Below, piece after piece: positions 1-64,000 of a DNA stretch of 64,000 nt. The DNA is from Engelhardtia mirabilis (GTDB taxonomy: Bacteria; Planctomycetota; UBA1135; GCA-002686595): NCBI GenBank assembly GCA_007751255.1, contig CP036296.1, positions 4,464,001-4,528,000 of the forward strand. The letters are read 5' to 3'. The notes beneath the pieces were generated by a model, which was not told where the DNA came from, made no database searches, and was given only the letters and a program-made list of their open reading frames with translations. The position numbers were made by a program, and so were the translations under genes. How positions within the stretch are numbered: position 1 is the stretch's first letter; each line of letters begins with the position of its first letter.

Positions 1-179
1 TCGACTCGCCGCGCCAGGCCGGCAGGGCCGCCGCGGCGCCGTCGGTCTCGGGCGTCGGCCCCGCCAGGGCCCGGCCGATTCGCAGGGGGGGTGCCACCCA
101 GGGCCTATCGGCGCCACACCGGAGCCGGTTGAGGGGCCTCGGCGCCGCTTCCCAGGGCCGCTCCAGGCCCCCGGGGAGG

Positions 180-229
180 TGTCCGGCCCAGTGGACAGGG
201 ATGGATCGCGCGGGAGGACAGGTGTCCTC
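180..229. promoter_or_regulatory. Two inverted repeats, candidate enhancer (UAS) sites
   Basis: TGTCC-N8-GGACA at 180-197 and the 16-bp palindrome GAGGACAGGTGTCCTC at 214-229. They lie about 96 and 63 bp upstream of the -24 element of the sigma54-type promoter at 283-297, a usual distance for enhancer-binding-protein sites. The GTCC/GGAC half-sites resemble the dyads upstream of the genes at 39436 and 41383. The spacing here (8) differs from the 7-nt spacing there, so the match is looser. Confidence 0.5.
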
Positions 230-282
230 ACAGCCTTGGCGTCGACCCCGGCCAGGTGGCCTGGCGGGAGTCTTTGCGCCCC

Positions 283-297
283 TGGCACGGTGCTTGC
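283..297 (+). promoter_or_regulatory. Sigma54 (RpoN) promoter
   Basis: TGGCACG-GTGC-TTGC matches the -24/-12 consensus TGGCACG-N4-TTGC at all 11 defined positions, with GG at 284-285 and GC at 296-297. The expected transcription start is about 309. This leaves a 42-nt leader with a GGAAGA Shine-Dalgarno-like stretch at 339-344 before the ATG at 351. Confidence 0.8.
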
Positions 298-350
298 CTC
301 GTCCCCGATGTGTCGTGCCCCCCGGCGCGACCCAGCCCGGAAGACCTGCC

Positions 351-1148
351 ATGTCCAACCCTGCCGAACAACGCCGCCGCGGACCCGCCGCCCTCGCCCT
401 CGTCTCCAGCGCCACCCTGCTGGCCGGTTGCTACGGCTCGGCCGGCCACGCCCACTACATCGCCCCGCCCCAGGTCGAGACGGTCTACGAGCAGGAGCCC
501 AACAACACCTTCCAGACGCCCCAGGGACTGGGGGCGCTCTACGGCGGCGACTGCCTCACGGTCCTCGGCCACAGCGACTTCTTCGACGCTGACGGCTTCG
601 CCTTCGTTGCGGGTGAGAGCATCGAAGTGCACGTCGCCCTCGACGGGGAGAACCCCTTCTGTGACCTCGACCTGTGCGTGTACGACCCCTACCTGGGCCA
701 ATACATCCTCTGCAAGGTGTCACCGAACAGCGACGAGTTCGCGAGCTTCACGGTCGACGCCGGCTTCGAGTTCCACTTGGTGGTCAGCAGCGCCTCGGGC
801 GCCTCGAACTACGCCCTGGGGATCGAGGTGTTCGACTCCTTCGGCTACGCACCCTACTCGGCCGTGGCTGGTGAGGACGAGGCCCAAGGCGGCGCGGGCG
901 CCAAGGTGCGCGCGCTCGACGCGGCTCCCGAGGAGTTGCAGCTCGACAGCGCGGACGCGGACCGCCGCCGTGCCTTCGACCGCTACCTCGACGGATCCCG
1001 GACCGACGCGAGCCCGCTGCGCTCCGAGCGCGGCATCACCTTCGACGCGCCCCTGGGCCGCTTCCTGTTGTCACCCGCTGGCCTGCCGCCGATCGCCGGC
1101 GATGTCGGTCTGGTGGCCTTGCAGTGGAAGTTCGCAGCCGCCGACTGA
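351..1148 (+). CDS. Lipoprotein with PPC-like beta-sandwich domain
   Basis: A 265-aa exported lipoprotein. The N-terminus has a basic stretch, a hydrophobic core and a lipobox LLAGC, so Cys27 is the likely lipidated residue. Residues about 40-165 look like a bacterial pre-peptidase C-terminal (PPC) domain: it opens with the typical Glu-Pro-Asn-Asn stretch and follows with short beta-strands rich in Asp and aromatic residues. PPC domains usually sit on secreted enzymes, but no catalytic domain is present here. The C-terminal ~90 residues are charged and I do not recognise them. The ATG at 351 is chosen because it gives the signal peptide and has a GGAAGA 6 nt upstream. Longer starts give only low-complexity Pro/Arg sequence. 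Expression is probably sigma54-dependent from 283-297. The substrate or partner is unknown. Confidence 0.8.
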   Translation: MSNPAEQRRRGPAALALVSSATLLAGCYGSAGHAHYIAPPQVETVYEQEPNNTFQTPQGLGALYGGDCLTVLGHSDFFDADGFAFVAGESIEVHVALDGENPFCDLDLCVYDPYLGQYILCKVSPNSDEFASFTVDAGFEFHLVVSSASGASNYALGIEVFDSFGYAPYSAVAGEDEAQGGAGAKVRALDAAPEELQLDSADADRRRAFDRYLDGSRTDASPLRSERGITFDAPLGRFLLSPAGLPPIAGDVGLVALQWKFAAAD

Positions 1149-1204
1149 CACGTCGCAGGCACGCAACGAGCGCGGCGGCCGGATCCATCCGGTCGCCGCG
1201 CTCG

Positions 1205-1885
1205 CTATCTCTGGGCGAATTGTCGCCAGGGGCCGATCTTCGGCGGCTCGGCCTCGAAGCGCATCGACTCGCGCAGGGTCGGGTGCTCGAGCACCAAGGC
1301 GCGGGCGTGCAGCGCGACCGACTTGTCGGGCAGGGCTTCGGTGGCGCCGTACTTGAGGTCGCCCAGGAGCGGCGCGCCGAGGCTCGCGGCGGCCACCCGC
1401 AACTGGTGCGGACGCCCGGTGATCGGCTCCAGCTCGAGCCAGGTCGTCTCGCCGCGCCGCTCGCGCACGCGCCAGCGGGTGATCGCCTCCTTGGCGTCGT
1501 CGCGGGGCGCCTCGAAGCTCGTCACGCGGTTGTTGGACGGGTTCTTGACGAGCCACTGGCGCAGCTCGCCCTCGTCTTCCGCGACCCACGGACCGCACAG
1601 GGCCCAATAGGTCTTGCCCATGCGCTTCGACTTGAGCTGGGACGTCAGGCGGTCGGCCGCCTTGGAGGTGCGCGCGAAGCAGATCACGCCGCTGACCGGC
1701 CGATCCAGGCGCTGCACGACCCCCAGGAACACCGCGCCGGGCTTGTGGTACTCGCGCGCGATCCAGGCCTTGGCGGAGTCGAACAGGCTCTCGTCGCCGC
1801 TGGAGTCGGGCACCGTCGGCACGCAGGCCGGCTTGTCGACCACCAACAGGTGGTTGCAGGCGTGCAGCACGCGCAGCTCGCTCAC
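1205..1885 (-). CDS. RluA-family RNA pseudouridine synthase
   Basis: A 226-aa enzyme that converts specific uridines of rRNA or tRNA to pseudouridine. The catalytic motif reads QRLDR with Asp61 as the expected nucleophile; most RluA members have HRLDR, so the His to Gln change is a mild oddity. The downstream motifs of the fold are present, including GRPHQLR and LLGDLKYG. There is no S4 RNA-binding domain, so this is a short single-domain form. The start is GTG at 1885, which overlaps the stop of the upstream methyltransferase by 4 nt (GTGA), so the two are translationally coupled. The pairing suggests a two-step rRNA modification unit. The exact site cannot be assigned from sequence. Confidence 0.85.
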   Translation of the reverse strand: MSELRVLHACNHLLVVDKPACVPTVPDSSGDESLFDSAKAWIAREYHKPGAVFLGVVQRLDRPVSGVICFARTSKAADRLTSQLKSKRMGKTYWALCGPWVAEDEGELRQWLVKNPSNNRVTSFEAPRDDAKEAITRWRVRERRGETTWLELEPITGRPHQLRVAAASLGAPLLGDLKYGATEALPDKSVALHARALVLEHPTLRESMRFEAEPPKIGPWRQFAQR

Positions 1886-2814
1886 GCCCCGTCCTCGAGG
1901 GGCACACCGCGGGCCCAGCGCGCGCAGAAGCCGCAGGGCAACAGGCGCCCGCTCGACTCCTCGGCCAGGGCCAGCTCCCCCACCGCGCTCGCGCCGCCCT
2001 CGAACTCGGCCAACAGGTTCTCGAAGGCCAGGGGCGAGTAGCCCACCGCGTAGGTCGACAGGATCAACAGGCCGCGCCGGTCCACCAGCGCCCGCGCCGC
2101 GTCGAGCAGGGGCGCGAGGCCCTCCTCGAGCTGCCAGCGCTGGCCCTTGGGGCCGCGGCCGTAGTGCGGAGGGTCGAGCAACACCGCGGCGTAGCGCTTG
2201 CCGCGCCGCACCTCGCGCTCCGCGAAGGCCAGGGCGTCCTCGAGCACCACCCGAAAGGGCTTGGAGCCCAGGCCGCTGGCCTCCGCATTGGCGACGCAGA
2301 CGTCGAGGGAGGCGCGCGAGGCGTCCACGTGGGTCACGTCGTAGCCGGCCAGGCTGGCCACGACGCTGGCGGCGCCGGTGTAGCCGAAGAGATTCAAGAG
2401 CGCCGGCCGCTCGCCCAGGTCCGCCCGGCGCTGGGCGATCCACGACCAGTTCGTGGCCTGCTCGGGGAACAGGCCCACGTGCTTGAAGGGCGTGGGCTCG
2501 ATCTGGAAGCGCGCGCCGCCGTCGCCGGCCACGGCGGTGCCCTCGGGCAGGCGCCACTCGATGGTCCAGGGCGCCTTGGGCTTGGCGCCGCGCGCGCGCG
2601 AGCCCCGCTCGAAGCGGCCCCCGCGGTCGCTCTCGCGCACGAAGACCAGGTCCGCCGCGTCCCACTCCACCGCGGGCAGCCGCGGACGCCACAGGGCCTG
2701 GGGGTCGGGACGCCGCAGCAGCACCTCGCCGAAGCGCTCGAGCTTCTCGCCGCGCCCCGAGTCGATCAAGGCGTGGTTCTGGAAGGGAACGGGACTGAAG
2801 ACCGAAGGGCGCAC
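1882..2814 (-). CDS. SAM-dependent methyltransferase, RlmI/PF10672-like
   Basis: A 310-aa class I methyltransferase. The SAM-binding region is the LLNLFGYTGAASV stretch (about residues 137-149), followed by an acidic strand end at HVDAS and the catalytic-type loop LLDPPHYGRG. The N-terminal third holds the small beta-rich segment common to 23S rRNA m5C methyltransferases such as RlmI, but the PUA domain is absent or very divergent. GTG at 2814 is preferred because an AGGAG lies about 8 nt upstream; the longer frame to 2901 has no such signal. A -10-like TAGGAT sits at 2922-2917. The RluA gene follows with a 4-nt overlap. rRNA is the likely substrate (inference); a small-molecule substrate cannot be excluded. 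Confidence 0.8.
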   Translation of the reverse strand: MRPSVFSPVPFQNHALIDSGRGEKLERFGEVLLRRPDPQALWRPRLPAVEWDAADLVFVRESDRGGRFERGSRARGAKPKAPWTIEWRLPEGTAVAGDGGARFQIEPTPFKHVGLFPEQATNWSWIAQRRADLGERPALLNLFGYTGAASVVASLAGYDVTHVDASRASLDVCVANAEASGLGSKPFRVVLEDALAFAEREVRRGKRYAAVLLDPPHYGRGPKGQRWQLEEGLAPLLDAARALVDRRGLLILSTYAVGYSPLAFENLLAEFEGGASAVGELALAEESSGRLLPCGFCARWARGVPLEDGA

Positions 2815-3122
2815 GTCACTGCTCCTGGGCGCCGGGGCGCGAAGATGGGCGATCCGGCGGACCGAGCGTGGAGTTCGAAGCTGTCGACATGGGGCCGGCA
2901 CGCGGCTGGGCGCGCCATCCTAGCCAGCGTCGGACGTCGGGATCCGCGAACAGAGCCCCCAACTCGCTCGCTCACGGCACCTTGCGGAGCGCGCCCCCCA
3001 CAGGCGGGATCCACGTCCTGCGCTGGGCGCTTCGCCCAGCGAGGTCCGGTCGCGACGGCACGTTGGCCGCAGGGCTGCGCCTGGTCCTGCGGGCGCGCGC
3101 CGCCGCCCGCTATCCTGCGCCC
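2815..3122. other. Divergent intergenic region with hairpin and two promoters
   Basis: 308 bp between divergent genes. It contains the minus-strand -10-like TAGGAT (2922-2917), a perfect 9-bp stem CGCTGGGCG/CGCCCAGCG with a 3-nt loop at 3021-3041, and the plus-strand TATCCT box at 3111. The hairpin cannot be a terminator for either divergent gene, so it may be an operator. I see no gene here. Confidence 0.5.
3111..3116 (+). promoter_or_regulatory. -10 box placed for a leaderless mRNA
   Basis: TATCCT followed by GCGCCC and then ATG at 3123. The 6-nt gap puts the expected transcription start on the A of the start codon. There is no Shine-Dalgarno upstream of this ATG. The identical 15-mer TATCCTGCGCCCATG occurs at 49497 and, on the minus strand, at 42895-42881. 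Confidence 0.6.
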
Positions 3123-3929
3123 ATGGACGACGATCCGGAGCCCCGGCTGCGCGTGGGCAGCGTGCCCTACCTGGTCGGGCGACCCCTGGACGCGGGGCTC
3201 GAGCGCGTGCCGGGCCTGGTGCTGCGGCGGGCGATCCCGGCCGAGCTGGTCGCGGATCTGCGCTCGGGGGCCCTCGACGTGGCCCTGGTCAGCTCGATCG
3301 AACTCTTCCGCCGGCCCGGCTACCGCTGGATCGGGGGTCTCGGGGTGCTCGGGGACGGACCGGTCTCCAGCGTGCAGCTCTTCCTGCGCCGTCCGCCCGC
3401 CGAGCTCGAGCGGGTGGCCCTGGACCCGGCCAGCCGGACCTCGGCCGTCCTGGCCCGGATCGTTCTGGCCCAGGCCCACGGGGTGCGGCCCGAGTTCGTC
3501 GAGGTCGAACCGGGAGCCGACCCGCGTGAGGCGACCGCCGACGCCTGGCTGCGGATCGGCGACGCCGCCCTGCGCGAGCGTCTGAGCGAGCCCGACCTCG
3601 AGTCCCTCGACCCCAGCCTCGAATGGAAGCGCCTGACCGGGCTGCCCTTCCCCTTCGCGGCGTGGATCGTGCGGCCGGGCATCGACCTCGCCCCTTGGTT
3701 GGCGCACTTTCGCGCCAGTCGCGACCTCGGGCGACGGGAGGCGGGGAGCTTCGCCGACCGCGCCGCCGAGGGTCTCGGGCTCTCGCGTGACGACTGCCGC
3801 CACTATCTTCTGGAAGAGTGCCGCTTCGACGCGGACGATCGCATGGCCCAGGCGCTCGTGCGCTTCCGCGACCTGGCCGCGGCCATCGGTCAGTGCGAGC
3901 CCGACCTGACACCGACCGCGATCGCCTGA
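3123..3929 (+). CDS. mqnA: Chorismate dehydratase MqnA (futalosine menaquinone pathway)
   Basis: A 268-aa protein that should dehydrate chorismate to 3-[(1-carboxyvinyl)oxy]benzoate, the first step of the futalosine route to menaquinone. It follows the family pattern throughout: an N-terminal RVGSVPYLVGRPL strand-loop, VSSIELF, DGPVSSVQLF, ASRTSAVLARIVL, LRIGDAAL and the late TGLPFPFAAW segment. The length is typical of the periplasmic-binding-protein-like MqnA fold. No other mqn gene lies in the window, so the pathway is scattered. A TATCCT box 6 nt before the ATG suggests a leaderless transcript. The related MqnD is less likely given the close fit to the MqnA motifs. Confidence 0.85.
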   Translation: MDDDPEPRLRVGSVPYLVGRPLDAGLERVPGLVLRRAIPAELVADLRSGALDVALVSSIELFRRPGYRWIGGLGVLGDGPVSSVQLFLRRPPAELERVALDPASRTSAVLARIVLAQAHGVRPEFVEVEPGADPREATADAWLRIGDAALRERLSEPDLESLDPSLEWKRLTGLPFPFAAWIVRPGIDLAPWLAHFRASRDLGRREAGSFADRAAEGLGLSRDDCRHYLLEECRFDADDRMAQALVRFRDLAAAIGQCEPDLTPTAIA

Positions 3930-3945
3930 CCCACACCCGGGCTCC

Positions 3946-3994
3946 GCCGCCCGAACTCCGCCGCCCGAACTCCGCCGCCCGAACTCCGCCGCCC
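3946..3994 (+). repeat. 14-bp tandem repeat, 3.5 copies
   Basis: The unit GCCGCCCGAACTCC is repeated exactly at 3946-3959, 3960-3973 and 3974-3987, with a 7-bp partial copy at 3988-3994. It directly precedes the start codon at 3996, so it occupies the place of the ribosome-binding site. No Shine-Dalgarno sequence is visible within it. Confidence 0.9.
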
Positions 3995-3995
3995 A

Positions 3996-4217
3996 ATGTC
4001 TCCCCGCATCCTCGACCTCGAGACCTGCCCCCATTGCAAGGCCCGACTTCCGCGGCCAACGCCGCGGGTCTGCCCCGAATGCGCGGGCTCCTTGCAGAAG
4101 CGGTACTTGAGCAGCGGCTGCCTGACGTCCAAGCCCATGTTGCTGCTGATCGGCATTGGCTGTGGTCTCGTCGCGGCGACGGTGCATCTGGTCAAAGCAG
4201 CCGTCGACGGCGCTTGA
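3996..4217 (+). CDS. Small zinc-ribbon membrane protein
   Basis: A 73-aa protein with a CPHC...CPEC zinc ribbon (Cys11, 14, 26, 29) and one membrane segment at about residues 48-68. The cysteine spacing and short linker are those of a rubredoxin-like knuckle, so Zn binding is likely. The rest is too short to assign a role. It starts directly after the 14-bp tandem repeat and stops 98 bp before the topoisomerase VI B gene. Similar zinc ribbon-plus-helix peptides are common and mostly uncharacterised. Confidence 0.65.
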   Translation: MSPRILDLETCPHCKARLPRPTPRVCPECAGSLQKRYLSSGCLTSKPMLLLIGIGCGLVAATVHLVKAAVDGA

Positions 4218-4315
4218 TCGCAGCCATCCCGATTCCTAGAACCGGGTCTTCGACGGGGCGTTCCGAGCGTCTCTACTCCGCCACCTCCCGAGCAGCCTGA
4301 CTGGGCCCCCCTCCC

Positions 4316-6130
4316 TTGACCGACGACAGCGCAACGCCCGGCCTGTTCGATGCCCTCGAAGCGCCGATTGAGGCCAGCTCAGTGAGCACGCAGAAGAAGA
4401 CCACCAAGCGCGGCACGAAGGCTGCCGAGCCGAAGGCCGCTGCGCCCAAGGCTGCAGCGGCGCCCGCCCCGCGCAAGCGGCGCAGCGCCGAGGACATGGC
4501 CGCGACCCAGCGGGAGATCTCGGTCTCCGAGTTCTTCACCAAGAACCGGCACCTGTTGGGCTTCGACTCGCCGCTCAAGGCCCTCCTGACCACCGTCAAG
4601 GAGGCCGTGGACAACTCCATGGACGCCTGCGAAGAGGCCGGCATCCTGCCCGAGATCTCGGTCGAGATCTCGGCCGCCGAGGAGGAGAACCGCTTCCGAG
4701 TCTGCGTCGAGGACAACGGGCCCGGGATCGTCCGCGAGCAGGTGGGCAAGATCTTCGGGAAGCTGCTCTACGGTTCCAAGTTCCACAAGCTGAGCCAGAC
4801 CCGCGGCCAGCAGGGCATCGGCATCGCCGCCGCCGGCATGTACGGCCAGCTCACCACCGGCAAGTCCGTGCGCGTGGTCAGCCGCCCGGGCAAGCGCGCC
4901 AAGGCGACCGAGTTCCTGCTGTCGATCGACACGGCCAAGAACAAGCCCGAGATCCACCACGAGGCCACCGTCGAGTGGGAGCACGGCCACGGCACGCGGG
5001 TCGAGATCGAGATGGAGGCCAAGTACCAGAAGGGTCTGCGCTCGGTCGACATGTACCTCAAGCAGACGGCCATCGCGAACCCGCACCTGACCCTGCACTT
5101 CACGGACCCCGGCGGCGAGCAGGTCACCTACGAGCGCAACACCAAGGAGATGCCGCCCGAGACCGTCGAGATCAAGCCGCACCCCCACGGGGTCGAGCTC
5201 GGACGGCTGATCGCGATGCTGAAGAGCACCCAGTCGCGCTCGCTCTCAGCCTTCCTGCAGGACGAGTTCAGCCGCGTCGGGGCCAAGGTCGCCAAGGACA
5301 TCGTCACCAAGGCGGCGGCCGCCAAGACCGGGCAGACCTTGACGGTCAAGAGCTACCCCAGCCGCATCGCGCGCGAGGAGGCCACGGCGCTCCACAAGGC
5401 GATCAACGAGACCAAAATCTCCAACCCGTCCACGGACTGCATCGCGCCGATCGGCGAGGACCTGGTCCTGGCTGGCCTCAAGAAGGAGATCGAGGCGGAC
5501 TTCTACGCGGCTTCGACTCGCCCGCCCGCGGTCTACCGCGGCAATCCGTTTCAGATCGAGGTCGGCATCGCCTACGGCAAGCCCGGGGGCGTGGGCCTGG
5601 AGGTCACCGACGAGGGGCGCATCCGCAAGAAGGCCACCTCCCGCGACGTGGTCGAGGACCTGGTGGCGGGCGCCGACGAGCCGATCCGCGTGCTGCGCTT
5701 CGCCAACCGCGTGCCGCTGCTGCACCAGCAGTCGGCCTGCGCGGTGACCAAGGGCGTGATCCTGACCAACTGGAAGTCCTACGGCCTGACCCAGCCCCGC
5801 GGCGCCCTGCCCATCGGCCCCATGGCCGTGCTGATCCACATCGCCAGCGTGTGGGTGCCCTTCACCTCGGAGTCCAAGGAGGCCATCGCCTCCTACCCCG
5901 AGATCCTGAAGGAGATCCGCCTGGCCCTGCAGGACTGCGGGCGCAAGCTCGGCACCTACATCCGCAAGGGCAAGCGCCTCAAGCGCGAGTTCGACAAGCG
6001 CAACTACATCGAGAAGTACATCCCGCACATCGGCATCGCCCTGCAGGAGATCCTCGATTTGACCAACGTGGAGCGCGACGGCACGGTCGAGACCCTCGAG
6101 GACGTGCTCCACAAGAGCCGCAAGTTCTAG
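4316..6130 (+). CDS. top6B: DNA topoisomerase VI subunit B
   Basis: The ATPase subunit of type IIB topoisomerase, which with subunit A relaxes and decatenates DNA through an ATP-gated double-strand break. The GHKL ATPase boxes are clear in the 604-aa frame: EAVDNSMDAC with catalytic Glu96 and Asn100, EDNGPGI (132-138) and the lid GQQGIGIAAAGMYG (164-177). The H2TH region and the transducer with RFANRVPLLH follow. An N-terminal tail of about 60 residues is rich in Lys and Ala (QKKTTKRGTK...) and is not part of the usual fold. The start is uncertain: TTG 4316 is used here, GTG 4382 or ATG 4496 are possible, and none has a good Shine-Dalgarno. The A subunit lies 1.6 kb downstream on the same strand. 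Topoisomerase VI is mainly archaeal and plant, so it is an uncommon bacterial gene. Confidence 0.93.
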   Translation: MTDDSATPGLFDALEAPIEASSVSTQKKTTKRGTKAAEPKAAAPKAAAAPAPRKRRSAEDMAATQREISVSEFFTKNRHLLGFDSPLKALLTTVKEAVDNSMDACEEAGILPEISVEISAAEEENRFRVCVEDNGPGIVREQVGKIFGKLLYGSKFHKLSQTRGQQGIGIAAAGMYGQLTTGKSVRVVSRPGKRAKATEFLLSIDTAKNKPEIHHEATVEWEHGHGTRVEIEMEAKYQKGLRSVDMYLKQTAIANPHLTLHFTDPGGEQVTYERNTKEMPPETVEIKPHPHGVELGRLIAMLKSTQSRSLSAFLQDEFSRVGAKVAKDIVTKAAAAKTGQTLTVKSYPSRIAREEATALHKAINETKISNPSTDCIAPIGEDLVLAGLKKEIEADFYAASTRPPAVYRGNPFQIEVGIAYGKPGGVGLEVTDEGRIRKKATSRDVVEDLVAGADEPIRVLRFANRVPLLHQQSACAVTKGVILTNWKSYGLTQPRGALPIGPMAVLIHIASVWVPFTSESKEAIASYPEILKEIRLALQDCGRKLGTYIRKGKRLKREFDKRNYIEKYIPHIGIALQEILDLTNVERDGTVETLEDVLHKSRKF

Positions 6131-6148
6131 GGGCAGGAGCACCACGCC

Positions 6149-6373
6149 ATGGCAGAGCAAGGTTCGACCGGCAACGTCGTCGCGGCGGTGTGCTCGTTCT
6201 TCATCCCCGGCCTCGGGCAACTGGTCCAGGGACGGCTGATGGCGGCGGCGCTGTTCTTCCTGATCACGGGTGCCTGCTACGCGACGTCGTTCCTGCTGGT
6301 GCCGCTGATTCCGGCGTTGATTCTCCATCTGTGGTCCATCGTCGACGCCGCCGTGTGGAAGGGCCCGCGGTGA
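6149..6373 (+). CDS. Small TM2-like membrane protein
   Basis: A 74-aa protein with two hydrophobic segments (about 9-45 and 48-66). It carries the PGLGQLVQGR turn before the first long helix, which recalls TM2-type and related small membrane families. An AGGAG at 6135-6139 supports the ATG at 6149. It follows topoisomerase VI B by 18 bp, and its stop overlaps the next gene's start by 4 nt (GTGA), so it belongs to the same transcript. Its role is unknown. Confidence 0.7.
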   Translation: MAEQGSTGNVVAAVCSFFIPGLGQLVQGRLMAAALFFLITGACYATSFLLVPLIPALILHLWSIVDAAVWKGPR

Positions 6374-7701
6374 CCTCCCCCATCGCCAGTGGTCCCGCGC
6401 GCGCGGCATTGCTGGCCATCGCCTGCCTCAGCGCCGGATGCGCCGAACCTGAACTGCGGCGCCCGAACGTCGTGGTGGTCGTGATCGACACCCTGCGCTC
6501 GGATCGACTGCCCTTCTACGGCTGCGAGTCGACCCACGCGCCCTTCCTGACCTCGATCGCCGAGCGCGGCCTGGTCTTTGACGAGGCCTGGGCCGCCTCT
6601 TCCTGGACGGCCCCCTCCACGGCGTCGCTGTTCACCGGGCTCTATCCGGACCAACACGGGGTCAAAACCGGCCTGGTGGTCTACGAGCGCACCGTCGAGC
6701 GCGGCCGCGTCGAGCTGCGCCTGGGACGCATTCCGGAGCAGCTCGAGACCCTGCCGGAGCGCTTCAAGGCCGCCGGCTATCGAACCTTCGGCGTGGCCGA
6801 CAACCCCAACGTCTGCGAGCGCTTGGGCTTCGCCGAGGGCTTCGACCACTTCGAGACCCTCGACTACGCGGGTGCCGACGCCTTGTGCGACGTGGCCCGC
6901 GACTACGGGGAGGAATTGGCGTCGTCCGACGCGCCCTTCCTGCTCTACCTGCATTTGATGGACCCGCACTCGCCCTACCACGAGCGCGCGCCCTGGTTCG
7001 ACGCCGAGGCTGCCACGGCCCAGCGGCCGTACGCCGCCGAGCTCGCCGCCTACGACAGCGAGATCGCCTTCGCGGACGAGCAACTCGCGCGACTCTTCGG
7101 CGAGCTGGACCTGGGCGACGACGAACTGGTCGTGCTGACTGCCGACCATGGTGAAGAGTTCGGCGACCACGGCAGCATCGGCCACGACTTCAAGCTCTAC
7201 GAAGAGCTGCTGGCGGTGCCGCTCGTCTTCGCCGGCCCGGGGATCACGGGGGGCGGCCGCAGCGCGGAGCCGGTCAGCCTGATCGATCTGCTGCCGACCC
7301 TGGCCGACCTGTGCGGTCTGCCACCGGCGGCGGATCTGGACGGCCGCTCCCTGCGCGGGATCCTCGAGGGCGACACGGCGACCCTCGGCGAGCGCCTGGT
7401 GCATGCCGAGCGAACCCGCGAGAACCTCGACCCGCCGCGGACCCTGAGCGCGGTGCGCGACGGGCGCATGAAGCTGATCAGCGACCTCTCGAAGGACGCG
7501 CTCGAGCTGTACGACCTGGAACGCGACCCCTTCGAGCTGCGCGACATCGAGAAGACCTCGCCGGAGGTCGCGCGCGGGCTGCTCGTGGAGCTGCGCTCCT
7601 TCGAGCGGCGCGGCGCGCGCGTCGAACGCCAGTTCGCCGTCCCCCTCGACCCCGACGACGAGAGCCTGAGCGTGCTCGAACGCCTGGGCTACGTGCGTTA
7701 G
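6370..7701 (+). CDS. Sulfatase-fold lipoprotein, Thr at the formylglycine position
   Basis: A 443-aa alkaline-phosphatase-superfamily protein. The GTG at 6370 (GTGA overlap with the upstream stop) gives a lipoprotein signal ending LSAGC with Cys24. Metal-site stretches are present: VVVIDTLRSDR near the start and TADHGEEFGDHG late. The active-site segment reads T80-A-P-S-T-A-S-L-F-T-G, where true sulfatases have C/S-x-P-S/A-R. Thr replaces the Cys or Ser that becomes formylglycine and the Arg is missing. Thr is the nucleophile in LTA-synthase and phosphoethanolamine-transferase relatives, so a phosphotransferase or phosphodiesterase role is more likely than sulfate ester cleavage (inference). 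It lies between the two topoisomerase VI genes. Confidence 0.8.
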   Translation: MTSPIASGPARAALLAIACLSAGCAEPELRRPNVVVVVIDTLRSDRLPFYGCESTHAPFLTSIAERGLVFDEAWAASSWTAPSTASLFTGLYPDQHGVKTGLVVYERTVERGRVELRLGRIPEQLETLPERFKAAGYRTFGVADNPNVCERLGFAEGFDHFETLDYAGADALCDVARDYGEELASSDAPFLLYLHLMDPHSPYHERAPWFDAEAATAQRPYAAELAAYDSEIAFADEQLARLFGELDLGDDELVVLTADHGEEFGDHGSIGHDFKLYEELLAVPLVFAGPGITGGGRSAEPVSLIDLLPTLADLCGLPPAADLDGRSLRGILEGDTATLGERLVHAERTRENLDPPRTLSAVRDGRMKLISDLSKDALELYDLERDPFELRDIEKTSPEVARGLLVELRSFERRGARVERQFAVPLDPDDESLSVLERLGYVR

Positions 7702-7743
7702 ACCGAACTCTCCCGCCCCGCCGACCGCTTCCCCAACGATCCG

Positions 7744-8961
7744 ATGGCCAAGAAGAAAGCCGCCAAGAAGGCGACCAAGAAGACCACCTCAGCCAAGCGG
7801 GCGGACAAGGGTCACGACATCACGGCCACAGCCCTGGGTCGCACCACCGACCTGGATGCGCTGGACAAGAAGACCCTGCAGTTGATCGAGTCGACGGCGC
7901 GGCGCGTCGAGGTCTCGATCAACAAGCGCGTGCTGCCCGAGCTCAAGTTCCCGATCCGCTCCCTGTCGAACGTCGAGTACGACAAGAGCGTCGGCCACTT
8001 CGAGCTGGGCAAGGGGCGCAAGTCCCGTGCGCTCACGGTCAACACCGTGCGCAACTTCGCCCAAACCCTGCGCCTTATGGCCGTCTCCAAGGAGATGGTC
8101 GAGAACGACGACTTCGCCACCAAGCGGGAGGCCTACTACGTCTCCAAGAACTGGGGCGACGCCAAGTTCAACGAGCAGTCCGAGTCCGACGGGGTGATGG
8201 ACGACATCGAGGCCCTGGCGAGCCTCGACGGCCTCTCGCGCGAGCAGCTGCGCTACTTCCCGGAGGAGCACGGCGGCTCCTTGGCCGGCAACCTGGTCGT
8301 GATCGACAGGGACCCCGAGACCGGCGCCGAGATCCGCATCGACTGCACCGCCTTCGGCACCGGCTCCTACTCGATCCCCCACTCGGTCGAGCACCTGGAG
8401 TTCGAGACCGACGCCAAGTTCATCATCGCCATCGAGACCGGCGGTATGTTCCAGCGCCTGAACAACCACAAGTTCTGGAAGAGCGCGAGCTGCATCCTGA
8501 TCGAGATGGGCGGCGTGCCGACCCGCGCCACGCGGCGCTTCATCCGGCGCCTGTCGGACAACAAGAAGCTGCCGGTCTACTGCTTCGTCGACTGCGACCC
8601 CTACGGCATCGCGAACATCTACCGCACGCTCAAGGTCGGCTCGGGCAACGCCGCGCACATCAACCGCTTCTTCTGTGTACCCCAGGCGCAGTTCCTGGGT
8701 GTCACGCCCCAGGACATCATCGACTTCAAACTCGAGGACGCCACGCACCCGCTGCAGACGGTCGACATCAAGCGGGCCAAGGACGCCCTGAAGAACGACC
8801 CCTTCTTCAAGAGCCACAAGGAGTGGATCAAGGCCATCACGGCCCTGCTCAAGATGGGCGTGCGCGCCGAGCAGCAGGCCCTGGCCAAGTGGGGGCTCAA
8901 CTTCGTGATCGAGGAGTACCTGCCCAAGAAGCTGCGCGACAAGAAGAGCTTCCTGCCCTGA
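7744..8961 (+). CDS. top6A: DNA topoisomerase VI subunit A (Spo11-like)
   Basis: The DNA-cleaving subunit of topoisomerase VI, homologous to the meiotic Spo11. The 405-aa protein has the winged-helix cleavage motif KREAYYVSK, with Tyr132 the expected DNA-linked tyrosine (Tyr131 adjacent). The Toprim metal site follows: Glu231 in IAIETGG, and Asp283 and Asp285 in CFVDCDPYG. The first ~23 residues are a Lys/Ala/Thr tail (KKKAAKKATKK) like that of the B subunit. It starts 42 bp after the sulfatase-like gene, so B, the membrane peptide, the lipoprotein and A probably form one operon. In most genomes A and B are adjacent. A 129-bp palindrome begins 10 bp after the stop. Confidence 0.95.
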   Translation: MAKKKAAKKATKKTTSAKRADKGHDITATALGRTTDLDALDKKTLQLIESTARRVEVSINKRVLPELKFPIRSLSNVEYDKSVGHFELGKGRKSRALTVNTVRNFAQTLRLMAVSKEMVENDDFATKREAYYVSKNWGDAKFNEQSESDGVMDDIEALASLDGLSREQLRYFPEEHGGSLAGNLVVIDRDPETGAEIRIDCTAFGTGSYSIPHSVEHLEFETDAKFIIAIETGGMFQRLNNHKFWKSASCILIEMGGVPTRATRRFIRRLSDNKKLPVYCFVDCDPYGIANIYRTLKVGSGNAAHINRFFCVPQAQFLGVTPQDIIDFKLEDATHPLQTVDIKRAKDALKNDPFFKSHKEWIKAITALLKMGVRAEQQALAKWGLNFVIEEYLPKKLRDKKSFLP

Positions 8962-8971
8962 GGCCGTGGGC

Positions 8972-9100
8972 TTGGCGTTCGTACGGTGCCAGGCACAAGA
9001 CCGCCGCCTACTCGAGGGGGGGGGCACCGCCGCCGTTGGCGGCGGTGCCCCCCCCCTCGAGTAGGCGGCGGTTTTGTGCCTGGCACCGTACGAACGCCAA
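8972..9100. repeat. Long palindrome A (63-bp arms)
   Basis: A near-perfect inverted repeat centred on 9036: arms 8972-9034 and 9038-9100, loop GTT, with one mismatch that would be a G-U pair in RNA. The outer ~37 bp (GGCGTTCGTACGGTGCCAGG...) match palindrome B at 10424-10568, while the inner arms are unrelated to B and hold a run of nine G pairing with nine C. A further partial match extends to 8968-9104. It sits between the convergent topoisomerase VI A gene and the gene at 9133-9486, so it would also act as a strong hairpin in either transcript. No transposase is present. Confidence 0.95.
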
Positions 9101-9132
9101 ACCCGCGGGGATCAGGTCCAGGGCGCTCGACT

Positions 9133-9486
9133 TCAGGGCCTGTCGGCAGCGGCCTCGGTCGAGCGCTGGACGAGCTCGGAGTTGGCGTCGTCCGCGCTGG
9201 TCGACTCCGCGGCCAGCATGAAGGGCATGCAGTACCAGATCATCAGCGCCGCGACGGGGATCAAGATCATCCACTCCGTCGCAATCGCGGCCACGATCCC
9301 TGCTCCGATGACCAGGAAGATCACCCAGCGGAACGACTCCCGGCCTCCGACGCGCGCGCCGGCGTCCTCGCCCTCGTGGACGACGCGCTCGAACTGCTCG
9401 TCCGAGAGCGCGGCGCGGGCCTGCTCCAGAACCTCAGGCAGATCCTCCTGATGCGAAGGGGGCGGAGGGAGGTTGGTAGCAGTCAT
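9133..9486 (-). CDS. Small two-helix membrane protein
   Basis: A 117-aa protein with an acidic, helical N-terminal half (about 1-50), two adjacent hydrophobic segments (about 52-93) and a polar C-terminal tail. I do not recognise the family. The helical first half with the HQEDLPEVLEQAR pattern could mediate interactions on the cytoplasmic side. It runs convergently to topoisomerase VI A with palindrome A between them. About 240 bp without a gene separates it from the next upstream gene; that stretch holds nothing I can assign. Confidence 0.6.
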   Translation of the reverse strand: MTATNLPPPPSHQEDLPEVLEQARAALSDEQFERVVHEGEDAGARVGGRESFRWVIFLVIGAGIVAAIATEWMILIPVAALMIWYCMPFMLAAESTSADDANSELVQRSTEAAADRP

Positions 9487-9724
9487 GGGAGAGACTCGCG
9501 GTCGGTGTCGAAGACTGAAGAAGGGATAGGCAAGTCCTCTTACCCGGACAAGAGTCCGCCCTGCAATCCAAGGAGCGCGGCGCTCGAACTACCCGCCAGC
9601 AACACGAGCAAGCTCGAATCTCCAGTCCGTGGAAATCACCTCCGCGAGAGTGATCGCTGCCACTCGGGTCGCTCCGACGCCAGACAGCATCGCCCCGAGC
9701 GGCCCAGCTGCGAGCCCACTGCGC

Positions 9725-10375
9725 TCAGCTCACGCCCATGCTCGAGATGAACGCGTCGGCCTCGTCGATCGAGGCCTGCATCTCGGCGATCAGGGCTTCC
9801 ACCTGACCCTCGATCGTGATCGCGGTGCCCTCGAGGGACTGGATCGCCTGGGCGTTGAGGTTGTGCTTGAGGAACAGCACGTGGTCGCGGAAGGTCGCCA
9901 GGACCGGGTCCATCTTCGACGCGGAAGTGTGCATCTTGGCCAGCAGCACGTCGTAGCGGTCCTGGGTCTGCTCGCGCAGCACCTTGCTCTTGGCCCGCAG
10001 GTCGTCGTCGGTGATCGTGGCGATCTCGTCGCGCCACTCGGAGAACATGGCCATGGCCACGCTCTCGATGCCCCGGATGGAGGCCTTGACCTCGTCCGAC
10101 TTGGCTTCGCAGCGCCGGTACTCCCGGTCCAGGCTCTGGTAGGCCGCCTGGAGGTCGCCACCGTCGTAGCCGGTCAGGGCGACGAAGCGCTGGTAGGTGG
10201 TGCGTACCTGCTCCTGGGCCTCGCGCTGGGTCTGCTGACCGTCCTCGACCCGGTCCACCAGGATCTCGCGCTTGGCGAAGCCGAGCTGCTCCATGGTGGC
10301 GAAGTAGGCCGATTGGCAGCCGGCCAGGGGCTGGAGCAGCGGGAGCAAGAGCAGGATGGAGAGCGAGGTTCGCAT
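9725..10375 (-). CDS. DUF2959 lipoprotein
   Basis: A 216-aa lipoprotein with a classic signal (MRTSLSILLLL...) and lipobox PLAGC, lipidated at Cys20. The mature part is all-helical and fits the DUF2959 pattern: KREILVDRVED near the start, a central TYQRFVALTGYDGGDL, then MDPVLATFRDHVLFLKHNLN and a final helix ending EADAFI. The family has no known function; members are periplasmic-facing coiled coils. The ATG at 10375 is chosen for the signal peptide. A TTAGCCT -10-like box at 10420-10414 lies at a normal promoter distance. That box is only 4 nt from palindrome B, so the palindrome may affect transcription. Confidence 0.85.
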   Translation of the reverse strand: MRTSLSILLLLPLLQPLAGCQSAYFATMEQLGFAKREILVDRVEDGQQTQREAQEQVRTTYQRFVALTGYDGGDLQAAYQSLDREYRRCEAKSDEVKASIRGIESVAMAMFSEWRDEIATITDDDLRAKSKVLREQTQDRYDVLLAKMHTSASKMDPVLATFRDHVLFLKHNLNAQAIQSLEGTAITIEGQVEALIAEMQASIDEADAFISSMGVS

Positions 10376-10423
10376 GGGACGGGTCGGGAGGGGCCGCGGC
10401 GAGGACCGGCGCCAGGCTAACAA

Positions 10424-10568
10424 ACGGTCGGGGTAGGCGTTCGTACGGTGCCAGGCACGAAACCGCCGCCTACGGGAGCTGCAACATCGCCGCCAAGGGC
10501 GGCGATGTTGCAGCTCCCGTAGGCGGCGGTTTCGTGCCTGGCACCGTACGAACGCCTACCCCGACCGT
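10424..10568. repeat. Long palindrome B (perfect 71-bp arms)
   Basis: Arms 10424-10494 and 10498-10568 are exactly complementary over 71 bp, with a 3-nt loop AAG centred on 10496. Outer segments of about 37 bp match palindrome A. Inner segments differ completely from A yet remain perfectly paired, except that both have GCCGCC-NNN-GGCGGC at the tip. It lies 3 bp past the stop of the gene at 10572 and upstream of the DUF2959 gene, both on the minus strand. Confidence 0.97.
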
Positions 10569-10571
10569 GGT

Positions 10572-12233
10572 TCAGGGCAGCAGGGTCACGTCGACCGCGT
10601 TGCTGATCGAGGTCACGGCGATCACCGACGAGACGCCGAGGGTCACGTAGGCGTGGCTGACGGTGATGCCCGCCAGGCTCGGGTCGGTCCCCGCGGGGAT
10701 CACCAGGGCGGCGTCCCCCACTCCCAGGGCGTCCGGGGCGCCGAAGCTACCGGGCAGCAGGGGCGAGTTGGCGTTGGCGAGGGTGTAGCTGAAGTAGGCG
10801 TCGAAGTTCAGCGGGAGCACGAGGCCGTCGATCGGGATGCCCGGCGCCGTCCCGCTGACCGAACCCAGCAGGTAGTAGAAGTCCACGTCCACGTCGCGAC
10901 GGGTGAACAGGGTGAAGTTGACGCTGCCACCGGTGCTCACGGAGATCGCTTGGCCATCGGCCTCGAGGTCCCGCACGGGAATCGACAGCAGGATCTCGGT
11001 GTCGTCGGTGGTCGAACTGGTCCCAAGGGTGTCCACGTCCGCCGTGAGGTAGATCGTGCGATCGCCGGACTGGGCGTGTGCGGCGATCCCGCCGAAGCCG
11101 ACGATCGAGCTTCCGACCTCGGGGATACCGTCGAAGTCGAGGTCGGCCGGATCCCCTTCGAGGGCCACCACGCGGCCGTTGAAGAGCACCGCTTCGAGGT
11201 CACCGCCGCTGCCCACCACATCCCAGGTCAGGCTCAGGTCCTTGATCGGGCTGTATGCGGCTCCCTCGATCGCGCCGGTCAGGGTCTGACCAGCGATCAC
11301 GTCGCCTTCGCGCAATGCGATCTGCCCGTCGATCACGACGATCTCATCGGTCGCGATGGGACCATCGGTGTCTCCGGTGAACATGTAGCTGCCGTCGTCG
11401 GTCAGGCCCATGAAGTCGAAGTTGTCCCAGGCCTCGGCCGGGTCGACCTGCAACGCGGCGGGCATCAACGTCAGCTCGCGCACCAGCGTCCCGCCGATGG
11501 TCAGGCCAGCGCCGCTGAGGACCAGGGCGAAGTCATCGGCCGCGCTGGCGCCCTCCAAGTCCACCGGCAGCAGGTAGCGCGTGCCGTCGGGCGAGAAGCG
11601 GACGTCGAAATCGACCGAGCTACCCGAGGCCAGGGGCAGGGGCAGGCCCGGTACCACGTCCCCGGACTTGATCACCGCGACGGGCACGAAGCCCTTGAAC
11701 ACGCCGTTGCCGTTGTCCGCGCCGCCCGCATCATCGATGCCGCCGACGAAGTACGGCTCTGCGGAATCGGTGAAGCCCGGACGGCTCGCGAAGCGCCAGA
11801 CCTTGCCGGGCAGGGTCGGGATCGCGTCTCCCTCCTTGGCCACGATCAGGTTGTCGTTGGTCCAGACACTGTCGAGGCTGCCCGGGTTGAGGACCGAGCT
11901 GTAGGACACGAAGCCCTGGGCGCTCACTCCGACGCTGAACTCGAAGCTGCCCTGGTCGAACCCCAGGTAGGTCCCTTGGGTGGCCAGGACGGAGGCGGGC
12001 GCGGTGCCGTCGTAGCTGCCCCAGATCACGTCACCGGTGGTGGTCCCGCTGACACCGACGCTCACCGCGTAGCCTCCGGGACCATTGGCGGCTGGGCTGT
12101 CGATGCCGGTGACCACGGCTCCCGGGAGGCTGGGAAGGTCGAGGCCCTCGACGATCAGGGTGACGGGCTGCTGCGCTGCAGCGCCGGCGGCGAGGAGGCA
12201 GGTGGCGGGCAGGACGGAGATGGCAGTGCGCAT
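10572..12233 (-). CDS. Secreted protein with repeated beta-rich segments
   Basis: A 553-aa exported protein with an N-terminal signal (cleavage likely near AAAQ-QPV). The mature part alternates short beta-strand segments that discuss no catalytic motif I can recognise; several segments begin with similar VIEGDA/VVKSGD-like turns, suggesting a degenerate propeller or beta-roll. The C-terminal ~115 residues (from FYYLLGSVSG to the end) are clearly homologous to the C-terminus of the beta-helix protein at 46556-48079: both have LLGSxSGTxPG, a DAY turn, PAG and a final V-rich strand ending LLP. That shared domain may be a sorting or anchoring module. A TTAGCCT box at 12310-12304 is a likely -10 element. 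Confidence 0.7.
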   Translation of the reverse strand: MRTAISVLPATCLLAAGAAAQQPVTLIVEGLDLPSLPGAVVTGIDSPAANGPGGYAVSVGVSGTTTGDVIWGSYDGTAPASVLATQGTYLGFDQGSFEFSVGVSAQGFVSYSSVLNPGSLDSVWTNDNLIVAKEGDAIPTLPGKVWRFASRPGFTDSAEPYFVGGIDDAGGADNGNGVFKGFVPVAVIKSGDVVPGLPLPLASGSSVDFDVRFSPDGTRYLLPVDLEGASAADDFALVLSGAGLTIGGTLVRELTLMPAALQVDPAEAWDNFDFMGLTDDGSYMFTGDTDGPIATDEIVVIDGQIALREGDVIAGQTLTGAIEGAAYSPIKDLSLTWDVVGSGGDLEAVLFNGRVVALEGDPADLDFDGIPEVGSSIVGFGGIAAHAQSGDRTIYLTADVDTLGTSSTTDDTEILLSIPVRDLEADGQAISVSTGGSVNFTLFTRRDVDVDFYYLLGSVSGTAPGIPIDGLVLPLNFDAYFSYTLANANSPLLPGSFGAPDALGVGDAALVIPAGTDPSLAGITVSHAYVTLGVSSVIAVTSISNAVDVTLLP

Positions 12234-12324
12234 GGGGGTCGTCGAACAGGGACCGATGATCTGGCCGGTGCGGGCCTCGCGGCCCGGACGCGCCGGGGGA
12301 GCAAGGCTAACCGAGGCTCGCCGA

Positions 12325-13410
12325 TCATTGGGGTGTGCGGCGCTCAGCGCGGGGGAACGGCGGCGTCCGCCGGCCCCACTCGGCCTGAACCACGGCCCGC
12401 AGCTCGGGCCGCTCGATCGCGAAATCCCCGTCGTGCGCCCAGCCCCCCTGTCCGGGGAAGCACTTCCAGAGAAACGCCCCACGCAACCAGTCGCGCTCAG
12501 GTCCGAGTCGCGCGAGCGCGACGCCCAGGCAGCGCTCCTGTAGGGCGCAGGCCCGCGCTTCGCCCGGTCCGCGGGTCGCGCCCGAGGCCCAGGGCTCGAC
12601 CGCGGCGACCAGGGAGCGCGGGTAGCCGAGCTCGGTCAGCACGACGGGCTTGCCGGTGCGCTCGTGCACCGCCCGCAGCTTCGCGATCCACGGCTCCCAA
12701 GCCGCGGTCAACTCAGCCGCAGCCGGCTCCGGCAGGTTTGTGCCGGCCAGGGGGAAATAGGCCTGCACGCCCACCGCGTCGAGGGCGTCCCAGAAGCCCA
12801 GGGACTCGAAGCGGTCCCAGTTGGCGGCGTAGGTCAGCGGGGCGTCGGTCAGCGCTCGCACCTCGTCGATCAGCTCCCGCCAACGCTCCTCGTCGACCTC
12901 CATCAGGCCCAACTCCGTGCCCACCACGAAACCGTCGGCGTCGGAGCAGGTCCGCGCCAGGGTGCGGATCCACTCCGAGTAGGTGGTCCAGAAACGTTCG
13001 CGCGTGGGCCCCGGCTCGAAGTCGATCTCCCCGCGCCAGGCGAAGGGGCTGCCCCAGTAGGCCAGGTGCGGCTTGATCAAGAGCCCGATGCCGCGGTCGC
13101 GGGCCTCGCGCAGCGGACGCGCCAGCCACTCGGGCGGATGCTCGGGGTCGATCTCGCGCCAGCGCACCTCGCCGTCGGCCCCGATCGAGGCGTAGGGATG
13201 GATCGCGATCCAGTTGCAGCCGATCCCGAGCAGCTCGTCGAGCTCGGCCGCGAACTCGTCGCTGGCCCAGCTCTGACCCGAGCCGTGGCAGGACACGGTC
13301 ATGCCGCGCACGTGCTCGAGGCCCGCGGGCGGCGCGGGCGCCTCGTCGGATGGGACGGACGACGAAAGCGTCGCGACCAGGCCGAGGAGCGAGGCGATGC
13401 GGCGCCGCAT
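12325..13410 (-). CDS. GH113-like glycoside hydrolase (mannanase-type TIM barrel)
   Basis: A 361-aa protein resembling family GH113 beta-mannanases. The strand-4 motif FVVGTEL gives Glu166 as acid/base, and VVLTELGYP gives Glu260 as nucleophile. LTYAANWDRFESLGFWD and the GVQAYFPL strand between them are typical of the family. The first ~20 residues are weakly hydrophobic and may be a signal peptide, which would place the enzyme in the periplasm. The gene follows DUF3501 by 12 bp on the same strand and could be co-transcribed with it, although a functional link is not obvious. The substrate is inferred from the family only. Confidence 0.75.
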   Translation of the reverse strand: MRRRIASLLGLVATLSSSVPSDEAPAPPAGLEHVRGMTVSCHGSGQSWASDEFAAELDELLGIGCNWIAIHPYASIGADGEVRWREIDPEHPPEWLARPLREARDRGIGLLIKPHLAYWGSPFAWRGEIDFEPGPTRERFWTTYSEWIRTLARTCSDADGFVVGTELGLMEVDEERWRELIDEVRALTDAPLTYAANWDRFESLGFWDALDAVGVQAYFPLAGTNLPEPAAAELTAAWEPWIAKLRAVHERTGKPVVLTELGYPRSLVAAVEPWASGATRGPGEARACALQERCLGVALARLGPERDWLRGAFLWKCFPGQGGWAHDGDFAIERPELRAVVQAEWGRRTPPFPRAERRTPQ

Positions 13411-13422
13411 GGTGGCTCCCGC

Positions 13423-13989
13423 TCAGCCCTTCGCCGCGGCGGACAGGTCGGCCATCAGCGCCTGGCGCTGGTCGACGCTCAGCTCGGTGCGCGCGTCGAT
13501 CCCGGGCAGGCTGCAACCCACCGCGACCGGCGCGCCGTCGCCGACCACGAACTTGACGTAGTGCACCGAGGAGAGGCGCCCGTCGCTGATCTGGCGCGGG
13601 TCGAAGGTCCCGGCAACCCGGCGCCCGTCATCGACCTCGACCCAGACGTGGGCCGGCAGCTCGGTCCATTCGCGCAGCTTGCGGTCGCGCTCGGCCGGCT
13701 CCTCGATCTCGATCAGCAGGGTGCAACCGATCTCGCCGGCGGAGCCGAGCAGCTCGTTGTAGGTGTCGATCTCGTGCTGGATCGACGCGGCGTCGGTGCG
13801 CTTCTCGATCCGCAGCATCTCCTGCACCTGGTAGCGGATCGTCTCGGCGTTCTCGAACAGGAAGGTCAGGTGCTCGCCCACGTGGATGCGACGGCGCTGC
13901 TTCTCGAAGCGCACCCGCTCGGCCAGGGCCGGCCGGGCGGCCTCGTAGCGCTCGAGGTCCATGATCTGATCGGTGGTGACTCTGCTCAC
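13423..13989 (-). CDS. DUF3501 family protein
   Basis: A 188-aa soluble protein matching DUF3501, a family found next to rubrerythrin and CCG-domain Fe-S oxidoreductases. Recognisable stretches are the opening DLERYEAARPA, RRRIHVGEHLTFLFEN with YQVQEMLRIEK, then EIDTYNELL and the central TLLIEIEE. Function is unknown; the fixed company suggests a role with the neighbouring Fe-S protein. GTG at 13989 is chosen; ATG 13962 is the alternative. The gene begins 14 bp after the Fe-S gene stop, so they are one operon. Confidence 0.8.
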   Translation of the reverse strand: MSRVTTDQIMDLERYEAARPALAERVRFEKQRRRIHVGEHLTFLFENAETIRYQVQEMLRIEKRTDAASIQHEIDTYNELLGSAGEIGCTLLIEIEEPAERDRKLREWTELPAHVWVEVDDGRRVAGTFDPRQISDGRLSSVHYVKFVVGDGAPVAVGCSLPGIDARTELSVDQRQALMADLSAAAKG

Positions 13990-14003
13990 GTTGTTGCTCG
14001 CTC

Positions 14004-15377
14004 TCACTGGTCTGCGGTCGGTGACTTGCGGAACGCGTCGCCACGGTAGGCCCGGGCGAGGACGCTCATCGGATGCATGGCCTTGACGCCTGCGTGCTGT
14101 TGGAACTGGATCGCCGCCAGGGGACAGTCGGTGACCCAGATCTCCGCGCCGGCCTCGGCCATGCCGTCGAAGGCCTTCTTGCCGATGCGCGCGCTGGGCT
14201 CGAAGCCCTCGACGGTCATGGCATAGGTGCCGTCGTGGCCGCAGCACTCCATCACCAGTTCCGGCTGCACCCCGGGTAGCTTGCGGAGCAGGTCACGCCC
14301 GCGGAAGCCCACGGCCTGGGCGCGCAGGTGGCAGGGCGCGTGGTAGGCGACCTTGGCCTTGGGCTCGCCCTCGGCGTTGCCGGGGGTGGACTTGAAGTCC
14401 TCGTCGAAGCGCTCTTCCTTGCGGATCGACCACAGGTACTCGCTGGGGTCCATCACCGCCGCGGCCAGAGCCTTGGCCTTGTCACGCAGCTCGGGCTCGA
14501 CCAGCTCGGGGTACTCGCGGCGCATCATCATCGAGCAGGTGGGGTTGATCGCCAGCACCTTGGCGCCGGCCTCCACGTGGGGTGACAGGCGCTCGATGTT
14601 GTGGGCCGCACGCTTGCGCAAGGTCTCGAGGTCCCCCGACTCCCAGGCCGGCATGCCGCAGCACTCCAGCCCCTTCTCGCACACCAGGTCGACCTGGTTG
14701 CGCTGCATCACCTCGACCGTGTCGCGGCCGATCTGCGGCTCGTTGTTCTGCACGTAGCAAGTCTGGAACAGCACCGCCTCGGTGGCCGGCCCGGTGGCCA
14801 TCAGGCCCTCTTGGGTGGCCCACTTCTCGAAGGTCGAACCCGCGAAGTCGGGCAAGAGCTTGTCGCGGTGGATGCCCAGCACCTTCTCCAGGAACCAGCG
14901 GTGCAGGCCGTTGCGATTGGCCACATTGGCCATGCCGAAGCTGGCCCGCGCCAGCTTGCCGGCCGTGTCGGGATCGCCGAGGACCTTCTCGCGCAGGCCG
15001 GTCCCCCGGCGCTCGCGATGGACGGCCTTCCAGCGGTGCACCAGCTTGGGGAAGTCGAGTTGGAACTCGTGGCTGTCACGCGGGGTGTAGGGGCACTGCA
15101 CCTCGCACAGCTTGCACTGGAAGCAGTCGTCGATGACCGCGTCGGTCTCGGCCACGTCCAGCTTGGTGGTGTCCCCGTCGTGCTTCTCGTCGATCAGGTC
15201 GAACAGGCGCGGGAAGCTGTCGCAGTACTTGAAGCACATGCGACACCCGTGGCAGATCTCGAAGGCCCGCGTGACCTCCTTCTGCAGGGCGCTCTCGTCC
15301 CAGTAGACCTCGTCGGCGGGGTCGTAGCTGAGACCGTCCGTGGGCTGGTAGCTGATGATGCCGTTCTTCGCGGTCAT
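14004..15377 (-). CDS. CCG-domain 4Fe-4S oxidoreductase, GlpC/HdrD-like
   Basis: A 457-aa Fe-S protein. Two ferredoxin-type cluster motifs lie in the first quarter: [11 protein letters not shown] (about 42-52) and [13 protein letters not shown] (about 85-97). Two CCG repeats follow, ending ECCGMPAW (about 260) and [12 protein letters not shown] (about 395), with the additional Cys residues PTCSMMM and HAPCHLR of the same domain. This is the layout of GlpC, HdrD and related subunits that bind a non-cubane cluster at the CCG site and pass electrons to a partner. No flavin subunit is encoded beside it; rubrerythrin is the likely electron acceptor or donor (inference). The start is ATG 15377, 231 bp downstream of the rubrerythrin gene and separated from it by a hairpin. 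Confidence 0.88.
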
Positions 15378-15485
15378 GGGGCGTGGAGTCGGGGCTGCGG
15401 TCGAGGCGGCGGTCGGGCCGGGAAGGCCGCCTCATTCATGGGTGGCGCGGGCGTGAAACGCCAGGGAAGGCTGCCGGAAACAAGC

Positions 15486-15518
15486 GGGGCCCCGCCGCCG
15501 GTTGGCGGGCGGGGCCCC
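15486..15518 (-). terminator. Hairpin terminator after rubrerythrin
   Basis: GGGGCCCCGCCGCC pairs with GGCGGGCGGGGCCCC around a GGTT loop, with one bulged base. Read on the minus strand, the hairpin is followed by GCTTGTTTCC. It lies about 90 bp past the rubrerythrin stop and 110 bp before the Fe-S gene start, so the two are likely separate units or the read-through is attenuated. Confidence 0.6.
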
Positions 15519-15608
15519 TTGATCCTGGCCGCGACGCCGGCCCGCGCGCGGAGCCGACTCCGAACCGGCGACGCCGTGTCACCGATGTCGGATCCGCGAC
15601 CGTCAGGC

Positions 15609-16028
15609 TCAGCCGAGGTCGTCGAGCAGCTGCTGGAAGCGGCCGGCGTGGGACTTCTCGGCCTTGGCCAGGGTCTCGAACCAATCGGCGATCTCGCCGA
15701 AGCCCTCGTCGCGGGCCGACTTGGCCATGCCCGGGTACATGTCGGTGTACTCGTGGGTCTCGCCCGCGACCGCAGCGGCCAGGTTGTCGGTGGTGCTGCC
15801 GATGGGCAGGTCCGTGGCCGGGTCGCCGACGCGCTTGAGGAAGTCGAGGTGGCCGTGGGCGTGGCCGGTCTCGCCCTCGGCGGTCTCGCGGAAGTTGCCC
15901 GCGACCTCGGGGTAGCCCTCGACGTCCGCCTGCTTGGCGAAGTAGAGGTAACGGCGGTTGGCCTGGCTCTCGCCGGCGAACGCGTCCTTGAGGTTCTGGT
16001 GGGTCTTGGTGCCCTTGAGGTCGGCCAT
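15609..16028 (-). CDS. Rubrerythrin, ferritin-like domain only
   Basis: A 139-aa di-iron protein of the rubrerythrin type that reduces hydrogen peroxide. The four-helix motifs are present: Glu20 in [11 protein letters not shown], the E-x-x-H cluster around [13 protein letters not shown] (Glu51/53, His56), [12 protein letters not shown] (Glu90/93) and [11 protein letters not shown] (Glu124, His127). The C-terminal rubredoxin domain is absent, so an external electron donor is needed; the Fe-S protein encoded next is the obvious candidate (inference). The ATG at 16028 is preceded by a GAGGAAACT stretch. A -10-like TAGGAT lies about 120 nt upstream at 16153-16148. Confidence 0.9.
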
Positions 16029-16358
16029 GGGAGTTTCCTCTGGTCTGCTGTGGCCCGCGCGGACGGGTCCGCGTGGAGGGTCGGGATGATCGGCGCCGGC
16101 GGCCCGCTCCGAGGGAACGGTCGTGGACACCAGTGAGCGGGCCGAGATCCTAGACCCCCCCGCGTCGCCGGTAAACCGCCGCATGGTCGTCCGGGCCCCG
16201 CAAGCGGGGACCTGTGATAACCCTGGGCGATCACAACGCGGTTCGCCGGGCGCTGCGCCGCCCTCGGGGCCTGCGGCGCGCACCCGGCCTACGGGTGCAA
16301 CGCGAGCGCGGCAGACGCGTGGCCCTGACGAGCGCGAGACCGCTCGGGTCCGCAGCGC
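16029..16358. other. Intergenic region upstream of rubrerythrin
   Basis: 330 bp with no gene. It holds the rubrerythrin promoter (TAGGAT at 16153-16148) and an inverted repeat TGTGAT-N11-ATCACA at 16213-16235. The half-sites look like FNR/CRP-family boxes but the spacing is longer than for known family members, so I give it low weight. Confidence 0.35.
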
Positions 16359-19300
16359 CTACGGCAGGGCGATCTCCACCGTGATGACCTCGCCCGAGCG
16401 GACCTCGACTTCAATCTCCGCCTCGGCGCCGTCCTCGATGCCCCCCTCGCTGGCCTTCACGAGCCAGGTGCCCGGTCGCAAGCCGGACAATCGGACGTCT
16501 CCGCCGCCGATCGAGAACCCGGACACCGGCGCAACCGGTACTTGGGCGGATGAATCTTCGGTCGCTGCCACGTCCGTCGGACCGTCGCCGCCGGCGAGGG
16601 CGAGTGGCTGGGCCAGCTGAGCCTGGGGGCCGTCCTTCGGCCTGGCGACGACCCGCACGAAGGAGAAGCCGGTCGAGTCTTCGCCTCCGGACTGCGGCTG
16701 GACGACGATCGTCCCCGCCTGCTCGACCACTAGCTCGATGCCGGTCTTGACCTCGTCCTCGGCGAGCTCGAACACCGCGCTGACCGCGGAAGTGACCGTA
16801 TCTCCGTCCGCGCGGGCGACAAGTCGCGCTCCCGCCGTCAGGCCTTCGAGACGGAAGTGTCCCTGGGCGTCGGTCAGGCCGCGATCGTCCGATGCACGCG
16901 GCCCGCTGGCGCCAACCACCCCCACGTCCACGACATCGATGCCGCTGCGCGAGAACCCGCCGTTGTCGCGGTCCAGCGACTGGAAGCGGCGCGACTCGGG
17001 CAGCGCGCGCACCCGCACCCCGGCGATGCCGCGCCCTTCACTGTCGACCACGCGACCCTCGACGGCACACAGGGGCAGATCGAAGTTCGCCGTGACCTCG
17101 CCGTCGGTGACCTCGACTGTCGTGGTCCAGGCCAGGGCACGCGAATCGTGGGAGACCGAGACCGTGTAGGTCCCGACTTCCAGCCCCTCCAGGCGGTACT
17201 CGCCGCTGCCGTTGGTGTCGGCCGAATCGCCCCCCCACCAACCCCGCGAGCCAGTCATCCTCGCGAGTTGCTCCTCGACGTCGTCACCCTCGTCGAGACG
17301 CTGGGCGCGGACCTTGGCGCTGGCCAGGGTGCGGCCGGCCTGACGCACTCGGCCCACCATCGTGCTGGTCGCGCGCGCCTCGAGGGTCAACTCCTGGCTG
17401 CTGCCGTGGCTGACCGAGACCATCGTCCAACCCTCGTCGTCATCGCCGCCGCGCGCTCGGCGCCAGTTGTTGCGACCCGAGTTGTCGCCGTTCGAGACGC
17501 GGAAGGAGTGGGTCCCCGGCGTCAGGTTGCGGAAGCGCGCGCCATTGCGCTTGCTGGTATTCCGTGTGCCGCTGGAGTCGTCCTCGTCGTCCGCGTCGCG
17601 GCGCTCGACGATGACCCCGGCCAGGCGTTCGCCGCGTCGGTCGACCACGAAGACCTCGACATCGCCGCCCTCGCCCAGGGCGACTTCCAGCTCCACGGGA
17701 CTCGAGCCCACGACGAGGTCGGCGATCTGGTGGGGCGCGTAGCCCGCCCGGTCGACCTCTAGCGTGCAGGGGACGTCCGGAATGCTCTGGATCTCCGCCC
17801 AGCCGTCGTCGTCGGACTTGGTCTTCTTGACCTGGTTGGCCAGGTCCATGCGCTCCATCCAACCATTGGGGCTGTCCGCGTCCTCCGTAGGTTGCGGGGT
17901 CAGGCGCACGCGCGCGTTGCGCAGGGGTTCGCCGTCATTCAAGTCGGTCACGTGGACCCGGATCAGGGGCGCGGCCCGCAGCGAAATCGTCCCCACGTCG
18001 ATGCTGGCGCCCTCTTCGATCCCCTCGACGTCCTCACGGCCCGCGGCGTAGCCCTCGGCCTCGATCGAAAGGCGCACGCCCGAATCGCCACGGTTGCCGA
18101 AGAACTGGAAGTCCGACGGGAACAGGTCCGAGAACTCGTCGCGACCGCCCGCGTGGAAGGTCTTCTCCTCTCCGTCCGCACCTTCCAGGCGCCGCTGGTT
18201 GAAAGCCATGCCGAGCCGCGCGGTGAAGCGCTCGATGGGCTTGCCGCTGGCCGCGTCCACGACGGCGAAGGACACGCTGGCGGGCTGACGGTAGACGAGC
18301 TCGACGCCTTCCGCCCCAGGCAGGACCGAGACCGACTCGGAGCGGTTCGCGCCTCCGCCCATCATGGCGAAGGCACCGCGCCCCTTCTCGACCAGCTCGA
18401 CCTCGTACTCGCGGTCCGGGTCGAGGCCACCGATCTCGAAGCTCCCGCCCTCGCCCAGCTCGACCTGAGGCGCGCTGCCGGAGGCCATCGCCATGAAGGT
18501 CGCGCCCTCCGAGGGCCTGGCGACCACCCGCAGGTCCTCGACCTTCACCTCGGGCAGCCCCACGGCCACGCCGCGAATCGTGCCGCCGCGCGGGATCTCG
18601 AAGCGCAGGGGCGACCGGACGCGTCCGGGCGCCTCGGTCGATCCGCGGTAGACCCGAATCGGATAGCCCTCGGCCTCGATCCGGATGCCCCAGGCACCGA
18701 CCTCGAGTTGCGCCAGTTCGAAGCCGCCGTTCTCGTCGGTAACGGTGTCCGCCACGCTGCCGCCGGGACCGAAGTTGAAGTTGAAGCCCTGCTCGGGGTC
18801 GACCAACTGCAACTCGGCACCCGCGATCGGCGAGCCGATGTCGTCGGTGACGGTACCCCAGAGGATGGTCCCCGGCTCCAGCACGAGGTCCTCGAAGGGC
18901 ACCGACGTGGTCACGGGCAACTCGATGTCGCTGCGCTCGAACGGCGCGTAGCCGTCCGCCTCGACCTCGACATCCACCGTCGAACCACCGGGCGACTCGA
19001 TCTCGTAGCGGCCCATGGAATCGGTCACCGCCGACTTGCTCGGTGTGATGATGTTGCCGAGCACGCCCAGCATCCCCGAGGCACGGCCGGCCTCCTGGGA
19101 CTTGAGCCTTACCAGCGCCTCGGGCACGCCTTGGCCCGACGGGTCGAGCACCCGCCCGCGGTAGAGCGGCCCCGTCGGCTTGGTCTGCTCGGCGGCCTCG
19201 TCCAGGGCCTTCGCCGCCGACCGGCGACTGTCCGGCTGGGGCGCGAGGGTTCCCCGGACGGGCTCGGACACAGGTCCCGCAGCAGCACTCAGAGTCGCGG

Positions 19301-19445
19301 GGGCTCCCGGCAGGGCCGGGGCGACGACCTCGGACGACGAGACTCCTGCGGCGGCATCCGTCGACTCGCCCCCGCCGACGAGAACCCAGGCGACAGCACC
19401 CACGAGGGCGAGTACAGCGACGGCGAGGAGGGCGGACTTCTGCAT
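16359..19445 (-). CDS. Membrane-anchored protein with carboxypeptidase-regulatory-like repeats
   Basis: A 1028-aa protein with an N-terminal membrane helix (about 5-27, MQKSALLAVAVLALVG...) and a long exported part. It contains at least seven Ig-like segments of the carboxypeptidase regulatory-like type, each beginning like GRVLDPSGQGVPEALVR or GTVTDDIGSPIAGAEL, and followed by a TDENGxFELAQLEVG-type stretch about 40 residues later. A middle region (about 600-700) is rich in Asp, Ser and Arg. No catalytic domain is visible. Such repeats act as extracellular spacers or binding modules. The ATG at 19445 gives the membrane helix. It appears monocistronic. I cannot say what it binds. Confidence 0.75.
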   Translation of the reverse strand: MQKSALLAVAVLALVGAVAWVLVGGGESTDAAAGVSSSEVVAPALPGAPATLSAAAGPVSEPVRGTLAPQPDSRRSAAKALDEAAEQTKPTGPLYRGRVLDPSGQGVPEALVRLKSQEAGRASGMLGVLGNIITPSKSAVTDSMGRYEIESPGGSTVDVEVEADGYAPFERSDIELPVTTSVPFEDLVLEPGTILWGTVTDDIGSPIAGAELQLVDPEQGFNFNFGPGGSVADTVTDENGGFELAQLEVGAWGIRIEAEGYPIRVYRGSTEAPGRVRSPLRFEIPRGGTIRGVAVGLPEVKVEDLRVVARPSEGATFMAMASGSAPQVELGEGGSFEIGGLDPDREYEVELVEKGRGAFAMMGGGANRSESVSVLPGAEGVELVYRQPASVSFAVVDAASGKPIERFTARLGMAFNQRRLEGADGEEKTFHAGGRDEFSDLFPSDFQFFGNRGDSGVRLSIEAEGYAAGREDVEGIEEGASIDVGTISLRAAPLIRVHVTDLNDGEPLRNARVRLTPQPTEDADSPNGWMERMDLANQVKKTKSDDDGWAEIQSIPDVPCTLEVDRAGYAPHQIADLVVGSSPVELEVALGEGGDVEVFVVDRRGERLAGVIVERRDADDEDDSSGTRNTSKRNGARFRNLTPGTHSFRVSNGDNSGRNNWRRARGGDDDEGWTMVSVSHGSSQELTLEARATSTMVGRVRQAGRTLASAKVRAQRLDEGDDVEEQLARMTGSRGWWGGDSADTNGSGEYRLEGLEVGTYTVSVSHDSRALAWTTTVEVTDGEVTANFDLPLCAVEGRVVDSEGRGIAGVRVRALPESRRFQSLDRDNGGFSRSGIDVVDVGVVGASGPRASDDRGLTDAQGHFRLEGLTAGARLVARADGDTVTSAVSAVFELAEDEVKTGIELVVEQAGTIVVQPQSGGEDSTGFSFVRVVARPKDGPQAQLAQPLALAGGDGPTDVAATEDSSAQVPVAPVSGFSIGGGDVRLSGLRPGTWLVKASEGGIEDGAEAEIEVEVRSGEVITVEIALP

Positions 19446-19600
19446 GGGACTCACTACGTGCGTAGGGCGGCGCCATGCCCGAGGGCTGGAGCCGATCGTT
19501 ATCCGGGCGGCGCGAGATGAGGCGACCGGAGTGGGAAGCCGGGCAGATCGGAGGTTGTCCACCCGATCCCCTCTGCCCCAGTCCCGCTAGCATAGGCGGC

Positions 19601-20233
19601 GTGCCGGACCTCTTCTTGTTGATCCTGATCGTGACCGCCCTACTCGCGGCAACAGACCTCGTCACGACCCTGCGGCTCGGACGCGTCCTGGATCGGCAGC
19701 CCGTCCAGGTCGAGCGCCCCCTGGCCCCGCCCCCCCGGCCGGATGCCGCCGGAGCCGTGCTGTTCCGCCTCGCGGGGGCCACCACGGGCGAGTGGATCGA
19801 CTTGAGGGCCCAGGCCTGGGAGGCCCGGGCCCGTTGGTTCGGCGACCAGGCCTTTCGGCGCAAGCTGATCCGTCGGCTGATCCCGGGTGGCGGCCAGGCG
19901 CCGGTGCCGAAGGGTCGCTACGGGCAGTCGATCGAGCGTTGGCTACTGTTCCTGGCCGGTTTGGCCGAGGGAGCCCGTGACGCCGACGCCCGCGAGGCGA
20001 TCGCCGGGGTCTACGCCCCCTGGCGAGGGTTCTGCATCGACCTGTGCCGCGCCGTCGAGGAAGTCCGCGAGGGCCTCTCCGATCGGGAGGCCCGCCAGCT
20101 CCCCGCGCCGGCCTGGTTCGAGCCCCTGCGACGCCTGGATGCCGCGGCCTTCCCCGACACGGCCCACGACTTCGCCGCCCACCTACACGACCGCGGCCTG
20201 CTCCAGCGCGACGGCGACGGCGCGGACGCCTAG
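19601..20233 (+). CDS. Membrane-anchored protein of unknown function
   Basis: A 210-aa protein beginning with a strong membrane helix (residues 3-22), then a proline-rich linker and a soluble, mostly helical, Arg/Glu-rich domain. I do not recognise the family. GTG at 19601 is chosen because a TAGCAT box lies 7 nt before it (19588-19593), similar to the leaderless pattern seen at five other genes; the next upstream start would add no meaningful sequence. It is convergent to the degenerate AAA gene, with a 10-bp-stem hairpin in between. Confidence 0.55.
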   Translation: MPDLFLLILIVTALLAATDLVTTLRLGRVLDRQPVQVERPLAPPPRPDAAGAVLFRLAGATTGEWIDLRAQAWEARARWFGDQAFRRKLIRRLIPGGGQAPVPKGRYGQSIERWLLFLAGLAEGARDADAREAIAGVYAPWRGFCIDLCRAVEEVREGLSDREARQLPAPAWFEPLRRLDAAAFPDTAHDFAAHLHDRGLLQRDGDGADA

Positions 20234-20250
20234 CCCGGCTCGGAAGGACA

Positions 20251-20273
20251 CCGCGCTGAACGATTCAGCGCGG
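20251..20273. terminator. Bidirectional hairpin between convergent genes
   Basis: CCGCGCTGAA and TTCAGCGCGG form a perfect 10-bp stem with a CGA loop. It lies 18 bp after the stop of the 19601 gene and 55 bp before the stop of the convergent gene at 20328. There is no clear U-tract on either side. Confidence 0.55.
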
Positions 20274-20327
20274 GAGAGTTGAGCGCGCAACGATTCCGCG
20301 CGAGTCCCGCCGCCGGTTCCGTCGCCG

Positions 20328-21014
20328 TCAGCTCGCCGCGGCCCCGCCGCCGAGCTCGACGATCAGGTCGAGCGAGCGGGCCACCTCCGGTCCGAACTCC
20401 TCCGGCAGGGTCGAGGCGAGGATGGTCAGGCCGCCGAAGTCCTCGAAGATGCGAGACAGGGGATCGGTGTGGCGAACATCGACAGCCCGGCCCTTGCCGT
20501 CGACGACGTCGCTCGCCAAGCCGAACAGGCGTTCGGCACCGATGAAGAGCAGCACCGCACCTTCGACCTCCGCCGTGTAGAGCAGCTCGGCCAGCGCCTG
20601 CTGGACGCTCTCGTCCCAACAGGCCGCCACGGCGCCCGAATCCACTCGAAGCAGGGCCCGACCCAGATCGGAAGCCAGGGCCTCCGCAGCCGCGCCACAC
20701 GGATCGGCGCCACACGGATCAACGCGTGGGTCTCCTCCCCACTCCGCGCTCTGCTGACAAGACAACAGGACCAGGTGGTTGCGGCGGTTGCGGCTGGTCC
20801 AGCGATCGTCCACGGCGCGCGCGCCTCGCACTTGCTCGCCCAGAGCGCGCAAGGAGCGGAGCGCCGCAGCGGGCTGATCCAGGTCCTCGAATCGTCGTCG
20901 CGAGACGATTCGCTCGGCCAGAACCTGCTGGGAAACCGTTCGAAGCTCACCCGAGGCGGAACGCGTCGGGTTCGGCCCGGTCGGGCTGGTCGGTGTGTCG
21001 GTCACGGTGAACAA
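20328..21014 (-). CDS. Degenerate AAA+ ATPase domain protein
   Basis: A 228-aa protein whose order of secondary elements follows an AAA+ core: a beta strand NHLVLLS, a helix AAAEALASDLGRALLRVD, LAELLYTAEVEGAVLLFIGAERLFG in place of the sensor/Walker B segment, then SRIFEDFGGLTILAST. The nucleotide site is lost: the P-loop slot (about 86-108) has no GKT and instead holds a duplicated DPCGA, and Walker B has Gly159 where Asp is expected. It is therefore likely a non-hydrolysing structural or regulatory relative. The start is TTG 21014 or GTG 21005. It follows sthA at 278 bp on the same strand. Confidence 0.55.
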   Translation of the reverse strand: MFTVTDTPTSPTGPNPTRSASGELRTVSQQVLAERIVSRRRFEDLDQPAAALRSLRALGEQVRGARAVDDRWTSRNRRNHLVLLSCQQSAEWGGDPRVDPCGADPCGAAAEALASDLGRALLRVDSGAVAACWDESVQQALAELLYTAEVEGAVLLFIGAERLFGLASDVVDGKGRAVDVRHTDPLSRIFEDFGGLTILASTLPEEFGPEVARSLDLIVELGGGAAAS

Positions 21015-21261
21015 AGCGGGAGAGGAGCGGGCGGCGCACTCCCCCCAAAAGGGAATGGCCTACCGGACTCGACCGCCGTGAACGCCTTCCCTGGGGGCGA
21101 CGAACGGACCGATTCGAGATTTCTCGTCGGACGCGCCGAGACCCAGACAACCGCCCCCGATTGCCCCGATCCCGCTGGTGCCGCAGCGCCAAGTCGGTGG
21201 GCAGACGGACTTCGGCGAACCACCGCCGACCATGGGCGCGGGCGTCGCCCCGGGCCGCAGC

Positions 21262-21291
21262 CCGCTCGACCCGCTCGACCCGCTCGACCCG
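21262..21291. repeat. 10-bp tandem repeat before the sthA stop
   Basis: Three exact copies of CCGCTCGACC at 21262-21291, ending directly at the stop of sthA (21293). It is short and non-coding for sthA, and I attach no function to it. Confidence 0.8.
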
Positions 21292-21292
21292 C

Positions 21293-22717
21293 TCAGCCGA
21301 CCTTCCGCCGACCATGAGCTTCGGCGGCCTGGGCGGCGAAGCGCAGCTTGTTGGCGGCGTTGTAGGCCGCGACCTTGTAGCACTCGGCCAGGGTCGGGTA
21401 GTTGAAGACCGTCGACAGGAAGTAGTCCAGGCCCCCGCCCAGGGTCAATACCGCCTGACCCACGTGGATCAACTCCGTGGCGTGGGTCCCGATGCAGTGG
21501 ATGCCGAGCAGCTCGCGCGTGTCGCGGTGGAAGAGCAGCTTCAGGAGTCCCGAGTCGTCGCCGAGGATCTGCCCCCGGGCGATCTCGCGGAAGCGCGCCA
21601 CGCCCGACTCGTAGGGCACCTTGTCGCGCGTGAGCTCTTCCTCGGTGGCCCCCACCATGGAGATCTCGGGGATCGAGTAGATCCCCACCGGGAAGTTGTC
21701 GCGCATGGGCTCCGACTCGATCCCGAACATGTGGCAGGAGGCCAGGCGGCCCTGCTCGCTCGAGGTCGCGGCGAGGGCCGGGAAGCCGATCACGTCCCCT
21801 GCGGCGTAGATGTTCTCGGCCTCGGTGCGGAACTGCCCGTCGACGGTCAGGCGGCCGCGGCTGTCCGCGCTGAGCCCGATGTTCTCGAGGCCCAGGTCGG
21901 CCGTCGCGCCCACGCGGCCGATCGAATAGAGCACCTTCTGCGCGACCACGTGCTTGCCCGACTCGAGGGTGATCAGCCCCGCCTTGTGGGGGCTCTCGAC
22001 CACGTCGATGCTGGCCACGGCCTCGCCGCAACGCAGGGTCACGAGCTCGCAGCGCATCTGGTGGATCAACTCGTCCACGATCTCGCCGTCCAGGAACTCG
22101 AGCGGGCGCGGACGCCGGTCGACCAGCGTCACCTTGACCCCGAGGTTGGCGAACATGCTCGCGTACTCGACTCCGATCACCCCCCCACCGATCACGGCCA
22201 GGCTGCGCGGCAGCTCGTCCATGTCGAGGATCGCGTCGGAAGTCATGACGGTCTCGCCGTCGACGAGCACGTCCCCGGGCTCGGCCGGAACCGTGCCGAC
22301 ACAGACCAGGAAGTTCTCCGCGGTGACGGTTCGAACTCCCTCGAAGGAGTGGATCTCGAGCGTGTGGCGATCCCTGAAGAAGGCCCGGCCGCGCAGCATC
22401 GCGACGTCGTTGCGCTCCAGTTGGTCCTGGACGATCTCCAACTCGCGCTGGACCACGTGGGTCACCCGCCCGGCCAGCTCCGCCATGCTCGGCCGCACCC
22501 GCGCGGCGCGGTCTGCGCCGGAGGCGCTCAGGCGCATGAAGCTGCGCACCGCCTCTCGGAAGGTCTTGGAGGGGATCGTCCCCGTCTCGATGCAGACGCC
22601 CCCTGCGCTGTGGCGCCGTTCGACCACAGCGGCGCGCTTGCCGAGCTTGGAGGCCTGGACGGCGGCGCGCTGGCCCGCGGGGCCGCTGCCGATACAGACG
22701 ATGTCGTAGTCGTACAT
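21293..22717 (-). CDS. sthA: Soluble NAD(P) transhydrogenase SthA
   Basis: A 474-aa FAD enzyme that transfers hydride between NADPH and NAD+, balancing the two pools. The FAD motif GSGPAG (10-15) opens the chain. The segment GGVCIETGTIPSKT has Cys42 but Thr47 where disulfide reductases have a second Cys; this single-Cys form is typical of SthA and separates it from lipoamide dehydrogenase and mercuric reductase. The NAD(P) motif GGGVIGVEYA lies near 180, and the C-terminal dimerisation domain is complete (YNAANKLRFAAQ). The length matches the E. coli enzyme closely. The ATG at 22717 is the only sensible start. Confidence 0.92.
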   Translation of the reverse strand: MYDYDIVCIGSGPAGQRAAVQASKLGKRAAVVERRHSAGGVCIETGTIPSKTFREAVRSFMRLSASGADRAARVRPSMAELAGRVTHVVQRELEIVQDQLERNDVAMLRGRAFFRDRHTLEIHSFEGVRTVTAENFLVCVGTVPAEPGDVLVDGETVMTSDAILDMDELPRSLAVIGGGVIGVEYASMFANLGVKVTLVDRRPRPLEFLDGEIVDELIHQMRCELVTLRCGEAVASIDVVESPHKAGLITLESGKHVVAQKVLYSIGRVGATADLGLENIGLSADSRGRLTVDGQFRTEAENIYAAGDVIGFPALAATSSEQGRLASCHMFGIESEPMRDNFPVGIYSIPEISMVGATEEELTRDKVPYESGVARFREIARGQILGDDSGLLKLLFHRDTRELLGIHCIGTHATELIHVGQAVLTLGGGLDYFLSTVFNYPTLAECYKVAAYNAANKLRFAAQAAEAHGRRKVG

Positions 22718-22860
22718 GGGGGGTCGGGTCCGCCACTGCCGGGCCAGGAGGGCGCCGGGGGGCAGGACTTTGGACCCATCGGCTAGATTCGAGCGGGGGC
22801 CCGAGCGCCGGGAAGCCCCGGTCCCGCGCCTGGGCTGGGCGCGGAGCCCGGCCCGCGGGA

Positions 22861-23742
22861 TCAGGGCTGCCAGCGACCGATGCGGTCCCGCACCCGCCCG
22901 AAGCCGAGGCGCTCGAAGAGCGGGTCGATCAGGGCTGCGTCGGCACCGCGGTAGGCCAACTCGCGCAGGCCAGCCGCGACCGGGGCGTCGCGGGCGATGG
23001 TGGCCAGGTCGCGGGAGAGGAAGGCCAGCTCGCGGCCGGCCTCGAGCTTGGCGGCCACGCTCTTCGCGCCGCGGATCGACATCGCCGCCACCGCGCCCAG
23101 GTCGGCGTAGATCGCGTCGAGATCGTCGAAGGCCTCGAGCAGGGCCACCGCCGTCTTGGCCCCGACGCCCGCCACGCCCGGGATGTCGTCCACCGCGTCG
23201 CCGGCCAAGCCCAGGAAGTCCGGGACCTGGTGGGGCCAGACCCCCAGCTTGGCGCGCACACCCGCCGCATCGCGCCGGTCGCCCTTGGCGAAGTCGTAGA
23301 ACTCGACCTGGTCGTTCACCAACTGGCCCAGGTCCTTGTCGTTGGTCACCACCACGCAGCGGTGGCCACCCTTGGTGAACTTGGCCGCGAGGGTGCCGAT
23401 CAGGTCGTCCGCCTCGTAGCGGTCGTCGGCGTAGGTGGGCATGCCCAGAGCTCGACCGAGGTCGACACAGGCCTGGATCTGGTGCACGAGCTCCGGCGGC
23501 GCCGGTTCGCGGCTGGACTTGTAGGCCGGATAGGCGTCGTTGCGAAAGCTCGTGTCGAGGCTCTCGTCGAAGGTCAGGGCAATGTGCGTCGGCTGCTCCT
23601 CGGCCAGGTAGCGCAGCAGCATCCCGCAGAAGCCGTAGACCGCGTTGACCGGGCGCCCTTCGGGGTCCGTCATCGACGCGGGGATCGAGTAGTAGGCCCG
23701 GAAGACGTAGGGCAGGGAGTCGATCAGGTGGACGGTTCGCAT
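22861..23742 (-). CDS. Stand-alone 5'-3' exonuclease (PolI N-domain/FEN-like)
   Basis: A 293-aa nuclease of the FEN superfamily that removes RNA or flap ends. The metal-binding acidic residues lie in IDSLPYVFRAYY, FDESLDTSFRNDAYPAYKSSR, RYEADDLIGTL and VVVTNDKDLGQLV, and the helix-hairpin-helix motif is PGVAGVGAKTAVALLEAFDDLD. No polymerase domain follows, so it corresponds to the N-terminal third of DNA polymerase I or to ExoIX-like proteins. The KYKANR-type clamp of PolI reads AYKSSREPAP here. It starts with ATG 23742, with a possible -10 just upstream and an 18-bp piece of the palindrome family at 23761. Confidence 0.88.
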   Translation of the reverse strand: MRTVHLIDSLPYVFRAYYSIPASMTDPEGRPVNAVYGFCGMLLRYLAEEQPTHIALTFDESLDTSFRNDAYPAYKSSREPAPPELVHQIQACVDLGRALGMPTYADDRYEADDLIGTLAAKFTKGGHRCVVVTNDKDLGQLVNDQVEFYDFAKGDRRDAAGVRAKLGVWPHQVPDFLGLAGDAVDDIPGVAGVGAKTAVALLEAFDDLDAIYADLGAVAAMSIRGAKSVAAKLEAGRELAFLSRDLATIARDAPVAAGLRELAYRGADAALIDPLFERLGFGRVRDRIGRWQP

Positions 23743-23760
23743 GGATCTAGGGGGCTCTCG

Positions 23761-23778
23761 CCGTACGAACGCCTACCC
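23761..23778. repeat. Half-site remnant of the palindrome family
   Basis: CCGTACGAACGCCTACCC is identical over 18 bp to the right end of palindrome B (10544-10561). No matching left arm is nearby. It sits between the exonuclease gene and the hydrolase gene. It looks like a decayed or solo end of the same repeat. Confidence 0.75.
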
Positions 23779-23789
23779 GGACGCACTCT

Positions 23790-24533
23790 TCAGGACCCTG
23801 TGTGGCTCCAGGGCGACGACTCGAGCCAGGACACCACCTCGCGAGCCATCGCAGCGGCCGCGCCGGTGAACACGTGGTCGACGCCGCTCAACATCCGCAG
23901 CTCCACCGGACCCCCGGCGCGCGCGGCGATGTCCGTCGACTCCTGCGGCGGCACGACCGTATCGGCGTCCCCGTGCACCAAGAGCCACGGGACGCGAATG
24001 TCCGCCGCCAGGGGCGCGACCGTGCCCACGGCGGCCATGTCGTCCAGGAAGGTCTGGGACAGGGGGCACTCGGGCTTGTCCCACATCAGATCCCCGGGCT
24101 GTTGGTCGCCGAACTTGCGCCGGGCGAACTCGGCCGTGTCGACCATCCCGGCCAGGGACACGAGCGCGCCGATGCGCCGGTCCCGGCTGGCGGCGATGAC
24201 CCCCACCGCCCCACCCATGGAGTGGCCCACGTAGACGACCCGCTCGTGACCGGCAGCTTCGGCGGCGTCGATCACCGAGTGCAGGTCGCCGGCCTCCTTG
24301 GTCGGGCACGAGTCGCCGAACTTGCCCCCGGAGTCGCCGTTGCCGGAGAAGGAGAAGCGCAGGGCCGCACAGCCCGCATCGGCCAGGGCCTGGGCCAGGG
24401 TCACGGCCCACTCGCGGTCCTTGTTGGCCGTGACGCCGTGGCCGATCAGGACCAACACTCGCGACTCGCCGGCGGGTTCGTGCAAGCTCGCGTCCAGGCG
24501 CTCGCCACGGTTGTTGTGGAGGTCGTGGAGCAT
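23790..24533 (-). CDS. Alpha/beta hydrolase
   Basis: A 247-aa hydrolase of the alpha/beta fold. The nucleophile elbow is VGHSMGG (Ser about 99), the Asp lies in HGDADTVV and the catalytic His in GVDHVFTG. An oxyanion-type HG motif precedes them (LIGHGVTANKD). The gene is fused end-to-end with the dehydrogenase: GTG 24542 would overlap its stop by 4 nt (GTGA), and ATG 24533 is 5 bp after it. Given class III ADH upstream, a role in hydrolysing the S-formyl thioester is possible, but the sequence is closer to general dienelactone-type or S33 hydrolases than to FrmB/esterase D (inference). Confidence 0.75.
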   Translation of the reverse strand: MLHDLHNNRGERLDASLHEPAGESRVLVLIGHGVTANKDREWAVTLAQALADAGCAALRFSFSGNGDSGGKFGDSCPTKEAGDLHSVIDAAEAAGHERVVYVGHSMGGAVGVIAASRDRRIGALVSLAGMVDTAEFARRKFGDQQPGDLMWDKPECPLSQTFLDDMAAVGTVAPLAADIRVPWLLVHGDADTVVPPQESTDIAARAGGPVELRMLSGVDHVFTGAAAAMAREVVSWLESSPWSHTGS

Positions 24534-24538
24534 GGCCG

Positions 24539-25645
24539 TCACGAGAACTGGATCACCGAGCGGATGCCGTCCTGGTGGTGCATCAGGTCGAAGCCGTGGT
24601 TGACCTGGTCGAGGGTGATGCGGTGGGACACGAAGCCGTCCAGGTCGAGCTTGCCCTGCAGGTAGAGGTCGACGAGCTGCGGCACGTGGGTGCGTCCCTT
24701 TGCGCCGCCGAAGGAGCCGCCCTGGACCTTGCGGCCGGTGATCAGGAAGCGCGGCACGATCTCGAGCTTCTCGCCCCGCCCGGCCACGCCCAGGATCGTG
24801 CACAGGCCCCAGCCCAGCCGCGCCGCCTCGACCGCCTGACCCATCACGGGCGCCAGTCCGGTGGCCTCGAAGGTGTAGTCGGCGCCGAGGCCATCGGTGC
24901 GATCCAGGACCTGCTGCACGCCGTCCTCGCCGCCGGGCAGGACCTCGGTCGCGCCGAAGTGAGTGGCCAAGGCGCGACGCTTCTCGCTGGGGTCGAGCAC
25001 CAGGATGCGCTCGGCCCCGCGTAGCTTGGCGCCCACCACGGCCCCCAGACCGACCATCCCCGCGCCGAACACGGCCACGGTGCTGCCCTGCTCGACCTCG
25101 GCCTTCCACAGGGCCGCCGCGATCCCGGTGGTCGCCCCGCAGGCCAAGAGGCAGATCGCATCCATCGACGCCTCCGGGTTGACCTTGGCCAGGGCGATCT
25201 CGGGCATCACCGTGTACTCGGCGAAGGTGCTGGTACCCATGAAGTGCCGCATGGGCTCGCCACCGCGGGACAGGCGCGCGGTGCCGTCCGGGAGGTAGCC
25301 CTGGTTCTGCTGCTCGCGGATCGCGGTGCAGATGTTGGTCTTGCCGCTCTTGCAGTTGACGCACTGGCCGCACTCGGGGCTGAACAGGCAGACCACGTGG
25401 TCCCCCACGGAGACGCTGGCCACGCCCTCGCCCACGGCCTCGACCACCCCGGCGCCCTCGTGGCCCAGGACGCAGGGGCAGTAGCCGCTGGGGTCGGCGC
25501 CGCTGGCGGTGTAGAGGTCGGTGTGGCACACCCCGCAGGCGTGGACCTTGACCAGGACCTCGCCGGCCCGCGGACCGGCCAGATCGACCTCCTGGACGAC
25601 GAGGGGTTGACCGAATTGCTCGAGGACTGCGGCGCGGATCTTCAT
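24539..25645 (-). CDS. frmA: Class III alcohol dehydrogenase (formaldehyde-thiol dehydrogenase)
   Basis: A 368-aa zinc-dependent dehydrogenase closely following class III ADH. It oxidises the formaldehyde-thiol adduct (S-hydroxymethyl glutathione in other bacteria) using NAD+. Catalytic zinc ligands are in GVCHTD and LGHEGAG, the structural zinc Cys cluster is CGQCVNCKSGKTNIC, and the nucleotide motif is FGAGMVGLG. Long stretches such as MGTSTFAEYTVMPEIALAKV, FGGAKGRT and NHGFDLMH are class III hallmarks. The thiol cofactor is not known for this organism and might not be glutathione. It is divergent from serA and coupled to the hydrolase downstream. Confidence 0.88.
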   Translation of the reverse strand: MKIRAAVLEQFGQPLVVQEVDLAGPRAGEVLVKVHACGVCHTDLYTASGADPSGYCPCVLGHEGAGVVEAVGEGVASVSVGDHVVCLFSPECGQCVNCKSGKTNICTAIREQQNQGYLPDGTARLSRGGEPMRHFMGTSTFAEYTVMPEIALAKVNPEASMDAICLLACGATTGIAAALWKAEVEQGSTVAVFGAGMVGLGAVVGAKLRGAERILVLDPSEKRRALATHFGATEVLPGGEDGVQQVLDRTDGLGADYTFEATGLAPVMGQAVEAARLGWGLCTILGVAGRGEKLEIVPRFLITGRKVQGGSFGGAKGRTHVPQLVDLYLQGKLDLDGFVSHRITLDQVNHGFDLMHHQDGIRSVIQFS

Positions 25646-25819
25646 GGGTGCTGTCGGGCGGGTCGCGGGACGAGGGGGGCTCGAGGCACACCGTAACGGC
25701 GGCGCGTGCCCGGGACGAGAAGCCCGCCCGCGGAGCCGAGGATCTGGCGAACGCGAGTACCGCCGGGCGCCGGGTTTTGGTGGGATTCGCGCCCTCCGCC
25801 CCTTCCCCATCCAACTGCC

Positions 25820-27433
25820 ATGACTCGCTCCCCCGGAGAGTGCCGCATCGTCGTCTGCGACGAGTTGCACGCCGACGGCATCGCCCGTTTCACCGAACTC
25901 GGCTACGAACCCCAGGTCGTCGTCGGCGCCGCGCCGGAGGTGATCCACGCGGCCCTGGCAGAGGCCCACGCGCTGGTCGTGCGCTCGGCCACCAAGGTCA
26001 CCGCCGAGCTGCTCGACCGGGCTCCCGCGCTCGAGGTCGTCTGCCGCGCCGGGGTCGGGGTCGACAACGTCGACGTGGCCGCGGCCACGGAGCGCGGCGT
26101 GGTCGTGATGAACACGCCCACCGGCAACACGGTCACCACCGCCGAGCTGGCCCTGGCGCTGCTCGTCTCCTTGGCCCGCAACGTGCCGGCCGGCGACCGG
26201 CGCGTGCGCAGCGGCCAGTGGAACAAGAAGGGCCTGATGGGCACCGAGCTCAGCGGCAAGCGCCTGGGCGTCGTCGGCCTGGGCCGCATCGGCCGCGTGG
26301 CCGCCGAGCGCGCCCAGGGTCTGGGCATGGAGGTCATCGCCCACGACCCCTACCTCGAGAAGACCGGCAAGGGCTCGCCGCTGCACGGCGTGGCCCTGGC
26401 GAGCCTCGACGAGCTCTTGCAGACCTGTGACTTCGTCACCCTGCACGTGCCCCTGACCGACGAGACGCGCGGCATGATCTCGCGCGAGCGCCTGTTCGCC
26501 ATGAAGCCCGGCGCGCGGATCATCAACGCGGCGCGCGGCGGCCTGATCGACGAGGTGGCCCTGGTCGAGGCCCTCGACGCGGGGCACCTCGCGGGTGCGG
26601 CGCTCGACGTTCTGGCCCAGGAGCCCCCCGGCGCCGACCACCCCCTGGTCGGTCGCGACGACGTGATCGTGACGCCGCACCTGGGTGCCTCGTCCCACGA
26701 GGCCCAGCGCGCCGTGGCCCTGGACTCCGCCGACCAGATCGGTGCCTGGTTCGCCGACGGGGTCGCCAACAACGCGGTCAACGCTCCGGCGGGCTCGCCC
26801 CAACTGCTGCGTCAGTTGGCGCCCTGGATCGACCTGGTCGAGCGCATGGGCTCGTTCCTCGGCCAGCGCGCGGGCGAGCCGATCAAGAAGCTCGAGGTCA
26901 CGGTCCACGGCAAGGTGGCCGAGGCCGGCGGGGTCGAGCACCTGCGCCTGGCCCTGCTCGCGAGCCTGCTGCGGCACCAGGGCTTCGACGCCAGCGTCAA
27001 CGTGGTCAACGCTCCGACCCTGGCCGCGGGCCGCGGCTTGCAGGTGCTCGAGGGCGAGTCGGAGGGCAGCGACGGCTACACCAGCCTGATCCGCGCCCGC
27101 GCCTCCTCGCGCGGCGGCGAGGAGTCGCACTTCGTCGCCGGAACCGTCTTCGGCGGCCAGCCCCGCTTCGTGCGCGTCGAGGGCGTCTACGTGGACCTGG
27201 CGCCCCAAGGGCACCTCCTGGTCACCCGCCACCGCGACCGGCCCGGGGTGCTCGGGGCCCTGGGCACCAACCTCGGCGCCGCGGGCATCAACGTCCACCG
27301 GGCCCAGCTGGGCGCGATCGGCGCGGGCCACGCTTCGGCCTTCCTCAGCATCGACCGCCAGCCCGACGACGAGGTCATGGCGCGCCTCGAAGAGCTCGAG
27401 CCGATCGAAGAGATCAGCTACCTGTTCCTCTGA
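25820..27433 (+). CDS. serA: D-3-phosphoglycerate dehydrogenase SerA
   Basis: A 537-aa enzyme that commits 3-phosphoglycerate to serine synthesis. The Rossmann motif GLGRIG (153-158), Arg239 in NAARGGLID, Glu268 in LAQEPP and His287 in TPHLGAS form the catalytic set. After the dehydrogenase core come an allosteric substrate-binding-type domain (about 315-455) and a C-terminal ACT domain (about 463-537, from VYVDLAPQGHLLV to the end), as in the long bacterial SerA form. The ACT domain suggests feedback inhibition by serine. The ATG at 25820 fits the family start. It is followed 14 bp later by a class V aminotransferase, so serine synthesis is a compact operon. Confidence 0.93.
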   Translation: MTRSPGECRIVVCDELHADGIARFTELGYEPQVVVGAAPEVIHAALAEAHALVVRSATKVTAELLDRAPALEVVCRAGVGVDNVDVAAATERGVVVMNTPTGNTVTTAELALALLVSLARNVPAGDRRVRSGQWNKKGLMGTELSGKRLGVVGLGRIGRVAAERAQGLGMEVIAHDPYLEKTGKGSPLHGVALASLDELLQTCDFVTLHVPLTDETRGMISRERLFAMKPGARIINAARGGLIDEVALVEALDAGHLAGAALDVLAQEPPGADHPLVGRDDVIVTPHLGASSHEAQRAVALDSADQIGAWFADGVANNAVNAPAGSPQLLRQLAPWIDLVERMGSFLGQRAGEPIKKLEVTVHGKVAEAGGVEHLRLALLASLLRHQGFDASVNVVNAPTLAAGRGLQVLEGESEGSDGYTSLIRARASSRGGEESHFVAGTVFGGQPRFVRVEGVYVDLAPQGHLLVTRHRDRPGVLGALGTNLGAAGINVHRAQLGAIGAGHASAFLSIDRQPDDEVMARLEELEPIEEISYLFL

Positions 27434-27447
27434 TCCCCCTCCACGCG

Positions 27448-28584
27448 ATGACCACCACCTCCCTGTGGATCCCCGGACCGACCGAGGTCCGCCCCGAACT
27501 GCTCGCGGAGTGCGCGCGGCCGATGATCGGGCACCGCTTCCCCGAGATGACCGAGCTGCTCGAGCGCATCGATCCGGGCCTGCGCCTGGCCTTCGGTCTG
27601 GAAGCGGACTCCAGCGCCCACGTGGCCGTGCACTCGTGCACGGCCTCGGGCCTGATGGAGTCGGTGCTGCGCGGCGTGACCGGGCGCGTGCTGTCCCTGG
27701 TCAACGGCTCCTTCTCCAAGCGCTTCGCCGAGGTGGCCGAGTCCCTCGGGCTCGAGGTCGTGCGGCTGCAACGCGAGCTGGGTCAGGCCTTCAGCACCGA
27801 AGACGTCGCCGTCGCCCTGCGCGACCAGGGCCCCTTCGAGGTCGTCACGGCCTGCGCCAGCGAGACCGCCACCGGTACGGCGACCCTCCCGTCGCGCATC
27901 GCCGCGGCGCTGGTCGAGCACCCGGACACGATGCTCTTCGTGGACTGCGTGACCTGGCTCGCGGGAGCGCCGATCGACCTGGACGCGAACCGCATCGACG
28001 CCGCCATCGCGGGGACCCAGAAGGCCCTGGCCCTGCCCCCCGGCCTGGGGTTGATGGCCGTGTCGGACCGCTTCCTCGAGCGCGCCCGCAAGGCGCCACG
28101 GCGCGGATGGTTCCTCGATCCGGTCAAGCTGGTCGAATGCCACGCCGCCAAGAAGCCGCCGATGACGCCGACGATCTCGCTGCACTACGCCCTCGCGCGG
28201 CAGCTCGAAGAGATCAGCTCCGGCGACCTCGAGGCGCGGCTTTCCGACCGCCCGCACCCCGGCCCGGGTGCGGCGGCCTGGGCCGCGCGCTTCGCCCGCC
28301 ACGCGCGCATGCGCGACCGCACGATCGCCTGGGCCACCGAGCGCGGTCTGCACCACACCTGCGCCCGGGAGGACGTCTCCCCCACCGTCTCGTCGATCGA
28401 CGCCGGCGGCCGCGACGTGCCGGCCTTCCTCGCCCACATGCGCGAGGAAGGCTTCCGCATGGGCGGCGGCTACGGCGACCTGAAGCAGACCGCCTTTCGC
28501 ATCGGCCACATGGGCGACCACACCGAGGCCGAGCTCGAACAGCTGCTCGCCGCCGCTGACCGAGGCCTCGGCAGCACCGCGTGA
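27448..28584 (+). CDS. Class V aminotransferase, probable phosphoserine aminotransferase
   Basis: A 378-aa PLP enzyme of aminotransferase class V. Lys192 in GTQKALALPPG binds the cofactor, and the N-terminal WIPGPTEVRPELL segment plus HRFPEMTEL is typical of the alanine/serine-glyoxylate and archaeal-type phosphoserine aminotransferase group. Position directly after serA argues for the SerC reaction, 3-phosphohydroxypyruvate to phosphoserine (inference); the classical SerC sequence is different, so it would be a functional analogue. The ATG at 27448 is 14 bp after the serA stop. Its stop overlaps the next start by 4 nt (GTGA). Confidence 0.82.
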   Translation: MTTTSLWIPGPTEVRPELLAECARPMIGHRFPEMTELLERIDPGLRLAFGLEADSSAHVAVHSCTASGLMESVLRGVTGRVLSLVNGSFSKRFAEVAESLGLEVVRLQRELGQAFSTEDVAVALRDQGPFEVVTACASETATGTATLPSRIAAALVEHPDTMLFVDCVTWLAGAPIDLDANRIDAAIAGTQKALALPPGLGLMAVSDRFLERARKAPRRGWFLDPVKLVECHAAKKPPMTPTISLHYALARQLEEISSGDLEARLSDRPHPGPGAAAWAARFARHARMRDRTIAWATERGLHHTCAREDVSPTVSSIDAGGRDVPAFLAHMREEGFRMGGGYGDLKQTAFRIGHMGDHTEAELEQLLAAADRGLGSTA

Positions 28585-29633
28585 ACCCCACGATCTTGGT
28601 TGTCGCGGGTGGCACCCTCGCCGCGTCGTTCGTGTGCAGCCTGCTGGAAGCAGCGCTGTACTCGATCACGCCCGCCAAGATCGAAGTGCTCAGGCAGTCG
28701 GGCGGTACGGCGGCCTCGAAGCTGGCCCGGCTGCGCAGCGACGTCGAGGAGCCGATCGCAGCCATCCTGACCATCAACACGATCGCCCACACCCTGGGCG
28801 CGGCCTGGTGCGGTGCCCTGGTCGGCGAGGAGTTCGGCAACGCAGCGGTGGGCTTCTTCGCCGCTGTGTTCACAGTGCTGGTCCTGGCCCTGACCGAGAT
28901 CGTCCCCAAGAGCCTCGGAGTGCGCTATGCCGACCGCCTCGGCCCGCTGATCGTCTGGCCGATCCAGCTGATGATCTGGAGCGTGTGGCCGATCGTGTGG
29001 ATCGCCAAGCGCGCCATGGCCAGGCTGATCGGCAAGTCGGGTCCGGCGGGGCCGAGCGAGGATGAGCTCCTCGTCATCAGCGGACTGGCGGCCGCACACG
29101 GCTCGGTCCGTCCCGAAGAGCACCGCTGGGTCCAGAACGCTCTGCGCCTGGACCAGGTCACCGCCGGCGCTCTGCGCACGCCCCGCACGGTGGTCGAGTC
29201 CTTTCCGGCCGATACGCCGATAGCGGAACTGGCCAGCCGGGTCGACGACTGGGTCCACAGCCGCGTGCCGGTCACCGAGAATGGGCAGCCTGACCAGGTG
29301 ATCGGCATGGTCCTGCGCCGGGAAGTCCTCGATCGCGTCCTGCTCGACTCCGCGACGTCGATGACCCTGCGCGAGCTGACCCGCCCGATCCACTTCGTGC
29401 CCGAGGCGATGCCCGCCCACCGACTGCTGAAGCACTTCATCGCCGAGCGCGCGCACATGGTCGCGGTGGTCGACGAGTTCGGCGGGTTCGAGGGGGTCAC
29501 GACCCTCGAGGATGTGCTCGAGTGCATGCTCGGGGCCGAGATCATCGACGAGCACGACGAAGTCGACAACTACCAGAACCTGGCCCGGGAGAGCGGCGCC
29601 GAGCGACTGTCGGGCGACGGGCCCGCCGATTGA
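28581..29633 (+). CDS. CNNM/HlyC-type membrane protein (DUF21 + CBS pair)
   Basis: A 350-aa integral membrane protein. Residues about 1-155 form the DUF21 domain with three to four membrane helices, including the conserved ALTEIVPKSLGVRYAD segment. Residues about 190-330 form a CBS pair (opening near RTPRTVVESFP; the second half ends VDEFGGFEGVTTLEDVLE). The C-terminal CorC_HlyC domain found in many homologues is absent. Family members are linked to Mg2+ or Co2+ transport and resistance. GTG 28581 overlaps the aminotransferase stop by 4 nt, so it is translationally coupled to serine synthesis genes, a pairing with no clear logic. Confidence 0.82.
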   Translation: MNPTILVVAGGTLAASFVCSLLEAALYSITPAKIEVLRQSGGTAASKLARLRSDVEEPIAAILTINTIAHTLGAAWCGALVGEEFGNAAVGFFAAVFTVLVLALTEIVPKSLGVRYADRLGPLIVWPIQLMIWSVWPIVWIAKRAMARLIGKSGPAGPSEDELLVISGLAAAHGSVRPEEHRWVQNALRLDQVTAGALRTPRTVVESFPADTPIAELASRVDDWVHSRVPVTENGQPDQVIGMVLRREVLDRVLLDSATSMTLRELTRPIHFVPEAMPAHRLLKHFIAERAHMVAVVDEFGGFEGVTTLEDVLECMLGAEIIDEHDEVDNYQNLARESGAERLSGDGPAD

Positions 29634-29646
29634 GGTCGGGGCCCGG

Positions 29647-31428
29647 TCAGAGCACGACGACACCTGCGACCAGCGGGCTGGTCGGCAGCGGCAGCGCCGG
29701 TCCGCCGGCGGTCGCCACGGCCGTCTGGATGTAGAAGGTGCCACCCAGGGGCATCCCGGTGGTCGGAACCGGCACGATCAGCGCCCCCTCGCCGGACGGC
29801 ACCGCGACGCTCGCGAAGAGCAGGATGAAGCTGAAGTCACCGCCCAGCTCGAGCTCGATCAGGCCGGAGATCTGACTTGGCAAGTTGTTGATCGAGGCGA
29901 TCACGAGGATCAGGTCGCCGGGTCCCGCGCCGACCGCCAACTCGGCGCCGCCCCCGATCGAGAAGGCGCCAGTGGGCAGGATCTTCAGCACCGGTGCGGA
30001 CGGAGCGACGATCTCGATCGAGGCCCCGGCCGATCCCGCTGGACCCACGACGTCGATCGACGTCGTTCCGAGGGGCAGCGCCAAGGGCAGCTGGAATGTC
30101 AACTGATCGCCGCAGCCCGAGCCCTGGTACACGGCCGCAAGACCGCCGACGGTCACGCTGGTCACGTCGTCGAGCGAGCAACCCGAGAGGGTCACCTCCG
30201 TGCTGCCCTGCCCCACGGTCGGCGCGCTCGCCGGAGTCACCGAGGCGATCTGGGGAGCGAGTCCGCAGGCGCCACCGGGGAGCACGTCGAGGGTGCGATG
30301 GACCATGTCGGTCCCCAGCAGCTCGGACCGTCCGTCCCCGTCGAGGTCGGCCAGCTCGAAGGCCGCTAGGGCGCCCGCGCTCGTCTGGGCGCACTGCGGC
30401 GCCACGGCCAGTCCGGACAGGCCGAAGGCCACCTCGATCGATTCGTTCTGCTGCGAACCGGTCGAGCCGGTAGAGACCACGTCCAGCTCCGCGTCGCCGT
30501 CGAGCAGGCCGAACCTCGTCGCGCGGAAGTTGGTGCTCGAGAAGGTCACGTGGACCACCTGCGAAGTGAGGAAGACCCCACTACCGTCGTTGGGCGCCAA
30601 CTCGGTGCAGATGTCGATCCCGTCGTCCTCGAGCCACAACAGGTCGAGGTCCCCGTCCCCGTCCGCGTCGCCCAGCTCGACCCAGGCGGTGAAGCCGCCG
30701 AAGGTCCCGGGCTGGGTCTCGACTGTGAAGCCGGAGCCGCTCTGATTGCGCAGGATCTTGGTCCCGCCGATGTCCGCGGCCACCACCAGCTCGGGGTAGA
30801 CGTCACCGTCGATGGAGCCCGCCACCAGGTTGCGAACCTCGCCCCCGACGTCGTACTGGAACAACGCTCCCAGCGAACCGTCCCCGTCCCCGAGGCGAAC
30901 GCCGACGAAGCCGCCCGCCCGATGGCCGACGGCCACGTCCAGGTCGCCGTCCCGATCGAGGTCGGCCAGGGTCACGGCCGCGGGCTCGTGGCTACCCGGT
31001 GCGAGTCCCGTCGCCCAAGTCTCTCCGGCAGTGAACAGACCGCCGGTCGGCTTGCCGAGCAGGAGGGTGACGCCGATCGAGCCGCGGCAGGCCACGGCGA
31101 TGTCGAGGCGCCCGTCGCCGTTCAGGTCGCCCAGAGTCACGGCCACCGGTTCGGCCGCAGTGGCGTGGGTCACCGCTGGCGCGAAGCCCCCGCCGGACAG
31201 ACCGTAGAGGATCGCCACTTGCGCGAGGTTGGGCAGCGTCACGACGACGTCGACGACTCCGTCGAGATCCAGGTCACCGACCGCAAGGCCGGCGGGCTTA
31301 CCAGGCAGGGCGAAGCTCTCGGCTGGCCCGAAGACCTGGGCCTGGGCGGACGGCAGCGGCCCTGCCACGGCAACCAGAGCGAGCAGCCAGCGCACCAGGC
31401 GAGAGCGGAGATCGAGCAAGGCGGTCAT
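29647..31428 (-). CDS. Secreted FG-GAP/VCBS repeat protein with IPT/TIG domain
   Basis: A 593-aa exported protein. The signal peptide (about 1-30, ending SAQAQ) is followed by six to seven FG-GAP/VCBS blades (about 35-380) carrying Asp-rich calcium-type loops such as DLDRDGDLDVA and DADGDGDLDLL. An IPT/TIG-like immunoglobulin domain follows (about 385-480, IASVTPASAPTVG...), then a ~105-aa C-terminal beta domain of the type shared by other exported proteins here. No catalytic residues are evident; it probably forms a propeller that binds a ligand or surface. The ATG at 31428 has an AGGAG 8 nt upstream and a TAGGAT -10 box near 31466. It is divergent to the MITE and sulfatase-like gene. Confidence 0.8.
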   Translation of the reverse strand: MTALLDLRSRLVRWLLALVAVAGPLPSAQAQVFGPAESFALPGKPAGLAVGDLDLDGVVDVVVTLPNLAQVAILYGLSGGGFAPAVTHATAAEPVAVTLGDLNGDGRLDIAVACRGSIGVTLLLGKPTGGLFTAGETWATGLAPGSHEPAAVTLADLDRDGDLDVAVGHRAGGFVGVRLGDGDGSLGALFQYDVGGEVRNLVAGSIDGDVYPELVVAADIGGTKILRNQSGSGFTVETQPGTFGGFTAWVELGDADGDGDLDLLWLEDDGIDICTELAPNDGSGVFLTSQVVHVTFSSTNFRATRFGLLDGDAELDVVSTGSTGSQQNESIEVAFGLSGLAVAPQCAQTSAGALAAFELADLDGDGRSELLGTDMVHRTLDVLPGGACGLAPQIASVTPASAPTVGQGSTEVTLSGCSLDDVTSVTVGGLAAVYQGSGCGDQLTFQLPLALPLGTTSIDVVGPAGSAGASIEIVAPSAPVLKILPTGAFSIGGGAELAVGAGPGDLILVIASINNLPSQISGLIELELGGDFSFILLFASVAVPSGEGALIVPVPTTGMPLGGTFYIQTAVATAGGPALPLPTSPLVAGVVVL

Positions 31429-31501
31429 CAGTGAGGCTCCTAGGGTCGGACGTCGCGGTCTATCCTAGGGCGCGCGCCAAGCTTCGACGCGTCGCGAGCA
31501 G

Positions 31502-31666
31502 TAGTGTCCTGGATCAGAAGTTCGGCGTCACTTCCCGGGCTCCGATCGCCGCTGGCGTCGCCAGCGCCTCCTCCGAGTATCGCAGCGGATAAGCGTCGTC
31601 GGCGCGCCTAGCCAGCATCGATCGGACCTCCGGGTAGTGACGCCGAATTTCTGATCCAGGACACTA
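31502..31666 (+). mobile_element. 165-bp MITE, copy 1
   Basis: A non-coding element bounded by TAGTGTCCTGGATCAGAA and its complement, with terminal inverted repeats of about 50 bp (one mismatch in the first 31). The terminal TA is probably the duplicated target, as with IS630/Tc1-mariner transposases (inference). A second copy at 48183-48347 has exactly the same length and is in inverted orientation; I count four differences in 165 bp. It lies 53 bp before the sulfatase-like gene, so its right end forms part of that gene's upstream region. Confidence 0.9.
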
Positions 31667-31719
31667 ACGGATACCATACGACGCTGGCGCGCCCCCCCAC
31701 CGCAGGGGTCGAATTGATC

Positions 31720-33072
31720 ATGCCGACCCCGATTCGAATCCGACTGCGCCTGCTGCGCGCCTGCGCCCTCGTCCTGGTCTCGGCCTGCGCTGGTGGCGAG
31801 CCGCCGAACGGCCCCCGCGCCCAGGCTCCGCCTTCGATCCTGCTGATCTCGATCGACACCCTGCGCGCGGATCGCGTCGGCTGCTACGGCTACGGGCGCG
31901 ACACCACGCCGTTCCTCGATCGCCTCGCGCAGGACTCGATCCTTTACGAGCACGTGCAGTCCCCCGCTCCGTACACCCTCATCTCGCACATGACCATGTT
32001 GACGGGTCTGCACCCGCGTCAACACGGGGTGCTGCGTGAGGGCCTGGCCCTGGCGCCGACCTTCCCGACCCTGGCCGAGCGCCTCCACGAGCGGGGCTAC
32101 CAGACCGCGGCGCTGTTCTTCCCGGGCTGGATCGACGACCGCTTCGGCTTCGACCGCGGCTTCGACCTGTTCGAAGCGCACTCGGACGCCGAGCACGCGG
32201 GCGAGCACTTCGACGAGTGGCTGGATCAGGTCGATCCCGAGCGCCCGTACTTCCTGTTCCTGCACCTGTTCGACGTGCACTCCGGACCCCTCAACGGGGG
32301 CACGGCGCCGCTCTACGACTCGCCAGCGCCCTTCGATCGCCTGTTCCTGGCCGATGCCCCCGAGCGCCTGGCGGGTCTCGACCGCCGGGACATCTGGACC
32401 ACGCCAGGCCTCTTGGACCAGGCGCAGATCGAGGCCGTCGGGGCCATGTACGACGGCGGGATTCGCTACGTGGATTCGAAACTGGAGGCCTGGTTGGGCC
32501 AGCTCGACGGGCGCGGCCTGCTCGAGGAGACCCTGGTCGTCGTCACCTCCGACCACGGTGAATCCCTTGCCCTTCGCGACGGTCAGATGAGCGGCCACGG
32601 CGGCGTCTTCCAGGACGGCCTGCACGTTCCACTGCTGCTGCGCCTGCCGGGCGGTGAGCGGGGCGGCACCAGGGTCACCGACACTGCTGGTCTGGTGGAC
32701 CTGGCCCCGACCATCCTTGCGGCGGTGGGCCTGGACTTCGACGAGGGCCTCCCCGGCAGGTCGCTGCTCGAGGCCGAGTCGGGGGCGGCGTCCGTCTACA
32801 ACGCGCAGCACGCAGGCCTCGACGTGCTGGTCCAGTGGCCCTGGAAGTTGGTGGTGGCGGACGAGGCCGACGCCGCGTTCAACCTCGATCTGGACCCGGG
32901 CGAAGTCGCGCCGATCTTCAGCGTCCTCACCATGAACCTGGAGCAGCGACTGGAGGACGCCTACCAGAGCGGGCTGGGAACCTCCCCTGCGAGCCTCTCG
33001 CCGATCGCCGGCGCCGACGCGAGCTCGGACGAGCTCGAGAAGCTGCACCTGCTGGGCTACCTCGACGAGTAG
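31720..33072 (+). CDS. Sulfatase-fold lipoprotein, second Thr-type copy
   Basis: A 450-aa alkaline-phosphatase-superfamily protein. The lipoprotein signal ends LVSAC with Cys23. The metal-site stretches SIDTLRADRVGCYGYG and VVTSDHGESLALRD are present. The active-site segment is T86-L-I-S-H-M-T-M-L-T-G, so Thr again replaces the Cys/Ser that becomes formylglycine and the Arg is missing. The two Thr-type proteins in the window share this feature but are not adjacent. The ATG at 31720 is used; TTG 31714 is 2 codons upstream. The 3' end overlaps the convergent methyltransferase by 16 bp. A phosphate-ester or phosphoglycerol substrate is more likely than sulfate (inference). Confidence 0.78.
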   Translation: MPTPIRIRLRLLRACALVLVSACAGGEPPNGPRAQAPPSILLISIDTLRADRVGCYGYGRDTTPFLDRLAQDSILYEHVQSPAPYTLISHMTMLTGLHPRQHGVLREGLALAPTFPTLAERLHERGYQTAALFFPGWIDDRFGFDRGFDLFEAHSDAEHAGEHFDEWLDQVDPERPYFLFLHLFDVHSGPLNGGTAPLYDSPAPFDRLFLADAPERLAGLDRRDIWTTPGLLDQAQIEAVGAMYDGGIRYVDSKLEAWLGQLDGRGLLEETLVVVTSDHGESLALRDGQMSGHGGVFQDGLHVPLLLRLPGGERGGTRVTDTAGLVDLAPTILAAVGLDFDEGLPGRSLLEAESGAASVYNAQHAGLDVLVQWPWKLVVADEADAAFNLDLDPGEVAPIFSVLTMNLEQRLEDAYQSGLGTSPASLSPIAGADASSDELEKLHLLGYLDE

Positions 33073-33938
33073 GCCGCCTCCGGCCGGCGCAAGTGGAACC
33101 AGCCGTACTCCATGGCCCCCACTCGATAGGCCAGCCAGATCCGCACCAAGGTCAGAGCGAAGACGCGGTTCGAGCTGCGCCCGTGGACCAGGAAACGGCG
33201 CAGCTCGTGGTCCGTCGCGAGGCCCGCGAGGGTGCGCTGAAGACAGATCGACCAGGTCCGTAGCACCTTCGCGCTGAGGTCCTCGTAGCTCAGCACGTCG
33301 AGCCCGGCCGCCCGCGCCAGATCGCCGTAGGCCTGCGCCGAACCCATGCTCGGCAGACGCCCCTCGCGGCAGATCGGCTCGAGCAGGTGTCGACGCCGCC
33401 AGGCACTCGGCCGCTCCTGGGTGAGCCAAGCGGTGACCAGAGCCTGGCCGCCCGGTCGCAGGACGCGGTGCAGCTCGCGGAAGAAGCGCGCCTTGTCCGG
33501 GACGTGCCCGATGCACTCGAGGGAGACGAGCCGCTCGAAGGAAGCGTCCGCGAAGTCGTTCTCGAGCCAGTCGGCGAGCAGGAAGCGAGGCGGGACGGTA
33601 GCCGACGGAACGGGCCGCGCGCGAGCGCGCTCGACCTGCTCCGGAGTGATGGTCAGGCCGGTCACCCGCTGCCCGTAGTGCTCCGCCAGGAGCCAGCTCG
33701 TCCCGCCGTAGCCGCAGCCGACGTCGCACAGCTCCATGCCCGGCCGCAACTCCAGGGTGCGGGCGACCCGATGCACCAGCGACTCGATCGCCTCCTGTAC
33801 CAACTCGCGCCCGCTCTCCCACAGGCCGTGGTGCAGGTGCTCGCCCCACAGGCGCCGGTAGGCCTCGTCGAGCTCGCCGTAGTGGGCGGCGATGTCCTTG
33901 CGACTGGCGGGACTGTCGATGGTGATCCAGGTGGACAT
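33057..33938 (-). CDS. SAM methyltransferase of tocopherol/sterol type
   Basis: A 293-aa class I methyltransferase. The SAM motif is CDVGCGYGGTSWLLAEHYG (about 90-108), motif post-I is TGLTITPEQVERA, and the acidic/aromatic motif II is ERLVSLECIGHV. The N-terminal HYGELDEAYRRLWGEHLHHG resembles the gamma-tocopherol/MPBQ and sterol C-methyltransferase group, which methylate hydrophobic acceptors. The last third (from RTWSICLQRTLAG) is a helical cap. The ATG at 33938 gives the best start. It is convergent to the sulfatase-like gene with a 16-bp overlap. The acceptor cannot be named from sequence. Confidence 0.75.
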   Translation of the reverse strand: MSTWITIDSPASRKDIAAHYGELDEAYRRLWGEHLHHGLWESGRELVQEAIESLVHRVARTLELRPGMELCDVGCGYGGTSWLLAEHYGQRVTGLTITPEQVERARARPVPSATVPPRFLLADWLENDFADASFERLVSLECIGHVPDKARFFRELHRVLRPGGQALVTAWLTQERPSAWRRRHLLEPICREGRLPSMGSAQAYGDLARAAGLDVLSYEDLSAKVLRTWSICLQRTLAGLATDHELRRFLVHGRSSNRVFALTLVRIWLAYRVGAMEYGWFHLRRPEAAYSSR

Positions 33939-34290
33939 GGACTGCGCGGGCGACCTGGCGTCCGCGGGTCGTGAAGCTACCGAGGATCCCCCTCCGGGCG
34001 GGAAGACAGAGTCCACGGGATCGGCAGGCCGCGTCCGAGGAACGACGACCCAGGGCTCCCGAGGACCCGAGCGCGCACGACCGCAGATGGCTTGGCTCGG
34101 CCGCGGCGACCCCGTGCCGCCGCCAACGACTGTCTCGGCGCTGGTGGCCCGGACCAGGCGTGCTCGGCAGGTCGTCTATCCGGCCCAGCGGTCACGCTCC
34201 GGCGCAGCAGTGCCCGTGCGGCGCTCTCGCCCTGGCGCGCAGTGACTGCCGGATCTGGCCGATGCGGCGGACAATCGGCGCCACGACCAA
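33939..34290. other. Intergenic region, nothing identified
   Basis: 352 bp between the methyltransferase start and the end of the sigma54-activator gene. Open frames here are short and in unsupported registers. I see no promoter match or repeat of note. Confidence 0.4.
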
Positions 34291-37200
34291 TCAGTCGATA
34301 GCTGACGCGTCCCCGCCGACCTCCTCACGCCACTCCTTGATGCGCTGGTAGACCTTGGCGCGCGAGATGCCGAGCAGGCGCGCCGCCTCGCGCTTGTCGC
34401 CGCCGGTCTGGGCCACGGCGCGCTCGATGGCGGCGCGCTCGATCTCTGCCATGGTCGGGATCGGACCGGTCGCAGGGATGACCGCAGCGCCCAGGGTCGG
34501 CTCCCCCACCAGCGACGGATCGTCGATCTCGCCCTCGCTCAGGACGCACAGGCGCCGCACTTCATTGCGCAGTTCACGCACGTTGCCCGGCCAGGGGCGG
34601 CGCGTGAGGCGCTCCAGGACTGCGGAGGAGACGTGACGGCGCTCGCCCGTGCTGGCGGCCAAGAGCGTCAGGAAGTGCTCGACGAGCTCGGGGATGTCCT
34701 CGGCGCGCTCGGCCAGGGAGGGCAGCCGCACCTCGATCCCGCCAATGCGGTAGTAGAGGTCCTGTCGGAAGCTCCCGGCGCCCACCGCGGCCTCCAGGTC
34801 CCGGTGCGTCGCCGTGACGAGGCGGAAGTCGACGCTGCGCTCGTCCCCGTCGCCCAGGCGCCTGACCCGGCGGGTCTCGAGCACGCGCAGGAGCTTGGCC
34901 TGGAGCTCGAGGGGCATCTCGCCGATCTCGTCCAGGAACAGCGTGCCACCGTGCGCGCGCTCGAACAGGCCGGCGCGGTCGGTATCCGCGCCGGTGAACG
35001 CGCCACGGCGGTAGCCGAACAGCTCCGACTCGATCAGCGACGCCGGCAGGGCAGCGACGTTCTCGCTGACGAAGGCGGCGGCGTGGCGCTCGGACTGCTC
35101 GTGGACTGCGCGAGCCGCCAACTCCTTGCCCGTCCCACTCTCGCCGCGCAGCAGCACCGGCATCCCGCTGGGTGCTGCCTTGGAGATCAGCGCCCGCACC
35201 GTCTCGATCGACTTCGAGCTGCCCACGAGCCCGCTTCCGGGCGACTCGAGGCCACGGTCCTGCAAGGCCTTGCGCGCGGCCTCCAGGTCGCGCTCCTGCC
35301 TCACGACACGCTCGGAGAGTCGCTTGTTCAGGTCGTGGATCTGCTCGCGCCGACGCAGTTGCCCGACCGCGAGGGCGGCCTGGTCCGCCAACAGCCCGAG
35401 CAGTCGCTCGGCCCGCGGACCGAAGGCGCCCGTCCGCAGGCGATGGTCGACGACCACCACGCCGCGCAGGTCCTCGGTGGCCCGGAAGGGCGCGCACAGG
35501 ATCGAGCGCAGCTCGTGCTCGACGATCGACGGCGCGCGGCCGCGCTCGGGATCGTCGGCGGCGTTGGACACGTTGAGGGTCTTCATGCTCGCCAGGGCCT
35601 CGCCCACGATCGAGGTGCTGACCGAAACGTCGCTGGCGGCCACGTCACCCCTCGCGAACTCCGTGGCCGCGTCGAGGCGCAGCTGCCCGCCTTCCTCGAG
35701 CACCAGGAAGCCGCGCTCGGCGCCGGTCACCTGGCAGGCGCTATCGACGATCTCCGTCAACAGGCCGTCGAGGTCCTCCTGACCCGCGAGCCGGTGGTTC
35801 AACGCGAGCAGTTGCATGATCTCCATTTCGAGTTCCTCGTCGTCGGTGGCCGAGCCGCTGCGCTCATCGAGATCGCGGGGGCGGGGGTCTGGAAGGTTCA
35901 ACAGGGTCCGGCGCAGGGCAAAACGCTCGCGCTGCGAGAGTCCCACGGCGCAACGCTCGAGGTGATCGCGGGCCTGGGACGCGGCCTCTTCCGCAAGCTC
36001 TGGGTCGTCGCTACGTGCCGCGACTGCGAGCCAGGCGCGCGCCGCTCGATCGTCACGGCCGCGGGATGCCAGCTGGCGGGCCAAGTTGGCGAGGGTCGCG
36101 ACGTCGCCGGCGACCAGGGCGTTCCACAGGGTCAAGTCCTCGGCCAGAAGGCCCGTGGCCCGGTCGTCGCTCTCGACGCCGTCGGTCACGGCGGCCTCGC
36201 CCTCGAGCACTCGAGCGAGGAAGCGGGCCTCGGCCTCGACCGGCACCTGGTCGAGACGGCGCGCCAACTCGGCCCCCCTGCCCACGAAGGCGCGAGCCTC
36301 GGCCGTGTGCCCACGCAACGCAGCGGCGCGGCCCTGATCGAGGAACACTCGCGGATCCACCGCCGCCTCCCCCGAGAGTTCGCTGGAGCCCAAGGGGTCG
36401 CGGCCGATTCGAGCCCGCTGCAGGTCGCTGCGAGCCAAGAGCAGCGGCGCGCTGAGTCGACGTTGTCCCGCAGACAGGCCTTCGACCGCGCGCTCCAGGT
36501 CGGCGATGGCGGCGCCGGCGTGCCCCCGTTCCGCGGTGAGCAGCGCGAAGAGTCCGCGCAGGGTCGCGGCACCGGCCTCGTCCCCCAAGCGCTCTCGCAC
36601 CGCCAGGGCGCGCGCCAATTCGGGCTCCGCCGCCATCAGGTCGCCACCCTCGCGCAGCGCGCCGCCGAGTTGACCGCGGGCGTTGGCCTCATTCGCGATC
36701 CGGCCGGCACTACGCAGCGCCGCGGCCGCACTGGCGAAGAGCGCGATCGAGCGCCCGTGGCTGCCCGTGCGGCGCTCGATCGTCGCCAGGTTCATGGAGA
36801 GCGTCCCGACCGCCGCGTCGTCACCCCGCGCGCAGGCCTCGGCCAGCCATTGGTCGAGTTCGGAACGCGCCGCGTCGACCTGTCCGCGCCGACCGCGCGC
36901 CACCGCGCGCAGGCGACCGAGGTCGCACCAGGTCCGCCAGGCCGTCCGGTCGCCGGTGCCGTCGTCGAAACGCTGAAGCCTGTCGACCCGCTCGATCAGG
37001 GCCGCATCCTCGCCGCGCGCGAACTCCATCTGGACGCGCCCCAACTCGGCCTCCAGGCGCACGCCTGGATCCAGCTCGACCGCCCGATCGAAGTGCGCCG
37101 AAGCGCGCGGTTCGTCGTGCACGATGCGCGCGATCTGCGCCCGCGCCAGTTCGCCGCGAGCCTGCCCCGGGGCATCCGACGGCCTGTAGGCGCCCAGGGC

Positions 37201-39210
37201 ATCCGCGGCCTGACGCGCGTCACCCAACTGCGCCCAGCACAGGGCCCGCTCCACCGCCAAGTCGGCCGGCGCGTCGTCCCCCGCCAGACTCTCCAGGACG
37301 TGAAGCCCCGCCAGGGCGAACTCCGGCGAGCCCGAGTCGCGCAACTCGTGCAGCTGCTCGTGCCACTCGGCCAGCAGGACGTCGTCCTGTCCAACCGATC
37401 GCGCCAGCCAGCGCAGGTGCCAGGTGGCCGCGCGCGACGCTCCCTGGCTGTCGAGCACGTCGCTCCAGCGGCGGGCGATCATCTGCCGTCGACCCCGATC
37501 GAGGAGCCCGATCGCGTCGACGTCCCTGACCAACGCCACTTCGCCCCCCTCCCAGCGCACCCAGCGACTCGAACTCAAGTGCGCCAGCCGGGTCGCGACC
37601 GTGGACAGCGCTGCTCCCACGACCTGCGCGAGCGCGTCGAGTCGACAACTACCCGGCACCATGGCCAGGGCCAAGAGGATCTCGCGCAGCCCCTCCTCCG
37701 CAGGCGGGTCGAGGTCTGTCTCCGACCAGCGCGCCAGGTCGGGCAGGGGTCCAGGTCGCAAGCGCCAACGGTCGCCGCCATCCACGATCCAACCCTCGTG
37801 CTGCGCGCGGCGCAGGAGCCGCTCGATTGCGGCGGGCGCGCCCTTCGAAGCGCGCACCAGCTGGTCGGCCAGGCGCTCGAGTCGTTCTTGTGAGCCGGCG
37901 TCCAGCAGGTCGTCGAGATGCTCGGCGAGCTCGCGAGCACGCACGGCCGGTGCGTGCTCCACGCGCCATCCGCTGGCCCCCTGTCCGAGGGCTGTGCCGA
38001 CCACGAGCAGCCGCGCGTCGCCGCCGGACTGCTTCCTGGATCGTGCGAGACGGTCCACGGCCGCTGCGGCCAAGGCACTCGGCTCGTCCATGCTGACCGC
38101 GAGCCAGCGTCGACCCAGATCGCTCGCGTGTCCGGCGGCCCAGTGGTCCATGGCCGCGCCGTTCCCGAGTGCCGCCAGCTCGCCGGACAACTCGAGCGCG
38201 TCGAGCTCGATGCCGGCGATCGTCGCGCGCAGCCGGAGGGCCTCGAGCACCGCGCGCGGGTCGTCGCCCGCGGGCAGGGCAATGGCCAGGGCCTCGTGCG
38301 GCGCGGGCTCGAAGCCGTCGACGATCCAACGCAGGAAGGCCTCGCGGCCGAGGCTCGTCGGAACCCGCAGGGGCGCAAGAATGGACGCGCCCGCTTCGAG
38401 GCCGAGCCGCGTGCGCAGCGCCCTTCCGACGGCGGCCGCGCCCGCCGGCCGCGCCTCCGGGCGCCGGGCCACCAGGGCTTCGACGGTCTCGCGAGCCCAA
38501 TCGGGCAGGTCGTCGACGCTCGTCCCGGACGCTTCGAGGAACGGTCGCGACGGGAACTGCGAGTAGAACTCGCGCGCGGTGCGCCGCGCGGGCACCAACA
38601 GCTCGTGGGCCAGGGCACCCAGGGCGAAGAGGTCGGCCGCGGGCGAGGGAGGCGAGCCGGCCAGGCGCTCGGGAGCGATGGCGTAGAGGGTCCCCGTTGC
38701 AGCGACGCCGGCGCGCTCCGCGTCGATCGCGCCGGACAGGCCGAAGTCCACCAGCACCGGCCGATCGCCAGCGGTGACCAGCACGTTGACCGCGCTCAGG
38801 TCGCCGTGGGCGAAGCCCGCCCGGTGCAGGGCCTCCAGACCGTCGGTGAGGTCCGCCAGGAGGCGACCGATGGCCTCCGGTGTCCGCCCGCTCGCCCACT
38901 GCTCCAGGGGGATGCCATCGATCCACTCCCGCGCCAGGAAGGTGCGGCCGTCTTCGAGTCGGCCGTGGTCGACCAGGCGGGCCGTGCCCTCGAGCCGCAG
39001 GGTCGAGAGCACCTCCAACTCGGCGGCCGCCTCGGCCAGCGAGGAGTCCGAGACCAGCCTCAACGCCACCTCGTCAGAGCCTCGTCGCGCCCGCCAGACC
39101 TCGGCTCCGTCGCGGCGCGCCATGGGCTCCACAGCCGTGTAGCCCGCCGGCCATGCGGCTTCGGTCGGCTGCTCGCGGGACGGATCGGGTTGGTGGGAGT
39201 CGGGGGCCAT
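34291..39210 (-). CDS. Kinase-like/TPR/GAF/sigma54 enhancer-binding protein
   Basis: A 1639-aa cytoplasmic regulator. In order: a serine/threonine kinase-like domain (about 24-275) with HGDLSAVN (Asp137, Asn142) and VDFGLSG (Asp155), but Arg51 in VALRLV where the ATP-anchoring Lys belongs; a helical region resembling an AAA_16/STAND relative without a P-loop (about 290-500); many TPR-like helices (about 640-1080); a GAF domain (about 1130-1280); a sigma54-interaction AAA+ domain (about 1325-1540) with Walker [10 protein letters not shown], the sigma54-contact GAFTGA and Walker [11 protein letters not shown]; and a Fis-type HTH (about 1590-1630). The sigma54 part looks fully active. The domain order is like PknK/AfsR-type regulators joined to an NtrC-type activator. 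It is divergent from a gene with a sigma54 promoter and dyads, which it probably controls. The N-terminal half probably senses a signal. Confidence 0.85.
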
Positions 39211-39244
39211 GGGGGGCGGATCGGCGGTGGCGGGGGTCTGGATT

Positions 39245-39286
39245 CTGGACTCCGGTCCAGGTGTTGGACCCTGCCGGTAGGTCCAA
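39245..39286. promoter_or_regulatory. Dyads, candidate enhancer for the sigma54 promoter
   Basis: Three interlocking inverted repeats: CTGGAC-N4-GTCCAG (39245-39260), GTCC-N7-GGAC (39255-39269) and TTGGACC-N9-GGTCCAA (39264-39286). They lie about 80-120 bp upstream of the -24 element at 39364, the normal range for NtrC-type enhancers, and between the activator gene and its presumed target. The GTCC-N7-GGAC core recurs twice upstream of the gene at 41383. Confidence 0.65.
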
Positions 39287-39362
39287 AACTCTTACGGCAG
39301 GAACGGGGGATCGCTGGCGGCCAATCACCCCGCTGGGTCGCTGATGGGGTAGACCAAGAGAG

Positions 39363-39377
39363 CGGCACGCAGATTGC
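39363..39377 (+). promoter_or_regulatory. Sigma54 (RpoN) promoter
   Basis: CGGCACG-CAGA-TTGC: GG at 39364-39365 and GC at 39376-39377 with the required spacing. Only the first T of the consensus TGGCACG-N4-TTGC is changed. The expected start is about 39389, giving a 47-nt leader before ATG 39436. Confidence 0.78.
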
Positions 39378-39435
39378 GTGCCATGGAGGATCGCGACCGC
39401 CTCCCGCAGGTCGCGCGACCCAAGGACCCAACACA

Positions 39436-41202
39436 ATGCGACTCTCATTCGCCGCCCTCGCCCTGCTCACGACGACCGCCGCCGCCGACTGGACCCTGTT
39501 CCAGGCGCCCGCGGGTGGTGTGGGAGCAGTCATCGGGGTCGACGATCAGGGGGCGATCGCCGCCGCGCCGGAACTCGCCGACGTGGCCCTGATCGCACTC
39601 GACTTCGTCGGCCGTACCCGAATCGAGCGCTTCGCCGCCGACCGGCCGCGCCACGAGCCCCTGCCGGGGGGAGCCAACCGGCTGGTCCTGCCCCAGGGCC
39701 ATGGCTCGCTCTACGCCTACCGCGGTGGCGCGGGCGCCCAGACCCACTTCGGCCTGTTCCGGGTCACGCCGACGGGCGCACCGCAGCTGCTCCTGGACCT
39801 GCCCGGGATCGGTGCGACCGGCGATGCGCCGCCCTTCTCGCCCCGCATCGCCTGCGCCCCCGACGGCACGGCGATCCTGATCGCGACCGAGGTCGGCGCC
39901 GGCGGTGACCTGCTCGAGATCGACCTGCTCACAGCCGTCGCCGAGAACCGCAGTGCTTCGCTCGCGCCGATGGACTTCGAGCTGGAGGGGCTAGCCCTCT
40001 TCTCGACCTGGGGCGTGGCCCTCGATGCCGGTGGAGCCAATCGCTTCCAACGCGCGCCCGGCGCCCAACTCCAAACGGTGGCGGTGGAGGGCGCCACGCC
40101 TGCGTGGTTCGGCGGTCAGGTGGTCGGTTCCGGTGACGGATCGACCGCTGGAGTGCTCGCCGGCGACGGGCCCGATGCGGCGCGCGTCGCGACGTTCGGA
40201 GCAATCGGCACGGCCAAGCTGGCGTCGATGCCGGCCCAAGCCCTCGACGGAGCAGGCTTCCTGCCCGAGGCCGCGGACGGACCGTGGCTGGTGCTGTCCA
40301 GCGACGGCACGCGGGTCGGCTACAGGACTCGCGAACCCAAGCTCGGCGGCGGCCTCACCCGCGAGGTGTGGATGGCCGAGACGGTCAGCGGTGCGACCGC
40401 TGGGCACCTGACTTCGGACGGCAACTTCCTCGACACGATCGACGAGGTGGGCCTGCTGCGCTTCGTTCCGGGCGCGGGCCTGATGTTCGGCGCGGGCGAG
40501 CGCAACAACACGGTCCCTGCGGGACTGGACAACGTCGACCTGTACCTCGCACAGACGGCCGCCGGGGGCACCACGACGATCGTCAACCTGACCCTCAGCT
40601 CGGGCGACGCCGTGGCGCCGTTCCTGACTCCGGCGACGCTCAGCCCGGAGGACGGGCTGTATCGCCTCCCGGGCACCGACTCGATCGTGCTGCACGATGG
40701 CAACGGCGGCGGTGGCCGGCTGCTGGCCAGTGTGCCGCCGTCGACGGGCACCATCACGCTCCTCGCCGACGTCAAGTCCCTGGATGCCGCCACTTGGACG
40801 GGCGACCGGTTGGTGCTCTCGGTCCGCCGCGACCTGAAGCCCAAGCTCGAGCAGCTCGTCAGCGTCGCGCCCGCCAACGGATTGGCAACCCTCGCGACCC
40901 TGCCAGAAGGCACGAGCCTGCTCGGCCTCTCCTCCGCCCCCGACGGCTCCGTCGGAGCGATCATCGACCTGGGCCTGTCCCAGTGGGTCGCCCGGGTGAA
41001 CCCGGCCGCCGGCACCGGCGCCCTCTTGACTCCCATTCCCGCGTCCTGGCTGCCCGTGATCGGCTGGACATCGAACTCGGACCTGCGCGTTTCCCTCGCA
41101 CCATCGTTCCTGCCTGGCGTGCACGTCGAGTGGAGCGTCGCGGGAGCGATCGGCATCGCGCCGTCGCCCGCGATCGCAGGGCAGCTCCTGCCCGCGCTGT
41201 AG
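39436..41202 (+). CDS. Secreted protein under sigma54 control
   Basis: A 588-aa exported protein with a short signal peptide (MRLSFAALALLTTTAAADW). The mature part is a long series of beta-strand segments with Gly-Asp turns (about 20-560), which suggests a beta-propeller of six to eight blades, but I cannot identify a named family. No catalytic motif is evident. It is transcribed divergently from the kinase-like sigma54 activator at 34291-39210. The -24/-12 promoter at 39363-39377 and the GTCC/GGAC dyads between them make it the most likely direct target. The next gene (41383) has the same promoter arrangement. Its surface role is unknown. Confidence 0.7.
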   Translation: MRLSFAALALLTTTAAADWTLFQAPAGGVGAVIGVDDQGAIAAAPELADVALIALDFVGRTRIERFAADRPRHEPLPGGANRLVLPQGHGSLYAYRGGAGAQTHFGLFRVTPTGAPQLLLDLPGIGATGDAPPFSPRIACAPDGTAILIATEVGAGGDLLEIDLLTAVAENRSASLAPMDFELEGLALFSTWGVALDAGGANRFQRAPGAQLQTVAVEGATPAWFGGQVVGSGDGSTAGVLAGDGPDAARVATFGAIGTAKLASMPAQALDGAGFLPEAADGPWLVLSSDGTRVGYRTREPKLGGGLTREVWMAETVSGATAGHLTSDGNFLDTIDEVGLLRFVPGAGLMFGAGERNNTVPAGLDNVDLYLAQTAAGGTTTIVNLTLSSGDAVAPFLTPATLSPEDGLYRLPGTDSIVLHDGNGGGGRLLASVPPSTGTITLLADVKSLDAATWTGDRLVLSVRRDLKPKLEQLVSVAPANGLATLATLPEGTSLLGLSSAPDGSVGAIIDLGLSQWVARVNPAAGTGALLTPIPASWLPVIGWTSNSDLRVSLAPSFLPGVHVEWSVAGAIGIAPSPAIAGQLLPAL

Positions 41203-41206
41203 GGAT

Positions 41207-41246
41207 CGGTCCGGGGCCCGGACCGCCGCGTCCATTTCGCGGACGC
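41207..41246. promoter_or_regulatory. Dyads, candidate enhancer for the second sigma54 promoter
   Basis: CGGTCC-N7-GGACCG at 41207-41225 and GCGTCC-N7-GGACGC at 41228-41246, both containing GTCC-N7-GGAC with identical spacing. A looser GGTCC...GGACC pair follows at 41252-41275. The centres lie about 79 and 58 bp upstream of the -24 element at 41295. The shared core with 39255-39269 suggests the same enhancer-binding protein. Confidence 0.65.
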
Positions 41247-41293
41247 GCCGCGGTCCGATGCGCGCGCTGCGGACCTCGAGCGGGCAGCGGAGC

Positions 41294-41308
41294 TTGGCAC
41301 GGCAGTTG
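41294..41308 (+). promoter_or_regulatory. Sigma54 (RpoN) promoter
   Basis: TGGCACG-GCAG-TTGC matches the consensus at all 11 defined positions. GG lies at 41295-41296 and GC at 41307-41308. The expected start is about 41320, giving a 63-nt leader before ATG 41383. Confidence 0.82.
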
Positions 41309-41382
41309 CCTCAGGTGATTCGGATCGAGGGCGTCTGGAGCGTCGCCCTCGCCATTCCATCCATCCCTGACGAGTCGACACC

Positions 41383-41970
41383 ATGCAAACCACCCTCCTC
41401 GCCCCCATCGCCCTCTTCGTCCTCAGTACCTCGGCCCTGGCCCAGGAAGTGACCTTCACCGGCAAGGTCGAAGACGTCAGCGGCACCACGAACCAGTTCG
41501 TGCTCGGCTGCACCGACACGCAACTGACGAGCGCCTTCTTCAACCTGAACCTCTTCGTCGGCGAGCAGGTCCAGATCACCGGGCAGTGGAACGGTTCCGC
41601 GGCCAACCCTTCGGTCGCGGTAGACGCCATCAGCGTGGTGCCCGAGGTGTTCGAGATCGGCGGCGGCACCAAGATCGGCAAGACCTCGACCCTGGGCTTT
41701 ACCGCCGCGCCGGGTTCGGGGGCCCTGGGCTTCATCTCTCTGAACACGTCCTTCACGCCCTTTGGCGCCGAAGGCGTGATCTTCATCGACCAAAGCCAGA
41801 TCGTGCTGAGCGCCAGCGGCACCGTCGGCGGCGCGGGCGTCCTCCAGATCCCGTTCCAGATTCCGAACAGCCCCGCCCTCGTCGGGCTCGACATCTACGG
41901 CCAAGGGGCCGTTGTCGCGGGCGGACTCGTGAGCCTCACGAACCCCGACTGCAAGACGATCGACAACTGA
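41383..41970 (+). CDS. Small secreted beta-rich protein under sigma54 control
   Basis: A 195-aa exported protein with a typical signal peptide ending TSALAQ. The first half of the mature protein (about 22-90) is a small beta-barrel-like segment (VTFTGKVEDVSGTTNQFVLGC...) reminiscent of OB-fold DUF5666 proteins. The second half (about 92-190) is a version of the C-terminal beta domain found in other exported proteins of the window (IGKTSTLGFTAAPGSG ... PNSPALVGLDIYGQG). Expression should depend on the sigma54 promoter at 41294-41308. It is not preceded by another gene in its unit. A 9-bp-stem hairpin lies 46 bp after the stop. Confidence 0.72.
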   Translation: MQTTLLAPIALFVLSTSALAQEVTFTGKVEDVSGTTNQFVLGCTDTQLTSAFFNLNLFVGEQVQITGQWNGSAANPSVAVDAISVVPEVFEIGGGTKIGKTSTLGFTAAPGSGALGFISLNTSFTPFGAEGVIFIDQSQIVLSASGTVGGAGVLQIPFQIPNSPALVGLDIYGQGAVVAGGLVSLTNPDCKTIDN

Positions 41971-42016
41971 TCGACGACAACCGGCCCGCGGGGGCAGGGT
42001 TCGCAGCGAGCCCGTT

Positions 42017-42048
42017 CGGCGGTCGGCGCGCAAGGGCGTCGACCGCCG
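42017..42048 (+). terminator. Hairpin after the 41383 gene
   Basis: CGGCGGTCG (42017-42025) pairs perfectly with CGACCGCCG (42040-42048) around a 14-nt loop. It lies 46 bp past the stop and before a convergent gene. No U-tract is present. Confidence 0.45.
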
Positions 42049-42196
42049 GATTCGTTCGCGGCCAACGCCTCGCGCCCTTTGGAGCGTGGCGAGGGAACCG
42101 ACCGAGTGGTCCCTCGATTCGGCGACAGCGCGAAGTGGCGAAGGAGCGCTTCTCCTCCACTTCCTGCGCGATTCTCGTCATCGCCTCCTTCGGGCT

Positions 42197-42883
42197 CTAC
42201 TTGGTCGACTTCTTGGTCGCCCTTGTCGAGGCCTTCTTGGTCGTCTTGGAGGCCGCCGTCGTCGCGACCTTCTTCGTCGCCTTCTTGGCTGCCTTCTTCG
42301 TCGTCTTCTTGGCCGACTTCTTCGTCGCCTTCCCGACCGAGCTCGAGACCGCCTTCGTCGCGGCCTCCTCGGTCGCCTTGCCGCGAACCTTCGTCGTCGC
42401 CTTGCCGGTCGACCGGCTCCGCCCGGCGGGTGTTCCCGCGAGACCGGCCAAGTAGGACTTCAGGAACTTCGCCGCCGTCGCCCGCTTGATCGCTCGGCCG
42501 AGGACCTCCAAGGGCACGTCCTCGAGCTTCTTGAAGCGCACGCAGGACTTGCCCATGTCGAGGCGCTTGCCCGTTGCCTTCCACTCCTTGGCGAAACGCT
42601 CGGCCTCGCCGGGGGCGGTATAGATGCAGAAGAGATAGATCGCCAGGTGGTTCTTCTGCGACGCGATGCTGGCGAACGGCAGGGGCTGTGTGGGATCGCA
42701 GTGGTAGCCCGCCGGGAAGACCGAGTGCGGCAGGTAGTAGCCCACCATGCCGTACTGGATGCCCTCCTCGAACTTCGGGTCGAGGTTCGCCTTGATCGTC
42801 GCTCGCACCGCTTCCATAGCGGCGCGGCGGTCGGCGGGCAGGGCGGCGAGGTACTGCTTCACGGACGAGGGACGGTCGGCCAT
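42197..42883 (-). CDS. DUF1801 protein with histone-H1-like tail
   Basis: A 228-aa protein. Residues about 8-125 form a DUF1801 (YdhG-like) domain, recognisable from LDPKFEEGIQYGMVGYYLPHSVFP, KNHLAIYLF and MGKSCVRFKKLED. The last ~75 residues are almost entirely Lys, Ala, Thr and Ser in KKATKK-type repeats, as in bacterial histone H1-like proteins. The tail should bind DNA or RNA non-specifically. Similar tails, shorter, begin both topoisomerase VI subunits. TATCCT-GCGCCC-ATG at the start suggests a leaderless mRNA. DUF1801 function is not established. Confidence 0.8.
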   Translation of the reverse strand: MADRPSSVKQYLAALPADRRAAMEAVRATIKANLDPKFEEGIQYGMVGYYLPHSVFPAGYHCDPTQPLPFASIASQKNHLAIYLFCIYTAPGEAERFAKEWKATGKRLDMGKSCVRFKKLEDVPLEVLGRAIKRATAAKFLKSYLAGLAGTPAGRSRSTGKATTKVRGKATEEAATKAVSSSVGKATKKSAKKTTKKAAKKATKKVATTAASKTTKKASTRATKKSTK

Positions 42884-42889
42884 GGGCGC

Positions 42890-42895
42890 AGGATA
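42890..42895 (-). promoter_or_regulatory. -10 box placed for a leaderless mRNA
   Basis: On the minus strand TATCCT (42895-42890), GCGCCC, then ATG at 42883. The gap is exactly 6 nt, as at 3111, 49497, 52978 and 60983. Confidence 0.6.
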
Positions 42896-42921
42896 CCGAT
42901 CCGGGCCGGGGCCGGGCGCGG

Positions 42922-44172
42922 TCAGCGCACCCGACGCAAGACCACCGCTTCCCAGGCGTCCAACCACTTCGGCACGCCCGCGGGGAAGCCGTGTAAGTCG
43001 ACGTAGTGGCTGCCCTCGGGGGTTGCTGATGCATCGATCGGCGACCTGTCGGCCGAGAAGTTCACCAACACCAGGACCTCGCTGGACCCGCTCGAGCGAC
43101 GGAAGGCCAGCACCGCCCGCGCCCCCTCGAGCTCGATGAACTCCAGCGTCCCCTCGCCCGCGCCATGGCCCAGTGCCGGCTCAGACCGCTTCAAGGCACA
43201 CAGGCGCCGATACAAGTCGGCCGCGGGATCCGCGCGCCAGGTGATCAGATCCTTCTCGAAGAAGTCGAGCCGCTGGTCCAGGCCCGCCTCCTGCCCGCTG
43301 TAGATCAGCGGCATTCCCGGAAGGGTGAAGGTCAAGACCGTGGCCAACTCCCAGGCCGGCCCGAAGCGGTCGACGGCGAGGGTCTCCCACGAGTTCCAGT
43401 CGTGGTTGGTGGTGAAGTGCATCCGGAACGCGCCGACGCCTGCCTCGGCCAAGCGGGCGCGGTCACGCTCCACGTGATCGCGCACGACCGCCGCTCGCCC
43501 ACCGGCCGCGGCGGCTTCGATCGAGGCAGCGAAGTTCCAGCCGTAGGTGGCGTCGAAGCCCGCCTCGTAGAGCCATTCCCGCTCCCCCTCGGCGAGCATG
43601 AACTGCGGTCGTTCCGCGCGCAGCTCCGCGATGGCGGCCCTCCAGAAGTCCGCGGGCACGAGCTCGGCCACGTCGCAGCGGAACCCGTCGATGCGGCACG
43701 CGCGCACCCAGTGCAGCATCGCGTCCGTCATCGCGCGCCGGGTCGAGGGCTCGTCGTAGTCGAGACCGATCACATCCGTCCAATCCGGGTTCGGGGGCAC
43801 GAAACCGCCCTCCGGCCCCGCCCTGAAGCGCTCGGGGTGGCTCCGGGTCCAGACGTGATCCCAAGCCGTGTGGTTGGCGACCCAGTCGAGGATCACGGCC
43901 ATGCCCAGCCCGTGGGCGGCGTCGACCAGCTCACGCAGGTCGTCCTCGCTGCCGAACTCGGGGTTGACCGCCATGTAGTCGGTGGCGGCGTAGTAGCTGC
44001 CCAGGCTCCCCTTGCGGTGGAGCACTCCGATCGGATGGATGGGCATCAGCCACAGGATCCCGACCCCCAGCTCCGCCAGCCGCGGCAGGTGCTCGCGAAA
44101 GGCGTCGAAGGTCCCCTCGGGGCTGAACTGGCGGAGGTTGACCTCGTAGAGGGTCCGGTCGGGGGTGTTCAC
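42922..44172 (-). CDS. GH13 alpha-amylase-family glycosidase
   Basis: A 416-aa TIM-barrel enzyme of family GH13, acting on alpha-glucans or related alpha-glucosides. The catalytic residues are Asp167 (GFRCDVAE), Glu195 (MLAEGER) and Asp258 (TTNHDWN), and the barrel motif VILDWVANHTAWDH is conserved. There is no signal peptide, so the enzyme is cytoplasmic, with a C-terminal beta domain (about 345-416). The start is GTG 44172. The family covers amylases, glucosidases and transglycosylases, and the subfamily cannot be fixed from this view. It is 38 bp downstream of the DUF1801 start on the same strand. A TAGGCT-like -10 near 44320 is the likely promoter. Confidence 0.85.
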   Translation of the reverse strand: MNTPDRTLYEVNLRQFSPEGTFDAFREHLPRLAELGVGILWLMPIHPIGVLHRKGSLGSYYAATDYMAVNPEFGSEDDLRELVDAAHGLGMAVILDWVANHTAWDHVWTRSHPERFRAGPEGGFVPPNPDWTDVIGLDYDEPSTRRAMTDAMLHWVRACRIDGFRCDVAELVPADFWRAAIAELRAERPQFMLAEGEREWLYEAGFDATYGWNFAASIEAAAAGGRAAVVRDHVERDRARLAEAGVGAFRMHFTTNHDWNSWETLAVDRFGPAWELATVLTFTLPGMPLIYSGQEAGLDQRLDFFEKDLITWRADPAADLYRRLCALKRSEPALGHGAGEGTLEFIELEGARAVLAFRRSSGSSEVLVLVNFSADRSPIDASATPEGSHYVDLHGFPAGVPKWLDAWEAVVLRRVR

Positions 44173-44369
44173 GATGGCGGTCGAGCGGGGTTTCGTCGAT
44201 TGATCCAGAGTGGGACCCAGCCCCGTCGGAACCGTCGCCGATCGCGCTTCGAGCGTCGTCGAACGGGTCGGGCGAGGTGGTCGTTGCGGGCCAACTGCGC
44301 CGCGGGCCGGCGAGAGAGCCTAGCTACATCGGTCGCCAGGACCAGCGCGCCCGGGATCGGCCCCGCCGC

Positions 44370-45269
44370 TCAGCTCGGGAAGACGGCGGCCGCACCCTCG
44401 ACGATGCGCGCGACGGCGGGGTGGGCGATCTTGCGCTCCGGCGAGATGGCCCAATAGCGCTCCGTCACCGTCGGCAGCACGCCGAGCGCGCGGACCCCGT
44501 AGCGCTCCACGATCTGCTCGGCCACTGCCGTCGGCCCGGGAAAGGCGCCACGACCGGCCTGGCCGAAGACCTTCATCAGCGCACTGTCGTCGAACTCGGC
44601 GACCGTGCGCGGTCGCAGTCGCTCGGACTCGAACCACCGATCCAACGAGGCGCGCACGGCGCTCTCGCGGGAGGGCAAGAGGAAGGGCGCACCGTCCAGG
44701 GAGCCCGGGAAGCCCGGTGCCAGGCGCGCGGCGAGCTCGGGGCTGGCGAAGAGCGTCGTCGTCGAGGACCCCACGCGGTGGCTGCGAGCCCGCACGTCGA
44801 GCCCCGGCGCCAGGGCCACGTCCGAGAGCACCAGATCCAGCTCGTGCACGGCCAGGGCCGCGAACAACCTGCGGGGAGAATCCTCGCTGAGCACGAGGTG
44901 CACGTCGTCGTCCTCGGAGAAGGCCGAGTCCAAGAGGGCGAAGGCGATCAACTTGGCCATCACGTCCGCGATCCCGACCCGCACCACCTGACGGCGGCCG
45001 AGCGACGATCCACGCACCACTTCGACCAGCTCGCGACCGGTGCGGAAGATCTCGCTCGCGTAGCCCTCGACCAGCTTGCCGGTCTCGGTCAACTCGAGAC
45101 GCCGGCCGCGGCGCAGGAACAGCGGCGTCCCGAAGAAGGCCTCGAGGCTCTTGAGCTGCATCGAGATCGCCGGTCGGCCCACGTGCAGCTCCTGGCTGGC
45201 GGCGGCGATGCTGCCGGCCCGAGCCACGGTCCAGAAGTACAGCAGGTGGTGGTAGTTGAGCCATTCCAT
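44370..45269 (-). CDS. LysR-family regulator, NhaR-like
   Basis: A 299-aa transcription factor. The N-terminal winged helix (MEWLNYHHLLYFWTVARAGSIAAASQELHVGRPAISMQLKSLE) closely follows NhaR, the activator of Na+/H+ antiporter genes. The remaining ~210 residues form the LysR effector-binding domain. No antiporter gene is next to it in the window, so a different regulon is possible. It is divergent from the small gene at 45393, and the 123-bp gap may hold its operator; I see no clear T-N11-A site. The ATG at 45269 matches the family start. Confidence 0.85.
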   Translation of the reverse strand: MEWLNYHHLLYFWTVARAGSIAAASQELHVGRPAISMQLKSLEAFFGTPLFLRRGRRLELTETGKLVEGYASEIFRTGRELVEVVRGSSLGRRQVVRVGIADVMAKLIAFALLDSAFSEDDDVHLVLSEDSPRRLFAALAVHELDLVLSDVALAPGLDVRARSHRVGSSTTTLFASPELAARLAPGFPGSLDGAPFLLPSRESAVRASLDRWFESERLRPRTVAEFDDSALMKVFGQAGRGAFPGPTAVAEQIVERYGVRALGVLPTVTERYWAISPERKIAHPAVARIVEGAAAVFPS

Positions 45270-45392
45270 GGTCGCGATCGTTCAGGTAAACCGACGCTCT
45301 CGTTCAATCAATGGGCTACAGACTGAATCGAGATCGGTCGTAGATTGCTCCGTGCGGGGAGCGCGATGCTCCCGGCTTGATGCAGACGCCCG

Positions 45393-45644
45393 ATGACCGC
45401 CACGCGAGCCCAGATGCGAGTTCGCCTCCCGTCGGAATCCAGCCCCGGGAGGCTGGCCCGTTGCCGCCTGACCTCGCTCGAGGCCAAGCGACGACGACTC
45501 CGGCGCTGGTTCGTGGACGAGCTGGCTCAGTTGATCGCCGACGACGACGGCATGCCTGCGGGAGCGCCGGCGCGACTCGACGAGGTACTTCGGGCAATGA
45601 ACGAGTTGGACGGCCATCTGGCCACCTACCGAAAGGACCGATGA
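45393..45644 (+). CDS. Small basic protein coupled to the HPF-like gene
   Basis: An 83-aa protein, basic in the first half (RRRLRRW) and acidic/helical in the second. I do not recognise the family. The stop overlaps the start of the HPF-like gene by 4 nt (ATGA), so they are translationally coupled and probably act together at the ribosome (inference). The ATG at 45393 is used. Confidence 0.5.
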   Translation: MTATRAQMRVRLPSESSPGRLARCRLTSLEAKRRRLRRWFVDELAQLIADDDGMPAGAPARLDEVLRAMNELDGHLATYRKDR

Positions 45645-45967
45645 ATCTCGAACTTCGATCGCGAGGGGTGCGGGTCACGCGGGAGCTGCGGGAACACGTG
45701 GAGAAGCGGCTGCACTTCGCCCTGGGCAGGTTCGCCGACCGACTGCACCGAATCCGCGTCGACCTCCAGGACGTGAACGGTCCGCGCGGAGGCGAGGACG
45801 TGGGCGTCCGCATCCGGGCCGAGATCCATCCCGGAGGCGTGCTGATCGTGGATGAGCTGCGCGAGTGTCCGTTCAGCGCCGTGGCCTCGGCCAGCGACCG
45901 CATTGGCCAGAGCGTCGCCCGCCGCATGAAACGAGTGGTCACTCGCCGCCGCCGACGGTCTGCCTGA
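45641..45967 (+). CDS. HPF/RaiA-like ribosome hibernation factor
   Basis: A 108-aa protein resembling the short HPF/RaiA (PF02482) fold: the opening MNLELRSRGVRVTRELREHVEKRLHFAL strand-helix, a central beta pair, and the last helix AVASASDRIGQSVARRMKRV. Members bind the 30S decoding centre in stationary phase and inactivate ribosomes. It lacks the C-terminal dimerisation domain of long HPF. The terminal RRRRRS stretch would help RNA binding. It follows an 83-aa protein with an ATGA overlap. A hairpin lies 73 nt past the stop. Confidence 0.75.
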   Translation: MNLELRSRGVRVTRELREHVEKRLHFALGRFADRLHRIRVDLQDVNGPRGGEDVGVRIRAEIHPGGVLIVDELRECPFSAVASASDRIGQSVARRMKRVVTRRRRRSA

Positions 45968-46555
45968 CCGGCGGCGCGCCGACCCACTGTGGAACTCGAG
46001 GACGCCCGCTAGCGCCGGCGGCCCTCGATCGAAGGGACGAAGCCGGGCGCTGCTGATCCAGCGGCGTCCGGCTTCAGCTTGATCCGGGCCACCGCGGCGG
46101 AGCTCGACCACCTCACGAGCGGCGAACGGATCGCGCCGTCTGTCCTGGAGCTTGGCTCGAGAACGTTCGACCGATGCCTTGGACCGGTCGTCGACGCAGG
46201 CGAGCGCTGCGATCATCGGACCGGCGGCGCGGGCGCGGCGTCGAGCGCGGACGAAGAGGCCGCTAGCGTTCCACGGTGACGTGCTCGGGGCCGTCTCCCC
46301 GGCCTCGCGAGTCCGGGACGAGTTCGACGGCCGGACCCAGAATCCACCTGCGCTGGAGCCCAAGTGGCCGCAACCCGCGCCGACTCCCGAGCCACCCGGT
46401 GTTCGGCCCGGCGGCCAGGCCGCACCAAACCGGATGTCAGGGTTGTCATGTCGCGTCGGCGAAGATCCGGGCCTACTGGTTCCTGGAACGCGCCCACATG
46501 TCGCCCGCCACTCCGCGGGTCGCTTCGGGCGCATGTTGAACCGGAGACCCTCCCC
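45968..46555. other. 588-bp region without a supported gene
   Basis: Nothing recognisable is encoded. It has a strong hairpin at 46040-46074 ending the upstream unit, and a GGAG (46543-46546) just before the TTG start of the beta-helix gene. The 480 bp in between have no promoter match I trust. It may hold a small RNA or a decayed gene, but I have no evidence for either. Confidence 0.4.
46040..46074 (+). terminator. Hairpin terminator after the HPF-like gene
   Basis: AAGCCGGGCGCTGCTG pairs with CAGCGGCGTCCGGCTT around an ATC loop. The 16-bp stem has two positions that are G-U in RNA. It is 73 nt past the stop at 45967. There is no strong U-tract. Confidence 0.5.
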
Positions 46556-48079
46556 TTGAAGCACCAGCTAGTAACCCTCTCGGCCCTCGCCTTGCTCTCA
46601 TCCGTCGCTGCGGCGATGGACACCGTCGTTGCCCCCGGCCAGAGCATCCAGGCGGCCATCGACCTGTCCCAGAACGGCGATCGCGTGCTCGTCCAACCGG
46701 GCACCTACTTCGAGACAATCAGCTTCGACGGAAAGGGGATCGAAGTCATCGGCACCGGTGGCGCCGAGGTCACGATCCTCGACGGCGCGGCGGCCGGACC
46801 GATCGTGCGCTTCTTGCCCGGCCAGGACGCCAGCGCCCTGCTCCAGGGCTTCACCGTCACCCACGGCCACGCGGCCTTGGGCGCGGGGGGCATCAACTCG
46901 GCCAGTGCGAGCCCGCGCATCGAGGACTGCACGATCCGCAGCAATAGCGGCAAGTTCGGCGGCGGCGTGTCGGGCAACCCGACCATGCGGCGCTGTGAGA
47001 TCGCGGGCAACAGCTCGTCCCTCAGCTACGGTGGGGGCATCTACGGCGCCCCGCACCTGTACGAGTGCGTGATCGTCGACAACAGCGCGTCCGGGGCCGA
47101 CGGCGGCGGCATCTACCTGACCGGTGGAGTCTGCAACGTCACGGACTGCGTCGTCGCCGCCAACCGGGTCGTCTTGGGCGATCCGGCCAGGGGTGGCGGC
47201 ATCGCGGTCCACTCCAGCGCCGTGGCCACGATCGAGCGCAGCGTGATCGCCGACAACGCGGGCTTCGGCAACATCTTCGGCTCCTATGCCGGTGGCATCT
47301 GGGCCACGCCGTCGACCACCATCGACAGTTGCACGATCGTCGGCAACCGCTCCGTCTCCGGTGGCAACACCGCCGGCGGCGGCGTCTGGGGGGCGACGAC
47401 GATCCGGAACACGATCCTGCGCGGGAACGAGCCCGACCAGCTCGCGAACAACCCCACGGTGGCCTGGTCGAACGTCGAGGGCGGCTACGCCGGGCTCGGC
47501 AACTTCGACGCCGACGCGCTCTTCGTCGCGCCCACGGCCTCCGCGGACCTGCACCTCGCGTCCGCGTCGCCCTGCATCGACGCCGGCAATCCGAGCCAGG
47601 TCGACCCCGACGGGACGCGCATCGACGTGGGTGCCTTCCCCTTCGCGACCCTCTATCCGCGTGGCAACACGGCCGCGGCGGATTGGGTCGCGCCGAGCTG
47701 GACCGAGCTCTCGACGACTACCGGCGGGCTGCACGCCCTGCGGATCTCCCTCGAAGCGGCGCACGCCGGTGAGCCCTACTTCCTGCTCGGCAGCTTCAGT
47801 GGCACCACGCCGGGCCTGGTGCTCGACGGACAGACCCTGCCGCTGGTCGTCGACGCCTACACCAGCCTGACCCTCGTCGCCCCGGCCGCCGCCGGTCTGG
47901 CCGGATCGATCGGGATCCTCGACGGCGACGGCCGCGCCGAAGCCACGCTGACCCTGCCCGCGGGAGCCGTGACCAGCCTGGCCGGCGCGACGATTCACCA
48001 CGCTGCCCTGACCATCGACCTCGCCATTCTCGCGGTCGGTGCGACGACGAACGCGGTGGCGCTGCAACTGCTGCCGTGA
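46556..48079 (+). CDS. Secreted right-handed beta-helix protein
   Basis: A 507-aa exported protein. The TTG at 46556 gives a signal peptide (LKHQLVTLSALALLSSVAAAM), with GGAG 9 nt upstream; a downstream ATG would lose it. Residues about 25-350 form a parallel beta-helix: VVAPGQSIQAAIDLSQNGDRVLVQPG opens it, and repeated GGGI/NNS turns with DCxVxxN rungs follow, as in polysaccharide lyase- or pectate-lyase-like folds. No catalytic set is clear. The last ~115 residues are homologous to the C-terminus of the 10572-12233 protein (LLGSFSGTTPG, DAY, LPAG, VALQLLP). It is probably surface exposed and may bind carbohydrates (inference). A 16-bp-stem hairpin and a MITE follow. Confidence 0.75.
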   Translation: MKHQLVTLSALALLSSVAAAMDTVVAPGQSIQAAIDLSQNGDRVLVQPGTYFETISFDGKGIEVIGTGGAEVTILDGAAAGPIVRFLPGQDASALLQGFTVTHGHAALGAGGINSASASPRIEDCTIRSNSGKFGGGVSGNPTMRRCEIAGNSSSLSYGGGIYGAPHLYECVIVDNSASGADGGGIYLTGGVCNVTDCVVAANRVVLGDPARGGGIAVHSSAVATIERSVIADNAGFGNIFGSYAGGIWATPSTTIDSCTIVGNRSVSGGNTAGGGVWGATTIRNTILRGNEPDQLANNPTVAWSNVEGGYAGLGNFDADALFVAPTASADLHLASASPCIDAGNPSQVDPDGTRIDVGAFPFATLYPRGNTAAADWVAPSWTELSTTTGGLHALRISLEAAHAGEPYFLLGSFSGTTPGLVLDGQTLPLVVDAYTSLTLVAPAAAGLAGSIGILDGDGRAEATLTLPAGAVTSLAGATIHHAALTIDLAILAVGATTNAVALQLLP

Positions 48080-48118
48080 TCGCCGGTCGGGATTCCGCGC
48101 TCGGGTCCTGAGCGCGAA

Positions 48119-48167
48119 GTTCGGCGGCACCTGCCCGGCCTCGAGCCGCCTGCAGGTGCCGCCGAAC
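48119..48167. terminator. 16-bp-stem hairpin between convergent genes
   Basis: GTTCGGCGGCACCTGC (48119-48134) is the exact complement of 48152-48167, with a 17-nt loop that itself can pair. It lies 40 bp after the beta-helix gene and 15 bp before the second MITE. The TTCGGCGGCAC stretch is similar to TTCGGCGTCAC in the MITE ends, so it could also be a relic of a related element. Confidence 0.55.
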
Positions 48168-48182
48168 CGTAGCGGCCGACCC

Positions 48183-48347
48183 TAGTGTCCTGGATCGGAA
48201 ATTCGGCGTCACTGCCCGGAGGTCCGATCGATGCTGGCTAGGCGCGCCGACGACGCGTATCCGCTGCGATACTCCGAGGAGGCGCTGGCGACGCCAGCGG
48301 CGATCGGAGCCCGGGAAGTGACGCCGAACTTCTGATCCAGGACACTA
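48183..48347 (-). mobile_element. 165-bp MITE, copy 2 (inverted)
   Basis: The reverse complement of copy 1 (31502-31666), of exactly the same length with about four substitutions. The right terminus (CTA at 48345-48347) supplies the TAG stop codon of the M20 peptidase gene on the minus strand, so the insertion set the present C-terminus of that protein. No transposase is encoded. Confidence 0.9.
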
Positions 48348-49427
48348 GCCCCGGGTGCCCTGTGCGACGGCGCGCTCGAGCAGGGCTGGCACGAGGTCCA
48401 CGTAGCGCGCGATCCCGCGCTCGAGTTCGCCGATGGCGATGCGTTCGTGCTCGGTGTGCGCGTCGGCGATGTCGCCGGGCCCCATCAACAGGGGCTGACC
48501 CCAGGCGGGCAGGTAGGGGGCGTCCGTGCCGAAGGCCACGACCTCGGCCGGCTCGCCCTCGGGCACCAGGAACTCCACGGGGCCGTAGCGCACGTGGACG
48601 TCCAGCTCCACTTCGCCCGATAGGCCACCGCGCAGGCGAGCCTCGACCTCCTTCGGGCCTTCGACGGCGCGCACCAGGAGGTCGGCGTGGGCCTCGCCGG
48701 CGACGACGTTGTCGGCCACGCCCCCCGCGATCACGCCGACGTTCAGCGAGCCCGCACCGAAGACCGGGTGTTGGCCCCAGTCCTGCCCGATCAGTCGCGC
48801 ACAACAACCGACGAGCGCGTGCACCGCCGAGGGCCCGCGCGGATCCGAGGAGTGCGAGGGCACGCCCTTGGCGCGCAGGGCGGCGCGCAACATGCCCTTG
48901 TGACCGCGCACGAAGCGGTTGCCGGTCGGCTCCCCGACGACGATGAAGCTCGGCGCCTGGTCGAGCTCGAGGGCTCCGGAGACCAGGGCACGCTGGGCGG
49001 CCAGGGCACCGTCCGAGTCGACCTCCTCGCCGACGGTCCAGAGCAGGCCGAAGTCACCCAGTCCCCCGTCGACCAGCCGGCGCGAGGCCTCGGCCATGGC
49101 AAGGGCCACGCCCTTCGCGTCGCAGGCCCCGCGACCGTGGACGTGGGTGCGGTCGGCCCGCGCTCCGAACCAGGGCGGGACCGTATCCAGGTGCGTGCAG
49201 AGCACGACCCGCGGCGAACCGACGCGGGCAAACAGGCTCGCTCGGCCGGCACCCACGTCGATCGGCTCCACGTCGAGCCCCCGCCGTTCGAGGGCGCGCC
49301 GGGCGAGGTCTGTGAAGGGCGCCTCGGTCCCGCTGACGGACGCTACCTCGATCCAGTCCAGGAGCTCGGCGACCAAGGCCGATGCCGCCGGTCCGGTGCG
49401 ACCCACTCCTGTTCGGTGACCCTCCAT
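48345..49427 (-). CDS. M20-family peptidase/deacylase (ArgE/DapE-like)
   Basis: A 360-aa two-zinc enzyme. Expected ligands are His79 and Asp81 (CTHLDTVPP), Asp103 (GRGACDAKG), the catalytic Glu134/135 (VGEEVDSDG), Glu166 (VGEPTGN) and a late His (DAHTEHERI). The dimerisation domain is inserted in the middle (about 175-290). It resembles acetylornithine deacetylase, DapE and [LysW]-lysine hydrolase, but I cannot choose among them. The stop codon TAG is formed by the terminus of the MITE, so the last residues may differ from the ancestral end. The ATG at 49427 has TTAGCCT 7 nt upstream (49441-49435), suggesting a near-leaderless transcript. Confidence 0.82.
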   Translation of the reverse strand: MEGHRTGVGRTGPAASALVAELLDWIEVASVSGTEAPFTDLARRALERRGLDVEPIDVGAGRASLFARVGSPRVVLCTHLDTVPPWFGARADRTHVHGRGACDAKGVALAMAEASRRLVDGGLGDFGLLWTVGEEVDSDGALAAQRALVSGALELDQAPSFIVVGEPTGNRFVRGHKGMLRAALRAKGVPSHSSDPRGPSAVHALVGCCARLIGQDWGQHPVFGAGSLNVGVIAGGVADNVVAGEAHADLLVRAVEGPKEVEARLRGGLSGEVELDVHVRYGPVEFLVPEGEPAEVVAFGTDAPYLPAWGQPLLMGPGDIADAHTEHERIAIGELERGIARYVDLVPALLERAVAQGTRG

Positions 49428-49434
49428 CGGCGTG

Positions 49435-49440
49435 AGGCTA
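49435..49440 (-). promoter_or_regulatory. -10 box for the M20 gene
   Basis: On the minus strand TAGCCT (49440-49435), part of TTAGCCT, with 7 nt to the ATG at 49427. The same TTAGCCT occurs at 10420-10414 and 12310-12304. Confidence 0.5.
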
Positions 49441-49496
49441 ACCGATCGAAGGTTCGGCGACTGGGGACCTCGATTCTCGGTCACCCCAGCGCGCAC

Positions 49497-49502
49497 TATC
49501 CT
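49497..49502 (+). promoter_or_regulatory. -10 box placed for a leaderless mRNA
   Basis: TATCCT, GCGCCC, then ATG at 49509, an exact copy of the 15-mer at 3111-3125. It is back-to-back with the M20 promoter in an 81-bp divergent gap. Confidence 0.6.
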
Positions 49503-49508
49503 GCGCCC

Positions 49509-50141
49509 ATGATCGCTCGAGTCCGCGCCGCCATCGACACCGCCGACCTGGAAGCCCTACGGTCCTTGATCGCCGCCGAGCCGGAGCTGGCGGAGGCCGA
49601 CGTGCACTTCGGCGAGGGTGGTAAGAACCGGGTGCCGCCCCTGCACTACGTGTGCGACGCGGCCTTCGAGGGCAAGCTCGACCAGGGCCAGGCCCTCGAG
49701 CTCGCGGACGCGCTGCTCGCCGCCGGGGTCGATCCCGAGCGCGCCTATGCCAAGTCCGGGGACACCTTCCTGATCGCGGCCGCCAGCCTGGGGGTCGAGA
49801 GTGTCGCCCTGCGCCTGGTGGAGCGCGGCGTCGATGTCACCGGACGAGGTTTGTTCGGCGCGACGGCGCTGCACTGGGCCGCCCACATGGGACTGGCGCG
49901 CTTGGTGGAAGCCCTGATCGCGGCCGGAGCCGACTTGGACCAGCGCGACGACAGGTACGAGGGCACGCCATTGCACTGGGCGCTGCACGGTTGGACCGAG
50001 CATCGCGCGAGCCAACGCGATCGCGTCCCCGCGGCGGTGCGAGCGCTGCTGCGCGGGGGCGCGCGCCTGCCTGCCGACATCTGCAACGGCCTGGGGCCCG
50101 GCGACGACGAGCTGCGGCGCGCCTTGACCGAGCCCGTGTGA
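49509..50141 (+). CDS. Ankyrin-repeat protein
   Basis: A 210-aa protein with four to five ankyrin repeats (about 10-175). Clear units are DTADLEALRSLIAAEPELAEADV, SGDTFLIAAASLGVESVALRLVERGVDV and FGATALHWAAHMGLARLVEALIAAGADL. No signal peptide is seen, so it is cytoplasmic. Ankyrin repeats bind other proteins, but the partner is unknown. The leaderless-type promoter TATCCT-GCGCCC-ATG supports the start. It is divergent to the M20 gene. Confidence 0.8.
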   Translation: MIARVRAAIDTADLEALRSLIAAEPELAEADVHFGEGGKNRVPPLHYVCDAAFEGKLDQGQALELADALLAAGVDPERAYAKSGDTFLIAAASLGVESVALRLVERGVDVTGRGLFGATALHWAAHMGLARLVEALIAAGADLDQRDDRYEGTPLHWALHGWTEHRASQRDRVPAAVRALLRGGARLPADICNGLGPGDDELRRALTEPV

Positions 50142-50241
50142 TCTGGCTTCGGCCCCGTTGCGCCAAAGGGGAGCCCCCGATCGGCGGCGGCGACCGACTC
50201 GAGCCAGGGTCGACTCCCGCTGTAATCGATGCGGATTCGGT

Positions 50242-52794
50242 TCAGTAGCCGCTCAAGACAACCGTCTCGCGGTTGCTGAGCTGCAGCGCGGGCCCGAACA
50301 GGGCCTGCAGCTCGACCACGGCTCCGACCAAGGCAGGGACGGCGGGCACCGCGATCGGATCACTGGCCGTCCCATTCGGATCGAACGCCCCGGACTCGAT
50401 CCCGACCAGAGTCGTGAGGTCGATCAAGAGGGTCCCGAAGGGCGGCAACGGCAGGTCCGTGCGCGCGGTGGCGAGGGCCACCTGCCAGGTCGTGTGGTCT
50501 GGACTCCAAAGGTCGAGTACCAAGTCCTTGCCGACCCGCGGAAGAGCGCGCCACGCCAGTTGATGGGTGCGCTCGAGCGCCACCTGCAGGCGAACATCGC
50601 TGGCCAAGAGCAGGTCGGGTGCCCCGTCCCCGTCGAGGTCGGCGAGAGCCAGGTCGGTCTGCGGGCCGGACGGCGACAGACCCGCGAGGGGCGCGGCGGT
50701 GAACGTCCCCAGCCCGTCGTTCAGGTGCAACAGCGGACTGGTCGGGTCTCCGAACGGGCTCGTCGCGGGCAGCCCCGGCAGGAGCAGGTCCACGTCTCCG
50801 TCGAGATCGACGTCCCCCACTCCAATGCCTTCGGTCACGTTGAGTGCCGCGCCGAGGCCCGGGCTGTCGACCAACAGGCCGAAGCCCGTGTTGATCCACA
50901 GACGATCTTGGGCACCGACTGCGCCCGCTCCGTTGCCCACGACCACGTCCAACGCGCCGTCGCCGTTCAGGTCGGCGAGGGCGAGGGAGTAGCTCGCGTC
51001 CGCTTGCCCCGGCAGCAGGGCACTGACGTCCACGAGCAGCCCTCCCAGATTGCCGATCAACAGGTTGGGCGCACCACTGCCGTCCCCGGCAGCCGCCGCG
51101 AGCAGGTCTGGATCGCCGTCGCCGTCCAGGTCCCCGGCCACCACGTCGTGTAGACCCGCCGGCAGGGTCGGAAGCGCTCCGCTCGCGTCCACGAAGGTGC
51201 CGCTTCCATCGCCCAGCCACAGGCGCCCGCCATCACCCACGAGGACGGCGTCCAAGTCCCCGTCACCGTCGATGTCGGTCAACACCCCTGCGCGCAGGGC
51301 CGTGCCCACCGCGGGCACCGGAGCCGGCGCGAAGGCTCCGCCACCGACCGACAACAGCAGCACCGGATCGGCCGCTCCGCGGCAGAGCAAGAGATCCAGG
51401 TCGCCGTCGCCGTCCACGTCGCCCGTGGCGATGTCGAGGGCCCCAGCCGAGGTCAGCACGACCTCGGGCTCGAGGTCGCCACCACCGCCGTTGGGAACGA
51501 GCACGGTGCCCTCCGCCCGCGCCAGGATCACGTCGAGGTCCAGGTCCCCGTCGACGTCGATCGTGGCGATCGCCCGCGGCGAGCGGGGCGCGGCGCGCCA
51601 GCCGGCGGACGCGTCGGCGAAGGTCCCCGCGCCGTCGTTGAACGCCGGACGCAGGGGTGCGCCATGGCCGCCGCGCAGCAGGTCGAGGTCCCCGTCGGCG
51701 TCCAGGTCCACGAGCTCGATGAAGGTCGTCCGCTCACCGTAGCCAACCAGGGCGCCTACGGCTTCCGTGAAGACCCCGCCGCCGTTGAGCAGCAGTCGAT
51801 CCGCTCCATCGGTCGCGCCAGGTCCGTTGCCGACCACTCCGTCGGGGTCTCCGTCGCCATCCACGTCACCAATGGCCAGGGCTTGACCCAGATCCGCGTC
51901 CGCAGGGAGTGCGCCCGTGGCTTCGGTGAAGACGCCCGCACCTCCATTCGACAAGAGTTGGTCCGCGCCTTCGCGTACGAGCCAAGCATCCAGATCCCCG
52001 TCGCCATCGGCGTCCAGCAGCTGCAGGTCATTCGCGCCGACCGTCCCTACGGGAAGTGCGGCCGGGTCGACGGGATAGCCACCCAGGCCGTCCTCGCGCG
52101 CTACCCAAGCCTGCGAGCCGACGAACGGCACGACTCCGGAGCCGAACAGGTCCATGGATCCGTTGCCGTCGAGGTCACCGACGCGGGCCAGGGAGGTCGG
52201 TGTTGTGACGACAGCGCCCCCTCCGCCCGCGAAGGAGATGTTCAGGTTGCCGCCGTTGGTTCGCAGCAGGTCCGCGCGGCTGTCCCCGGCGACGTCGACC
52301 AGATCGACGAACACGGTCGAGTCCGTGACGAAGAACTGCGCCTGGACGAAGTTGCCCGTCCCGTCGCCGACGAAGAGCTTGTCGCGCCCGCCCGCGTGGC
52401 CGTCGGCGGCGACGATCAGGTCCGTGTGGCCGTCGCCGTTCCAATCGCCCGCACCGATCGACGGACAGAAGTCCGAGAAGATGTCCAAGCCGGGGACGGT
52501 CGCGAGCAGGGCACCAGCCCCATCGTTCCCGTAGCGCGCCAGCATCGGCCCGGTCAGGAAGTTCGAAAGACCGAGCAGCACGTCGGGCCGTTGGTCCCCA
52601 TCCAGGTCAGCCATCACCCCGCACAGGGTGTTGGGCGCATCGCCGGGCGCCGCGCCGTGCAGCTCTGCATAGGTCTGTGCCGCGGCGGTTGCACTGCAGG
52701 CTACGGCGAGACCGAGCGCCCGAGCGAACCAGGTGGACCGGCGGGCATCGACGAACATGCGGTCGAGCGAGGGCGGAAGGTCGAATCGATTCAT
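50242..52794 (-). CDS. Large secreted FG-GAP/VCBS propeller protein
   Basis: An 850-aa exported protein. The signal-like N-terminus (about 20-40, LGLAVACSATAAAQT) precedes roughly twelve to fourteen FG-GAP/VCBS units, with Asp-rich loops such as DLDGDGDPD, DVDGDGDLDLLL and DLNGDGALDVVV. The terminal ~100 residues resemble the C-terminal beta domain of other exported proteins here (GTLLIDLTTL ... VPALVGAVVELQALFGPALQLS). Such proteins probably bind calcium and ligands at the cell surface. The ATG at 52794 has a GGAG about 9 nt upstream; ATG 52758 is an alternative that keeps the signal peptide. Confidence 0.78.
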   Translation of the reverse strand: MNRFDLPPSLDRMFVDARRSTWFARALGLAVACSATAAAQTYAELHGAAPGDAPNTLCGVMADLDGDQRPDVLLGLSNFLTGPMLARYGNDGAGALLATVPGLDIFSDFCPSIGAGDWNGDGHTDLIVAADGHAGGRDKLFVGDGTGNFVQAQFFVTDSTVFVDLVDVAGDSRADLLRTNGGNLNISFAGGGGAVVTTPTSLARVGDLDGNGSMDLFGSGVVPFVGSQAWVAREDGLGGYPVDPAALPVGTVGANDLQLLDADGDGDLDAWLVREGADQLLSNGGAGVFTEATGALPADADLGQALAIGDVDGDGDPDGVVGNGPGATDGADRLLLNGGGVFTEAVGALVGYGERTTFIELVDLDADGDLDLLRGGHGAPLRPAFNDGAGTFADASAGWRAAPRSPRAIATIDVDGDLDLDVILARAEGTVLVPNGGGGDLEPEVVLTSAGALDIATGDVDGDGDLDLLLCRGAADPVLLLSVGGGAFAPAPVPAVGTALRAGVLTDIDGDGDLDAVLVGDGGRLWLGDGSGTFVDASGALPTLPAGLHDVVAGDLDGDGDPDLLAAAAGDGSGAPNLLIGNLGGLLVDVSALLPGQADASYSLALADLNGDGALDVVVGNGAGAVGAQDRLWINTGFGLLVDSPGLGAALNVTEGIGVGDVDLDGDVDLLLPGLPATSPFGDPTSPLLHLNDGLGTFTAAPLAGLSPSGPQTDLALADLDGDGAPDLLLASDVRLQVALERTHQLAWRALPRVGKDLVLDLWSPDHTTWQVALATARTDLPLPPFGTLLIDLTTLVGIESGAFDPNGTASDPIAVPAVPALVGAVVELQALFGPALQLSNRETVVLSGY

Positions 52795-52977
52795 GGCGGA
52801 TCTCCTCTGCGGGGTGTTCGCCGGCGGGGCCGAGCAGTCCTGCGTGACGATCAGACCAGGATCCGGGCCGGACGGCGTGTGGACCCGGTCAATAATCGGA
52901 CCCAGGACTCCTCAGACCCGGTCGGCTCGGCCGAGGATCGTCCGCCGAGCCCGTGGCCCGCCCCACCCGCGCCCCCG

Positions 52978-52983
52978 TACCCT
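52978..52983 (+). promoter_or_regulatory. -10 box placed for a leaderless mRNA
   Basis: TACCCT, GCGCCC, then ATG at 52990. It differs by one base from the copies at 3111 and 49497, with the same 6-nt gap. Confidence 0.5.
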
Positions 52984-52989
52984 GCGCCC

Positions 52990-53481
52990 ATGGCCGACCG
53001 CCGCATCACCCTCGAGACCGCCGCGTTCCTCGACTCGCCCCAGGCAGCCGCCCTGCGCGGCATCTCCGCCGCCGATCGGCGCACGGTCTCAGAGCGCCTG
53101 CTCGAGGCCATCCATCGGGACTTCGGGCGCGACCCGGCAGAGCTCGACGGCGAGGCCCTGCGCGACCTCTTGGGCACGGTCCTGCCAGGGCGCTTCGCCC
53201 CGCGCGATCCCCTCGCCGCCCACGTACCCGCGGTGCTCGAGGCCTACCTCGCCCACCTGCGCGAGGTGGCGGTCGTGACCCACGCCTTCGAGCTCTCCAT
53301 GGCCGTGGATCCGGGCCTCGAAGCCTTCGCCGCCGCCGTCGCGTCCGGCGCAGCCCCGCGCCGCACCACCGCCCGCGAGTCCAAGCCCTTCGAGCACGGC
53401 GCCGCCAAGACCGGCCGCAACGACCCCTGCCCCTGCGGCTCCGGCAAGAAGTTCAAGCAGTGCCACGGCAAGCAGGGCTGA
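52990..53481 (+). CDS. SEC-C motif protein
   Basis: A 163-aa protein with a helical N-terminal domain (about 1-135) and a C-terminal SEC-C zinc motif, NDPCPCGSGKKFKQCHG, identical in layout to the SecA C-terminus. In SecA this motif binds zinc and SecB or ribosomes, and small SEC-C proteins often act in chaperoning or nucleic-acid processing. The helical part has no match that I recognise. Leaderless-type TACCCT-GCGCCC-ATG precedes it. A 12-bp-stem hairpin follows, shared with the convergent gene. Confidence 0.75.
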   Translation: MADRRITLETAAFLDSPQAAALRGISAADRRTVSERLLEAIHRDFGRDPAELDGEALRDLLGTVLPGRFAPRDPLAAHVPAVLEAYLAHLREVAVVTHAFELSMAVDPGLEAFAAAVASGAAPRRTTARESKPFEHGAAKTGRNDPCPCGSGKKFKQCHGKQG

Positions 53482-53614
53482 GAGCGGCCCTTCGGGATGC
53501 GCGCGGCGCCGATAGCGGCGCGTAGGCGACGGCAACCCCATGAGGCGGTGGTTGTAGAGGCTGTAACGCGTCGCCTGCGACGGTGTAGGCGACCGCGACC
53601 TTCCAGCGCGCGGC

Positions 53615-53655
53615 CGCCGCGCTCCGTGAACGACATCGTTCCCCGGAGCGCGGCG
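53615..53655. terminator. Bidirectional hairpin between convergent genes
   Basis: CGCCGCGCTCCG (53615-53626) pairs exactly with 53644-53655, and within it GAACGA pairs with TCGTTC around a CA loop. It lies 12 bp before the stop of the gene at 53668 and 133 bp after the SEC-C stop. Confidence 0.65.
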
Positions 53656-53667
53656 AGCCCTCTCAGT

Positions 53668-56600
53668 TCACTGACCGAACCAGTCCACCAGAAGCGCCAC
53701 ACCGGGCACCGGGATCGACTGGGTCCCGGCCAGGAAGGGGTCGGTGTCGTAGGGGCGGAGGTTCGCTTGCAGATCGATCACGTCGACCACGCCACCGCCC
53801 TGGCTCGAATCGGCGACCGCCGCGAACAGGAAGTGCGGCTCGCGCGTGGGCAGGATCTGGATCCCCGCCTGGCGCACCAGGGACTTCGAGTTGACGGCGA
53901 TCGGTTGCGCGGCCGCGAAGGCCGAGGCCGGGGGCCGCAGGCCGCCGAGGTTGACCAGCTCGTCGAAGGAGATCGAGACCGGGATCCCGGTCAGCACTTC
54001 CTCGCCGATGGAAGCGCTCACCGCCAGTTCGAGCTTGCGATCGGCGAGCGTCGTCGGGCTGCTACCACCGACGGGCAGCGGACCAAGGGTGCGGGTCGTC
54101 AGCTCGAGGCGCGTGAGTGCCCCGCCCTGTTGGCCGCTGGCCACGCCGGTGGCCGGATCCAGCGGCTGCTCGTGGGCGACCCACACCGCGCCGCTGAGCG
54201 AAGCCGGGTCGATCCGCAGGTCCTTGGGCGAGGCCAGGGACAGGCCGTCGACCGAGAGCACACTGTCGGACCCGATGGCGTTGATCCCACCCGGTCCGGA
54301 CTCGTACACGCAGACGCGCCCGTTGCGTCCCAGGACGTAGGCGAAGTAGACGCCGCGGCCCAAGCCGAAGTTGGTCTGCCGGTTGCCCACCGCGATCGCG
54401 AAGGGCTGACGCACCTGCGCAGCCACAGTCGAGAGCACCTTGCGGACCTGCAGGTTGAAGGCGCTGATCACGACCAACTCGTGGGTGGCGCCGTTGACGA
54501 CCAGCACGTCCTCGCCGTCGGGTTGCCAGACCACGTCGGAGATGCCCGGAGTCAGGTCCACGCTCGACACGACTTCATGGAACATCGTCGAGGCGGGGTC
54601 GATGTCGACGAAGCTGACCCGCCCCATCGACTGCGACGTGACCGCCAGGAGGTTCAGGTTGGGCGCGACTGCCAGATGGGTCGGCGCGCCGACGTCGATG
54701 CGATCGAGGACCGTGAAGCGGTTCGAGTTGACCACCACGACCTCATCCGCCATGGCGTCGACCAGGTACAGGAAGTGGCCGACCTGCTGCCGGATCTGGT
54801 AGGGCTCGCACGCCGCGACGCTCGTTTGCGAGTCGCCGGGCCCCTGGAAGAAGGCCGACTGGGCCCCGGCCAACAGGTCGCCGGGCGGCACGCCCTGGGC
54901 CGGAACCCCCAAGGGGTTGGGGCCGGGCACGAGCAGGTTGGAGAAGATCGCCGAGACGACCGAGGTCGGCTCCTGGGCCCCGATCAGCGGCGCCGAGCAG
55001 GGGGCCGGGAAGACCAGCGGGGGCGGGTTGGGGTGCGGCGCCCAGGAGATGATGTTGCCCACGCCGGGGCTCGGGTTGGAGAACTGCCCGGGAAGGGCCG
55101 GGACCAAGCCATCACCCGAGAGCACCGGGTTGACCAGCTTGAGCCCCGCGGTCGCGCACAGGTTGGGCGTGCCCGACTGGCAGCCGAAGGGCGGCGGACC
55201 GTTGTTGAACACCAGGTCGAGGGGCTGCCCCAGGGCCATGTCCGCGATCGAGTCGACCTGCGGCGCGCGCAGCAGGCGGTCGTCGAGGTTGGAGTCCAAG
55301 GTCAGGGTGAAGACGCCCGCCGAGCCACCGTTGAAGGTGCAGTTGCCCGGCGCGAGCGGCGGCGTCAGCAACGCCCCCTGGATCGCGAGGTTCGGGTTGT
55401 TGGGGTAGTTCGAGTTGCCCTTCACGATCGGGTTCGCAGGGTCGAAGGTCGGGTTGCCGGTGCCCGCGCCGAAGCCGTTGAGATCGATCACCGAGACGCT
55501 CGCGCCCCCGTCGGCCCGAACCACGTAGATGGCGTCGGGGGCCACGGGCGCGTTCACCAGGCCCACCCCCTGGCCGACGTCGAAGAAGCTCGAGACGGCC
55601 TGCTGACCCGTGTTCTGCGCGAGGTCCTGGAGCGCTGCGGTGTCGAGCTGCACGTCGACGGATGAGAAGCCGCCGCAAGCGCCCCCGGCGCCGCCCATCC
55701 CGGGCAGGTCGTAGGCCAGGTCACAGTGCCACGTCGCGAGGTCGTAGGGACCGGCCGGCAGGATCGTGAACGGGACGCTGATCTGATTGCCCAGCGGCCC
55801 GAAGGCGATCGACAGGGCCGGCGACAGGCCAGGGGCCGCGCCATTCGCCAACTGGCCCAAGGTCGCTGGCTGTAGGGACTCGGTGAAGGTCAGGACGACG
55901 TCGGTCGACGGATCCACATCGACCGCACCCTCGGCTGGCTCGATCGCCGGCTCGCCGCCACTCGCCGTGGGCAGGTGCAGCAGCGCGGGTCCCTGCTGGT
56001 CGGCGCCCACCGTGGTCGAGGCCAGCACCGGCTCGCCCAGGGTCGCCCCCTGCTGCGAGGTGACCTGCCCTTCCAGGCGCAGGGCCAGTTGCGCCCCCGC
56101 CGGGAAGGTCTCGTGGGTCGACAGGTCGCCGTCCGTGTCGGCCACGAGCACGAGGCTGCTCGGCGCGATCAAGACCTGCGCGCCGGGTGACGAGCCGCTC
56201 TGCGTGTAGGGGAAGCCGACGCCCTGCGGCGTCAGGGCCAACAGGCCCGATGCCCCCGCGCTCGGGCCCACGTGGGTCTCCAGCAACAGCTTGCCGGGGG
56301 TGGCGGGATCCGGGTTCAAGTAGCCCTGCCCGCCGACGAACGCGGCCGCGCCCACGGGCGTCGAGAGGCCGGTCGCGGGATCGATCGACACCAGGCTGAG
56401 GCCCGACTTCAGCGGACTCGCGGCGCCCGCATCGGCGACGAGCACGGATCCGACGTCCAGCGCGCTCGAGAACTCCACCACCAGGTAGTGGTTCCCCGCG
56501 CTGCCGTCGGGCAAGAGCGCCGCGTTGCCGAAGACGGCGCCGGGCAGGACAGGGTTGGCCGGCGCCAGGTTCTCGACGAGGTCGGCTACCGATCGGATCT

Positions 56601-56817
56601 CGATCACCTGGGAGCCGGGGCCGCCGCCCGCGAGCTTGAAGATCCGGTGCGGCAGGATCGATCCGAAGCCGTTGCCGACCTGGACCAGGTCGAGTTGAGG
56701 CCCGCCGCTTTGGGGCGACGGAGCGAGCGAGCCCGGAGCTGAGTAGGCGAGGGCGGTCGGGGCAGCGACCGTCACAAGGAGTGCAGCCGCTAGGGATCGG
56801 CCGTGGGAAGAGTGCAT
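53668..56817 (-). CDS. Large secreted protein with Ig-like and beta-propeller domains
   Basis: A 1049-aa exported protein. The signal peptide (about 1-25, ending TALAYS) is followed by Pro/Gly-rich beta segments, a Big_5-type Ig-like domain (about 290-400, opening IEPAEGAVDVDPSTDVVLTF) and a later YVTN/YncE-like beta-propeller (about 665-900: VNSNRFTVLDRIDVGAPTHLAVAPNLNLLAVTS...). Propellers of this kind appear on surface or periplasmic proteins, and no enzyme motif is seen. The ATG at 56817 gives the signal. A CTAGCCT -10-like box lies near 56890. It is convergent to the SEC-C gene with a shared hairpin. Confidence 0.75.
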   Translation of the reverse strand: MHSSHGRSLAAALLVTVAAPTALAYSAPGSLAPSPQSGGPQLDLVQVGNGFGSILPHRIFKLAGGGPGSQVIEIRSVADLVENLAPANPVLPGAVFGNAALLPDGSAGNHYLVVEFSSALDVGSVLVADAGAASPLKSGLSLVSIDPATGLSTPVGAAAFVGGQGYLNPDPATPGKLLLETHVGPSAGASGLLALTPQGVGFPYTQSGSSPGAQVLIAPSSLVLVADTDGDLSTHETFPAGAQLALRLEGQVTSQQGATLGEPVLASTTVGADQQGPALLHLPTASGGEPAIEPAEGAVDVDPSTDVVLTFTESLQPATLGQLANGAAPGLSPALSIAFGPLGNQISVPFTILPAGPYDLATWHCDLAYDLPGMGGAGGACGGFSSVDVQLDTAALQDLAQNTGQQAVSSFFDVGQGVGLVNAPVAPDAIYVVRADGGASVSVIDLNGFGAGTGNPTFDPANPIVKGNSNYPNNPNLAIQGALLTPPLAPGNCTFNGGSAGVFTLTLDSNLDDRLLRAPQVDSIADMALGQPLDLVFNNGPPPFGCQSGTPNLCATAGLKLVNPVLSGDGLVPALPGQFSNPSPGVGNIISWAPHPNPPPLVFPAPCSAPLIGAQEPTSVVSAIFSNLLVPGPNPLGVPAQGVPPGDLLAGAQSAFFQGPGDSQTSVAACEPYQIRQQVGHFLYLVDAMADEVVVVNSNRFTVLDRIDVGAPTHLAVAPNLNLLAVTSQSMGRVSFVDIDPASTMFHEVVSSVDLTPGISDVVWQPDGEDVLVVNGATHELVVISAFNLQVRKVLSTVAAQVRQPFAIAVGNRQTNFGLGRGVYFAYVLGRNGRVCVYESGPGGINAIGSDSVLSVDGLSLASPKDLRIDPASLSGAVWVAHEQPLDPATGVASGQQGGALTRLELTTRTLGPLPVGGSSPTTLADRKLELAVSASIGEEVLTGIPVSISFDELVNLGGLRPPASAFAAAQPIAVNSKSLVRQAGIQILPTREPHFLFAAVADSSQGGGVVDVIDLQANLRPYDTDPFLAGTQSIPVPGVALLVDWFGQ

Positions 56818-57028
56818 GGCAGCCTGAAACGAGAAAGCCTGGCGCCCAGATCGTGAGCGCCCGTGGGGTGGCGAGGGGGGGCAGCCCAGGCTAGGTCCAG
56901 GAGCGAGGTCGAGTCACACCCGCGGGGACTTCGGACTCGACTGGCCCCTGGCGCGGGTCTACGGGAGATCCGGGTGCGAATCCGTGCCGCCGTCGCACCG
57001 CAGCCTGACCTGTTCCAAGCTCCCGACC

Positions 57029-57547
57029 ATGGCCGACAGACATCGACTGGAGCGGATCCGGCGCCGCGGCACCGCGGCTGGCCTCGATCACGGGGACCCC
57101 GAGCACGAAGCCCGACGCCCCGACCCGGTCGCGCTCGAGGGCGCAGCCCTCTTGCCCATCGCACGCGCGAGCTGGATCGCCGCGGCCTGCTTCGGGCTGC
57201 TGGCCAGCCTGGCACCGAGTTGCACCGGCTCCAATGGGGCCGCGCTGTTGACGGGCGTGCCGGCGGCAGCGATGGCCGCCGCCGCTTGGATCGGTGGTCG
57301 GCCCGGCTGTCGGCGCGTCTGCATGGTGGCCGCCACCGCCGCGGCAGGCTTCGTGGCACTGGGTACCGTCGGCGCCCTGGGCGGGATCGGGCAACTTGGC
57401 AGCGAACGAGCGGGCGCCGCGGCCTTCCAGCTCGCTGGGCTCGTCGTAGCCAGCCTCTATCTGATCGTGGCCTGGCCCAGTTGGCAGCGCTTCCACCGCG
57501 CGAGTCGAGCGGCCCGCGCGCGGCTCGCACTGTTCGAAGAGCTGTAG
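57029..57547 (+). CDS. Four-helix membrane protein of unknown function
   Basis: A 172-aa integral membrane protein with a polar N-terminal segment (about 1-40) and four hydrophobic helices (about 45-68, 74-92, 98-122, 130-152), ending in a short Arg-rich tail. It has no motif I recognise. The ATG at 57029 is chosen as the start that avoids unsupported sequence. It is convergent to the HIT gene, 27 bp between stops. Confidence 0.55.
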   Translation: MADRHRLERIRRRGTAAGLDHGDPEHEARRPDPVALEGAALLPIARASWIAAACFGLLASLAPSCTGSNGAALLTGVPAAAMAAAAWIGGRPGCRRVCMVAATAAAGFVALGTVGALGGIGQLGSERAGAAAFQLAGLVVASLYLIVAWPSWQRFHRASRAARARLALFEEL

Positions 57548-57574
57548 GCCTCCGAGCCCTGCACGCGCCGACGC

Positions 57575-58024
57575 TCAGCCTGCGAGGGCCGCGCGCAGGG
57601 CCGCGTGCAGGTCGCGGTCCTGACCCAGGGCGTCCGCGACCCGCGCGGCGCCGAAGTCGTAGGCCTCGAAGGGACCGAGCAGCCGCTTGACCGGATCCTC
57701 GGCGGCAAAGCGCGGGATGCAGTGGCCGTGCAGCTCGGGCACCTGGTTGCAGAGCACCAGGTAGTTGATGCGCTCGGCGCCGGTCACTTCGAGGATCGCA
57801 TCGCCGATGCGGACCAGGTCCGTGAAGAACTGCCCGCGCTGCTCTGCGCTCAGGTCGTTGGGCGAGGCCACCACGGGATCGGGCAGCAGCATGCAGCAGC
57901 CCTGGATCGCGTCCGGCTGGAACTTGCCCAGGATCGCCCAGCCCGAGGCCATGCGGGACAGGCACTGGGGATCCTCACCGGCGCGAATGCGGGCGACGCG
58001 GTCGGAGATGGCTCGGTTGGTCAT
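57575..58024 (-). CDS. HIT-fold protein with altered histidine triad
   Basis: A 149-aa protein of the HIT superfamily of nucleotide hydrolases. The triad segment reads E-L-H-G-H-C-I-P-R, where the usual form is H-x-H-x-H: His99 and His101 are kept and the first His is Glu97. The typical LVLCNQV strand precedes it. The nucleophile (middle His) is intact, so activity on a nucleoside phosphate or dinucleotide is possible. The ATG at 58024 is supported by the family start. It lies 82 bp downstream of the kinase-gene stop on the same strand. Confidence 0.72.
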   Translation of the reverse strand: MTNRAISDRVARIRAGEDPQCLSRMASGWAILGKFQPDAIQGCCMLLPDPVVASPNDLSAEQRGQFFTDLVRIGDAILEVTGAERINYLVLCNQVPELHGHCIPRFAAEDPVKRLLGPFEAYDFGAARVADALGQDRDLHAALRAALAG

Positions 58025-58106
58025 GGCTGCGGCGCAGTCTGGAGCAACCGCTCGTCGACGCAAGGGGTGATCCCGTGCGAGGCTCGCCGAACCTCGGACA
58101 CGTCCC

Positions 58107-60920
58107 TCAGCGAGCGATGCCCGGAGGCCAATCGGGCAGCGACCACATCGGCTCGAAGTCCGGGTTTCCTTCCAACTCACCGGGCACGTACCAGCCCAGC
58201 TCGACGGCGCCCTCGAGCGTTGCGAAGGCACGCTCGACGTAGGCCTTAGCCGTGTCGCCCTCGACGGTCTGCGACAGCGCGAGCCATCCGTCCACGAGCG
58301 CGCGTTGGGCCAGGGCGTCGCGGGGCGCGGCGGCCGCCGCCTGCTCGATCGCCTCGCGGACCTCGTCCGTGCGCTCCAGCGCGACAAGGCTGTGCGCCCG
58401 CGTCAACAGGGCGAACTCGAGGGCACGCGCGCGCAGCACGTCGCCGGGCATCAGCGCCAGCGCCCGCGCCAGCGTCGTCTGTGCCTCGTGGGAGAGGTCG
58501 ATCGCCTCGTCGTAGGCCTCGGCCGCCCGGCGGTTCGAGGCGAGGTTGCCGAACGCCAGTCCGGCCTGGAGCAGGGCCTCGTTGGTGGGCTCCGTCTCGG
58601 CCATCAAGACCCGCGCCTGGTCCGCGGCGGCTCGCCAGGCGGCCTCGCAACCCAGGGTGTCGCCCTGGGCCTCGCGCACGACGCCGAGGTTGATCAACAG
58701 CCCCGCCTGCTTGACCCGGAAGGACTGCGCCAGGGGGAACTGGGCCAGGAGGCGCTCGCCATCGACGCGCGCGCGCTCCAGGACGACCAGGGCCTGGGCC
58801 GCGTCGCCCGTGCGCAGCAGCGGTCCGGCGAGGGAAATGCGAAGGGCGACCGCGTCCGCCATCGCCCGCGCGGCCTCGGGGTCCCCGGCGATGATCGCGT
58901 CGAGGTCCGCGATGGCTCGCTCGAAGTCCGAGCGGGCGGCGTCGTCGTTGCCCACGATCGCCGCCTGGTTGGCGCGCCGGCTCAGGAGCTTCGCGCGCAG
59001 GCCGCGCACTCGGTCCAGGTCGAGCTGCTGACCGAGCTCGTCGAGCTGAGCCAGGGCCAGGTCGAGCTGTTCGACCGCTTCCTCGCGCCGCCCCTGCCCC
59101 GCGAGCACTTCCTGGAGGCTGGCGCGCGCCAGGAGTTGCTCCTCCCGCGCGTGCACTTGAGAGGCGTCGAGTTCGATCGCCACCGCGGCAGTCAGCAGCT
59201 CCTGGGCTCGAAGTGGGTCGCGTCGTTCCTGCAGCCGGCCGAGCCAACGCAGCAGGGACACCTGCAGCGCTCGCGTGCGCTGGGGGTCGGAGGTCAGGCA
59301 ATCGGGTCGTTCGTCGAGGCGCGCGCGGGCCTGGTCCAGGAGCGCCTGGGCCTCCTCGATCGCGCCGCCTTCGTACTCGACCACGGCGCTGGCCAGCTCG
59401 ATCTCGCAGGTCTGCAAGACATGGCGCGGCGCCGAGGTATCGGACGGCGTCAGCTCGTCGAGCACCTCGCGCGCGCGCGCCAACAGCGTGCTCTCCACCC
59501 GCTGCATCAGGGGCACCTCGTCCAAGAGGGCATCGCCGGTCTCGCGCAGCATCACCTCCACCGCGCGCGTCGCCCGCTCGAGGTTCTGATCGGCGCGCTC
59601 GCGCTCGCTGCGTTCGCCGGCCAGGGCGGTCTCGAGCTGTGCGTTGATGCGCGCGAGCTCGCCCCGCGCGCGCGATTGGACCACGGCCACGCTGGTGGGG
59701 ATGCCCACCACCAGAAGGGCCGCCAGGGCCACCGCCGTACTGGCCGCCGGACGCCGGCGCACGAGCTGCGCGAGGCGCGCGCCCGCGCCCGCCGGACGGG
59801 CGGCCGTGGGCCGCAGGGCGAGCAGGTTCTGGATGTCCTCGCCGAGGGCGGCGGCGGTCGGATAGCGACGCTTCGGGTCGCGCTCGAGGGCGCGCAAGAG
59901 CACCGCCTCGTGGTCCCCCGACAGGCGCCGCGAGTGCCGCCGCGGGGTATCCGGCGTGCCCAGAAGGATGCGCGATACCAGCGCCGCCGGCGAGGCACTC
60001 TCGAAGGGGCGGTGCAGGGTCAGGAGCTCGTACAGCGTGGCCCCGGCTGAATAGACGTCGCCGCGCACGTCGCTGCCTTCGCCGGCCAGGGTCTCGGGCG
60101 CCATGTAGGGCACGGAACCGACGGCGCTCCCCGCGGTGGTCAGCGTGGCCGTGTCCGGCGCGCTGGCCAGGCCGAAGTCGGTCAGGTAAACGCGGCCATC
60201 GAGCCCCAACATGACGTTGGACGGCTTGATGTCGCGGTGCAGCACGCCGTGGGCGTGGGCGTGGGTCAGGGCCGTCACGACCGCATTCGCGATCTCCAGG
60301 GCGAAGCGCGACCAGGAGCGCGGCGGTCGCTGGGCCTCCCCCACGCGCAGCGCCGCCGGCGTGCACTCGCGCACGATCTCGGGCAGGGCCGCGGGGTCGA
60401 TGGCGTCGGCCGTACCGAATCTCGTGCGCAGCACGTCGAGGACGCGATCCAGGCTCGCGCCATGGACCAACTCCAGGGCGAACCAGGGCAGACCGCGCTC
60501 CTCGCCGAACGCCAGCACCGGCAGGATCGCCGGGTGGTGCAGCCGGGCGCTGAGCTCGACCTCGCGCCGGAACCTCTCGCGCGCGCCGGGGAACAGGAGC
60601 TGCTCCGGACGCACGAACTTGAGCGCCACGTCGCGGCCGGTCGAGACCTGCCGGGCGCGCAGCACCAAGGCCATGGCGCCGCTGCCCAGGCGCTCGAGCA
60701 GCTCGAAGTCCCCCACTCGATCAGGGAGCCCGTCCGGGCCCTCCGAGAGGTCGATCAGGTTGGCCGTGACCAACAGGGCGACCCGGCGCCGCAGGGCGTC
60801 GGCCAGGTCGGGGTGGGCGGCGCAGGCCGAGTCGACGGCCGTCGGGCCCTCGAGCTCGAGGGCTTCGAGGCAAGCGCCGAGGACGCGATCCAGGTCCGAT
60901 GGGGAGAGGGGGGAGGTCAC
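58107..60920 (-). CDS. PknB-type serine/threonine kinase with TPR
   Basis: A 937-aa kinase. An N-terminal helical segment (about 1-65) precedes a complete kinase domain (about 70-360) with VALKFVRP (the ATP Lys), HRDIKPSN and TDFGLAS. A single membrane helix (about 395-415, VALAALLVVGIPTSVAVVQ) separates it from a periplasmic, TPR-rich region (about 430-900). This is a receptor-type kinase that passes outside signals inward. It is 74 bp from, and divergent to, an ECF-type sigma factor, a pairing that is common in Planctomycetes and suggests the kinase controls sigma activity. The start is GTG 60920. Confidence 0.9.
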   Translation of the reverse strand: MTSPLSPSDLDRVLGACLEALELEGPTAVDSACAAHPDLADALRRRVALLVTANLIDLSEGPDGLPDRVGDFELLERLGSGAMALVLRARQVSTGRDVALKFVRPEQLLFPGARERFRREVELSARLHHPAILPVLAFGEERGLPWFALELVHGASLDRVLDVLRTRFGTADAIDPAALPEIVRECTPAALRVGEAQRPPRSWSRFALEIANAVVTALTHAHAHGVLHRDIKPSNVMLGLDGRVYLTDFGLASAPDTATLTTAGSAVGSVPYMAPETLAGEGSDVRGDVYSAGATLYELLTLHRPFESASPAALVSRILLGTPDTPRRHSRRLSGDHEAVLLRALERDPKRRYPTAAALGEDIQNLLALRPTAARPAGAGARLAQLVRRRPAASTAVALAALLVVGIPTSVAVVQSRARGELARINAQLETALAGERSERERADQNLERATRAVEVMLRETGDALLDEVPLMQRVESTLLARAREVLDELTPSDTSAPRHVLQTCEIELASAVVEYEGGAIEEAQALLDQARARLDERPDCLTSDPQRTRALQVSLLRWLGRLQERRDPLRAQELLTAAVAIELDASQVHAREEQLLARASLQEVLAGQGRREEAVEQLDLALAQLDELGQQLDLDRVRGLRAKLLSRRANQAAIVGNDDAARSDFERAIADLDAIIAGDPEAARAMADAVALRISLAGPLLRTGDAAQALVVLERARVDGERLLAQFPLAQSFRVKQAGLLINLGVVREAQGDTLGCEAAWRAAADQARVLMAETEPTNEALLQAGLAFGNLASNRRAAEAYDEAIDLSHEAQTTLARALALMPGDVLRARALEFALLTRAHSLVALERTDEVREAIEQAAAAAPRDALAQRALVDGWLALSQTVEGDTAKAYVERAFATLEGAVELGWYVPGELEGNPDFEPMWSLPDWPPGIAR

Positions 60921-60982
60921 GGCCTGACCCGGAATGCGATTGGGTAGGAATGTCGCCGCTGCCCGGCGGGCGCGATCGAGCG

Positions 60983-60988
60983 TATCCT
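60983..60988 (+). promoter_or_regulatory. -10 box placed for a leaderless mRNA
   Basis: TATCCT followed by CGCGAT and GTG at 60995. The 6-nt gap equals that of four other genes in the window. It also decides the GTG start, since no upstream ATG in frame has any support. Confidence 0.55.
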
Positions 60989-60994
60989 CGCGAT

Positions 60995-61594
60995 GTGCTG
61001 GACGAGCCTACTCTCGACGAGGGCGAACTGGTCAGGCGGGCCCAAGCTGGCGATCGAGCCGCCGTCGACGCCCTCCTGTTCCGGCACCTGCCGGGCCTGG
61101 AGGCCTACGTCCGCCTGCGGGTGGGCCGCGCCTTCGGCGGCAGGGAGGGTGTCAGCGACATCGTCCAGTCCACCTGCCGCGACCTGCTCGAGCGCATGGA
61201 CGGCTTCCGCCACGGCGGCGAGCACGCCTTCCGCCATTGGCTCTACGCCACCGCGGCGCGCAAGGTGGCCGACCGCTTCGCCTTCCACGGCGCCGAGCGC
61301 CGGGACCGCCGGCGCGAAGCTCTCGGGGAGGACGCCTCGCGGGCCCTCGCTGTGGCCTTCGCCGGCCTGGCCAGTCCGAGCCAGGCCGCCATGGGCGCCG
61401 AGTTCCTGACACGCCTGGAGCAGGCCTTCGCCGAGCTTGAGGAGGACGAGCGCGAGGTGGTCCTGCTCTCGCGCGTCGCGGGCCTGTCGCGCGCCGACGT
61501 GGCCCGCGAGCTGGGACGCAGCGAGAACGGTGTTCGCAACCTGCTGCACCGGACGCTGGTCAAGCTGGCCGAGCGCTTGGACGTCGCGGGCTGA
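60995..61594 (+). CDS. ECF-type sigma factor
   Basis: A 199-aa sigma70-family factor lacking regions 1 and 3. Region 2 spans about 20-100 (HLPGLEAYVRLRVGRAFGGREGVSDIVQSTCRDLLERMDGF, then HWLYATAARKVADRF), and region 4 covers about 135-195 with the HTH GLSRADVARELGRSENGVRNLLHRTLVKL. The extended helix after region 2 (HGAERRDRRRE) is like planctomycete ECF groups linked to kinases. The start is GTG 60995, fixed by a -10 box 6 nt upstream. It is divergent to the PknB-type kinase, so phosphorylation may switch it (inference). No anti-sigma gene is beside it. Confidence 0.88.
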   Translation: MLDEPTLDEGELVRRAQAGDRAAVDALLFRHLPGLEAYVRLRVGRAFGGREGVSDIVQSTCRDLLERMDGFRHGGEHAFRHWLYATAARKVADRFAFHGAERRDRRREALGEDASRALAVAFAGLASPSQAAMGAEFLTRLEQAFAELEEDEREVVLLSRVAGLSRADVARELGRSENGVRNLLHRTLVKLAERLDVAG

Positions 61595-61887
61595 GCCAGC
61601 GATCGGTCGCCCGGTAACAGCGGCTCGGCGCAGGTGCGGATCGACTCGGACGCGGTGGGCGAGCCTGTCGTTCGGCCGGGGTCGGAAGGTAGCGCTCACT
61701 GACCTTCCCGATCCGCATGCAACAGCCAGCGTCCCGCGGCGATCGGAAAGTTCCGGATCGCGGCGCGGGTGTGGCTTTCTTGCGGGACAGGCGCGGCGGC
61801 GCGCGGATGCGGAGGGGCGCGCACTGCGCCACGCCCCCACCACTCACGGGGCGACGAACTGATCCTCAGCCCCTCCGGATCCCGCCC

Positions 61888-64000
61888 ATGCAAGCCAAGT
61901 CCCTGGTTCGCCTCCTCTTCGCAACGGCCCTGATGGCCGCTCCCACCGCCGCCCAGGAGCTGCCTGGCAGCGTCACCCCCCTGGCTCCCACCGGCGCCCT
62001 GTCGAACAGCGTCGGCCTCTCGGTCGTCGACGACGGGCTGATCGGGGGCGCGGGGAGCTTCGAAGCGCGCTTCGACCCGAGCGGCGTGACCTTCGTGCCC
62101 GTCCTCGGACAACAGGCCCCGGTCGAACAGACGCTCACCTTGTCGGCGACGTCACTGCGCCGGGTCGGCGCGTCCGTCGATCTGAAGCCGGTCGCGCCCC
62201 GCGCCGAAGGCTTGGTGGCCAGCTACGACCGCGCCGAGGGTGTGGTCGAGCGCTTCGAAGTCACCGGCGAGGGTCTGTGGCACAGCGTCGTGCTCGACCG
62301 GGCCCCGCTCGGCAGCGGCGACCTCGAGCTGCGGCTCACCATCGGTGGCGTGCTGCGCGACCGCGCCCTGGGCACCGCCGACGGGGGCCTCGAGTTCGAC
62401 GCCGGCTTCGGCGGAGTCCGCTACGGCGCCCTGACTGGCGTCGACGCCCGCGGACGCACCGCGCCTGGGTCGGTCCGCGTCGAGGGCACGCAGTTGGTCC
62501 TGCGCCTCGCGGCGGACTTCGTCGACTCGGCCAGCTACCCGATGGTGCTCGACCCACTGATCGGGACGCGCTTCCCCGTCGACAGCTCGACCTTCGACGA
62601 CGCGGAGCCCGACGTGGCCTGGGACGCCTCCTGGGGCCGCTTCCTGGTGGTCTGGAAGCGCACCTTCTCAGCAATCAGCAGCGCCATCCGCGGTCAGGTC
62701 CTGATCGGCGACGGGACCCTGGACGGCGGCACGGTCTTCTTCGGTAGCAGTGGTCAGGTGACCCGGCCCCAGGTCGCCAACGCCAACTATGCGAGCACCT
62801 TCGTGGTGGTCTGGCGCCAAACGGCGTCGGGTGCCGACTCGATCCGCGCCCAGGCCTTCTCGCCGGGCGTGAGCGGGCTGACGGGCGTCGTCCCGATCGC
62901 CATCGGAGCAGCCGGCAGCCTCTCGCGGCCGGATGTCGGCGGCGAGCTGCTCAAGGTCCCGTTCAAGCAGGCCCTGGTGATCTGGGATCGCAGCGGCGTC
63001 GGGATCGAGGGCGTCAAGTTGAACGTGGAGCTGGACAGCACGCCCACCGCGGTCTCGGCTTTCACGGTGGCGACCGAGGTCCCGCTGCTCAGCACGGTCG
63101 ACTCGCCGTCGATCACCCGCAACGCGGGCAACGTCGGGCTGTACGGCGTCACGTACCTGCGACGTGCTTCGCTGATCGGAGGGGTCTCCTCGGTCTTCGC
63201 CGCGGTGCTCGACCGCGACGGCACCGTGGTCAACCCGGGCCAGAAGATCACCAGCGCCCCCAGCCAGGAATACGAGCCCGAGATCGAAGGCGGCGGCGTG
63301 GCGGACTCGCGTTGGATCGTCGCCAGCTCCTACGAGCAGACGCCCGGCAGCGGCGACTACACGGTGCTGTTGACTCCCGTCGTGCCCGGTGCCACGACCC
63401 TCACGGCCTCGCCCTCGCAGGTCCTGACCCAGGTCGCCGGCGCTCCGCGCGTGGCCCTGGGTTGGCGTCCCGGCAAGACCTACGTCGCCTGGCGCGAGAA
63501 CGGGCTCTTCGCCGACGCCCTGCGGGTGACGGGCGTCGACGCGACGACCTGCCTGACCTGTGAGGCATCCCTGTTGGTCGAGGTCCTGTCGGCGGGCGAT
63601 CCCACCCTGGCCCTGTGCACCACGGCATCGGGTGGCAACTACGGCGAGGGCCGAGCGCTCTTGGTCTGGAACGAGGAGTCGGTCTCGCCCCTCAGCACCG
63701 ACCAGGATGTTCAAGGTCAGTTGCTCGACGCCTTCACCTCGACCTACTCGATCACCGACCTGGGCGGCGGCTGCGGCGCCGGCGGGACGGCGGTCACCCC
63801 GAATCCGGCCACGATCGGCAACGGCTACTTCCAAGTTCTGCTCCAGGGCGCGAGTCCGTTGGCGCCGGCCGCGATCTTGAACCTGAGCGTGACCACCGCC
63901 GTGCCGCTGGCCTGTGGCCCCTGTCTCTGGGTGCCCTTCGGCACGACCTTCGTCCAGCCGGTTCTCGGCGGTGGGGCCGGAATGGTCCTCGCGATCCCCT
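61888..64000 (+). CDS. Secreted repeat protein, truncated by the window edge
   Basis: An open frame of at least 704 codons to the end of the window. The signal peptide (MQAKSLVRLLFATALMAAPTAAQ) is clear. The mature part has a jelly-roll-like start (about 30-230), then repeated segments that open like DAEPDVAWDASWGRFLVVWKR and SRPDVGG...QALVIWDRSG, each 45-60 residues, which resemble short propeller blades. Near the end of the window (about 640 onward) a segment resembles the shared C-terminal beta domain (NPATIGNGYFQVLLQGASPLAPAAIL). No enzyme motif is seen. The 293-bp region before it has no clear promoter. Confidence 0.7.
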   Translation, partial: MQAKSLVRLLFATALMAAPTAAQELPGSVTPLAPTGALSNSVGLSVVDDGLIGGAGSFEARFDPSGVTFVPVLGQQAPVEQTLTLSATSLRRVGASVDLKPVAPRAEGLVASYDRAEGVVERFEVTGEGLWHSVVLDRAPLGSGDLELRLTIGGVLRDRALGTADGGLEFDAGFGGVRYGALTGVDARGRTAPGSVRVEGTQLVLRLAADFVDSASYPMVLDPLIGTRFPVDSSTFDDAEPDVAWDASWGRFLVVWKRTFSAISSAIRGQVLIGDGTLDGGTVFFGSSGQVTRPQVANANYASTFVVVWRQTASGADSIRAQAFSPGVSGLTGVVPIAIGAAGSLSRPDVGGELLKVPFKQALVIWDRSGVGIEGVKLNVELDSTPTAVSAFTVATEVPLLSTVDSPSITRNAGNVGLYGVTYLRRASLIGGVSSVFAAVLDRDGTVVNPGQKITSAPSQEYEPEIEGGGVADSRWIVASSYEQTPGSGDYTVLLTPVVPGATTLTASPSQVLTQVAGAPRVALGWRPGKTYVAWRENGLFADALRVTGVDATTCLTCEASLLVEVLSAGDPTLALCTTASGGNYGEGRALLVWNEESVSPLSTDQDVQGQLLDAFTSTYSITDLGGGCGAGGTAVTPNPATIGNGYFQVLLQGASPLAPAAILNLSVTTAVPLACGPCLWVPFGTTFVQPVLGGGAGMVLAIP

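What the first reader, a model, noticed from the sequence alone, without database searches (positions are those of the whole stretch)
39245..39435. Sigma54 promoter plus dyads between the activator gene and a divergent secreted-protein gene
CGGCACG-CAGA-TTGC has correct -24/-12 spacing, with the dyads CTGGAC-N4-GTCCAG, GTCC-N7-GGAC and TTGGACC-N9-GGTCCAA 80-120 bp upstream. This is the standard enhancer/promoter arrangement, placed next to the gene for the likely activator.
Basis: partly seen in the sequence, partly recalled or inferred. Interest (0 to 1): 0.85.

Follow-up and report, generated by a model that had tools for sequence, protein, structure and literature searches.

The report
Sigma-54 switch controlling secreted propeller proteins
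In this little-studied group of bacteria, a large regulator protein appears to sit on paired DNA sites and switch on, through the special transcription factor sigma-54, both its own gene and a scattered set of genes for secreted proteins, many of them beta-propellers.

Summary
The -24/-12 site 39363-39377 has counterparts in relatives and the genome has two rpoN genes. Comparing 23 divergent intergenic regions (Planctomycetota) shows the likely enhancer: two tandem 15-mers GTCCA-N5-TGGAC, 19-22 bp apart (22 of 23 regions, loose match). In the window: 39236-39250 and 39255-39269. Missed: a second sigma-54 site on the minus strand (39383-39369), facing and overlapping the first, aimed at the activator gene. 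8 of 13 regions with a plus site have such a partner, at varying span; of 21 near-consensus sites in this genome only this one does. Genome-wide, 8 of 21 tandem pairs have a sigma-54 site 76-127 bp on (background 0.015 per slot); 7 of these 8 front signal-peptide-like genes, 5 of 8 beta-propellers; one is 41383 in the window. Two targets each recur in one other genus. Most likely: an autoregulated NtrC-type activator with a kinase-like N-terminus running a secreted-protein regulon, parallel to PEP-CTERM/PrsR. Binding and transcription are untested.

The parts
34291..39210 (-). activator gene, 1639 aa: kinase-like domain, sub-threshold TPR match, GAF, Sigma54_activat AAA+, Fis HTH
   Evidence: Pfam; GESGTGKE 1356, GAFTGA 1403, GGTLFLDEI 1421, FRQDLYYR 1481; only full-length copy in the genome
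39236..39250 (.). enhancer site A, GTCTGGATTCTGGAC (2 mismatches to GTCCA-N5-TGGAC)
   Evidence: partner at 19 bp, as in the relatives
39255..39269 (.). enhancer site B, GTCCAGGTGTTGGAC (exact)
   Evidence: a site within 2 mismatches in 22 of 22 other regions (shuffle mean 2.58)
   Evidence: L065 has the same N4 junction between two exact sites
39363..39377 (+). sigma-54 -24/-12 site for the propeller gene, CGGCACGCAGATTGC; start inferred near 39389
39369..39383 (-). facing sigma-54 -24/-12 site aimed at the activator gene, TGGCACGCAATCTGC; start inferred near 39357
39436..41202 (+). divergent gene, 588 aa, signal peptide by eye, beta-propeller-like fold
   Evidence: homologs in relatives; pLDDT 86.9, all beta; Foldseek hits such as sortilin and DPP IV, TM-scores 0.45 or less
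41209..41223 (.). enhancer site of the second arrangement, GTCCGGGGCCCGGAC
41230..41244 (.). enhancer site, GTCCATTTCGCGGAC, 21 bp after the previous one
41295..41309 (+). sigma-54 site TGGCACGGCAGTTGC, outer site 86 bp upstream
41383..41970 (+). 195-aa protein gene with signal-peptide-like start, second target in the window
   Evidence: (no Pfam family)

Best explanation
The region is the control region of an autoregulated sigma-54 divergon and the home site of a regulon. Two 15-bp palindromic sites (GTCCA-N5-TGGAC), about two helical turns apart, bind the Fis-type HTH of the adjacent activator, probably as two dimers that seed its AAA+ hexamer. Bound activator loops to RNA polymerase-sigma-54 parked on either of two facing, overlapping -24/-12 elements. 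Polymerase in one orientation transcribes the secreted beta-propeller gene, in the other the activator gene; since the elements overlap, only one can be occupied at a time. For the activator gene the sites lie downstream of the start, inside its leader, so a bound activator could also act as a roadblock there. The same paired sites plus a sigma-54 element (outer site 86-88 bp before -24 in 5 of 8 cases) switch on dispersed genes, mostly for signal-peptide proteins and many of them beta-propellers, with a redox/multihaem-cytochrome pair and probably a glycosyltransferase. Shown by sequence: sites, pairing, spacing, facing promoters, conservation, rpoN, activator motifs, the regulon pattern. Inferred: that this activator binds them, that both promoters work, mutual exclusion, and the signal (GAF and kinase-like domain).
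For: Sites: within 1 mismatch in 20 of 22 other upstream regions (shuffle mean 0.21); tandem pair at 18-22 bp (one site within 2 mismatches, the other within 3) in 22 of 23 regions; 26 site pairs at 18-22 bp where shuffles give about 0.45. GTCCANANTNTGGAC in 20 genomes that carry the activator: 7 sites in 7 genomes, 0 in the reversed control, 6 of the 7 at the activator's own start. Activator motifs intact, HTH helix well conserved. Promoters: plus site in 13 of 23, minus site in 12 of 23, shuffle means 0.38 and 0.34; 8 of 13 plus sites have a facing minus site, null mean 0.49, largest 5 in 2000; 1 of 21 YGGCACG-N4-TTGC sites of this genome (this one) and 0 of 10 regulon promoters (7 own, 3 from relatives; two of them also among the 21). 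Spans 19, 26, 28 (four times), 32, 36 bp with GG-N10-GC fixed in each half speak for two promoters, not one operator. Regulon: 21 tandem pairs in the genome against 9 for the reversed pattern, 8 of 21 with a sigma-54 site at 76-127 bp, background 0.015 per slot. Members. Orthologous targets elsewhere: redox protein in Pla163 (55% identity, 597 aa), glycosyltransferase in G009 (54%, 380 aa). RpoN boxes in both rpoN genes.
Against: No binding or transcript data. The genome has 15 other clear hits to the activator's AAA+ region and three partial ones, any of which could in principle read some of these sites. 10 of 23 regions lack a plus site and 11 lack a minus site at the threshold, and five regions with a plus site (L062, L067, L088, L090, L102) have no facing partner. 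GTCCA-N5-TGGAC as such is not enriched in the genome, and the stricter GTCCANANTNTGGAC is absent from 13 of the 20 genomes, this one included. The background comes from the window and 29 mostly coding loci, not from intergenic DNA. In seven other genomes the tandem pattern has 79 places (control 17), listed only in part; those seen look mostly like coding matches. Of six places fetched from relatives two show sites plus sigma-54 plus gene, one shows sites plus a secreted gene with only a weak -12, one has a sigma-54 site but no clear gene, two show nothing. Member 4781096 has only a -12 of TTGA, seen by eye; members 121411 and 181121 rest on sites with two mismatches.
Confidence: 0.78

Rival explanations
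1. The plus promoter is real but the minus-strand site is a by-product of symmetry in the sigma-54 consensus; the activator gene has an ordinary promoter elsewhere.
For: The consensus is partly self-complementary; 5 of 13 regions with a plus site have no facing partner; bidirectional bacterial promoters caused by symmetry are described for Escherichia coli (PMC12825309: start of the abstract in a search listing, and a term search that found none of the sigma-54 terms).
Against: With the plus site kept and the flanks shuffled letter by letter the mean is 0.49 of 13, observed 8; 1 of 21 YGGCACG-N4-TTGC sites of this genome, only this one, has a partner, and 0 of 10 regulon promoters; the minus copy carries a full TGGCACG in L025, L056, L057, L058, L063, L073 and L106 and scores as well as or better than the plus copy there, and three regions (L068, L073, L106) have a minus site at 9.5 or more where the best plus score is 8.0 or less.
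Confidence: 0.2
2. The paired sites are read by another regulator (another activator, or a repressor of the propeller genes), and the neighbouring activator gene is just one of its targets.
For: 15 other clear activator hits in the genome; palindromic 15-mers fit many dimeric regulators.
Against: Where the near-perfect site occurs (7 of 20 genomes, once each) it lies at the activator's own start in 6 of 7; conserved Fis HTH helix; the sites keep to the upstream side of sigma-54 promoters at enhancer distance.
Confidence: 0.12
3. GGCACGC-N5-GCGTGCC (39364-39382) is a single palindromic operator or RNA hairpin, not promoters.
For: It is a perfect 7-8 bp dyad in the window.
Against: In relatives the span between halves varies from 19 to 36 bp while GG-N10-GC within each half is constant (the scan required that spacing); no Rfam match at gathering score in the window.
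Confidence: 0.05
4. Chance matches in GC-rich DNA.
For: Single dyads are common in this window.
Against: Shuffle and reversed-pattern controls.
Confidence: 0.02

Closest known systems
PEP-CTERM/PrsR sigma-54 regulon of Proteobacteria (PMC1569441; passages seen)
   Same: A Fis-family sigma-54 activator, a conserved activator motif plus -24/-12 site before many dispersed single genes for exported proteins, glycosyltransferases near by, a TPR component, and here too a shared C-terminal domain in several targets
   Different: Activator is one protein with kinase-like and GAF parts (and a sub-threshold TPR match), not PrsK/PrsR/PrsT; below the curated cut-off of TIGR02915 (281.1 against 502.6 bits); site is a pair of GTCCA-N5-TGGAC; targets are often beta-propellers; bidirectional home promoter
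NtrC/NifA-type bacterial enhancer-binding proteins
   Same: AAA+ with GAFTGA, Fis HTH, GAF, upstream palindromes, -24/-12 promoters
   Different: N-terminal kinase-like domain with Arg for the VAIK Lys; below the cut-off of each of the 25 NCBIfam families shown of 47
Bidirectional promoters of Escherichia coli (PMC12825309: start of the abstract in a listing, plus a term search)
   Same: Pseudo-symmetric DNA that can seat polymerase in two orientations
   Different: Here the symmetric elements are -24/-12 of sigma-54 with variable span; the paper's main text holds none of the sigma-54 terms searched
Sigma-54 as controller of the bacterial exterior (PMC3162934, passages)
   Same: Targets act at the cell surface or outside
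   Different: The passages name polysaccharides, flagella, LPS, lipoproteins and peptidoglycan; the term planctomyc does not occur in its main text

Membership tests
sigma-54 (-24/-12) promoter | GG-N10-GC with TGGCAC/TTGC elements | tested here: met
   plus 39363-39377 and minus 39383-39369, each one letter off TGGCACG-N4-TTGC
sigma-54 (-24/-12) promoter | rpoN in the genome | tested here: met
   two PF04552 hits, RpoN boxes ARRTVTKYR and ARRTVAKYR
sigma-54 (-24/-12) promoter | 5' end 12 bp downstream, loss in rpoN mutant | not testable with these tools
   needs RNA and mutants
NtrC-type enhancer-binding protein | AAA+ with Walker A, Walker B, GAFTGA, arginine finger | tested here: met
   PF00158 221.5 bits; motifs located
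NtrC-type enhancer-binding protein | C-terminal Fis-type HTH | tested here: met
   PF02954 38.1 bits; the helix is recognisable in 20 of 20 rows shown, with some substitutions
NtrC-type enhancer-binding protein | palindromic sites upstream of its promoters | tested here: met
   sites present; binding itself not tested
active Hanks-type Ser/Thr kinase | glycine loop and VAIK lysine | tested here: not met
   Arg in place of the Lys in 18 of 18 aligned, no glycine loop seen by eye; HxDL and DFG mostly kept
PEP-CTERM/PrsR system | activator passes TIGR02915 | tested here: not met
   281.1 bits, cut-off 502.6
PEP-CTERM/PrsR system | targets carry PEP-CTERM and the genome an exosortase | not tested
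   not searched
bidirectional promoter | elements for both directions overlapping | tested here: met
   by sequence only; transcription in both directions not testable

The most novel reading that the evidence does not exclude
A family-wide planctomycete circuit in which an activator with a pseudokinase-like N-terminus controls a fold-biased regulon of secreted beta-propellers, and in which its own control region is a bidirectional sigma-54 promoter: two facing, mutually exclusive -24/-12 elements served by one enhancer pair, upstream for the target and inside the leader for the activator.
Probability: 0.5. Interest if true: 0.72.

Novelty: new variant of a known kind. Interest (0 to 1): 0.6.

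Why it matters
It gives an activator family a binding site, a promoter geometry and a target list, so the function of a set of secreted planctomycete propeller proteins becomes testable through one regulator. A facing pair of sigma-54 promoters is a clean case for asking how a polymerase that waits for an activator is shared between two directions. I saw no paper on facing sigma-54 pairs or on this regulon in the listings (open-licence library only, top rows listed).

Tried and rejected
Single-site statistics: GTCCA-N5-TGGAC and GTCC-N7-GGAC are not enriched in the genome or window, and the three-half-site pattern was below its control (10 forward and 11 reverse against 17 and 19); only pairing, conservation and the sigma-54 neighbour carry weight. 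A strict long-palindrome pattern (28 to 40 bp) over 61 family genomes gave one hit, inside a helicase-like (PriA-like, recalled) coding frame: chance. That pattern could not match the window's own 19-bp form and found none of the relatives' pairs in the genomes it searched. I looked at helical phasing of the home sites against the promoter by eye and dropped it; no phasing is claimed. The target 41383 protein has a sub-threshold NCBIfam match (16.5 bits, cut-off 204.3) to a toxin B subunit over its first 67 residues; I take it as a chance match. Homologs of the 195-aa gene near other activators: none in the loci searched. Dropped rows: of 27 upstream regions 4 (L061, L064, L066, L093) were left out of the 23 because no divergent propeller gene was found there (L064 has it in the same direction as the activator). 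L062 and L088 are close relatives by eye, so the 23 are not all independent. The ends of the regions at the propeller gene were set by hand and are not at a start codon in 15 of 23; I did not measure how far off each is. Ten partial-match loci (L074-L083) were not used for the footprint. The intergenic DNA was not aligned.

Full report
Observation. The sigma-54 site 39363-39377 has GG-N10-GC spacing. YGGCACG-N4-TTGC occurs 3 times in the window where 0.09 are expected, and 21 times in the genome against 6 for the reversed pattern.

The activator. The 1639-aa product of 34291-39210 has a protein-kinase-like domain, GAF, Sigma54_activat and Fis HTH domains and a sub-threshold TPR match, with [23 protein letters not shown] and FRQDLYYR intact. 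It is the only full-length copy in the genome. 43 of 101 searched genomes (own included) have a match at E <= 1e-100; 58 have none. In 18 of 18 aligned orthologs the VAIK lysine is arginine and by eye no glycine loop is seen, so I call the N-terminus kinase-like, perhaps a pseudokinase. The closest relatives are Planctomycetota by most record titles (a few say only 'bacterium'); one is Pla163, CP036290.1, a complete chromosome.

Footprint. From 27 upstream regions of orthologs (20 with flanks, own included, and 7) I kept 23 with the divergent propeller gene. 17 orthologs aligned over the N-terminal 1300 residues are 31-39% identical to the window's protein, so shared short motifs are informative. 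Using a pattern taken from the window alone, GTCCA-N5-TGGAC is exact in 12, within one mismatch in 20 and within two in 22 of the other 22 regions; shuffle means are 0.01, 0.21 and 2.58. 22 of 23 regions have a pair of sites 18-22 bp apart, one within two and the other within three mismatches; L057 is the exception. Shuffles give about 0.45 pairs at 18-22 bp per 23 regions, observed 26 with up to three mismatches per site. In the window the pair is 39236-39250 and 39255-39269. In 20 genomes with the activator, GTCCANANTNTGGAC occurs 7 times in 7 genomes, 0 in the reversed control, and 6 of the 7 lie at the activator's own start; 13 genomes, this one included, have none.

Facing promoters. A plus-strand sigma-54 site stands in 13 of 23 regions and a minus-strand site in 12 of 23; shuffle means are 0.38 and 0.34, largest 2 and 3 in 200. 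8 of the 13 have a facing partner at a span of 19 (window), 26, 28 (four times), 32 or 36 bp; with the flanks shuffled letter by letter the mean is 0.49 and the largest 5 in 2000. In the 28-bp form the two -12 elements abut (TTGC next to GCA). By eye L059 has a further 28-bp pair with a weak plus half. The constant GG-N10-GC inside each half (required by the scan) and the variable span between halves argue for two promoters. 1 of 21 YGGCACG-N4-TTGC sites in the genome (this locus) and 0 of 10 other regulon promoters have a facing partner. The minus site would start the activator transcript near 39357, placing both enhancer sites inside its leader; this is inferred from the spacing only.

Regulon. 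The tandem pattern GTC-N9-GAC-N4..6-GTC-N9-GAC has 21 places in the genome, 9 for the reversed pattern. All 21 were examined: 8 have a sigma-54 site with the outer enhancer site 76-127 bp upstream, where 0.015 per slot is the background in 172,831 bases (the window and 29 mostly coding loci). These are the window locus (127), window 41209 (86), 1189033 (76), 1973405 (86), 2093110 (86, -12 is TTGT), 4274892 (88), 665904 (77) and 6020036 (87). A ninth pair, 4781096, has only a TTGA -12, by eye. YGGCACG-N4-TTGC sites at 121411 and 181121 have degenerate enhancer sites (two mismatches) at 88, and at 86 and 67. Products of the eight: 588-aa beta-propeller-like protein (AlphaFold pLDDT 86.9; Foldseek hits such as sortilin and DPP IV, TM-scores 0.45 or less), 195-aa secreted protein without family, Reg_prop, PQQ_2, FG-GAP_3, a 460-aa secreted protein without family, a 4Fe-4S/pyridine nucleotide oxidoreductase followed by a multihaem cytochrome gene, and FG-GAP_2. 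Products of the weaker three: a sub-threshold Rax2 propeller (4781096), Sortilin-Vps10 (121411), and a family-28 glycosyltransferase (181121). Signal peptides were judged by eye and a crude hydrophobicity score; that Reg_prop, PQQ_2 and FG-GAP repeats form propellers is from established knowledge. For 665904 and 6020036 the first clear gene starts some 300 bp after the promoter.

Conservation of targets. G009 (L242) has one pair between two outward sigma-54 sites, outer distance 86 on both sides, before the glycosyltransferase ortholog (54% over 380 aa) and a secreted protein. G057 (L241) has a pair before a secreted FG-GAP protein, with only a weak -12 by eye. Three other fetched places gave nothing clear (L239, L240) or a sigma-54 site without a clear gene (L243). 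The seven genomes have 79 forward hits (control 17), listed only in part; 5 were fetched and the rest not examined, and many have the look of coding repeats.

Mechanism and comparison. The closest described system I know is the PEP-CTERM/PrsR regulon (PMC1569441, passages): a sigma-54 activator, a motif upstream of -24/-12, dispersed exported proteins, glycosyltransferases and a TPR protein. Here the inputs are in one protein and the activator is far below the PrsR model's cut-off, so it works like that system but is not filed as a member. Sigma-54 as controller of the exterior is an established idea (PMC3162934, passages). A 2025 survey of sigma-54 regulons across phyla mentions Planctomycetota often but its main text holds neither 'propeller' nor 'bidirectional' (PMC12316311, term search). 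Studholme and Dixon 2004 on Pirellula activators was seen only as a reference; whether it describes kinase-like activators I could not check.

Verdict.

Noticed in passing
window 283-297 (L018): Exact TGGCACG-N4-TTGC shortly before an ORF that looks like a lipoprotein gene; no GTCCA-N5-TGGAC site within two mismatches in the 200 bp upstream.
   Followed up: partly
L013, L010, L008 (own genome 3045441, 941635, 695837): YGGCACG-N4-TTGC sites end 94, 22 and 117 bp before ORFs for Hsp70, a Clp_N/AAA protein and Hsp20: sigma-54 may run a heat-shock set in this planctomycete. A passage of PMC12316311 reports a chaperone cluster enriched in Planctomycetota.
   Followed up: partly
L247 (own genome 5285500-5293000): Another sigma-54 activator hit (5288173-5289105, minus) lies near a secreted Lactonase-type propeller gene with TGGCACGCCCCTTGC: perhaps a second activator-propeller pair with a different enhancer. 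My script did not delimit that activator gene.
   Followed up: partly
own genome, 36 places: A shared C-terminal domain (PLFGG...SNA) ends many proteins, four regulon members or candidates among them (1191233, 2095694, 119857, 1971114); possibly a sorting or surface domain.
   Followed up: no
L001, L002: Two rpoN genes with slightly different RpoN boxes (ARRTVTKYR, ARRTVAKYR); which one serves these promoters is unknown.
   Followed up: no
L096 (same locus as L064): The propeller gene is duplicated: one copy runs toward the activator, the other diverges, each with a sigma-54-like site, and by eye a degenerate GTCCA-type site lies near the divergent copy.
   Followed up: partly
window 41383-41970: The 195-aa protein has a far sub-threshold NCBIfam match to a toxin B subunit (16.5 bits, cut-off 204.3); taken as chance.
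   Followed up: no
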